Shown here piece by piece: positions 1 to 35,583 of a stretch of DNA of 35,583 nt (positions are counted from its first letter, which is position 1; the number at the start of each line of letters is the position of its first letter). The translations under genes and the position numbers were made by a program. The notes beneath the pieces were generated by a model. It was not told the origin of the DNA, searched no databases, and worked only from the letters and a program-made list of their open reading frames with translations. The DNA is taken from IMG/VR virus record IMGVR_UViG_3300042865_000086, positions 1 through 35,583 of that record, one strand, 5' to 3'. Source of the stretch: a virus.

Positions 1-377
1 CCATCGTTTAGGTGGGCGGTGGAGAAGAGGTAGGTTCCCTTGTAGATGTTTTGGTTGATCTTGGTTGTTACTGGTAGTCCTCTTAGGATTGGGTTTTGTA
101 GTATTGTAAAGTTATATGAGTAGCAGTCCCAGAGTTGGCTTTCTTCTATTCTCCATCCTTCTAGGGCTTTTTCTTTGAATCTAACTGCGTTTGGAGGTAG
201 GTTTCTGTAGAGTGCGCCGCCGTCTCTTAGGATTACATTTATTCCCCATGCTCTACTTGGGATGCTAGTTAGCCCTACCCACATAGCTTCTACTGGCCCG
301 ATTGGCTTTTCGTGGGTGTATTGGCTATCTATGTAGATGTAGCGGTGGGTTGGGAGTGCGCCGATTTTTGTATTCAT
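1..377 (-). CDS. Hypothetical protein, 3' end beyond window
   Basis: An open frame reads leftwards from an ATG at 377 to the window edge without a stop, about 125 residues. It begins MNTKIGALPTHRYIYIDS and is rich in Trp and Tyr. I see no signal peptide, membrane segment or motif I recognise. A 16-bp palindrome ends one base before the start codon, where a ribosome binding site would normally lie. It is the last visible gene of the minus-strand operon. Function unknown; codon structure and position support a real gene. Confidence 0.7.
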   Translation of the reverse strand, partial: MNTKIGALPTHRYIYIDSQYTHEKPIGPVEAMWVGLTSIPSRAWGINVILRDGGALYRNLPPNAVRFKEKALEGWRIEESQLWDCYSYNFTILQNPILRGLPVTTKINQNIYKGTYLFSTAHLND

Positions 378-378
378 G

Positions 379-394
379 TTATCGTTACCGATAA
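379..394. promoter_or_regulatory. Palindrome site 1 (dispersed operator family)
   Basis: TTATCGTTACCGATAA, a full match to the family consensus. It ends one base before the start codon of the gene at 1-377, between that gene and the small ORF at 396-473. Confidence 0.75.
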
Positions 395-395
395 T

Positions 396-473
396 CTAGT
401 ATCTATTGTGTAGGATGAAGCACATGGTTACTACTGCCCATGCTAGTGCTATGGCTAGGAGTTGGTCGTTCAT
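396..473 (-). CDS. Single-span membrane microprotein, 25 aa
   Basis: The ATG at 473 overlaps the stop codon of the deaminase gene as ATGA, the same junction used through most of this operon. That junction is the main support for calling so short an ORF. The product MNDQLLAIALAWAVVTMCFI plus LHNRY is one hydrophobic helix with a short polar start and a basic tail. It could be an inner-membrane peptide. Too short for family assignment. Confidence 0.45.
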   Translation of the reverse strand: MNDQLLAIALAWAVVTMCFILHNRY

Positions 474-859
474 AATTTGGATAGTGTGACTCCCATTTTT
501 TCTGCTATCTCTAGGGCTATAGGGTCGGACTTGTAGATGTCTTTGTAGAGGACTCTCTTTATCTTATAGGCGGCTATGGTCTTTAGGCAGTCTCTACAGG
601 GTAGTAGGGTGGATACCAGTGTCTTTCCTTCGCCGGGGCTTGTATACCTCAGTGCGTTTTGTTCTGCGTGGATGACATACTTCCTTCTCTCTTCTCTGTC
701 TGACCAGTCTTCTTCTTGGCCTTGAGGGAATCCGTTGAATCCTACTGATGCTATGGAGTTGTCTTCTCTTAGGATCACCGCGCCGACTTTTTGCCATGGG
801 TCTTTGCTCTTCTTAGCTACCGCCTCGGCGATGCTCATAGCGTATTCGTCCCAGTTCAT
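470..859 (-). CDS. Deoxycytidylate (dCMP) deaminase
   Basis: This is a 129-residue zinc-dependent cytidine/dCMP deaminase-family protein. The zinc and catalytic signature is visible as His64-Ala-Glu66 in VIHAEQNAL, then Pro87-Cys88-x-x-Cys91 in LLPCRDC. The FNGFP loop at 41-45 is typical of dCMP rather than free cytidine deaminases. Such enzymes convert dCMP to dUMP and feed dTMP synthesis during phage DNA replication. It overlaps both neighbours by ATGA. No thymidylate synthase is visible in the window. Family assignment is firm; the exact substrate is inferred. Confidence 0.9.
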   Translation of the reverse strand: MNWDEYAMSIAEAVAKKSKDPWQKVGAVILREDNSIASVGFNGFPQGQEEDWSDREERRKYVIHAEQNALRYTSPGEGKTLVSTLLPCRDCLKTIAAYKIKRVLYKDIYKSDPIALEIAEKMGVTLSKL

Positions 860-1062
860 GTTAATTTTCCCAATACTTCTTTAGCGTAAGATTCTAGATG
901 CCTCGCGGATAATCCAGAGTGCGCTATGTATACAAGAGCATTCATCGCCTCGTCGCGCCCGCGTTCCAATTGCCGTGCGTGTTTCCATATAACAGGATGA
1001 GAGAACTTTGCCGCGCTTCCAAGTTGATCTTCAAGGTGATCCGTCTCGGGTGTGTCACTCAT
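856..1062 (-). CDS. Small MSDTPETD-type phage protein
   Basis: A 68-residue hydrophilic protein starting MSDTPETDHLEDQ, with a later ARQLERGRDEA helix. The opening and the ARxLERxRD segment are shared with the 136-residue product at 4388-4798, so the two are paralogues within one operon. Short proteins with this N-terminus are common in phage early regions (recalled, reminiscent of Ea22-like proteins), but I know no established function. ATGA overlaps join it to genes on both sides. Confidence 0.75.
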   Translation of the reverse strand: MSDTPETDHLEDQLGSAAKFSHPVIWKHARQLERGRDEAMNALVYIAHSGLSARHLESYAKEVLGKLT

Positions 1063-1373
1063 TGCATCTGGCGCATCATTTTGTTTACCTTAAGAGCGTA
1101 GAGGACTTTATTCTCATGCTCGATTTCCTCTAGTGTCTTCTCTGGCATATCCCCTACGTAATCGAAGTCTACTGGGTCATGGTTGAATTCTTGGTGGATC
1201 ACAGGTTCTCTAACCTGCGGCTCGCTTACTAGCGGTTTGTGCATATACATCTCCTTTAGGTGAGGAGTTGTCCCTTTAGGGTAATGGAAGTTGCGGGTTT
1301 CTGTGTAGGTTTCCTTGTGCATTGACGAACAAGCGCACAATGACATTGCTAGTAGTATTGTTGGTGTTTTCAT
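1059..1373 (-). CDS. Small predicted lipoprotein
   Basis: This 104-residue protein starts MKTPTILLAMSLCACSSM: a Lys, a short hydrophobic stretch and Cys13/Cys15 followed by Ser-Ser, which looks like a lipoprotein signal peptide. The lipobox is imperfect (L-C-A-C). The mature part is polar with several His and Tyr residues, and the last 25 residues look helical. An envelope role such as spanin subunit or superinfection exclusion is possible, but it lies far from the lysis cassette at 20692-21732. ATGA overlaps on both sides. Confidence 0.7.
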   Translation of the reverse strand: MKTPTILLAMSLCACSSMHKETYTETRNFHYPKGTTPHLKEMYMHKPLVSEPQVREPVIHQEFNHDPVDFDYVGDMPEKTLEEIEHENKVLYALKVNKMMRQMQ

Positions 1374-1933
1374 GTTATGTTATAGTAAGCTGTTCCGTAG
1401 CAACCTGACTCTGCTAGTTGAATTGTTTTACCTTCTTTACCCATCCATTCATCTAACTTCTCTTTAGTTAGTTCTATTGGATGCCCATCATGCGCTGGCA
1501 CGTTTACCCATTCAAAGATTCGTAGTGTCTTTGCGGATTTTAGTGCGTTCTTGATGATTTGTTCTGGATCGTCGGTATGCTGGAGGCAGTTGTATATCCA
1601 CGCTTCGTCATATCCTTTTGCGAAATGTTTGATAATTAAATCTTCTCCTCGCATTACGATTGGTTTAATTCCTTTGGCTTTATACCGATCATAAGTCCAA
1701 TCTGGATACTTGAGTGGATCAACTACAGTTCCGCGTTGTCCAAGGTTAATAGTCTTGAGGAGCATGGATGTTGGCCCTCCTCCAATATCTAGGATGGATT
1801 TACCCTCTACATCGAAAGAGTATCCCACCCGCTTTAATCCCATAAAACGGGCATAGACATAATGCTTCTGATCTTCATCGAAGGTATTACAGCAGTCTCC
1901 CCAGTAGTTTGATTCAAACGTGTAGTCACTCAT
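1370..1933 (-). CDS. Class I SAM-dependent methyltransferase
   Basis: A 187-residue protein with the Rossmann motif I ILDIGGGPTS at 47-56, an acidic residue after the second strand (VVDP, Asp72), and a motif-IV-like stretch YDEAWIYNCLQHTDD at 108-122. It resembles small-molecule or sugar methyltransferases more than DNA methylases: no DPPY, NPPF or PCQ motif is visible. Its start overlaps the glycosyltransferase stop (ATGA), so both are probably made together and may act on the same substrate. The substrate cannot be read from sequence. Confidence 0.85.
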   Translation of the reverse strand: MSDYTFESNYWGDCCNTFDEDQKHYVYARFMGLKRVGYSFDVEGKSILDIGGGPTSMLLKTINLGQRGTVVDPLKYPDWTYDRYKAKGIKPIVMRGEDLIIKHFAKGYDEAWIYNCLQHTDDPEQIIKNALKSAKTLRIFEWVNVPAHDGHPIELTKEKLDEWMGKEGKTIQLAESGCYGTAYYNIT

Positions 1934-3057
1934 GGGTAATCTCTATAAAAAGCCTCAATTCCATTTCCTTCTGCATACCACCCTTCTCCGGTGTATACAT
2001 CCATCACATCCGCGAAATACTTTTCATACATTGGAGCTACACTGTTTAAAGTAAAGTTAAGTCCAAATCTCCAACAAGATTCTGAATGGATTTCATTTAT
2101 GTTTTTTATCGCATCAACATAATCTCCCATTGTCCTGCACCGGAATCCAGTTAATCCATGTAGGTTATTCTCGGCGAATGACCCCCAGTCGGAGGTAATC
2201 GTTGGAGTCCCAGATAGTAGGTTCTCTACTTGGACGCCCCCGAATGGTTCTACATACTGGCTAGGGACGAAGGATGCTTTAGCTTTCGACATGAGCCTCT
2301 TCCTAGTAGGGACGTCAGCGTATCCTACATACTCAACATGGTCTGGTAATTTGTAACCTTCCTCTTTTTGGCCTGCGATGACTAGTTTAACCCCTGCCCG
2401 TTTTGTCGCTTCTATGGCTATATCTACACCTTTTCCAGAGTAAACCCTGCCTAGATAGAGAAAGTAATCTTCTTTCTCATCGGAGTATTCAAAATCATTA
2501 ATATCGAAGTAGTTTGGGATGACTACCTCATAGTTATCTTGTCGGCAATTCCCTACTGCCTGCATTCCGCAGTAAGCATGGTAGATGGCGTAGGATTCAA
2601 ATACCTTCCACCTTGCCCAGTGTCCACCAGCATACCCAATACCCGGCTCGACTGTGATTAGGTCTGGATGTGCGTCACAGATCGGTCTTACTCCGCTACC
2701 CCAGAAGGGTAGGATGAAGTCATGCTTGAGCTTCCTCTTACCTACTTCTTCGATAGAATTCTTGTAAAACGTCTGGTAGGCATGGTCATTCGTGTTGAAC
2801 TTGAAGAATGTCTTCCTCCAGTCATGGGAACCATAGCTCTTCTTGAAGTCATCGTTTGTTAATACTGTGACGTGTTCCGTGCATGGGAGTTGACTATCCT
2901 CATGCCCGTAGTGGATTACTTCATGGCCGCGCTCGGTCATCATTTTCCCAAACTTAACTACCTTCTGGGTGTAAGCGCAGGCGTTGAATTCCTTGCTTGT
3001 CACTGTATGTGGAAGTCCAAGGATGTGGAATCTGAATTTATCGTTTCCGATACTCAT
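1930..3057 (-). CDS. GT4-like glycosyltransferase
   Basis: I place the start at MSIGNDKF (ATG at 3057). This gives an ATGA overlap with the zinc-ribbon gene and removes a 50-residue N-terminal extension that only shadows that gene. The 375-residue product has a GT-B C-terminal domain: GRVYSGKG at 203-210, VKLVIAGQ, and the E-x7-E signature in EPFGGVQVE at 270-278. This is the pattern of retaining family 4 glycosyltransferases. Possible targets are phage DNA, a virion protein or host surface glycans. Palindrome site 2 lies in codons 2-7. Confidence 0.88.
   Translation of the reverse strand: MSIGNDKFRFHILGLPHTVTSKEFNACAYTQKVVKFGKMMTERGHEVIHYGHEDSQLPCTEHVTVLTNDDFKKSYGSHDWRKTFFKFNTNDHAYQTFYKNSIEEVGKRKLKHDFILPFWGSGVRPICDAHPDLITVEPGIGYAGGHWARWKVFESYAIYHAYCGMQAVGNCRQDNYEVVIPNYFDINDFEYSDEKEDYFLYLGRVYSGKGVDIAIEATKRAGVKLVIAGQKEEGYKLPDHVEYVGYADVPTRKRLMSKAKASFVPSQYVEPFGGVQVENLLSGTPTITSDWGSFAENNLHGLTGFRCRTMGDYVDAIKNINEIHSESCWRFGLNFTLNSVAPMYEKYFADVMDVYTGEGWYAEGNGIEAFYRDYP
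3038..3053. promoter_or_regulatory. Palindrome site 2, in the first codons of the glycosyltransferase gene
   Basis: TTATCGTTTCCGATAC, one terminal mismatch to the consensus. It covers codons 2-7 of the glycosyltransferase gene, beginning one base past the ATG on the coding strand. Confidence 0.7.
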
Positions 3058-3293
3058 AGGTTGTTTAGTATCTTCTTTGCCCAATCTGGGGTGTCTTCTG
3101 TGACTGATCCAGTCCAGACAACATTTGGTTCTGTTTTCTTTTTCTTTATGTAGTTCCGGTTGGATAGGACAATAATAACCTCGTTGGTTGTGAATCTGAA
3201 TCCACACTCACAAACCCTTCTCCGCATTACTGTCTTATCAACCTTCCTACTATTAACTACTGATGTTATTTTACCACATTCGGGACAGGTCAT
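3054..3293 (-). CDS. NrdR-type zinc-ribbon protein, no ATP-cone
   Basis: The 79-residue product opens with MTCPECGK and continues with SRKVDKTVMRRRVCECGFRFTT. This matches the N-terminal zinc ribbon of NrdR, the repressor of ribonucleotide reductase genes. The second Cys pair is CxC (28/30) rather than CxxC. The ATP-cone that senses dATP in real NrdR is absent, since the protein ends about 45 residues after the ribbon. It could be a stand-alone DNA-binding ribbon that mimics or interferes with host NrdR; that is inference. ATGA overlaps on both sides. Confidence 0.72.
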   Translation of the reverse strand: MTCPECGKITSVVNSRKVDKTVMRRRVCECGFRFTTNEVIIVLSNRNYIKKKKTEPNVVWTGSVTEDTPDWAKKILNNL

Positions 3294-3457
3294 TTCTTTT
3301 TGATTGTAGGCATGAAAGTATGTTTCTTCATTCCGCGTTTTTCAAAGAACTTCTCACAGGCTTTGATAATTTGTTTTGAGTTAAGTGGGTATTTCCACCC
3401 TACCCTTCCATCATCATTGGACAAGTTGTCTACGTGCAACTTCTTGTTGATCTTCAT
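3290..3457 (-). CDS. Small hypothetical protein, 55 aa
   Basis: I choose the ATG at 3457 (MKINKKLHVDNLSNDDG) because it overlaps the upstream stop as ATGA; a longer frame to 3487 only shadows the upstream gene. The product is Lys-rich, with a KQIIKACEKFFEKRGMKK helix and a basic end. No family recognised. Confidence 0.65.
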   Translation of the reverse strand: MKINKKLHVDNLSNDDGRVGWKYPLNSKQIIKACEKFFEKRGMKKHTFMPTIKKK

Positions 3458-3696
3458 TTCATCGACTTGCTGCCACGGCAACGCCACTTCTTACGAGATA
3501 GGTTGTTTGGGGAGTTAGGATCACTCTTCCAATCACCTTTAATCTTTGCGGAACGGGCGCAGTAGGCGTCACCTTTGGATGTTCCGGGGCGAATGCGATC
3601 TCCACCATCTTTAGCCTTACCAGCCTGACCATACTTCACAGTCTTTGTCCTGCCAGTCTTGGCGTTCTTGACTACCTTTGTGAATCTCTTTTCCAT
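3454..3696 (-). CDS. Small basic protein with GTSKGDAYCARS motif
   Basis: I favour the start MEKRFTKVV at 3696, giving 80 residues; an in-frame ATG at 3801 would overlap the gene at 3734-3880 by 68 bases. The protein has a KNAKTGRTKTVKYG stretch, then GTSKGDAYCARSAKIKGDW and SPNNLSRKKWRCRG. I recall this pattern from small basic proteins of cyanophages and other T4-type phages (a DUF6321-like family; number from memory, unchecked). The motif order suggests a nucleic-acid-bound or virion-associated protein, but no function is established. Confidence 0.7.
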   Translation of the reverse strand: MEKRFTKVVKNAKTGRTKTVKYGQAGKAKDGGDRIRPGTSKGDAYCARSAKIKGDWKSDPNSPNNLSRKKWRCRGSKSMK

Positions 3697-3733
3697 AGTT
3701 ATATCAAGTTTAGCGAGTTTATCGTATAACCCA

Positions 3734-3880
3734 CTATTTCTTCTTTGCGGTTTTCTTGGATTGAATAAATGCTTTAGCGGTAGGTGCGCCTTTCGAGCCA
3801 ACCTTCCTCATCTTCTCACCACTACCAGCGGCGATGCGTTTTTTCTTTGCGTTGATGTTAGCGTAGAGTCCAGTTTTCAT
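3734..3880 (-). CDS. Small basic protein MKTGLYANINAKKKR, 48 aa
   Basis: An ATG at 3880 opens a 48-codon frame: MKTGLYANINAKKKRIAAGS, then GEKMRKVGSKGAPTAKAFIQ and SKKTAKKK, with stop TAG. I recall almost the same pattern (GLYANI.AK..RI..GSGEKMRK.G..GAPT..AF..S) in small cyanophage and marine phage proteins, so this is a conserved family. It lies 2 bases after the stop of the gene at 3883-4065. Nearly a third of residues are Lys or Arg. Confidence 0.8.
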   Translation of the reverse strand: MKTGLYANINAKKKRIAAGSGEKMRKVGSKGAPTAKAFIQSKKTAKKK

Positions 3881-3882
3881 AA

Positions 3883-4065
3883 TTACTTTTTCTTTTTCAT
3901 TCCTGCTTGGCTCATTGCAATTGCCACTGCTTGTTTGCGGCTCTTAGCCATAGGTGCTTTCTTCGGGCCTTTAGGGTTGATGCCAGCCTTCAGTTTACCA
4001 GCTTTGTATTCGCTCATTGTTTTAGCCACTTTCGCGGCCTTACCTGCTTTAGTTGTTGGTTTCAT
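3883..4065 (-). CDS. Small Lys-rich protein (DUF6496-like)
   Basis: A 60-residue basic protein with YKAGKLKAG in the middle, KSRKQAVAIAMSQAG near the end and a KKKK tail. The KSRKQAxAIA segment is what I recall as DUF6496, widespread in phages and without known function. Its start overlaps the resolvase-like gene by ATGA. It is the first of three consecutive basic small proteins (to 3454), which may bind nucleic acid. Confidence 0.78.
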   Translation of the reverse strand: MKPTTKAGKAAKVAKTMSEYKAGKLKAGINPKGPKKAPMAKSRKQAVAIAMSQAGMKKKK

Positions 4066-4391
4066 AGTCCTTCCATTCCATCCCTTAATAGTTTGAAGAA
4101 CAGGTCAGCAGGGATTGTAACCTTCCAGTTCTTATTATTCTTTTTGTGGGCAACCGCCCAAGCAATGCCTTTAGCATCCCGCTCGGCCTGCTCACAAGCC
4201 TTATCTAAATTTAAGTTCTGCACGTGCTTTACCTCAAAGTGGAGCTTACCTTTCAGTTCTTCGCAGATTACATCCGGTGAGTCTTGACCACCCGCGAATT
4301 GCTGTCCTCGTTTAGCATTGAACCCTTGGGCGCGGAGTTCATCCCGCCACTGGCGTTCTGCTCTAGCTCCTTTAGCTCTTGAGTTAATCAT
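4062..4391 (-). CDS. PDDEXK nuclease, Holliday-junction-resolvase-like
   Basis: Start taken at MINSRAKGARAERQW (4391), which gives an ATGA overlap with the upstream gene. The 109-residue product carries the restriction-like core: an N-terminal helix with Glu12, Asp40 in GGQDSPDV, and Glu53-x-Lys55 in FEVKH, followed by NLDKACEQAERDA and a final strand pair. This matches small phage resolvases and VRR-NUC-like enzymes that process replication intermediates. Its place just after the helicase genes fits DNA branch resolution during replication. Confidence 0.8.
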   Translation of the reverse strand: MINSRAKGARAERQWRDELRAQGFNAKRGQQFAGGQDSPDVICEELKGKLHFEVKHVQNLNLDKACEQAERDAKGIAWAVAHKKNNKNWKVTIPADLFFKLLRDGMEGL

Positions 4392-4798
4392 TTCGTGCCA
4401 TCCCATCCAGCGGCTTTGCGCCAGCGGTTTATTGTCTCAGAATCAACGTGCGGCAAAAATGCATCTCCAGATCGCCACATCTCCCTCAACGCCTCCCTCG
4501 CCTCGTCTCGCTCGCCTATTATATTTTTAATAGCATCGAGTCCTTTTTGAAACTGCTCATCAGAAGCATCCTTTTGATCAACTCCAAGTAATTCCTCAAG
4601 TTCTCGTCGCATTGCATATTTTTGCTCTGCTCGCATTCTCCAGCTATCGCGTTCAGAAAGTGCAGTTCTGCATCGTTCCATATAGTCGTCGCGCTCGCGT
4701 TCCAGTTTCCTAGCGAAATCCGAAGTAACAACTTTATACAAGATTCCTTCAGATGAATCAGACCAAGTATTCTTGTCGGTTTCTGGTGTGTCACTCAT
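4388..4798 (-). CDS. MSDTPETD-type coiled-coil protein
   Basis: 136 residues, starting MSDTPETDKNTWSDSS. A VTSDFARKLERERDDYMERC helix follows, then a long charged coiled-coil-like region to about residue 110, and a Trp-containing end (WRKAAGWDG). It is the larger paralogue of the product at 856-1062. Function unknown. Joined to both neighbours by ATGA overlaps. Confidence 0.75.
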   Translation of the reverse strand: MSDTPETDKNTWSDSSEGILYKVVTSDFARKLERERDDYMERCRTALSERDSWRMRAEQKYAMRRELEELLGVDQKDASDEQFQKGLDAIKNIIGERDEAREALREMWRSGDAFLPHVDSETINRWRKAAGWDGTK

Positions 4799-4989
4799 GG
4801 CAGCAAGCTATCTACATCTTGTAGTTCTGTCAATACTTTTGTTTCAGAGAAGTATTCATGGTATATCTTCATTCCTTCATTCCAGTAATTATCTGCGATA
4901 GAATATCTTTCTTTGTCGAAAGACTCCCAGATCGTCAGAGCAGCGTCCATGAGCCTAGATGATTTTGCGAATGCTTGGTCAGTTGTCAT
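4795..4989 (-). CDS. Small acidic hypothetical protein, 64 aa
   Basis: A 64-residue, mostly helical acidic protein (MTTDQAFAKSSRLMDAALTI), with aromatic residues in the middle and no motif I recognise. The ATG shares its first base with the last base of the helicase stop (TGATG), and its own stop overlaps the next gene by ATGA. It might be a helicase partner, inferred only from position. Confidence 0.65.
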   Translation of the reverse strand: MTTDQAFAKSSRLMDAALTIWESFDKERYSIADNYWNEGMKIYHEYFSETKVLTELQDVDSLLP

Positions 4990-6221
4990 CAGTATACCTC
5001 CTCTAGTTTGGAAATGTCACCACGCATGATGATTTCCGTTGTGTAGTTCCTCGCGCCACGGCGGTTCTTCTTGATCGTTAACATACTCTTAGTCTTGAAG
5101 TGTTCGACATACACTACTTGGTCAGAGTGCATCCCGATTGCCCGTGATTCGCGCAGTCTTCCCTCGTCGTTTAACTGGGAAGCAGTCAGCATAATCGAAT
5201 TATTCTTGAGTGCAGATACCTTTAACCGCCTTGCTATCTCGGAAATCTGCCCTTCTCGGCTGTCCGAACCATCATATGAGATGATTTGGAGGTAATCTAC
5301 TACAATCACATCTGCCCGTTTTTCCCCTGTGTATCGTGCGATATTGGCCTCAATCTCGGTGATTTCGGACACTCCGTCCACTATTTCGATGGGTAACTTG
5401 TGTAATCTTAGGAGTGCCGCGCTGATCGCCTTGAGTTCTCCTTGGTTTGCATTTTTGTAATCCTCTGGTTCGCGGATCGGGTAGCCTGCCATGTTACAAG
5501 CCATGCGGGTTAGGATGTCTTTAGCCTTCATCTCTAGTGAAAAGAATAAGACTGGCTTCCCATCTAGTAGATTTGCTAGGGCCGCTTGGACTAGGTAGAT
5601 GGATTTACCTCCTCCTGTTTCAGAAGCTACTGTCATCATCTCTCCTTTGTGCATCCCACCCTTGAGCGCACGATCTACTTTTATCATTCCAGTAGTAAAG
5701 CATTCGTTTACCGCTTTACCTTCCATCTCATCAATGATCTCAATGATCAGGTCTTTGACTGGTTTGACTTTTGTTGTCCGATCTTCAGCGCACTTCATTA
5801 TCGTTTCCGATAACGAGCGTAGGTCAGCCCTTCCTCCGCGAAGGTCATTCTCGGATTTCTCAATTATAGAGATGGCATCGCGGTAGCCTTTCATCTTGTG
5901 CAGATTCTTTCGGTAGTCATCAGCCATGTCTTGGCAGACCTTACCAGATGCGATCTTCATCGTAGCGAGGATGTCATGGACTTCGTTCTCACCACCAGCC
6001 GATTCTAGCTGACCCGTGGATTCTAGTTCAGCAATCGCCGAGAATTGACAGCAAGTGCCTGTCCGCTGGTGAACCCCTTGGAGTGCGTTAAAAACGATTC
6101 TGTGGGCAGGTAGCGCGAAATAATCGGCATCCCATGTTTGTTGGGAAAGGATATTTCGGTCTGTTGCTATCAGCGACAATGCTGCCGCTTCGCTCTTGTG
6201 TGCTATTGGGACTTTTTTCAT
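4989..6221 (-). CDS. dnaB: DnaB-type replicative DNA helicase
   Basis: 410 residues with both DnaB domains. The N-terminal helical domain (about 8-110) has SEAAALSLIATD and the FALPAHRIVFNAL helix. The RecA-like domain has Walker A SETGGGKS at 200-207, the FFSLEM strand at 226-231 and Walker B VIVVDYLQII at 305-314. It should unwind DNA at the fork. The gene directly upstream encodes an O-like initiator, the order seen in P22-like phages (gene 18, then gene 12). Palindrome site 3 lies near codons 137-142. Confidence 0.95.
   Translation of the reverse strand: MKKVPIAHKSEAAALSLIATDRNILSQQTWDADYFALPAHRIVFNALQGVHQRTGTCCQFSAIAELESTGQLESAGGENEVHDILATMKIASGKVCQDMADDYRKNLHKMKGYRDAISIIEKSENDLRGGRADLRSLSETIMKCAEDRTTKVKPVKDLIIEIIDEMEGKAVNECFTTGMIKVDRALKGGMHKGEMMTVASETGGGKSIYLVQAALANLLDGKPVLFFSLEMKAKDILTRMACNMAGYPIREPEDYKNANQGELKAISAALLRLHKLPIEIVDGVSEITEIEANIARYTGEKRADVIVVDYLQIISYDGSDSREGQISEIARRLKVSALKNNSIMLTASQLNDEGRLRESRAIGMHSDQVVYVEHFKTKSMLTIKKNRRGARNYTTEIIMRGDISKLEEVY
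5798..5813. promoter_or_regulatory. Palindrome site 3, inside the helicase gene
   Basis: TTATCGTTTCCGATAA, a full consensus match within the coding region of the DnaB helicase. There is no promoter-like element nearby, which is why a roadblock-type function is considered. Confidence 0.7.
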
Positions 6222-6225
6222 GAGG

Positions 6226-6936
6226 TTAAATACTGCAAAGTTTTTCTGGTTTTACTGTGTTCGTGGATCGGTTGATCCAGCCAGATAGGAATTGTTGGGT
6301 AAACTGGCGTTCTGGTTTGGCGAGTATCCAAGTCCGTGCCATTTGCACTTCCTTGTCCACGTCCTTGTCGGGGTTAAGGCGTTTGAGTTGGGTAATGAAA
6401 GCATCATCTACGAGTTTTGGTTTTCGTTTTGTTTTTGGTTTTATGGAAATCAAATCAATGGATTTTAAAAATGTTTGCTGTGATGGTTCTATTTTCGGTT
6501 CCTTATGATGATTCATTATAGAGAGACTAACCGGGGTTACCCCCACCACCCCCTGCAACGGGTTACCCCCTCCCCCACTAACACGGGTTACCCCCTCAAC
6601 TGACTTAATCCTGCTTGGTGCTATAACCTGTTGAATGACATCTCGACTGATTTCATCGCTACCAATCTTATCAACAATGATGGTGTAAATGTTCGATGTT
6701 TGCCTTCCAAAATGATCCTCTCGCTCATCTTTCGTAACTACTCCGACCTCAATCAAAGAATTCAAATACTTCTTCAAGATAGGTTCCGAGACATTCGCTT
6801 TTTCTGCTAGTTTCCGAATCGACGGCCAACAACTAGCATCGTCATTGCAGGAATCGGCTAGGGCAAGAAGAACCAATCTTGCATTTCCTTGAGTCCTGCT
6901 TTTCTCAAAGACCTCCGACATTATTCTAACACTCAT
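6226..6936 (-). CDS. O-like replication initiator with winged helix
   Basis: Start taken at MSVRIMSEVFEKS (6936): the in-frame extension to 7017 crosses a structured leader. The 236-residue product has a winged-helix domain at about 10-90, with LVLLALADSCNDD, CWPSIRKLAEKANVS and the recognition-helix region EPILKKYLNSLIEVGVV. A Gly-rich linker follows (114-135), then a C-terminal domain with WILAKPERQFTQQFLSGWIN. This architecture matches lambda O / P22 gp18-type initiators, where the N-terminal domain binds origin iterons and the C-terminal part recruits helicase. The linker is encoded by three DNA iterons, and the DnaB gene follows after 4 bases. Confidence 0.78.
   Translation of the reverse strand: MSVRIMSEVFEKSRTQGNARLVLLALADSCNDDASCWPSIRKLAEKANVSEPILKKYLNSLIEVGVVTKDEREDHFGRQTSNIYTIIVDKIGSDEISRDVIQQVIAPSRIKSVEGVTRVSGGGGNPLQGVVGVTPVSLSIMNHHKEPKIEPSQQTFLKSIDLISIKPKTKRKPKLVDDAFITQLKRLNPDKDVDKEVQMARTWILAKPERQFTQQFLSGWINRSTNTVKPEKLCSI
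6405..6600 (-). other. Candidate replication origin: iterons plus A/T-rich tract
   Basis: Three exact copies of GGGTTACCCCC lie at 6534-6544, 6560-6570 and 6585-6595, spaced 26 and 25 bases. On the coding strand they read GGGGGTAACCC, with similarity extending on the left and into a GTTAG-like right flank. Directly beyond, at about 6405-6530, the DNA becomes strongly A/T-rich with repeated short T runs. The order (iterons then an A/T-rich unwinding region, inside the initiator gene and ahead of the helicase gene) is that of the lambda ori in gene O. The repeats also encode Gly/Val residues, so selection on protein is a weaker alternative. Confidence 0.62.
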
Positions 6937-6950
6937 TGTAAAAAGGCGAC

Positions 6951-7012
6951 CCCTTGTAGTGGCGGACAAAAGCGGCAACTGACGCATGAGAGTGGTGAAA
7001 CCACCACAAGGG
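6951..7012 (-). promoter_or_regulatory. Structured leader of the replication operon
   Basis: A 12-base inverted repeat pairs 7001-7012 with 6951-6962 (11 Watson-Crick pairs, one G-U on the minus transcript) and closes 15 bases before the start codon at 6936. The 5' arm can instead form a local hairpin GTGGTG-GTTT-CACCAC with the bases just after it, so the two folds exclude each other. That is the arrangement of an attenuator or translational switch. A run of five T follows the long stem after six bases. A further hairpin (7051-7056 with 7065-7070) lies upstream. Confidence 0.5.
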
Positions 7013-7093
7013 ATCATATAGTTTTTGTGTTTATTTAATTTTGTCCTTCACTTCGGCTCTCACCCCGAAGGCGTGATTTCTCACACGCGAAAG

Positions 7094-7122
7094 AAACTAC
7101 TAGATGTTGTATTCAGTGTCAA
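7094..7122 (-). promoter_or_regulatory. Sigma70-like promoter for the replication operon
   Basis: On the minus strand: TTGACA (7122-7117), a 17-base spacer and TAGTTT (7099-7094). It would start transcription about 150 bases before the initiator gene. Palindrome site 4 lies 9 bases upstream of the -35 box. Confidence 0.55.
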
Positions 7123-7131
7123 GCATCTTTT

Positions 7132-7147
7132 TTATCGGAACCGATAA
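7132..7147. promoter_or_regulatory. Palindrome site 4, upstream of the early promoter
   Basis: TTATCGGAACCGATAA, a full consensus match. It abuts the stop codon of the gene at 7148-7516 and lies just upstream of the -35 box of the replication-operon promoter, an activator-like rather than repressor-like position. Confidence 0.75.
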
Positions 7148-7516
7148 TTACTCTAGTTCAATTGTTGCAATGCCACCAGCAGACCAGTCCTCTAGCTTGT
7201 CGGTCAGAACCTCCCAGATATCATCGGCATCACTTTTGTTTTTGCATTTAAAAATTGAGCGGCGTTCTCCGACACCTTCACCAGCGATAATGAAATCACA
7301 CTTGATGACAGTATTGGAGTCATGGCCGCAGGCGACAATGATAGAGGTATTGTTTGGCTTGAGAGCCATCATCAGAATGCCTTCATCATTTTCGTAGGTA
7401 GCAATGAAGGGTTTTTCTAGCGCGGTGGCTAAAGACATATTTGTGACAAGGACAGTCTTTCTGACAGTAGCCAGAAGGTCTTCTGCAAATGTATTATCGT
7501 TGTTAGTGTTATCCAT
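7148..7516 (-). CDS. Hypothetical acidic protein in control region
   Basis: 122 residues, acidic, with alternating strands and helices and no motif I recognise. It starts MDNTNNDNTFAEDLL and ends DWSAGGIATIELE. It is transcribed divergently from the XRE-type regulator, from a promoter whose -35 box overlaps the regulator's. This places it in the genetic switch: possible roles are an anti-repressor or an early modulator, inferred from position only. A half-copy of the palindrome (TTATCGTT at 7494) sits in its first codons. Confidence 0.75.
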   Translation of the reverse strand: MDNTNNDNTFAEDLLATVRKTVLVTNMSLATALEKPFIATYENDEGILMMALKPNNTSIIVACGHDSNTVIKCDFIIAGEGVGERRSIFKCKNKSDADDIWEVLTDKLEDWSAGGIATIELE

Positions 7517-7524
7517 AATTTACA

Positions 7525-7570
7525 AGGCTATCAGAAATGTGTTGACTTGTCAATAGTTCTGGTTTAATTT
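7525..7570. promoter_or_regulatory. Divergent promoter pair with overlapping -35 boxes
   Basis: The perfect inverted repeat TTGACTTGTCAA (7542-7553) supplies two back-to-back -35 boxes. Rightward: TTGACT, 17-base spacer, TAATTT at 7565-7570, predicting a start at about 7577, one base from the ATG of the XRE gene at 7578. Leftward: TTGACA (7553-7548), 17-base spacer and a weak TAGCCT (7530-7525), predicting a start near 7518, next to the ATG at 7516. Both transcripts would be leaderless or nearly so, like lambda cI from PRM. Confidence 0.6.
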
Positions 7571-7577
7571 TATTCAA

Positions 7578-7907
7578 ATGAAACATCCATTAGAAGAAGC
7601 ATACGATAGCTGCATGATGGCTTACGAGCAATCACGCACTGTTCGTTCTATTGGACGGAGGACTTTCGCCCAGCAGTTACGTGAGACTCGAAAGAAACTG
7701 AGCATGACTGTCAGGGAACTGGGAGAAAGGATTGGAGTGACTGGCTCACTGATCAACCAGATTGAAGTAAACTCGAAAAGTATTTTAAAGAAAGAACAGG
7801 TAGATAAAGTAATTGGATTATGCTACAAAGAAAAACGCCCCTACAAAAAACAGGATTCAAAAAGCGAAGTGGAAAACTTAGATCAGTCTCAACCACTCGG
7901 AGAGTAA
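7578..7907 (+). CDS. XRE-family helix-turn-helix regulator
   Basis: A 109-residue protein with a Cro/CI-type HTH domain at about residues 30-75: TFAQQLRETRKKLSMTVREL, then GERIGVTGSLINQIEVNSKS. The TVRELGERIGV and SLINQIE helices match the classic turn. The flanks are polar, and there is no protease-sensitive C-terminal domain as in CI. It is read from the rightward promoter of the divergent pair with almost no leader. It is the best candidate in the window for the protein that binds the dispersed 16-bp palindromes. The last 88 bases overlap the next gene in another frame. Confidence 0.85.
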   Translation: MKHPLEEAYDSCMMAYEQSRTVRSIGRRTFAQQLRETRKKLSMTVRELGERIGVTGSLINQIEVNSKSILKKEQVDKVIGLCYKEKRPYKKQDSKSEVENLDQSQPLGE

Positions 7908-8134
7908 AGAATGCCGACTACGAAAAGGTCAAAGCAGAATACTTTGAAGAAAAAAACTACCAGTGTGAAATATGCAATGGGCAAGGAACAGACCTTCACC
8001 ATAAGAAAGGAAGGGGCAAGTTCCTATGTGACAAGTCCTCATTCATGGTTCTATGCCGCGCCTGCCACAACAAATGCCACCACGAAGTAGGGTGGGCAAG
8101 AGAGAATGGATATATAATTTATGACTACAAATAA
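7820..8134 (+). CDS. HNH-type zinc-binding nuclease-like protein
   Basis: 104 residues. The basic start (MLQRKTPLQKTGFKKRSGKL) is typical of small phage HNH/NinG-like proteins. Cys49/Cys52 (CEIC) and Cys79/Cys82 (CRAC) form a zinc site. His60-His61 in DLHHKKGRGK and His83/His87 in CHNKCHH form the HNH core. Such proteins process DNA branches or ends. The start overlaps the regulator gene by 88 bases in a different frame; the recognisable N-terminal motif argues that this overlap is real. Confidence 0.82.
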   Translation: MLQRKTPLQKTGFKKRSGKLRSVSTTRRVKNADYEKVKAEYFEEKNYQCEICNGQGTDLHHKKGRGKFLCDKSSFMVLCRACHNKCHHEVGWARENGYIIYDYK

Positions 8135-8348
8135 TACGTTTGAGCCTCGCGTCATCTGCGAGGGAACTGAAGTAAGCGAGAATCAGTATAAGATTCTTTT
8201 CCAGCAGAAGTTCAATCAGTGCTGGGTTCCGAAGAAGGACATCCGACTCAAGGAGACTCTAGGAAACCTTTACGGAGAAAAAATGATTCGCATCGTAGTT
8301 CCAGAAGAGGTAGCGAATACCTTGGAACTTGAAGGAATCATGGATTAA
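8121..8348 (+). CDS. Hypothetical protein, 75 aa
   Basis: A small soluble protein (MTTNNTFEPRVICEGTEVSE) with one Cys pair and a basic middle (VPKKDIRLKETLG). It overlaps the HNH gene end by 14 bases. No family recognised; supported by gene packing and normal coding composition. Confidence 0.65.
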   Translation: MTTNNTFEPRVICEGTEVSENQYKILFQQKFNQCWVPKKDIRLKETLGNLYGEKMIRIVVPEEVANTLELEGIMD

Positions 8349-8520
8349 AACAATTTCGCAGGCAGGTGTAAAATTACCGGATGAGCGGTTTGGATTGGGA
8401 ATACTCGGTCGCCGCCACATCGAACTGGGGGAACGCTGGGTCGTTCATAAGTTTGGTAACCCCCACCTGAAAAGAGGATGCATACTCGTTCCTGCGTTAC
8501 CAATCTCCATTATCATCTGA
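8329..8520 (+). CDS. Possible small protein with TTG start
   Basis: A 63-codon frame opening at a TTG (8329), overlapping the previous gene by 20 bases and running 24 bases into the convergent terminase 3' end. It has a plausible soluble composition (LPDERFGLGILGRRHIELGE) and a hydrophobic end. There is no in-frame ATG start, so it may be spurious. An alternative 29-codon ATG frame begins at 8381. Confidence 0.33.
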   Translation: MKESWIKTISQAGVKLPDERFGLGILGRRHIELGERWVVHKFGNPHLKRGCILVPALPISIII

Positions 8521-10350
8521 TGAGTAAGAATCATCATCAGAGAAAGATTCGACTGGCTTTTCATCCCGCGCCCAGAATCGGTTAGTCGGGACAGCTTTAT
8601 CGTTTCCGATAAATACTAGTCCATTGCGCCTAGCCATTTCGAGCGCATAGATCAAACTATCACTCAAGTCGGGAGAGTAACCTGTTCTTCCCTTTAACTC
8701 GTCTTTAGTCTCAATGGCAATCTTCTTGTTTTTGATCGTGTATCTACGAAGACAAAGTTCCCTAGCCAGATCAGATGCAGGATCAACGCCAAAGAGAACA
8801 CGGCTCTTGAAAGCATGATAGCAAGAGTAGTAGTATTCAGATACCAACCTATCGTAAACATCCTTACACGGGCGTTTATCGACTTCAGCGGCGAGTCGAT
8901 CAGTAGGTTTACCCATAGACGATATAAGAGCGATAGAAGCACCAGAAGACTCAAATCGCAGCCACTCACGAATGATAGCCTGTCCAACTCGACCACCATC
9001 ACCGGAAACGTCCATACCGAACTTAGAAGGCTGGACGCCAGCGGCACGGCATAACTGAACAACTTCAGTAGCGAGTTGGATTTCAAACTCAGCGGCGGCA
9101 TTCGCGGATAACTGAATGACCTTCTGGCTCTCCAACCACATAACACGATTGCGAGTCCCGCGAACAAAGCCTAGCTTGGCAATGGTCAGAACGCATCGGT
9201 CTCCACCAATTGTGAAAGCGGTATCAAACCCGGCTACCTTGGTAAAACCTTCAGAATCCCAAAGGGGTTCTTCGTTTGTATCAGCATTACGGATCAGATC
9301 GGCGGTAAGAATCGTTTGAGCGAATCCAGACTTCGGCCACCAACCAATAGCGTTACGAACATAGTCGATAGCATTCTCGTCTCCATAACATTGTTTAAGC
9401 ATGATCTCCTGCTTCTTCCGATCCATGAGGAAAGGGAATGGAGATGGCTCGCTCGCAGGCGCGGCGAAGTTAGGAGAACGCATACCATTGTAGAACAAGC
9501 AAACGCCAGTTCCAGTCTCCCACTTGTCCATGTCTGGACTAACCGAATCGAAGTTAGATGCGCCACTAGGCATGGCCCAGCGGGTGTGAGGATTATCACC
9601 AGCAGATGGGTTTCCAATACCAATGAACGTCACATCATTGTTAGCAGATAAGTTAACCTTGGCGGTAATCGCGCCCAGTTCCATTTCGGGCAACTCATCT
9701 AGGGCTAACCTAACCCTATCATTCTTACGACCACGGGTAGTATCAATAGCCTTCTGACCCTCGTTACCTGACTGGAATGCTAGAGCCTTGATGGCATTTC
9801 GGTAATCCTTATCCTCATCGTTGGACGCGCCACCCCAAACAATCATGTGGCGATAGTCAATGAGCTTACCAAACTGAACGGCGGCACACTTCCAGAGCTT
9901 GGAGATGATACCCCAGATACGATCTTCGGAAGCACCGAGAGTAGTAGTAGCAACCCAAGACGAAGTGCAATGCGGGGCAGAACACCAATCGAGGTAAACC
10001 CAAAGACCAACAGGAAACGACTTTCCCATAGATGCCGCGCCAGCCAAACAAATATCTGTATTATTACAAAGCTCCTCAAGTGTCCTCAATAATTGGTTAT
10101 TGGTATAGCCGCGATTGTAGATAGAAACCTCAGTCGGCCATTGGAGTTTAACGGCATTGATGAAGTGTTCGTGCGGCGAGAGTAATTTAAAGTCAGAGAT
10201 ATTGATATTATGTTTAACACAATACTCTTTGCCATATTCACCACGGCTAATAGAGTAACAATATAATTCAATACCAAGGTCATCCATGTGTTCTGGGAAT
10301 TGAATCCCGTAGCGACGAATACCTTTGTTTGAAGAAAAAGCTCTTGACAT
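8497..10350 (-). CDS. terL: Terminase large subunit
   Basis: Start taken at MSRAFSSNKGIRRYG (10350), because the longer frame to 10656 runs over an oppositely transcribed gene. The 617-residue protein has the packaging ATPase (Walker A GAASMGKS 104-111; Walker B VRLALDE with Asp218-Glu219) and an RNase H-like nuclease with acidic residues Asp376 (AGFDTAFT), Asp447 (FGMDVSGDGG) and Asp564 (PDLSDSLIYA). An acidic Ser/Asp tail ends it. It cuts concatemers and drives DNA into proheads through the portal. It is on the opposite strand to the portal and capsid genes. Palindrome site 5 lies near its 3' end. Confidence 0.93.
   Translation of the reverse strand: MSRAFSSNKGIRRYGIQFPEHMDDLGIELYCYSISRGEYGKEYCVKHNINISDFKLLSPHEHFINAVKLQWPTEVSIYNRGYTNNQLLRTLEELCNNTDICLAGAASMGKSFPVGLWVYLDWCSAPHCTSSWVATTTLGASEDRIWGIISKLWKCAAVQFGKLIDYRHMIVWGGASNDEDKDYRNAIKALAFQSGNEGQKAIDTTRGRKNDRVRLALDELPEMELGAITAKVNLSANNDVTFIGIGNPSAGDNPHTRWAMPSGASNFDSVSPDMDKWETGTGVCLFYNGMRSPNFAAPASEPSPFPFLMDRKKQEIMLKQCYGDENAIDYVRNAIGWWPKSGFAQTILTADLIRNADTNEEPLWDSEGFTKVAGFDTAFTIGGDRCVLTIAKLGFVRGTRNRVMWLESQKVIQLSANAAAEFEIQLATEVVQLCRAAGVQPSKFGMDVSGDGGRVGQAIIREWLRFESSGASIALISSMGKPTDRLAAEVDKRPCKDVYDRLVSEYYYSCYHAFKSRVLFGVDPASDLARELCLRRYTIKNKKIAIETKDELKGRTGYSPDLSDSLIYALEMARRNGLVFIGNDKAVPTNRFWARDEKPVESFSDDDSYSSDDNGDW
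8597..8612. promoter_or_regulatory. Palindrome site 5, inside terminase gene
   Basis: TTATCGTTTCCGATAA, full consensus match, inside the 3' part of the terminase coding region (encodes part of FIGNDKA). Confidence 0.7.
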
Positions 10351-10371
10351 ATCAATAAGAAAATATATTTT
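10344..10371 (+). promoter_or_regulatory. Sigma70-like promoter before 10387
   Basis: TTGACA at 10344-10349, a 16-base spacer and TATTTT at 10366-10371. It would give a leader of about 9 bases for the gene at 10387. The -35 box overlaps the terminase start codon on the other strand. Confidence 0.5.
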
Positions 10372-10386
10372 CCGTGCAAAGGCAAG

Positions 10387-10767
10387 ATGAAACTGAAAAA
10401 CAAAAATCTCGCACCTGTCGGGGGCTGGTATTGGAAGTATGAGATCAAGCGTGATAAGCTCACGTTCCCAGCCATTGTTTACGGAAGCACATTCAATAGC
10501 TTGATTCAAAACATCCGAAAGGACTATACATCGAATGGAATCGAAGTTCCTGCCAATATCGAGCAGATGGTCGAAGATCAAACCTGCCAGCGTCAACCAA
10601 GTGATCGTTGCTGGTATAGCGATGGTCTCGGAGACAAGATCGCGCAGGCTATCCATACTGTGGCTGCAACCGCAGACAAGGTTTTAGGAACTAAACTAGA
10701 GCATAAAGCTCGCGGATGTAGTTCATGTAACAAGCGCAGGAATACTCTAAACAAAGTGTTATCGTAA
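10387..10767 (+). CDS. Hypothetical Cys-containing protein beside terminase
   Basis: 126 residues starting MKLKNKNLAPVGGWYWKYEI. It has a middle segment with two Cys (TCQRQPSDRC) and a C-terminal CSSCNKRRNTLNK, possibly a small zinc site with a basic end. It is divergent from the terminase large subunit with a 36-base gap, so a packaging partner such as a small terminase subunit is thinkable. I see no clear HTH, so this stays open. Its stop codon lies within palindrome site 6. Confidence 0.7.
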   Translation: MKLKNKNLAPVGGWYWKYEIKRDKLTFPAIVYGSTFNSLIQNIRKDYTSNGIEVPANIEQMVEDQTCQRQPSDRCWYSDGLGDKIAQAIHTVAATADKVLGTKLEHKARGCSSCNKRRNTLNKVLS

Positions 10768-10774
10768 ACGATAA
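10759..10774. promoter_or_regulatory. Palindrome site 6, between stop and next start
   Basis: TTATCGTAAACGATAA, full consensus match. It covers the last codons and stop of the gene at 10387-10767 and ends 2 bases before the ATG at 10777. Confidence 0.75.
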
Positions 10775-10776
10775 AA

Positions 10777-11442
10777 ATGGAAACCATCACAAAACATAAA
10801 CGAGGGGATGTCCGTGAGGACGGGATGGTGTTTTGGGCTTTAATTCGCAAACAAGGATATTGGGTTTCAAAAGAAAAATTTGAAGAAAATAAAAAACACC
10901 ACAATGAATGGTCTGTTAAAAAAAGAAGCAAAAACTTAAATTCACGCAGAGAATACGAAAGAGATTGGTATTCTAAAAACAGGATTAAAAAACTTGAACA
11001 AAGAAAACTTGCTCGATTAAACAATATTGATTTGTTTAGAGAAAGGGATCGCCTTCAAAAAAAGAAAAACCCAGAAAAACATAGGGAAAATGCAAGGTAT
11101 TGGAATAAAATAAATCCAATAAAGGCTAAAGAAAATTTGGAAAAATGGAAAAAAGAAAACCAAGATAGATATAAATTGCTTTTAAGAAAAGGAAGCGCAA
11201 AACGCAGAGCGACCAAAAAAAATAACACTCCAGATTTAACGCATAATCAGAAACTGATTATTGAAACAATATACTTGCAAAGAATAAGGCTTGAAAAAAA
11301 GCTTGGAATTCAGTTTCATGTTGACCATGTAATTCCAATTTCAAAAGGGGGATTGCATATTCCTTCAAATCTGCAAGTATTGCCAGCAAAATTAAATCTT
11401 AAAAAAAACTCCAAAAACTCACTTCGGTGGGAACAAATCTAA
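10777..11442 (+). CDS. HNH homing-endonuclease-like protein
   Basis: 221 residues, extremely Lys/Arg/Asn-rich, with a long charged helical middle and a C-terminal HNH domain: FHVDHVIPISKGGLHIPSNL, then QVLPAKLNLKKNSK (about 178-212). This matches free-standing HNH endonucleases that spread by cutting related phages. The DNA is visibly richer in A than the portal and terminase genes on either side, suggesting recent arrival. It sits alone between two structural genes, a common place for such elements. Confidence 0.85.
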   Translation: METITKHKRGDVREDGMVFWALIRKQGYWVSKEKFEENKKHHNEWSVKKRSKNLNSRREYERDWYSKNRIKKLEQRKLARLNNIDLFRERDRLQKKKNPEKHRENARYWNKINPIKAKENLEKWKKENQDRYKLLLRKGSAKRRATKKNNTPDLTHNQKLIIETIYLQRIRLEKKLGIQFHVDHVIPISKGGLHIPSNLQVLPAKLNLKKNSKNSLRWEQI

Positions 11443-11446
11443 AAAT

Positions 11447-13930
11447 ATGCTTTCAATTGGTAACGACTCATTTTCCCTTGCTACTTTAGACCAAGACGGC
11501 AAGCCACCAGAAACACGAATCTCCAATGCGTCTCACGCTTGGAACATCGCAAATAATCTGCGCCTTGCAAACATCGGGCGCGAGAACAAACGTATCCGTA
11601 TCTATAAGGCTTACAAGATGTTTCCACCGACAGGCTATAGCAAGCTCGCGGAGAAACGACTTCCTTGGCAATCTGATGTTAACTATGGACAGCTTGGGTT
11701 TATCGTAGACAACCAGAAGTCCAGCTACTACGATGTCATTACAGAACGGCAGGCGTGTTGCACAATTAAAAGTAAATTCGGCAATGAAAAAGAACGACTC
11801 GTTAACTCAGAGAATATCGGAATCGCCTTTGACCAAGCAATCCGCGAATGGCCCGGATACCTCTACAACACAGAGCAAGACCTTGAAGAGATGCTTCTGT
11901 ATGGAAAGGGAATCGGAATGTGGGATAGCCCACTTGGATGGATGCCAGAACACGTCTTCCTCTCTGACCTTCTCTTTCCAGACGACATTAGGATCGACTT
12001 CTGCAACCTTGAGGAGTTTGTTCGCCGTGTCCGTCTAACCCCATACGAACTCTACAAGAAGATTGAGAATCGTGCGGCGGCAGAAGCAATGGGCTGGAAT
12101 GTCGATGCGGCTATTGATGCTATCCGATTCCACCGCGCATTTACAAACCACCGCAAGACCCGCGAGGATTTCTTCCGCACGATCAGCGAAGCGGGATTCA
12201 ACTGGTCATTGTCGGTGAACCAGAAGATTGATCTTTTCGAGGTTTATTGGAGGGAGTTCGACGGCAAGATCAGTAAGGCGATCATCCTTCAAGACTACCA
12301 ACCAATCTCTGACTACATCAACTCCAATGTAAAGGGAGGAGGAAAGATCAGCGATGATGATGTCAGAACCCAGCACGGGTTTATGATGCTTAAGGTAGGA
12401 CTCTTTAACTCATGGGATGAGATCATGTATATGCTGACTGATTCAGTTGGTAGCGGACTCTTCCAAGACATCAAGAGCCAAGCAGAATCTGCGTTCGTAG
12501 CCTGCCGTCAGTATGACTTCACGATGAACTCGCTGGTAGATGCAGTGCGACTCAATTCAATGTTGATGATCGAAGGCCAAGGCCCAGACTCAACCAAGAT
12601 GTTGAAGCAGATGGAGTGGTTGCCAATCAGCGTCATGCCAGACGGGGCTAAGTTCATCCAGAACCGCTTCCAACTCCCAGTAGCAGAGAGCATGGGATTC
12701 ATGCAGTTCTTCATGGGAGATATGTATAGGGGCATGGGGCAGTATCGCATCAACGCTCCGACTGCTGGAGGAAAGCAACGCACCAAAGGCGAAGCAGAGT
12801 TAGATGCGGCTGAATCCGCTAAACTCTCTGGAACTCAGATTCGCCGATTCAATGAGTGCCAGACTCTTTACTTCAAACAACTCTACAAACGCTTCGTAAA
12901 CGCCAAGTCCAGCGATGATGGATATGAGTATGTGAAGAAGTTCTACGAGATTCTTGAGGAACTTAAAACTCCACGGGAAGCCGCGCAATGGAAGAACATC
13001 ACCAGCATCCGCTCTAACTTGATCAATGGTGCAGGTAGCCCATCGTTCAAACTCATCACCGCTGAGAAGCTATTGCAGATCACAGCAATCACCCCAGCGA
13101 ACGAAGGCCAAGAGAACGCAGTTAAAGACGCAATCGCGGCACTCTCTGGGCGAGACAACGTAGCTCGTTACCGGAATACCAAGATCAGCAAGATTGATGA
13201 TACGACTCGCGTTATCGGATTTGAGAATGCTGGTATGACTGATGCGTTCGTTAACCCAGCCAACTTCCCTGTGCTGCCAACCGATCCACACATCGAACAC
13301 GCTCAAGGTCACTTCCAAGACTTGGTGATGCAGTTGCAGATGAATATGCAGTCTATCCAGCAAGGTCAACCAGACATGGCTGATCTATCTCTGGCCGTTC
13401 GCTCCATCAAGTTCAAGGGTGGTCACATCATGGCGCACGTGGAGTATATTGCGAAAGACCAAGGCAAGCAGGACTTCTTGAAACAATTCATGCAGGGAAT
13501 GAACGAGGCGCAGAAGATCGCCGACGAACTTCAGTCTGTATACGTGGAGATGGCACAAGCCGAAGCTCAAAAAGGTGGCCAGCCAAACTCCGAAGAAGAC
13601 ATCAAACTTCAATACCTCGCCGCCAAGTCTGGTATCGAAATCGACACCAAGAAGAAGCTCGCCGACATTTCGATTGGCAAGGCATCCATCAGCCACGCTC
13701 AACGCACCGAGCAACGCAAGGAACAAGGTATCACTCAACTCGCACTCCAGAAAGCCAAGGCTCGCGCCGAGATTCAGAAGGCAAAAGGCAAGATGGCGGC
13801 AGAGCAACCAATGGAAGAAGAGGTAGAAATCGAAGAGCCAGAGGAGATGGAAACCGAAGAGGTAGAAACTCCAGAGGCAACAGAAGTAGTTGAGATGGAA
13901 ACCACACCGACACCAATGCAACCACAATGA
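11447..13930 (+). CDS. Portal protein (podovirus type)
   Basis: 827 residues. Assigned by size, position ahead of scaffold and capsid, and sequence character: an N-terminal region with YKMFPPTGYSKLAEKRLPWQ, a central region with LPISVMPDGAKFIQNRFQLP, and a long helical Gln/Ala-rich C-terminal part ending in a highly Glu/Thr/Pro-rich acidic tail. Podovirus portals of this size are usual. It forms the dodecameric DNA gate at the capsid vertex. It starts 4 bases after the HNH gene without a Shine-Dalgarno sequence. Confidence 0.82.
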   Translation: MLSIGNDSFSLATLDQDGKPPETRISNASHAWNIANNLRLANIGRENKRIRIYKAYKMFPPTGYSKLAEKRLPWQSDVNYGQLGFIVDNQKSSYYDVITERQACCTIKSKFGNEKERLVNSENIGIAFDQAIREWPGYLYNTEQDLEEMLLYGKGIGMWDSPLGWMPEHVFLSDLLFPDDIRIDFCNLEEFVRRVRLTPYELYKKIENRAAAEAMGWNVDAAIDAIRFHRAFTNHRKTREDFFRTISEAGFNWSLSVNQKIDLFEVYWREFDGKISKAIILQDYQPISDYINSNVKGGGKISDDDVRTQHGFMMLKVGLFNSWDEIMYMLTDSVGSGLFQDIKSQAESAFVACRQYDFTMNSLVDAVRLNSMLMIEGQGPDSTKMLKQMEWLPISVMPDGAKFIQNRFQLPVAESMGFMQFFMGDMYRGMGQYRINAPTAGGKQRTKGEAELDAAESAKLSGTQIRRFNECQTLYFKQLYKRFVNAKSSDDGYEYVKKFYEILEELKTPREAAQWKNITSIRSNLINGAGSPSFKLITAEKLLQITAITPANEGQENAVKDAIAALSGRDNVARYRNTKISKIDDTTRVIGFENAGMTDAFVNPANFPVLPTDPHIEHAQGHFQDLVMQLQMNMQSIQQGQPDMADLSLAVRSIKFKGGHIMAHVEYIAKDQGKQDFLKQFMQGMNEAQKIADELQSVYVEMAQAEAQKGGQPNSEEDIKLQYLAAKSGIEIDTKKKLADISIGKASISHAQRTEQRKEQGITQLALQKAKARAEIQKAKGKMAAEQPMEEEVEIEEPEEMETEEVETPEATEVVEMETTPTPMQPQ

Positions 13931-14172
13931 CAACCGAAAAAGTAAAATCCCTATGCGCGGCAATAACAACACACGAAGATTGGAACAAGCTACAGGCTTA
14001 CTTGTTGCTTAACGTAAACCCACCAGAAGGAGTAACCACGCTTATCCATGCAATCAAAACTATTGATGCTATTGGAACAGAAGAACAAGGAGAATTCAAA
14101 AAAACCAAGTCTTCTTCAAGAAATAAAGAACCTAAAGACGGCACGATTGACCCAGACCTCGACGAAATCTAA
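13927..14172 (+). CDS. Hypothetical protein between portal and scaffold
   Basis: 81 residues, overlapping the portal stop by ATGA. A helical first half (MTTEKVKSLCAAITTHEDWN) is followed by a Lys/Ser- then Asp-rich tail. Position suggests a role in prohead assembly; no family recognised. Confidence 0.7.
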   Translation: MTTEKVKSLCAAITTHEDWNKLQAYLLLNVNPPEGVTTLIHAIKTIDAIGTEEQGEFKKTKSSSRNKEPKDGTIDPDLDEI

Positions 14173-14175
14173 TTT

Positions 14176-15462
14176 ATGGCAGACACAAACGACACAGCAG
14201 AAGTAATCAAGGAACTGAAGGCTAAACCTCAAGTTCCGATTAAGGGCAACACATCTGACTTCCTCAAGAAGTTCAGCAAACAACAAGCTGACGATGGCAA
14301 GCCTAGTGCTACCAATGTCGGAGACCCGAATCTTGGAATACCTAAATACAATGAAGAAGAACCGCCCGAAGAACCAACTGGAGTCACTGAAGCTGAAATC
14401 ACATCTGACCGAACAGGGAAGAAAAAAGGATTCGTTGAACGACAAATCGAAGAGAACCGCAAGCTCAAAGAAGAACTGGAGAAATACAGGAAAGAAGAAG
14501 TCCCCAAGTTTGAAACAAAAATCCAAGAACTTGAGCGAATGGTGTCCGAGTCAACATCGACTAAAGAAGCCAACCACTACCAAGAACAACTCAACAAAGC
14601 TAACCAAGAGAAGCTGGAAGTTGAGCAACAACTATCTGAGCAGATCAAAGACCTACGAGGAAAACTGGATTTCCACGATATCACAAGCAATCCTGACTTT
14701 AAAAAGAATTACCTCGATCCCATCAAGAATACTTATGATGGTGCGAGGCAGTTGCTGGCGAATGATCCAACGCTTCTTTCAACATTCTCCCGTGCTGTCA
14801 ATGCAAACTCCTCCATCTTCAATGCGGCATCCGAAGAAGATCGTCGGGCAGCAGAGATTGACCGAGACCAAGCGTTTGAAGAAATCACGAACTCGCTCTC
14901 GCAATTCAAGCAATACCAGTTCGCGGAGCAAGTCAACAGCTTCATCAAAGCAACTAACAACCACCATTCTGCCCTCGTTAACTTCGAGGAAACTAAACAA
15001 AACATACTTCAAACATCAAAGCAACGCGAGCAAGACGGGCGCAACAAGTATCTGAATCAATGGAAAGAAGGGTATAAGAATACCCAGCAGGAAATTGATA
15101 ACGCTACTGCGATCCCAGATGCGGTTGCTGATTACATGAAAGAAAAGGGAATCAAGTATGACTTGTCCCGCGATGAGGCTATCGCATTAGCAGCTACTCA
15201 GCAGAGTAATGAGCAAGCATCGGTAGAAGACATGAACCGCCTTATCAACCAAGGCCGCGCATATCAGAAGCTACAAGCTCAACTCAAAGCATACCAAGAG
15301 ATGGTTAAAGAGAAAGACGATTATATTTCACAACTGAAAGGATCGTCACGCATCTCTTCATCTCCAAGTGCAACAGATTCCCAGAAGCCAAGAATGAGTA
15401 TGACGGAGGGACTGGCCGCGAAGATCGCAAGATTCTCGCCGCAAAATCGAGTAACTGCATAG
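14176..15462 (+). CDS. Scaffolding protein
   Basis: 428 residues, very hydrophilic, with long coiled-coil-forming stretches (Lys/Glu/Gln-rich about 75-165 and 325-380) and a disordered start. It ends with a basic helical segment (GLAAKIARFSPQNRVTA), the part that in known scaffolds contacts capsid protein. Position between portal and major capsid protein supports the call. It starts 3 bases after the previous stop in a TAATTTATG context and is followed by a strong terminator. Confidence 0.78.
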   Translation: MADTNDTAEVIKELKAKPQVPIKGNTSDFLKKFSKQQADDGKPSATNVGDPNLGIPKYNEEEPPEEPTGVTEAEITSDRTGKKKGFVERQIEENRKLKEELEKYRKEEVPKFETKIQELERMVSESTSTKEANHYQEQLNKANQEKLEVEQQLSEQIKDLRGKLDFHDITSNPDFKKNYLDPIKNTYDGARQLLANDPTLLSTFSRAVNANSSIFNAASEEDRRAAEIDRDQAFEEITNSLSQFKQYQFAEQVNSFIKATNNHHSALVNFEETKQNILQTSKQREQDGRNKYLNQWKEGYKNTQQEIDNATAIPDAVADYMKEKGIKYDLSRDEAIALAATQQSNEQASVEDMNRLINQGRAYQKLQAQLKAYQEMVKEKDDYISQLKGSSRISSSPSATDSQKPRMSMTEGLAAKIARFSPQNRVTA

Positions 15463-15491
15463 CCCATCATTCCTAGTTCTGGTTCATGAGC

Positions 15492-15532
15492 AGGGGGAGG
15501 TAGAATTTGGCTACCTCCCCCTAACTTTTTTT
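15492..15532 (+). terminator. Strong intrinsic terminator after scaffold gene
   Basis: A perfect 12-bp stem, AGGGGGAGGTAG (15492-15503) with CTACCTCCCCCT (15511-15522), has a 7-base loop and is followed within three bases by a run of seven T. It separates the portal-scaffold unit from the capsid unit. Confidence 0.85.
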
Positions 15533-15542
15533 AAAATATCTC

Positions 15543-15571
15543 TTGACACTTAAATCAAGTGATTGCATTGT
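15543..15571 (+). promoter_or_regulatory. Probable promoter for the capsid unit
   Basis: TTGACA at 15543-15548, 17-base spacer, CATTGT at 15566-15571 as a weak -10. It lies just after the terminator. The predicted start (about 15578) is about 16 bases before palindrome site 7 and about 210 bases before the capsid gene. Confidence 0.5.
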
Positions 15572-15593
15572 CCCGCACAAGAGATAGCCGAAA

Positions 15594-15609
15594 TTATCGT
15601 TTACGATAA
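15594..15609. promoter_or_regulatory. Palindrome site 7, just downstream of capsid promoter
   Basis: TTATCGTTTACGATAA, full consensus match in the non-coding leader, about +16 to +31 relative to the predicted start. Confidence 0.75.
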
Positions 15610-15786
15610 AATTAGGGATTCAGCCGCACTCTGGCTGGCGAGTTTTCGATCTCGCATGAAAAACGATTTCTGGACAGAAGAAACTCTGGGTTGAGTCCAG
15701 CAGAGGAAACCAAGCACTCGCTTGCTATTCCTCTGTGGCATAGTTTAGCGGTGCAAAACTAAACTAAACAAAAATCAAATAAATCA
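15610..15786 (+). other. Structured leader RNA of the major capsid gene
   Basis: This non-coding stretch holds a string of stem-loops: GCGAG/CTCGC (15638-15655); CTGGAC/GTCCAG (15670-15700) with an inner ACTC/GAGT option; CAGAGGAA/TTCCTCTG (15701-15708 with 15728-15735) enclosing CAAGC/GCTTG; and AGTTTAG/CTAAACT (15742-15765). A 20-base A-rich single-stranded run leads to the start codon at 15787. No Shine-Dalgarno is present. Together with 15463-15609 this is the longest stretch without a gene. A role in capsid mRNA stability or translation is inferred. Confidence 0.55.
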
Positions 15787-17196
15787 ATGAGCGATCAACT
15801 CTACTTCAATAGTTGTGCCGAGATTGACAGTTTCTTCCGCGAGGGCCGCGAATATTTCAACGACCTCTATGTGAAGAAGCTCGTCACTAACTCTGCATAC
15901 TTCACCCGTTTCGAGGAGCAATCTTGGCCCTTGAACCACACAACCGAACAGAAAGCGTTCCGCTTTGGCCGTGGATTCCACGATCCTTGCACCCCTTTCC
16001 GTGCGATCAACGACACCTACTGCGAGACTGATTCTTGCGATAGCAAACCAGAAGTGATTCAACGCCCCGGCACTGAGTCCTACACCTTTGAGCTTCTCCG
16101 TAAAGAGATGACCACTGACTGGATTTGCGTTGAGAGCCTTCTCTACCGCCTTTTCCCTGCTGAAGAGATTCTTCAGTTTGAGGAGTCCAATGCCCGTATA
16201 ACCAAGAACGTTCACGAAGAGTTCCTTCGTAGCAACTACATCGGTGGTGCTGGACACAAATGGATGGGTATCACTACGGATGACGGAACCTACTGCGGAC
16301 TGGTCGATGACCAAGCATGGTTCGTTCCCGAACATACTGTCAACAACGAAGCTGGTTACGACCTTTGCGCCATTCGCGTTAAGCTCGCTCCTGCTGACCT
16401 CAACAAGATTGCTTACCTCTCGCTTGATATGCTTGATGACGCACTCGTTGACCTCCAAGACGAAGATGACGCTTTCCGCCTTGATCTCCAAGACGCGACT
16501 GGTCAGCCTTTGCTCGACATCGTTATCCCTGATCCTCAAGTTGGCCGTGCGCTTTACTTCCAAGCCAAGCGCAACAATGGTTACTGGGATGCTAACACGG
16601 ACTTCGATGAGCGTCTTACCCGTCTGAAGCTTGGCATCAATCGTATCATCGGCGACTACGCCTTCGGTTACGACATCAACTCCGCTCGCTTCAACTCTGA
16701 CACCGCCTTCAACGCTGGTCTCGCTCCGTTCAACGAAGCTGATCCTGCTACTTGGGCGCGTCTGGTTCGCGTTCCTCGCTACATCAAGACTGTGCTTGAA
16801 AACGGATGTGCTTATATCCCGAACAAAGCCTACCGCAATGCCGACTTCGGTATCTCGGTTGCTATGGTCAACAAAGCCATGTGCAAGTGGACGATGCCTT
16901 CCTCGACTGGTTACAGCCAAGCCCAACAAATGACCCAGAACTACGCTGGCGATTGGGAATGGAAGAACCCTGATTGGGAGTGCAACCGCTGGCGCAAAAC
17001 GGGCTTCTATCAAGCCCAGTTCCGTCTGGCCGCACAGGTCAAAGACCCAACCATCATGCACACCTTCTTGCATCGTATGCCTAAGAGCAAAAACCTCTAC
17101 GGCTCCTGCTGCGAAGTGCAGAACTATATCGTCCCTGAGAACAATCAGGACTGCTATAGCTGCGCTGGCGTGGGCGACATCGTTGTGCCTTCCTAA
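15787..17196 (+). CDS. Major capsid protein
   Basis: 469 residues, directly after scaffold, terminator and a dedicated leader, the expected place and size for a podovirus major capsid protein. Codon use is visibly more C-ending than in neighbouring genes, consistent with very high expression. The protein contains 14 Cys residues, several in close pairs (YCETDSC, SCC, CYSC), unusual for a phage capsid. Assignment rests mainly on synteny and codon bias; the HK97 fold cannot be read directly. Confidence 0.8.
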   Translation: MSDQLYFNSCAEIDSFFREGREYFNDLYVKKLVTNSAYFTRFEEQSWPLNHTTEQKAFRFGRGFHDPCTPFRAINDTYCETDSCDSKPEVIQRPGTESYTFELLRKEMTTDWICVESLLYRLFPAEEILQFEESNARITKNVHEEFLRSNYIGGAGHKWMGITTDDGTYCGLVDDQAWFVPEHTVNNEAGYDLCAIRVKLAPADLNKIAYLSLDMLDDALVDLQDEDDAFRLDLQDATGQPLLDIVIPDPQVGRALYFQAKRNNGYWDANTDFDERLTRLKLGINRIIGDYAFGYDINSARFNSDTAFNAGLAPFNEADPATWARLVRVPRYIKTVLENGCAYIPNKAYRNADFGISVAMVNKAMCKWTMPSSTGYSQAQQMTQNYAGDWEWKNPDWECNRWRKTGFYQAQFRLAAQVKDPTIMHTFLHRMPKSKNLYGSCCEVQNYIVPENNQDCYSCAGVGDIVVPS

Positions 17197-17204
17197 GTTA
17201 AACA

Positions 17205-17228
17205 GGGGAGGGGCGAAAGCCTCTCCCC
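17205..17228 (+). terminator. GC-rich hairpin after the capsid gene
   Basis: A 10-bp stem (17205-17214 with 17219-17228) is capped by a GAAA tetraloop. No T-run follows, so it is more likely a processing or partial-termination element protecting the capsid message than a full terminator. Confidence 0.55.
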
Positions 17229-17252
17229 ATAACCTTAAACAAAATAAAATAT

Positions 17253-17867
17253 ATGTCTAATTCTCGACCACTCGCTTATGATCGTGTCAACCTGTTTGGC
17301 CCGATTGCCGTTAACCTCCTCGCTGCTGGAGACGCTGACCTCTTGGTTCTCAACGACCAAGACACTAAGTTCTTTCCAACAAGCATCGTTCTGGAAACAG
17401 CTTACGCTCGCGGAACCACTGCCACCGACCCAATTGTAGTCGTTGACAACGGAACCTCTAGCGAAAACCTTACTTCCTCGTTGACCATCACCGACGCTCT
17501 TGACAACCAAGGCCGCTACAATCCTCTTACGTTTGTTGCTAATCCTTACGTTATCACTGGCCCCGGCAAACTCCGCTTGGTGAAAAGCACTGTGGGTGCT
17601 GGTCAAGCTACCGCTACCCGCGCTCGCACTTCGGGCGTTGCTACAATCGTTACTGGTGCTGCTCATGGTTTTACCACGGGCGATGTCATCACGATTGCCA
17701 GCATGACCGACACTTCGTTCAACGATGTGCAGGCTGAAGTTACTGTTGTTGACTCCACCACGTTCACCTATGCGAACGCTGGTGCTAATGTCGCTTCGGG
17801 CGCGGATACCGCTGGACGTGTTGGCGCACTCTACGTGAATGCCTACGTTGTTGGTATCTACTACTAA
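17253..17867 (+). CDS. Probable capsid decoration or head protein
   Basis: 204 residues, with a strand-rich, Thr/Ala-rich second half: IVTGAAHGFTTGDVITIASM, then a TFTYANAGANV segment. This is a small beta-domain I recall as recurrent in phage structural proteins (xHGFxxGDxVxI pattern). The position right after the capsid protein suggests a decoration or spike protein on the capsid. Codon use resembles the capsid gene. Starts in a TATATG context without Shine-Dalgarno. Confidence 0.68.
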   Translation: MSNSRPLAYDRVNLFGPIAVNLLAAGDADLLVLNDQDTKFFPTSIVLETAYARGTTATDPIVVVDNGTSSENLTSSLTITDALDNQGRYNPLTFVANPYVITGPGKLRLVKSTVGAGQATATRARTSGVATIVTGAAHGFTTGDVITIASMTDTSFNDVQAEVTVVDSTTFTYANAGANVASGADTAGRVGALYVNAYVVGIYY

Positions 17868-17878
17868 ACCTAAACCTT

Positions 17879-17907
17879 GGGTGGGGGAGTTACATTCTCC
17901 CTCACCC
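17879..17907 (+). terminator. GC-rich hairpin after decoration gene
   Basis: An 11-bp stem with one G-U pair (17879-17889 with 17897-17907), 7-base loop, followed by a T-poor stretch then TTTT at 17913-17916. Possibly a weak terminator that grades expression downward after the two abundant head proteins. Confidence 0.5.
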
Positions 17908-17923
17908 TTACCCTTTTAAAACT

Positions 17924-18190
17924 ATGGCTTGCTTTACCGCTCTCGATTACCGCAATAAATCATATCCTTTCGTTCAAACAATTGCTGATGCCGCTGGTAT
18001 TACTCCAGTCTCTTATGGTTGCTATGATGCATCTAGCGATGCCGCTAAACTCTACCAATTCTATGTTGGACTCGCAACCATTGGTGGCCTCACCCCAGTT
18101 ACTGAAAATTGCTTTGTGCAAAAAACTGAAGACCAGCAATACTATCTTACTAACGAAGCTCTGTCTGCTGCTCTTAATCCTGTTACATAA
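17924..18190 (+). CDS. Hypothetical small structural protein
   Basis: 88 residues (MACFTALDYRNKSYPFVQTI), Tyr-, Ala- and Cys-containing, with a soluble composition. It sits between the head genes and the fibre genes. No family recognised. Palindrome site 8 begins immediately after its stop. Confidence 0.65.
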   Translation: MACFTALDYRNKSYPFVQTIADAAGITPVSYGCYDASSDAAKLYQFYVGLATIGGLTPVTENCFVQKTEDQQYYLTNEALSAALNPVT

Positions 18191-18206
18191 TTATCGTAAA
18201 CGATAA
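18191..18206. promoter_or_regulatory. Palindrome site 8, before 18214 start
   Basis: TTATCGTAAACGATAA, full consensus match, exactly filling the gap between a stop codon (18190) and 7 bases before the next ATG (18214). Confidence 0.75.
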
Positions 18207-18213
18207 CAATCTT

Positions 18214-18489
18214 ATGGCTACTCCAGCACTATCACAGCCCTGCTTTGTTGATTTAACTCCAGATCAGCAGAACTTTAATATCTACGAGTCTCTAAAACAG
18301 ATCGCAGGATTTGATATTCCTGAATACGATCAGATTGATATTACTTACTACGGCTCGACTAACAATATTGCCACAGTGCAGTATCTGAAAGACGGGAACC
18401 CAGTTGCAACGCTAACTCTTACCTACGCTATTCAGCCTCCAGTTGCCAACGATGCTAATCTAACAACTGTGTCTGTAGCTTACCCATAA
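18214..18489 (+). CDS. Hypothetical small beta-rich protein
   Basis: 91 residues (MATPALSQPCFVDLTPDQQN), with alternating strands such as IDITYYGSTNNIATVQYL and VATLTLTYAIQ. It precedes the first fibre gene by three bases. It may be a fibre or head accessory protein; no family recognised. Confidence 0.65.
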   Translation: MATPALSQPCFVDLTPDQQNFNIYESLKQIAGFDIPEYDQIDITYYGSTNNIATVQYLKDGNPVATLTLTYAIQPPVANDANLTTVSVAYP

Positions 18490-18492
18490 AAT

Positions 18493-20529
18493 ATGGCACT
18501 TACATTTAATCCTTTTACTGGAAAACTTGATTTTACTGGCAGTCAAGCAACTGCCGCAATCGGAGCGACAGGAGCAACTGGCCCATCTGGTGGCCCTACA
18601 GGAGCTACGGGAGCAACGGGCGAAGCAGGCGCAACAGGCTCTGGAAGCACAGGAGCAACTGGAGTTGCTGGTAGCGATGGATCGACAGGCGCGACTGGTG
18701 TTTCTGGATTAAATGGGGCGACTGGCGCGACAGGTGTTTCTGGGAATGATGGTGCGACTGGGGCAACTGGTGTTGCTGGTGCGGATGGGGCAACAGGCGC
18801 AACCGGAATCGGAGCTACAGGCGCAACTGGGCCTGCTGGAACAACTGCTCCTCTTTATCAAGCTACCTATTACAAAAGCGCAAACCAAAATTTAACAAAT
18901 GGGAGTACTGATATTACATTTGACCAAGATGCGGCTTGGAACAATGACAATGGATTAATTACGCATACGGCTGGATCAACAGATTTCGTAGTAGCTCAAG
19001 CTGGGCTTTATCAACTTGAGTTCACTCTCTCGGTAAATCCGAACGCAGCAACATGGAATGCCGCAAATAACAAAGTTGCCTCGATTGATATTACTCGTCC
19101 TCCAAATGCAGAACAAAATATTATTGGTCAAACTGCTAATACGGCTTCGGCTTCTTTTTACACGCAAAGCGTTGCTTCTACTTTCAAACTTGAGGTTGGC
19201 GATGTAATAAATCTTCGTCATTTCGCAAACTTCGCAACAGCAACTCCATTTGTGCAAGGAGTGTCAGCTACATTTGATCTTAACACATGGTTCTCTTGGA
19301 GACTTATTGCTTCTGGAACTCAAGGCTTGACAGGATCAACCGGGGCTACGGGCGTTGCTGGCGCGGATGGTGCTACAGGAAGCACTGGAGCCGCAGGTAA
19401 CGATGGAGCTACAGGAGCAACTGGTCTTGAAGGAGCCACAGGAGCTACAGGTATTGCTGGTGTAGATGGAGCGACTGGAGCTACAGGAACACAAGGTGAT
19501 GTCGGGGCAACTGGAGCCACGGGTGCTACTGGAATTGCTGGAGATATTGGTTCTACAGGAGCTACTGGTGTTGCCGGGTTAGACGGAGCAACAGGCGCGA
19601 CTGGCGTTGCAGGCGGTCAAGGCTCTACAGGCGCAACTGGCGTTGCTGGAACAGACGGAGCAACGGGAGCTACTGGTGCTACGGGAGTAGGAACACAAGG
19701 TGCAACTGGAGCCACGGGAGCAGGGGCAACTCCAACTGATATTCAAGTTTTTTCAACTCCGGGCGCATTTACTTGGACTAAACCACTCAACGCAAAAGCT
19801 GTCGAAATTGCTGTTATTAGTGGTGGTGGAGGTGGTGGTTCTGGACAAATGAGCGCGGCGGCATCTCCTGCATCTGGTGGTGGAGGCGGTGGTGCTGGAG
19901 CAAGAAACTTTGTTACCTTGCCAGCGTCATTGCTCGGAGTTTCAGAAAATGGAAATGTTGGATCGGGTGGCGCGGGTGGTGCATCTGTTACATCAGTTGG
20001 TCTTGGTATTAACGGATCGGTAGGAACTATTTCTAACTTTGGACTTTGGGCTTACGCCGACAGAGGAGGTAATGGAAATGGAGGTGGTGCTGGTGCTGGA
20101 GGTGGTGCTGGAGCGGGAGGAGGTCGAGCGATATTTACTGGCGGCACAGGAGCAAATGGATCAGCGACAGGCGCAGGAACAAATGCAGGATCAAATACAG
20201 GTGCTGGCGGTGGCGGTGGCGGTGGTGGTGGAACTCCGGGATCAGTATCAGCAGGAACTGGAGGCAATGGAGGATTATCAACTTTATATAACGGGTCAGC
20301 AACTGCGCCTGCCGCTGGCGCAAATGGGCCTGATGTTCCAACTGGCACTCCACTTAACTCTTCTGGTGGCGGTGGTGGCACAGCAAGTTTTTCAGCACCT
20401 GCAATGGCAGGAGGCAACGGAGGACTCTATGGCGCGGGTGGTGGTGGAGGCGGTGGCGGTAGCGGTTTTGCGTCTGGCAAAGGCGGCAATGGTTCGCAAG
20501 GAATTGTGGTTGTAACAACTTATTTTTAA
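18493..20529 (+). CDS. Collagen-like fibre with C1q-like and Gly-rich domains
   Basis: 678 residues. Order: short start [17 protein letters not shown]; collagen-like Gly-Ala-Thr repeats (24-116); a globular beta domain (about 119-274) resembling C1q/TNF folds, with [14 protein letters not shown] and [12 protein letters not shown]; a second collagen-like stretch (275-412); a strand leading with [10 protein letters not shown]; and a long Gly-rich region ending GIVVVTTYF. This is a trimeric surface fibre, probably for host or surface binding. The Gly-rich end is shared with the product at 21768-23219. Confidence 0.8.
18562..18840 (+). repeat. Collagen-type 9-base repeat tract A
   Basis: Tandem Gly-Ala-Thr-type codons (units like GGAGCAACT) encode the first collagen-like stretch of the fibre. 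Prone to length change by slippage or recombination with tracts at 19315 and 21876. Confidence 0.8.
19315..19728 (+). repeat. Collagen-type 9-base repeat tract B
   Basis: Second collagen-coding tract of the same fibre gene, following the C1q-like domain. Same repeat units as tract A. Confidence 0.8.
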
Positions 20530-20530
20530 T

Positions 20531-20692
20531 ATGAGCGAACAATACGCAATCATTAATACGGATGGTGGATGGTTGGAATTCCTGACCGATTGGACTAAAG
20601 AATTGTATCCATTGTGGGAACCATTACCTCACTACTATGCAGTTTTAGCAAGCGAAGTTGATTTTTCAGCATTACCACAGAAACCAGAATAA
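20531..20692 (+). CDS. Small fibre-partner protein (copy 1)
   Basis: 53 residues: MSEQYAIINTDGGWLEFLTD, then a Trp/Tyr/Pro-rich stretch ending VDFSALPQKPE. The start is 1 base after the fibre stop. A second protein of the same size and layout (23221-23391) follows the second fibre in the same way, so it belongs to a fibre-plus-partner module. I recall short proteins of this kind after tail-fibre genes, possibly assembly helpers; the function is inferred. Confidence 0.68.
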   Translation: MSEQYAIINTDGGWLEFLTDWTKELYPLWEPLPHYYAVLASEVDFSALPQKPE

Positions 20693-20868
20693 TGAACGAT
20701 AACGCTACGCTCACAGGTATTTTAGGAACCACCACAAGTTTTACTGGTTTTATGGTAAGTATGATGCCTCACATTGAAACTGGATTACGCCTTGGGGGAT
20801 TGTTTGTTTCTCTTATCGCTGGCATTCTGACTATCGTTTATATGTTCAACAAGATTCGCAAACAATGA
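20692..20868 (+). CDS. Probable holin
   Basis: 58 residues with two hydrophobic segments (TGILGTTTSFTGFMVSMM and LGGLFVSLIAGILTIVYMF) and a basic end KIRKQ, the shape of a class II holin. The start codon shares a base with the preceding stop (TAATG). It is the first of four tightly overlapping genes ending in a peptidoglycan-active enzyme. Holins form the membrane lesion that starts lysis. Confidence 0.65.
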   Translation: MNDNATLTGILGTTTSFTGFMVSMMPHIETGLRLGGLFVSLIAGILTIVYMFNKIRKQ

Positions 20869-21023
20869 AACCACAAAAAATTGCACTTGGACTGATCTTG
20901 ATCTCGTTTGCATTTCTAGCGTTGGCATTCTTGACTGGATGCACTACGCTGGGAATCTCCCTAGAAACACAATATGGTCGGTTCACATACGAACTGCCAG
21001 AACCAAGAGGAACTAAAAAATGA
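20865..21023 (+). CDS. Lysis-cassette lipoprotein, possible outer spanin
   Basis: 52 residues with Lys-containing start MKPQKIALGL, a hydrophobic core and a clear lipobox L-T-G-Cys26, then a short polar mature part with a PEPRG segment. Small lipoproteins in lysis cassettes are often outer-membrane spanin subunits (Rz1-like), which would imply a Gram-negative host; here that is inferred. ATGA overlaps with both neighbours. Confidence 0.68.
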   Translation: MKPQKIALGLILISFAFLALAFLTGCTTLGISLETQYGRFTYELPEPRGTKK

Positions 21024-21193
21024 AAATCGTAAATATACTATTAGAACGGCTATCAGAGAATAGCACATGGCGCGGCATTATCCTAATCGCTACGGCGGTA
21101 GGAGTGAAGCTGGAACCAGAGCTTCAAGAGTCCATCATCGTCGCAGGACTGGGACTCGTAGGACTCATCAACGTTATCCGCAAAGGAAAATGA
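21020..21193 (+). CDS. Small membrane protein of the lysis cassette
   Basis: 57 residues with a hydrophobic stretch GIILIATAVGV and a stronger one SIIVAGLGLVGLINVI, and basic end RKGK. It may be a second holin, antiholin or inner spanin. Overlaps lipoprotein and endolysin genes by ATGA. Confidence 0.65.
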   Translation: MKIVNILLERLSENSTWRGIILIATAVGVKLEPELQESIIVAGLGLVGLINVIRKGK

Positions 21194-21732
21194 TTCCCCA
21201 CTCCAGACCACAGCAGGCCAAGGAAAAGACACTCGCAATGGTAATCAAAGCGGGTATCGAAGACTTGGTTTGCTTGGTCGGGATTCGTGGATACTACCTC
21301 GATTCAATGGGAGCAAAAGGAAAGAACGACAGAGGTATCTACGACGATGCGATCATTCTTCTATCACCAAGCGTTCACGCTACGTTTAACGCTAATACTG
21401 ATCCATCAGTTTTTAAGAAAGGCATTGCGGTGCTTAAAACTGGTGTGCATCGCTTTCGTAAAGGCAATCATGGTATCTCTAAACCCGGAGGTGGCTACCC
21501 AGCGTTACGACCTGCTAACGCAAAAGAACAACTCCCTGTTACGCGAGATGGCGAAGGCGATTCGATGGGGATTGCGATAAACATCCATAAGGGTGGATAC
21601 CGCACTACCAGTAGCCTCGGCTGTCAGACGATCTATCCACCCCAATGGGACGGGTTCATAAATCTAGTCTACTCGGAAATGAGTAGATACAACCAAAAGA
21701 CGATTCCATATCTATTGGTGGAAAACGCTTGA
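21190..21732 (+). CDS. Endolysin-like enzyme with L,D-transpeptidase-like motif
   Basis: Start taken at MIPHSRPQQA (21190): it overlaps the preceding gene by ATGA, while a longer frame to 21067 only shadows that gene. 180 residues. His133-x-Gly135 in INIHKGG and Ser142-x-Gly144-Cys145 in TSSLGCQTI resemble the H-x-G...S-x-G-C core of YkuD (L,D-transpeptidase) folds. As the last gene of the lysis cassette it is probably the cell-wall-cutting enzyme. No signal peptide, so a holin is needed for release. The family call is tentative. Confidence 0.65.
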   Translation: MIPHSRPQQAKEKTLAMVIKAGIEDLVCLVGIRGYYLDSMGAKGKNDRGIYDDAIILLSPSVHATFNANTDPSVFKKGIAVLKTGVHRFRKGNHGISKPGGGYPALRPANAKEQLPVTRDGEGDSMGIAINIHKGGYRTTSSLGCQTIYPPQWDGFINLVYSEMSRYNQKTIPYLLVENA

Positions 21733-21745
21733 ATTAGATACTCAA

Positions 21746-21761
21746 TTATCGTAAACGATAA
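21746..21761. promoter_or_regulatory. Palindrome site 9, over a promoter-like sequence
   Basis: TTATCGTAAACGATAA, full consensus match. It starts 11 bases after a CTTGAAT box (TTGAAT 21729-21734) and so covers the -10 position; it ends 6 bases before the ATG at 21768. Confidence 0.75.
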
Positions 21762-21767
21762 AACACC

Positions 21768-23219
<1,452 letters not shown>

Positions 23220-23220
23220 T

Positions 23221-23391
23221 ATGGAAATCGACGACTGGCTTATTGTTAATTCTGAAACGCACGAAGTTGAAATGGTCATCCGTTGGGATGGCAATACAGA
23301 AACTTGGCCGCTTCCCGAAGGAAAATACGCAGTTAAACGAAACGAAGCCGACTTTTCAAAAATCAAATACAAACCACAAGAAGAAGAATAG
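23221..23391 (+). CDS. Small fibre-partner protein (copy 2)
   Basis: 56 residues, MEIDDWLIVNSETHEVEMVI then RWDGNTETWPLPEG, ending acidic. The WDG...WxxPEG pattern is what I recall in short proteins placed after phage tail-fibre genes. It starts 1 base after the fibre stop, as copy 1 does. A fibre chaperone or attached subunit is inferred. Confidence 0.7.
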   Translation: MEIDDWLIVNSETHEVEMVIRWDGNTETWPLPEGKYAVKRNEADFSKIKYKPQEEE

Positions 23392-23445
23392 TGGACGAAA
23401 ATTAAATTTATGGGGTTAACTTCCATTTCTACAGCATAAAAACGC

Positions 23446-23474
23446 TTGACTAAACTTTAACTATCGTTAACGAT
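23446..23474 (+). promoter_or_regulatory. Possible promoter overlapped by palindrome site 10
   Basis: TTGACT at 23446-23451, then a 17-base spacer to AACGAT at 23469-23474; the -10 region lies inside the palindrome. Shares AACGCTTGA with the sequence before site 9. Confidence 0.4.
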
Positions 23475-23476
23475 AA
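23461..23476. promoter_or_regulatory. Palindrome site 10, before 23482 start
   Basis: CTATCGTTAACGATAA, one terminal mismatch. Ends 5 bases before the ATG at 23482. Confidence 0.75.
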
Positions 23477-23481
23477 AAACT

Positions 23482-23787
23482 ATGAGTTGCGGAAATTCCA
23501 GAAGTTCTAAATGCAATCCATGCGGCCCAAGTGAGGCGGCAATGAATGCGATTGCAGATCGTGCAGCTTACTACGCTCGTATCGCAGTTGAAGCCGCTGG
23601 AGGCACAACGGGCGGCAAAGCTCCAGTAGGTGGAAATACCTTCGGAGTATTCTACGAGAATGACCAAGTAATGGTAACTGACTACACAATCACAACTGGA
23701 CGCAACGCAATGTCAGCAGGCCCAATCACAGTAAACCCCGGAGTCACTTTAACAGTGCCAGCAGGCAGCACCTATACAATCGTATGA
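23482..23787 (+). CDS. Small Cys-rich virion or fibre protein
   Basis: 101 residues, starting with a Cys-rich SCGNSRSSKCNPCGPSEAA head, then a helix and a strand-rich part ending PGVTLTVPAGSTYTIV. The Cys-rich head resembles the starts of the products at 21768 and 27828, which may be a common virion-attachment motif. ATGA overlap with the tailspike gene. Confidence 0.65.
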   Translation: MSCGNSRSSKCNPCGPSEAAMNAIADRAAYYARIAVEAAGGTTGGKAPVGGNTFGVFYENDQVMVTDYTITTGRNAMSAGPITVNPGVTLTVPAGSTYTIV

Positions 23788-25316
23788 GTCTCATCAAAGC
23801 AAACGCAGTCCAAGTAGGACAATCACCTACAGCAACGCAGAACTTTACTCTGGCAGTGCCATCGTCACCAGATGGCACGATTAAGCTGGCACGGGGCAAT
23901 GCAGGCGCAACTACGCAGGATGTGATGAATGTGAGCAATGCTGGCGTTGTATCGTTTCCGCAAGGTCTTGGGAATATTAGCAATTCTACTGTGCTTTCAA
24001 CTGGATCAAATACTGCCCGTTCGCTTGCAGATCGTTTTGCTGATGCTGTAAATGTCAAAGATTTCGGTGCGGTAGGTAATGGAAATTATTATGGCCCCCC
24101 GCCAGTTAATTGGGTTGATGACACGGCGGCGATTAAAGCTGCAATAGCCTATACATTAACATCAGCAAGTGGTGCAGGAATTTATATTCCACGCGGAGTT
24201 TACAAAATTACGGAAACATTAGTAATACCACAGGAATGCGGCCCATTGATAATGAGTCCAAATGCGTATTTTGATTTCTTTCTTCCTAACGCATACGATT
24301 ATGCAATAGAAATAAATGCATCAAGCCAACCATATCTATCTACATTACGATCACAAAATGGAAATGGTATTGGAATAAAACTTTACGATACGCTTTATTC
24401 AACTTTAAATTTTGAACAAATACAATATTTCAAGGGTGGCATAGATTTGGTTGCAGAAAACCAAGTGTGCTATAATAATAATGTTACTTTTAATTTAATT
24501 GATGCTTCAGAGTTTGGAATCAGATTGCGTTCAGAATCTCCATTATGGTCTGTAGAGGGAAATGAAATTAAAGGTAATTTTCTTGTAACCACCCCAAGAG
24601 CAATTTGGTTAAAAGTTGGAACTGGTTGTAGAGGTGTGTTATGGAACAATATAGAATTAAATTTAATTCATGTTACATTACCATCTGATGGTGGAATTTA
24701 TTTTGAAAGGCAATTCCCAACCCTCGGAGACAATCAATCAATGGGGTATAATAGGATATTTGTAAAAACCTATTTTGATATGGACGATTTACTTGGCGTA
24801 TACCAAGGGCCGCATATCGGAGGTTCATTGCCAGCTCCAAGTAGTGGATTCGCTTATGTCCAGACAAACGAACTTGATATGGCAATCCCACCAACTGCAT
24901 CAAAAGCAGTATTAAATGCTATAGGAGATTTTCGCTTAACATTAAGGGGTGAACCGCAATTTCCCGGAGGAACAGTGCCTCCCCTTCAATGCCCAACATC
25001 CCCAATGTCGCAACCATCATTTAATGGAGGTATTGCTGTATTTAGACCAACAATATATCTTCGTCATACATGGACTGGAACATTTGGGCCGGGAACTATT
25101 CAATCTTGTTATTTCTACCATGTAGCAGGAACAAGAACGCAAACATCAACAAGAAAATATGTTGTAAATTCATTTAATGCAAATGCTAAAGATTTTAAAA
25201 TAGATGTATATGACAATTCACAATCCACAAATAATGAATTTTTAGTTCTTGTCCAAACACTTAATGGTGCGTCTGGGCCAATAGATATTGATTTCACTGT
25301 TACAATGCTACCATGA
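23784..25316 (+). CDS. Tailspike with pectate-lyase-type beta-helix
   Basis: 510 residues. An N-terminal adaptor (1-80, NVSNAGVVSFPQG) is followed by VNVKDFGAVGNG and DDTAAIKAAI at about 89-121, the classic entry to a right-handed beta-helix of phage depolymerase tailspikes. The rest is strand-rich with a beta-sandwich-like end. It probably binds or cuts host surface polysaccharide. The N-terminal adaptor is paralogous to the spike at 25792. The next gene encodes a separate S74-type chaperone domain. Confidence 0.82.
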   Translation: MSLIKANAVQVGQSPTATQNFTLAVPSSPDGTIKLARGNAGATTQDVMNVSNAGVVSFPQGLGNISNSTVLSTGSNTARSLADRFADAVNVKDFGAVGNGNYYGPPPVNWVDDTAAIKAAIAYTLTSASGAGIYIPRGVYKITETLVIPQECGPLIMSPNAYFDFFLPNAYDYAIEINASSQPYLSTLRSQNGNGIGIKLYDTLYSTLNFEQIQYFKGGIDLVAENQVCYNNNVTFNLIDASEFGIRLRSESPLWSVEGNEIKGNFLVTTPRAIWLKVGTGCRGVLWNNIELNLIHVTLPSDGGIYFERQFPTLGDNQSMGYNRIFVKTYFDMDDLLGVYQGPHIGGSLPAPSSGFAYVQTNELDMAIPPTASKAVLNAIGDFRLTLRGEPQFPGGTVPPLQCPTSPMSQPSFNGGIAVFRPTIYLRHTWTGTFGPGTIQSCYFYHVAGTRTQTSTRKYVVNSFNANAKDFKIDVYDNSQSTNNEFLVLVQTLNGASGPIDIDFTVTMLP

Positions 25317-25789
25317 TTATGAAAGATGAAAATTTTATTATAGCTAAAACGGCAGACAAAAGAGATAAAACAAAAATCAAGGACACAAATCTTGGTCTTG
25401 ATTTTATTAAATCTTTACGTCCCGTAGATTATATTCTTGATGTAAGAAATGATTATTTGACAGAAGCTCCAGAACCAATTAAATTTAATTCTTCTGAAGA
25501 AGAAAGAGCTGAATACATTGTAAAATACAACAAATGGCTTGAAGAAAATAAACTTCAAAACATATCTCCAAATGGAACGCATGAGAGAGTTCGCTTCCAT
25601 CATGGGTTGATTGCTCAAGAAGTTAAGTCAGTTCTTGAATCTAAAGGTATTGACTTCGGTGGATTCCAAGATAGAAAAATTAAAGGTGGAGAAGATGTTC
25701 TTGGTATTGTATATGAAGAACTGATTGCTCCACTTATCAAATCAGTCCAAGAACTCTCCTCTAAAGTAGAGGCATTAGAATCTAAATAA
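25313..25789 (+). CDS. Free-standing S74-type intramolecular-chaperone domain
   Basis: 158 residues that look like a complete S74 endosialidase chaperone domain: TADKRDKTKIKD start, LGLDFIKSLRPVDY, HHGLIAQEVKSVL at 96-108, and a coiled-coil end (LIKSVQELSSKVEALE). In fused versions the cleavage site is Ser-Asp; here the matching place is Ala14-Asp15. Its gene overlaps the tailspike stop by ATGA. It probably folds the upstream tailspike in trans, with no need for self-cleavage; that is inference. Confidence 0.78.
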   Translation: MIMKDENFIIAKTADKRDKTKIKDTNLGLDFIKSLRPVDYILDVRNDYLTEAPEPIKFNSSEEERAEYIVKYNKWLEENKLQNISPNGTHERVRFHHGLIAQEVKSVLESKGIDFGGFQDRKIKGGEDVLGIVYEELIAPLIKSVQELSSKVEALESK

Positions 25790-25791
25790 AC

Positions 25792-26538
25792 ATGAGCGCA
25801 AACATTAAAGCATCAGTAGACGGAACACAGGCAATCATTGGCGTAGGTGGCGTTGACCAGATGACTGTGAGCAACGCTGGCGTAGTGACGGCAAACAGCT
25901 TTGTAGGGGCAATCAGCAATACCAATGTTACGGCAACCGGATCGACTACGGCAAGGACATTGGCGAATAGGTTTGCTGATGTGGTCAATGTGAAAGATTT
26001 TGGAGCAGTAGGAAACGGAACTGATGCCACTGCTGCATTTAATTCTGCTGCTTCGGAAGCAGGTATTGCTGGATGTTCTGTATATGTGCCAAAAGGTAAT
26101 TATTTAATTTCAGCAGCAACAACAAATTGCCAATGGATATTGGATAGTGGTGCTGTAATTACTGGACTTTCATCAATACCAACAACAACATATCCACTAC
26201 AAGATACATCAAGGCTTACCGGAAATGTATTTCATTTGAATGGAAAAACAACATCCACACTTCCAACTGTAAATATTGGATCATCTAACCATTGGTTGAC
26301 AAAAACATGGAAATATGTTTCAGAATTTCTTCCAAAGTTAAATGTTACAAATGAAGATGGATTGCCTGCTGCATATTTTTCTACATTGGTTAAATCTGGA
26401 ACTCCAGCTTCAGTTGGATTTTCAATAGGAACAACAACAGTAAACAATGATTCAAGCGCATCTCCGAATGGAGCATGGGGAATTTACAATGAAACAATTC
26501 GGGGAGCCGCAGTAGGACTAAATCAATGCGGAATTTAG
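25792..26538 (+). CDS. Tailspike, N-terminal part (frame-interrupted)
   Basis: 248 residues: adaptor region, then VNVKDFGAVGNGTDATAAF as in the spike at 23784, then strands that break off at a stop (26536-26538). The open frame continues as the ORF at 26526, with matching tailspike character. One extra base just before 26524 would join the two as GLNAMRNLGN. So this is most likely one gene of about 590 codons with a one-base deletion or a sequencing error, not two proteins. Confidence 0.7.
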   Translation: MSANIKASVDGTQAIIGVGGVDQMTVSNAGVVTANSFVGAISNTNVTATGSTTARTLANRFADVVNVKDFGAVGNGTDATAAFNSAASEAGIAGCSVYVPKGNYLISAATTNCQWILDSGAVITGLSSIPTTTYPLQDTSRLTGNVFHLNGKTTSTLPTVNIGSSNHWLTKTWKYVSEFLPKLNVTNEDGLPAAYFSTLVKSGTPASVGFSIGTTTVNNDSSASPNGAWGIYNETIRGAAVGLNQCGI

Positions 26539-27557
26539 GAAATACAGTTGATGTAAATCCTCTGAACGCATTTGGTAACGGAATAACTCCAAATATTTGG
26601 ATTTCATGTGGAGGTGGATCATCCGCTCCATTGGGAAATACAGGAAATGATTGTTCTTTAGCAATTGGAATTATTTCTAATAACAAAAAATATGGCCGAG
26701 GAATTGTTATTAGAGATAACTCAATTAATACGATTGGTAACTTTGGAACTACAATGAACGAAGCTATTGCAATTCCGAAACTCTATGGAATAGCTTGGTA
26801 TGATTCAACTGGCCCATCAAGCACATTGAATGGCGAACTCCATGATAGAACAGTAATTTCTGCAACGCAAACTACTTGCGCTTTTGATAGATCATTAAAG
26901 GCCGTTCCCGGTGTCGCAACAACTGCTGGAGATGCAATTTATAGACATCAATTCTGGAACAATAATGTTTCATCATTTCAATTACGCGGCGAGCATTTGG
27001 TTATCCAAATGGAAAACTTCTCTGGAACAGATTCCCGTGTAGCACAACAATGGACTGCAAAAAATCAAGGTGCAGGTTTTTCTGGATTCCACATTAACTT
27101 TGCATCGCAACTATCGTTTGCTCCAATTGATGACAATACACATCTATTGGGTCATCCATCTTATCGTTGGAATACGATTTATTGCACAAACGCAACAATC
27201 AACACATCGGATGCTCGTCAAAAACAACAAATCAGAAGTGCAAATGACTCTGAAAAGAATGTTGCTACAAAATTGAAGAGTGCTATCAAGGCATTCAAAT
27301 TCAACGAAGCAGTTGAAAAGAAAGGTTCAGATAAAGCAAGATGGCACTTCGGAGTAATTGCACAAGAAGTGAAAGAAATTTTTGAATCAGAAGGATTGAA
27401 TGCAGAAGAATATGGATTGTTCTGCTATGATGAATGGGATTCAAAAGAAGAAATTAAAGACGAAAAAGGAAATGTTCTTACATACGGAAGAGAATCTGGT
27501 AACGCTTACGGAGTAAGATACGAAGAGCTTCTTTCATTCTTGATTACAAACCTATGA
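26526..27557 (+). CDS. Tailspike, C-terminal part with S74 chaperone domain
   Basis: 343 codons in a different frame from 25792. It continues the spike (NLGNTVDVNPLNAFGNG, NNKKYGRGIVIRDNSI), has a beta-rich tip region, then an S74 chaperone domain from Ser228-Asp229 (NTSDARQKQQI) with FGVIAQEVKEIFES and a YGVRYEELLSFL end. Here the cleavage Ser-Asp is intact, unlike the free-standing domain at 25313. If the frameshift is real, this part would need its own start or frameshifting to be made. Confidence 0.7.
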   Translation: MRNLGNTVDVNPLNAFGNGITPNIWISCGGGSSAPLGNTGNDCSLAIGIISNNKKYGRGIVIRDNSINTIGNFGTTMNEAIAIPKLYGIAWYDSTGPSSTLNGELHDRTVISATQTTCAFDRSLKAVPGVATTAGDAIYRHQFWNNNVSSFQLRGEHLVIQMENFSGTDSRVAQQWTAKNQGAGFSGFHINFASQLSFAPIDDNTHLLGHPSYRWNTIYCTNATINTSDARQKQQIRSANDSEKNVATKLKSAIKAFKFNEAVEKKGSDKARWHFGVIAQEVKEIFESEGLNAEEYGLFCYDEWDSKEEIKDEKGNVLTYGRESGNAYGVRYEELLSFLITNL

Positions 27558-27715
27558 AAATTGAATTAAACGAACAACAGTTACAAGTATTGAGTGCAGC
27601 ATTGATGGAAATCCCGTATCGAATGGCAGCACCCTTGATTAGTCATATCAATCAACAGATTCAAAGTCAGAAAGAATCTGATAGCAGCAATGATTCTCAA
27701 CCTCAATCAGTCTGA
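27554..27715 (+). CDS. Small helical protein after tailspike
   Basis: 53 residues (MKIELNEQQLQVLSAALMEI), a helical first half and a Gln/Ser-rich tail. ATGA overlap with the tailspike stop. Short proteins with a similar opening are common near phage fibre genes; no function known. Confidence 0.6.
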   Translation: MKIELNEQQLQVLSAALMEIPYRMAAPLISHINQQIQSQKESDSSNDSQPQSV

Positions 27716-27718
27716 TTT

Positions 27719-27925
27719 ATGGAAATAGATTCAGACTATTCATACTGGGAGAAAAGATTTATTTCTGGAGTAGATATTTCTGCATATAGTATAATAAACG
27801 AAACAAAAAACAAAAATTATTTACAAGATGAGCCTTTGCACACCATGCCCTCCATGCGACACGGAATACCCGTTGCTATGCGAACCACTCGAAACAACCG
27901 CCAATGGCAAACGACTGGTAGTTGA
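27719..27925 (+). CDS. Small hypothetical protein overlapping next gene
   Basis: 68 codons (MEIDSDYSYWEKRFISGVDI). The start lies three T after a stop (TGATTTATGG), the same context as the genes at 14176, 30656 and 33924, which supports it. The second half overlaps the gene at 27828 in another frame and has an unusual Arg/Met/Thr composition, so the true end or reality is uncertain. Confidence 0.42.
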   Translation: MEIDSDYSYWEKRFISGVDISAYSIINETKNKNYLQDEPLHTMPSMRHGIPVAMRTTRNNRQWQTTGS

Positions 27926-28634
27926 AGACTCTGCTGCTTGTCAGAAGACAATTCAGAGTCCAGTTGCCCAGCAAGTCTTAAAGACTGATGGTGCTGGAAA
28001 TCTGACTTGGACAAACGGGGCTAACAGCACTGTTCTTGGAAAAGACTCTACTGGTAAAGTTGAGTTTGCTACGATCAATAGCGTCCTTCAATCTGGCCCA
28101 GTTGATCTTGGTAGCCAGCCATTGACTACTACTGGAGCATTGACTGTAGGTTCACTTTCTCCAACGCTTGCTATTACAGCATCGTCGCTGACTGTTTCTG
28201 GTGCAACATCTACTGGATCATTGAGCGTGAGCGGGGCGACATCAACTGCCGCGATTACTTCCAGCAGCACTATCCTTGCTAATGGTAATTCATCTAAGAT
28301 TGGATACAATACTGGTGCTGGCGGGTCGGCTACTCAAGGTGCAGGAGCAAAGACCAATCCTGTTACGATCAATCGTCCTACTGGAATTATCGTAACCGAT
28401 AACGCTGCTCTCGCGTCCGCTACTGCCGTTACATTTAACTTGAGCAATTCGGTTATCGAGGCTACGGACATTGTTGTTGTAAGTCACATCTCTGGAGGAA
28501 CGCTTGGTGCATACAACTTTGCGGTAGCTCCAGCGGCAGGCAATGCTAACATCGTGATTAGGAACATTACCGCAGGAAGTTTGTCTGAAGCACTGACATT
28601 GCGCTTTATCGTAATCAAGAGTGTCAACGCCTAA
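27828..28634 (+). CDS. Cys-rich-headed tail appendage protein
   Basis: 268 residues. Cys-rich start MSLCTPCPPCDTEYPLLCE, then a Ser/Thr/Gly-rich repetitive middle (LTVSGATSTGSLSVSGATST) typical of fibre shafts, and a strand-rich C-terminal domain. Probably a fibre or appendage that attaches to the nozzle, whose gene follows with a TAATG overlap. Palindrome site 11 lies in the codons for IIVTDN. Confidence 0.7.
   Translation: MSLCTPCPPCDTEYPLLCEPLETTANGKRLVVEDSAACQKTIQSPVAQQVLKTDGAGNLTWTNGANSTVLGKDSTGKVEFATINSVLQSGPVDLGSQPLTTTGALTVGSLSPTLAITASSLTVSGATSTGSLSVSGATSTAAITSSSTILANGNSSKIGYNTGAGGSATQGAGAKTNPVTINRPTGIIVTDNAALASATAVTFNLSNSVIEATDIVVVSHISGGTLGAYNFAVAPAAGNANIVIRNITAGSLSEALTLRFIVIKSVNA
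28387..28402. promoter_or_regulatory. Palindrome site 11, inside appendage gene
   Basis: TTATCGTAACCGATAA, full consensus match within coding sequence. Confidence 0.7.
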
Positions 28635-30652
28635 TGCCAGCCGAAGGATCAGTCTTTGATGGATTCACAAGTATCATCGCGCAAGACGCAGATACTCATC
28701 CATCGTATTTACCAGAGTCTGTAGTAGCAGAGTCGGTTAATAGGACATTTCGAGGCGGCATTAACCGAACAAGACCAAGTATTCGGAACATCCCGATTAT
28801 GGCTGGAGACGGAGAATCCGAGACTATCGTTAACGATATTCAGAATGGTAACTTCCAAGGTGCGTATCCATATCGTTCAACCAACTTGCGAACGAGCGAT
28901 GGTATCCTGCTATCGGTATCTGGGATTATCTACTTTCTGAAGATGGTAAACAACCGAGCGTTTGCCTACAAGGTAATCGAAGGAAACGATCCGGGCATGA
29001 TGCACACATTCTTCGTGCAAGCTGAAGATCGAGCGTATATCCAAAATGGCTACCAAAATGCCATAGCATGGGATGGGGTATTAGGAACACTGACAGCAAG
29101 TGAAATCCAGAACGGAGACTACTGCGAGATTGTTTCGCTTGGAGATGGGGTTACAAATACAAACTTTACTTTGATCGGCGCACCATCCAATACAGTCGGA
29201 GTTAAGTTCACCGCAGTCATCACAGATACTCAAAGGGGAACAGGGACAGGCACAGTTAAGCTACCTGCCTACCGACTGAACCCATACTTGGCAAAGATGC
29301 CGATTGGAACGATCATGGAGTATGCTTTTGGGCGAGTCTTTGTTTCTGACAGGTTCAACCAAATCTACGCATCTGACATCATCTATGGTGGCGGGTTCAC
29401 GGATACCAAGAATACGGAGAACTTCACCGAGATAGGATACTGGGCAGAAGGTGGCGCGTTCTCAACTCCAGCCATGATGGGAAACATTACAGGCATGAAG
29501 GTCATGCCAGAGTTAGGATACAACCTTCGCGGCCAAGGTCAGCTAGTAGTCCTTACAGGAAACGGAGCATTCTCAATGGATGTCTCTCTACCAAGGTCAC
29601 AATGGAACACATCGAACATCCAGCGTATCTCACTCCTTGGGCGCGGATGCACCAGCCCTAATCTTGCATTGGTAAACTCCGAACTTTGGTTCAGATCACA
29701 CGATGGTTGGGCGTTCTATTCCAATACTCAATCCGAGTTCAATAGATACTTCTCCCTTCGTAAACTATCGAGGGATGTGAACAAGTGGGTATCAAATGAT
29801 ACCCCGTGGATGAAGCAATTCGCTTCGACTATCTTTTTCGACAACTACCTCATCAATACTGTTTCACCACAGACCTACCGAGCAGAAGGCGTAGAAGGAC
29901 TGAACAGGTTTCATAGGGGCATGGTTGTTCTCGACCTCGACCAATCCTCAACTCCAGCACCGGACGCACAACTATCATTCCGCTGGAATGGAGTATGGAC
30001 AGGCATCAGGCCAACCCAACTTCTGACTGCACTGATCCAAGGCGAAAAGCGGGGATTCGGATTCTCATTCGACAAAGACAACAAGAACCGCCTATACGAG
30101 TTCACAATAGCTCAAGGCGATGACTACGGCCCGAATGGAAGCAGGCAGATTGAATCCTTCTTCACAACTGGTAGGTATGACTTCAACCGAAGCGGGGCTA
30201 CCAACAAGTTCCTCCGTAAAAAGATTACTGGTGGAGAAATGTGGATGAGTGAGATTAAAGGTGAAGTAGATAGCTACGTCGATTTCCGCGCAGACTCTAA
30301 CCCTTGCTGGTCACAACTCAAAGTGCCTACGACATTCGGGTGCGATCCATGCTCACCAGTAGTAACTGAATGCTTCCCACAGCGGGGTGGTAATCGTTAC
30401 AAACGCTACAAGTTTAACACACCTGACCCAAGTGAGTGCAATGACTTGGCAGGCATTCCATCAGTAGAAGGAAGCGAGTTCCAGATCAAAGTCAACCTCA
30501 CTGGCGCAGCTACAGTTGACCGAGTAAGGTTGATGGCAAACATCAAGAACAACGATGACTCTCCGGTTGGCGACTGCCCAGAAGAAAATCAAGAGTGTGA
30601 ACCATTTTTGTGTTGCCAAGAGAAATACTGGAACTACAATATCGTGAACTAA
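28634..30652 (+). CDS. Probable tail nozzle protein
   Basis: 672 residues. Strand-rich repeats with Trp and Tyr across 60-560 (such as GRVFVSDRFNQIYASDI, SELWFRSHDGWAFYS) suggest a propeller-like fold as in podovirus nozzle proteins (the T7 gp12 role). The last 110 residues are Cys-rich: nine Cys, including CDPC, CPEENQEC and CC. It precedes the adaptor-like gene at 31388. Assignment is from size, fold character and neighbours; moderate confidence. Confidence 0.62.
   Translation: MPAEGSVFDGFTSIIAQDADTHPSYLPESVVAESVNRTFRGGINRTRPSIRNIPIMAGDGESETIVNDIQNGNFQGAYPYRSTNLRTSDGILLSVSGIIYFLKMVNNRAFAYKVIEGNDPGMMHTFFVQAEDRAYIQNGYQNAIAWDGVLGTLTASEIQNGDYCEIVSLGDGVTNTNFTLIGAPSNTVGVKFTAVITDTQRGTGTGTVKLPAYRLNPYLAKMPIGTIMEYAFGRVFVSDRFNQIYASDIIYGGGFTDTKNTENFTEIGYWAEGGAFSTPAMMGNITGMKVMPELGYNLRGQGQLVVLTGNGAFSMDVSLPRSQWNTSNIQRISLLGRGCTSPNLALVNSELWFRSHDGWAFYSNTQSEFNRYFSLRKLSRDVNKWVSNDTPWMKQFASTIFFDNYLINTVSPQTYRAEGVEGLNRFHRGMVVLDLDQSSTPAPDAQLSFRWNGVWTGIRPTQLLTALIQGEKRGFGFSFDKDNKNRLYEFTIAQGDDYGPNGSRQIESFFTTGRYDFNRSGATNKFLRKKITGGEMWMSEIKGEVDSYVDFRADSNPCWSQLKVPTTFGCDPCSPVVTECFPQRGGNRYKRYKFNTPDPSECNDLAGIPSVEGSEFQIKVNLTGAATVDRVRLMANIKNNDDSPVGDCPEENQECEPFLCCQEKYWNYNIVN
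28824..28839. promoter_or_regulatory. Palindrome site 12, inside nozzle gene
   Basis: CTATCGTTAACGATAT, matching the core with two terminal mismatches. Only 437 bases from site 11, the closest pair in the window. Confidence 0.65.
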
Positions 30653-30655
30653 TTT

Positions 30656-31180
30656 ATGGACAATCAGTCTTCATCGCCAGCACTTACATTTCCAAATGTC
30701 CCAGATGACTTCTGTCCAACTGGTAACTGGCAGAATGTATTCCAAGTATTCATTGATGAAGTTCTGACTAACGGAACGATCAATGTTCCGGGATTGGGCG
30801 ATGTAACTCCAGCGCAAGTTGCTCAAATCAACGAAGACCTTGCTGACCAGCAGAGTCAGATTTCGGCAAATACGACGAACATCACAAATCTAACTACGCA
30901 GGTTAACGCTATTCCTGTAGTCAATGTTAGAAGGGGTGTAGTAACAGGAGTGCCTTCGGTTCCAGCCGACTCAATTCAAACAGTTTCTTTTACTGCACTT
31001 CCAAGTGTAAACTATGCAGTATCAATTACCCCAGTTTGCACTGGCACAATTGGAACTTCTGCGACTCCTTTATTTTCACTAAATGACGGGAGCAAAACAA
31101 CGACTGGATTTTCAATTCGTGTCGAAAACAACATTTCAAACATAACGAGTATTGAATGGATGGCAGTTCATACTTCGTAA
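30656..31180 (+). CDS. Virion-associated protein of unknown role
   Basis: 174 residues. A Pro-rich start (SSPALTFPNVPDDFCPTGNW), a helical/coiled part (QINEDLADQQSQISANTTNI) and a beta-rich domain with VNYAVSITPVCTG. It looks like a small fibre or appendage with a trimeric coil. Starts in TAATTTATGG context 3 bases after the nozzle stop. Confidence 0.65.
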   Translation: MDNQSSSPALTFPNVPDDFCPTGNWQNVFQVFIDEVLTNGTINVPGLGDVTPAQVAQINEDLADQQSQISANTTNITNLTTQVNAIPVVNVRRGVVTGVPSVPADSIQTVSFTALPSVNYAVSITPVCTGTIGTSATPLFSLNDGSKTTTGFSIRVENNISNITSIEWMAVHTS

Positions 31181-31207
31181 TAAACAAGCCATAAGAAAAC
31201 TAAATAT

Positions 31208-31366
31208 ATGACAACACTAAAAGGAACTGATCCTAAACTCGTTAGCGGTGGTTCGCCAACCCGTGGAAGCATCCGTGAAGGTATGGGCAATATGCCTAAC
31301 CTCGGAGCCAAAAAGCCAAGCATCTACACGACTGCTGGCACTCCAAAGCAAGGCTACCAGAAATAA
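31208..31366 (+). CDS. Small Gly/Pro/Lys-rich protein, 52 aa
   Basis: An ATG at 31208 opens a 52-codon frame: MTTLKGTDPKLVSGGSPTRG, GMGNMPNLGAKKPSIYTTAG. Disordered and basic. Its stop is immediately followed by palindrome site 13. Supported by filling an otherwise empty 200-base gap and by an A/T-rich start context like its neighbours. Confidence 0.6.
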   Translation: MTTLKGTDPKLVSGGSPTRGSIREGMGNMPNLGAKKPSIYTTAGTPKQGYQK

Positions 31367-31382
31367 TTATCGGAAACGATAA
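31367..31382. promoter_or_regulatory. Palindrome site 13, before 31388 start
   Basis: TTATCGGAAACGATAA, full consensus match, directly after a stop codon (31366) and 5 bases before the ATG at 31388. Confidence 0.75.
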
Positions 31383-31387
31383 TCCCT

Positions 31388-32350
31388 ATGGCTGATACCC
31401 TCGAAGAGATGGTAGAGCTTGTTAAGGGTTTCGTCGGCGACTCTGGCACTTGTTCATACGAGCGCGGAGTCAAGGCCGTAAACCAAGCACGGCGACTGCT
31501 ATGGAATAAGCGAAGCTGGACAAGCCAAGAAGAGTATGTCCAAATCTGCTGTGTGAACGATTGTTTCACGCTGCCAGCCCGATACGAGCAAATCAAACTA
31601 GCTTGGATCGGGAATGAATCAACGTCTCTAGCAGACGAATGGTTCAATGCGACCAACGCTTTCGCTCTCCATGCGGATCACTCATGCCATAGAGGAATCG
31701 TAGAGGTAGGAGGACTCCATGTCCTCTTCCGTGATTATACTACGCATCCATACCAAATCGGAGTAATGGCCGAGGAAACTGAAGACATCGGCGTAGAGTT
31801 GATGTTTGAAGCGCAAGACCAGTATGACACCTACCACAAGGTTAAGGTAGCTACTGCCAATCCTCCAACGCTGGCTAAGTCTGATCTCCTTGTAAAAGGG
31901 ATTCGGTCAGTAACCAAGCCAGTAACTAAAGGTAGGATTCGGGTGTATGCCTACGATACAGCATTGGAAGCAAAGACGCTGATAGCAATCTATCAACCGA
32001 ACGATGCTAACCCAACCTTCCGTAGGTTCAAAGCACCCAAGACCTGCGAGTGTATTACGCTTTACGCATCGAAGAAATACTTTGATTTGACCGATCCAAA
32101 GGAATTAGTTGAGTTCATCCCAGATGCGATGATCTATGCTGTGCTGGCATTAAACTCGCGTGAGAATCGCAAGGCGCAGGAGTTCTTGAGTAACCTATCC
32201 CTTGCTGTGCAAGAGCAAGAGAAGGAAATGTCAAGTGTAGAGATACCAACTGCCGCTCCAATCCGCTTCGCTAACTATAGCAGAGCAGATAACCTAATCG
32301 GGTCTGATCTACTGTCTCCCTCACCAAACGATTACTTCCTTTCAAGATGA
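31388..32350 (+). CDS. Probable tail adaptor (gp11/gp4-like) protein
   Basis: 320 residues, mixed helix and strand. Features include a helical start (DTLEEMVELVKGFVGDSGTC) and ERGVKAVNQARRLLWNKRSW, the pattern of the helical head-tail adaptors of podoviruses. Several Cys pairs (ICCVNDC, CEC). The place among nozzle and internal virion genes fits a ring protein linking portal to nozzle. ATGA overlap with the next gene. Confidence 0.6.
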   Translation: MADTLEEMVELVKGFVGDSGTCSYERGVKAVNQARRLLWNKRSWTSQEEYVQICCVNDCFTLPARYEQIKLAWIGNESTSLADEWFNATNAFALHADHSCHRGIVEVGGLHVLFRDYTTHPYQIGVMAEETEDIGVELMFEAQDQYDTYHKVKVATANPPTLAKSDLLVKGIRSVTKPVTKGRIRVYAYDTALEAKTLIAIYQPNDANPTFRRFKAPKTCECITLYASKKYFDLTDPKELVEFIPDAMIYAVLALNSRENRKAQEFLSNLSLAVQEQEKEMSSVEIPTAAPIRFANYSRADNLIGSDLLSPSPNDYFLSR

Positions 32351-32835
32351 CGCTGACAATCCCAGATAAGATTGATGCAAGGAATGTCGTTGGATATGGT
32401 GATCCAGACTACGAGCTTAATCTAATGGACTTGGAGATTCTGAAACTCCCTCCAAGGGAATGTCCGCTGGTTCACAAGTTCACTCCGGGAATGTATATTC
32501 GGGAAATCTATATGCCGAAGGATACGATCCTTACTACTCTTCTCCATCTGACTACTCATCCCTTCTTCGTAATGAAAGGTGATGTGACTGTCTGGTATCA
32601 TGGTATCCCTGCCCACCGCTACAAAACAGGCTATACTGGCATCACAGAAGCAGGAACGAGGCGAATGCTCTACACCCATAGAGACACAATCTGGACTACC
32701 TGCCATGTAACTGATTTAACTGATCCAGACGAAATTATTGACACAATCACTTCTAGAGACTTTAATCCCCACATCGCCAAGGAAGACCCAAGGGTGCAGA
32801 AGTGGCGTCATAACCGAACCGATCTAATCAAATGA
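32347..32835 (+). CDS. Cupin-like domain protein in the virion operon
   Basis: 162 residues. A run of strands with FTPGMYIREIYMPKDTIL, HPFFVMKGDVTVWY and RRMLYTHRDTIWTTCHVTD has the layout of a small cupin barrel (xGxxxREI...MKGDVxVW...). His-containing positions at each strand could bind metal, but a full metal triad is not clear. Cupin-like proteins in phages may be structural; role unknown. Confidence 0.65.
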   Translation: MTLTIPDKIDARNVVGYGDPDYELNLMDLEILKLPPRECPLVHKFTPGMYIREIYMPKDTILTTLLHLTTHPFFVMKGDVTVWYHGIPAHRYKTGYTGITEAGTRRMLYTHRDTIWTTCHVTDLTDPDEIIDTITSRDFNPHIAKEDPRVQKWRHNRTDLIK

Positions 32836-33920
32836 GATTCCTTTTACCAGACCCGCTAGGCAACAATAGACATCCACAGATGTTTCACTCCAGCGGATTT
32901 GCTATTGCTGCTGGTGTTGTTGCGGTAGGAGCGGCGGCTGGATCAGCGGCTATCTCCATGTCAGCAGCAGATAGAGCAAAGAAAGCTCAAGGAGCAGCAG
33001 CTAAATCGTTCAAAAAACAACAGAGTAAAGCTACTAAAGGACTCGTTAAAGGACAGCGAGAAGTCCAAGGAATGATTAGTGAAGTTAAGGCTCCAGAGTA
33101 TAACTTGGGAGCGATGATCGGCGATGCTGGTCAGATTTCTAATTACTATCGTCAGCAACTTGAAACATTCCAGCCCGGAGCGGCACAGCAACGCCAACAA
33201 GCGCAAGGCCAAATCGGGCAAGCGATGGATGTTATTTCCAGTTACCTTCGTGGAGATATTCCCCAAGATGTCAAAGACCAGATCACACGGAATGTTGCCG
33301 AGAGTGCAGGAGCGGGATTCAACCCAGCAACAGCGGGAAGAACTGGTGGATTCCAAGCAGCACAAGGTCAGATGGCAAGAAACCTTGGACTGACTTCACT
33401 TGATATTCAAGGCCGAGGACTCGCCGCAATGCCATCCGTTCAAGGAACCGCAATGAATTGGCAGCAATTAGCAAAAGCATTTACAGCAGACCCGCTTGAT
33501 GTAGGTAGGGTTCAACTTGGATTTCAATCAGCGGCGGCAGAAGTCGGATTGCAGAAAGCTAAGCTGACATCTGATATGTTCTCTAACATCTACAATGCTC
33601 AGTCTGGTCTTGCTACGCAAATCTACGGAGCGAATAAAGAAAACATCGCCGCAAGTTACGCCGCCCAGCAAGCAGTCGGCCAAGGTGTCTCTGACATTGG
33701 TAAGGCTACCTCTGGTGCTTTGTTTACTGGGGCGCAGATTAACGCAGCCAATCAAGGGATGAATATAGGAGGCAACCCTTATGGTGGTGGTGGCGGTGGT
33801 TTTGCAGGAGGATTTAATTACGAGCAAGCGTATGGCCCTGCAACTTATGGTGGAGCGACGCCGGGATTTGGAAACTTTGACTACGGAACGCCAACAAAGA
33901 ACAACCCTACAGGATCATAA
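32832..33920 (+). CDS. Internal virion protein, Ala/Gln-rich
   Basis: 362 residues. Near the start is a hydrophobic Ala/Gly/Val segment (AIAAGVVAVGAAAGSAAISM) that could span a membrane. A long Gln/Ala/Lys-rich helical body follows, with a Gly-rich C-terminal end. This pattern fits small internal core or ejection proteins (T7 gp14-like role) that form the DNA delivery channel. ATGA overlap upstream; alternative start at Met17. Confidence 0.65.
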   Translation: MRFLLPDPLGNNRHPQMFHSSGFAIAAGVVAVGAAAGSAAISMSAADRAKKAQGAAAKSFKKQQSKATKGLVKGQREVQGMISEVKAPEYNLGAMIGDAGQISNYYRQQLETFQPGAAQQRQQAQGQIGQAMDVISSYLRGDIPQDVKDQITRNVAESAGAGFNPATAGRTGGFQAAQGQMARNLGLTSLDIQGRGLAAMPSVQGTAMNWQQLAKAFTADPLDVGRVQLGFQSAAAEVGLQKAKLTSDMFSNIYNAQSGLATQIYGANKENIAASYAAQQAVGQGVSDIGKATSGALFTGAQINAANQGMNIGGNPYGGGGGGFAGGFNYEQAYGPATYGGATPGFGNFDYGTPTKNNPTGS

Positions 33921-33923
33921 TTT

Positions 33924-35363
33924 ATGTCTATCGCAGAACTCATAATGACAGGAACGGAGCGAGCATCCAAATCAACGGATTGGGTGGCAGATTCTTTGGC
34001 TAAAATTGGAGACAATGTTAGCAAGGTATTAGTTGATCGTCAGCAACAGAAGCAAGCGCAAGAGATGCTACCCATGTTCCAGCAGAGTATGCAGGACGCT
34101 ATGACTTATGCTAACGAGGGCGATGCTGGATTGGCTTATTCTAAACTGATGCCATTCTTGGCTGATCCAGCGGTTGTGAATAATCCGTATATGAAGAATG
34201 TTATTCCTGCATTTGAAAAGGGGATACAATTTGCAGCGGAGAACTACGCGAGGAACATCCGAGCAGAAGCATATAGGGATCGCTATAGTGGTGGTGGTGG
34301 CGGTGACGACAGGAGTATTTTCACTCCAAGAGAAAGGGCAGCAGCAGCACTAGGAACATCTAATCCAAACGCACCAACGCCTACAATGACAGATTCTTCA
34401 GATGTTTATTTTGTTGACGGACAGCAAGACCAACCATCTGAGAATATAGATTTTGTCAACCCTTTAGGTGAAGGGCCAGTTGGGCCAGAAGGCCAGATGC
34501 CTACTAAAAATCAGCCAGCACAAGCTCCCGCGCCAAGTATGGAGCAACAATCCCAAGCTGTAAAAGCAATAGCTCAAACCGCACAAACGCCACAATTCAA
34601 AAAGGCATTACTAAACTCTGCAAATAATCCACCTTCAAAAGAGCAAGAGTTATCATTTGCTGAATTCGCTAAACAATATAATTCAATGCCAGAGCCAGAA
34701 CAGAATGCGTTCAGACAAGAATTGTCTGTTGTATTCCCATCTGATAAAAAGTTTAATGAAGTTAAACCACAGTTAGGTAAAAATTTCTATCCTCTAACAA
34801 AAGAACAACGAGATGCAGTTGGTGATAATATTACCGGATTGGTTCTTACTCCTGTAGAGGAAGTAAAATCTTTTACCGCTGGCGCAAAATCAGACTCGAT
34901 GACATTCGGAACCAACAAGGATGACATTGACAAATACCAACAGCAATTTATAGCGGCTTCAACTGAATTAAGCCAAGGTAAGCTAGGTAAGTTTTTGAAA
35001 CAAAATGGAGGGGCATTCAATATGACATATACAGAAACCCCCCAAGAACAAATTACTAATGAAGATGGTGATATAGTTAAAGTTCCAAGCAAGGCTATAT
35101 TGTATCAAAAGAATAGTGATCCGAATAAAGAAACAACTCCAGTAATAGAGCTTACTGATGGACAACTTGCTGCATTGAAAATCATTCAAACTTCTCCAAG
35201 CAAAATTCGGCAATTGAGGGCTGGAGATAGCGATTCTTCATTTGTTCGCATTGCACCAAGTGGCCCAACAAGAGAAGGAGCTAAAATGATTCCGCAAGCA
35301 GCGAAACCAGTAGATAGAAATTCTTTACTTGAACAAGCATCCGCTATATTGAATAGGCGATGA
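33924..35363 (+). CDS. Internal virion protein, helical and disordered
   Basis: 479 residues, with a helical start (MSIAELIMTGTERASKSTDW), a Gln-rich middle with Gly-Gly-Gly-Asp-Asp and Pro/Gln linkers, and a basic end. Probably a second internal/ejection protein. Starts in TAATTTATG context. Its stop overlaps the next start by ATGA. Confidence 0.65.
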   Translation: MSIAELIMTGTERASKSTDWVADSLAKIGDNVSKVLVDRQQQKQAQEMLPMFQQSMQDAMTYANEGDAGLAYSKLMPFLADPAVVNNPYMKNVIPAFEKGIQFAAENYARNIRAEAYRDRYSGGGGGDDRSIFTPRERAAAALGTSNPNAPTPTMTDSSDVYFVDGQQDQPSENIDFVNPLGEGPVGPEGQMPTKNQPAQAPAPSMEQQSQAVKAIAQTAQTPQFKKALLNSANNPPSKEQELSFAEFAKQYNSMPEPEQNAFRQELSVVFPSDKKFNEVKPQLGKNFYPLTKEQRDAVGDNITGLVLTPVEEVKSFTAGAKSDSMTFGTNKDDIDKYQQQFIAASTELSQGKLGKFLKQNGGAFNMTYTETPQEQITNEDGDIVKVPSKAILYQKNSDPNKETTPVIELTDGQLAALKIIQTSPSKIRQLRAGDSDSSFVRIAPSGPTREGAKMIPQAAKPVDRNSLLEQASAILNRR

Positions 35364-35583
35364 ATCTGTCTCTTGAAAAACTCAAAGAGGCGCGAGATGC
35401 TGGAATCCCAGATGATGTTATTTGGGAGGCAGCGGCTAGTGCTGAACCGAAGTTCAACGAACTAAAAAATAATAACATACCTCTTGATGTAGCATTTGAA
35501 GCATTTCAAGGATTTAAACCAGTAGGCACTTCTTTTACTGAAGAAATCTCACAGATACCAGCGGCACTAAAGCAATCCTTTGG
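35360..35583 (+). CDS. Internal virion protein, partial (3' end beyond window)
   Basis: Starts MNLSLEKLKEARDAGIPDDV in an ATGA overlap and runs open to the window end, 74 full codons. Helical, with two repeats of short helix plus proline (GIPDDVIWEAA, NIPLDVAFEAF). The first part looks like the start of a very large ejection protein, common as the last and largest gene in this block. Confidence 0.7.
   Translation, partial: MNLSLEKLKEARDAGIPDDVIWEAAASAEPKFNELKNNNIPLDVAFEAFQGFKPVGTSFTEEISQIPAALKQSF

Follow-up and report, generated by a model that had tools for sequence, protein, structure and literature searches.

We analyzed the whole of IMG/VR virus record IMGVR_UViG_3300042865_000086, 35,583 bases in length and here called the window, and conclude that it very probably carries a two-module theta-type origin of replication within the gene for the phage's own initiator, in the part that encodes a disordered linker. 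Judged from its sequence, this is an intragenic iteron origin of the lambda/P22 type, and its iterons appear to follow that known kind. The second module, a directional array of the 9-mer GAACCRTMA, appears to be new (Table 1).

Table 1. Coordinates of the putative origin, its modules, and the genes that contain and adjoin it
Feature	Coordinates	Strand	Basis or remark
O-like replication initiator gene	6226..6936	(-)	236 aa from ATG at 6936; listed ORF reaches 7017
Winged-helix DNA-binding domain, residues 1-95	6652..6936	(-)	HTH_36 match and AlphaFold2
Iteron 1 (gene order), GGGGGTAACCCGTGTTA	6579..6595	(-)	Dyad TAAC-N4-GTTA, 22/22 relatives
Iteron 2, GGGGGTAACCCGTTGCA	6554..6570	(-)	Half-site; codon frame differs
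Iteron 3, GGGGGTAACCCCGGTTA	6528..6544	(-)	Dyad in 22/22 relatives
GAACCRTMA copy 1, GAATCATCA (GAACCATCA in most relatives)	6506..6514	(-)	One mismatch
GAACCRTMA copy 2, GAACCGAAA	6493..6501	(-)	One mismatch
GAACCRTMA copy 3, GAACCATCA, exact	6481..6489	(-)	No mismatch
A/T-rich T-run tract	about 6427-6476	(-)	Weakest 50 bp of the initiator gene
Initiator C-terminal domain	6229..6426	(-)	pLDDT about 74-83 over most; freely exchanged among relatives
DnaB-like replicative helicase, next gene	4989..6221	(-)	PF03796 1.9e-29, phrog_19 2.8e-52

The initiator gene and its three iterons

The initiator gene matches phrog_8540 (replication initiation O-like) at 2.5e-24, as well as phrog_1032 and phrog_391, and Pfam family PF13730 (HTH_36) at 9.9e-9. 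An AlphaFold2 model of the protein has helices and a two-strand wing over residues 1 to 100 (pLDDT about 67-92) and is disordered over residues 106 to 170 (pLDDT below 50). A PDB fold search returned only generic winged helices, DnaD-N 2v79 and Rep-DNA 5kbj among them, none at an E value of ≤0.001. As modeled, the disordered linker would be the stretch encoding both repeat modules, and in the window it is Gly-rich. The next gene encodes a DnaB-like helicase, as the initial annotation had stated. Just upstream of the initiator lies a 122-aa ORF at 7148-7516 (-) with no Pfam or PHROG match, and beyond it are divergent HTH (7578-7907) and HNH-like (7820-8134) genes. The structural region of the window includes genes for two long collagen-like proteins with Gly-x-y repeats (GATGATG), at 18493-20529 and 21768-23219 (+). 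An Rfam search of the window gave no match.

The initial annotation had described three exact repeats, spaced 26 and 25 bases, in the linker of an O-like gene, and both the coordinates and the PHROG and Pfam matches confirm this description. Exact copies of GGGTTACCCCC are found at 6534-6544, 6560-6570, and 6585-6595 (start-to-start spacing, 26 and 25) and are absent elsewhere in the 35.6-kb record. The repeats might be a mere DNA-level trace of a low-complexity peptide, an idea that the Gly-rich linker of the window favors. However, the three copies fall in codon frames 2, 0, and 2, so that the middle copy is out of frame with the outer two and the repetition cannot be put down to the encoded peptide. 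Synonymous nulls also speak against a peptide origin: in 2,000 synonymous-codon randomizations and 2,000 within-gene synonymous shuffles, a 9-mer or longer occurring three times within 100 bp was found 0 times, whereas the real gene has an 11-mer.

We compared the layout with those of the annotated ori-lambda and the P22 rep_origin. Like the window, lambda ori lies in an initiator gene (gene O), with inverted-repeat iterons in the linker and an unwinding element downstream (PMC7466680, PMC5043065). It differs in its four iterons at spacings of 20/24/23, in its A/T-rich tract, and in the use of P to load host DnaB. With respect to lambda ori proper (ATCCCTCAAAACGAGGGA-type iterons, 20/24/23), the window differs in the sequence, number, and spacing of its repeats, and the earlier remark that these are unrelated to the lambda iterons is thus borne out by sequence comparison. 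The P22 origin is located in gene 18, an O-like initiator with internal iterons, and is followed by gene 12 (DnaB-like), matching the gene order of the window. It differs in having four iterons of another sequence at 20, 24, and 23 bp and, downstream, a lambda-type ACAAAAGA repeat rather than GAACCRTMA. These layouts, the DnaB adjacency, and the relatives described below support the proposal in the initial annotation of an intragenic iteron origin with the lambda ori layout. A winged-helix protein bound within its own gene could also block transcription, and the repeats could accordingly serve the initiator gene as an internal operator, for autoregulation or silencing, instead of as an origin. 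We regard this as very unlikely given their mid-gene position beside a second array, the adjoining helicase gene, and the correspondence to the lambda and P22 layouts, for which an origin role is annotated or established.

Iteron types and the DNA-binding domain among relatives

A protein search of viral contigs yielded 29 and then 80 loci, from which 31 distinct close members were carried on. Three repeats with 25/26-bp spacing, the middle one in another codon frame, are kept in about 30 relatives (those examined). In relatives of types A and B, copies 1 and 3 contain GGGKTAAC-N4-GTTA in 22/22 cases, with an N4 that varies freely, and copy 2 is a half-site. This is the conserved core of the repeat. 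The 11-mer of the initial annotation holds as a set of exact copies in the window but not as the conserved unit, its “CC” being kept in only 8 to 9 of 22 outer copies.

In type C relatives, the recognition helix NISEETTRKFLHAF replaces NISEPITKKYLNAL and the iterons are TGAACCAGTTCATACC; most of them have an imperfect middle copy, which retains the other half-site. One further relative (L057), with the helix NINQQTTRKYLWAM, has by eye an apparent fourth repeat type. Across types C and D, a new repeat sequence goes with a new recognition helix. The initial annotation had raised the case in which relatives lose the repeats and keep the encoded Gly-rich linker, and we observed the opposite: types C and D have lost the Gly-rich linker, and the three repeats persist with the same spacing and frame pattern. 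Together, the frame shift, the codon nulls, and these relatives rule out the Gly-rich peptide as the source of the repeats, a reading to which we now give almost no credence.

Iteron distance follows the distance between DNA-binding domains (Mantel r = 0.93, p = 0.0005) and not that between C-terminal domains (r = -0.02); within types A and B alone, the corresponding values are 0.58 and 0.10. Three pairs of relatives (L007/L022, L008/L020, and L038/L052) have near-identical C-terminal domains and differ in both DNA-binding domain and iterons. A DnaB match was found for 22 relatives and is downstream of the initiator in 22/22. Over the part compared, DnaB is 99 to 100% identical in L022 and L023 despite their other iterons, and that of L023 (type C) is 99% identical to the window's. 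Because the iterons and the domain differ while DnaB is near-identical, the specificity half appears to have been exchanged with the helicase staying in place. Based on this covariation, we conclude that the iteron type is specific to its cognate DNA-binding domain.

The GAACCRTMA array

The second module occupies 6481-6514 and consists of one exact copy and two with one mismatch, 13 and 12 bp apart. It is the sole cluster of GAACCRTMA copies with ≤1 mismatch on either strand of the whole window. Directly after the iterons, the block ATAATGAACCATCATAAGGAACCGAAAATAGAACCATCA hardly varies between iteron types, and synonymous identity among the relatives is 0.93 in the array block, 0.82 in the iteron block, and 0.68 in the N-terminal part. 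With a G+C content of about one-half, the array is not classically A/T rich. Duplex stability falls after the iterons, where the GAACC array is conserved and the A/T tract is not. The initial annotation had noted an A/T-rich tract with T-runs beside the repeats. Its weak duplex is real, but it is not a conserved part of the origin, being present only in four near-identical relatives (L001, L002, L003, and L005), and we rejected it as a defining element; the GAACC array went unmentioned in the initial annotation. GC skew across the record has no clear minimum at the initiator (the overall minimum is near 18 to 19 kb), and third-position skews of the window's genes are noisy. The terminase-like gene at 8497-10656 (-) differs from most minus-strand genes left of 7 kb in the sign of its third-position AT skew, which is -0.45 on the coding strand; strand asymmetry of replication or a recent inversion could account for this.

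We then considered distant O-like genes, picked by N-terminal protein similarity alone and dereplicated to 70, a set in which Pseudomonas is heavily represented and whose members are not phylogenetically independent. In these 70 genes, exact GAACCRTMA occurs 88 times on the coding strand and 0 times on the reverse strand, compared with 6.9 in protein-preserving synonymous shuffles. The 88 sites span all three frames (52/24/12), and their gaps peak at 11 and 12 bp. Overall, array copies are 11 to 13 bp apart and always on the coding strand. Codon choice within EPS-type motifs is nearly fixed (GAA in 114/116, TCA in 94/96), whereas elsewhere in the same genes these codons account for 45% and 20%. 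The array is lacking or variant in 24 of the 70 genes. Enterobacterial O-like genes (L193, L194, and L149-L190) have apparent variants, TAACCAGTMA/GAACCAGTCA or GAYCCGTCA, and also GAACCAGTMA.

Array-bearing distant genes carry iterons unrelated to those of the window, and the gene that follows them encodes DnaB, a P-like loader, a DnaC-like loader, or a member of families without known function. Pseudomonas phage PseuP_224 and P. aeruginosa phages such as MD8 resemble the window in having the array in or at an O-like gene; in PseuP_224, the array comprises three exact copies at spacings of 11 and 12, and DnaB lies downstream. The iterons of these phages differ in that they are unrelated to the window's in sequence and number. 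Lambda and P22 offer a parallel to an array shared across iteron types, as their iterons differ but have equal spacing and are followed by a common downstream ACAAAAGA motif (CACAAAAGACAnTA-TACAAAAGA).

We scanned IMG/VR for two array copies 1 to 4 bases apart, with a scrambled pattern as a control. Among at least 121 sites listed, 94 were in ORFs with an O-like N terminus, all on the coding strand; the remaining 27 include several apparent truncated O genes as well as simple repeats. The scrambled pattern hit O-like genes 0 times among at least 120 sites listed. Since the profile for the O-like N terminus was built from our own initiator set, we compared ten of the weaker ORFs with PHROGs, and each of them matches a replication-initiation family. 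In bacterial genomes, the pattern occurred in 10 of 20, at one place each, 280 to 405 bp into a prophage initiator (placed by coordinates against protein-similarity loci); a backward-read control pattern occurred 0 times in the 20 genomes. The best 23 full-length phage matches to a 33-base array consensus (at least 84.8% identity) were all Pseudomonas phages, the matches being annotated mostly as replication O, primosomal I, or HTH. A plasmid set gave two full-length matches, both from P. aeruginosa. In several P. aeruginosa phage records (H41-H47), one end of the record lies no more than about 200 bp from the GAACC array, probably because of assembly breaks at the iterons. A search of the open-access literature for the array sequence found nothing relevant, and other searches brought up only lambda, Stx-phage, and plasmid origins; the array is apparently undescribed there.

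Domain exchanges among the relatives fall right at the GAACC block, as would be expected if it were mainly a recombination joint at which the DNA-binding/iteron half is swapped against the C-terminal half, and recombination would also homogenize the block. A joint, however, needs neither 11- to 12-bp periodicity nor a fixed strand, nor would it call for exact 9-mers in three frames across unrelated iterons, and the array is confined to a single place per genome, in every case within the initiator; we therefore think this explanation unlikely. Over the genes compared, most phage initiators of this broad O-like type prove to share the array, and we read it as a candidate specificity-independent element for unwinding or initiator binding.

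Proposed function and its implications

We infer that the initiator binds this DNA, that the duplex melts, that helicase is loaded, and that replication starts here. In module 1, the three iterons (full dyads flanking a half-site, 25/26 bp apart) would be bound by the winged helix and would set specificity, being inherited together with the winged-helix domain. Module 2, the directional GAACCRTMA array with copies 11 to 13 bp apart directly downstream, would form the start of the weak-duplex side. The iteron-bound initiator would bend and strain the DNA, and the array would open or be kept in single-stranded register by the initiator or by a conserved host factor, after which the phage DnaB from the next gene would be loaded. 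For such a role of the initiator, a comparison is offered by TrfA, the winged-helix initiator of RK2, which binds one strand of repeated 13-mers beside the iterons (PMC4081077). RK2 oriV resembles the window in combining a winged-helix initiator, iterons, and a separate repeated element (the DUE 13-mers) (PMC4081077) and differs in being a plasmid origin with 13-mers of another sequence and direct-repeat iterons.

Since the array is tied neither to iteron type nor to loading strategy, a conserved initiator surface or a conserved host factor remains as its reader. If the reader were not the initiator but a host factor, for example a nucleoid protein, RNA polymerase, or primase, this would fit the independence from iteron type and from the helicase strategy (DnaB, P-like, or DnaC-like). 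Yet the array is always inside the initiator gene and never elsewhere in the host genomes scanned, and to our knowledge it matches no familiar consensus (DnaA box, IHF), which also counts against a host reader; we consider this possibility plausible but less likely than not. We lean modestly toward the broader proposal that GAACCRTMA arrays are an undescribed common second origin element, strand specific and phased at 11 to 12 bp, which marks the unwinding and loading site across O-like initiators, whatever their iterons or loader (DnaB, P-like, or DnaC-like).

In this family, the specificity part of the origin, the iterons that swap with the DNA-binding domain, would be separable from the GAACC array as its general part. 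The relatives also provide natural cases in which domain and iterons were swapped together and the helicase was retained. Whether the array is read by the initiator or by the host becomes a testable question. The array may also serve as a sequence signature for locating origins in uncultured phages and prophages and, if the proposal is true, intragenic phage origins would be findable by sequence alone.
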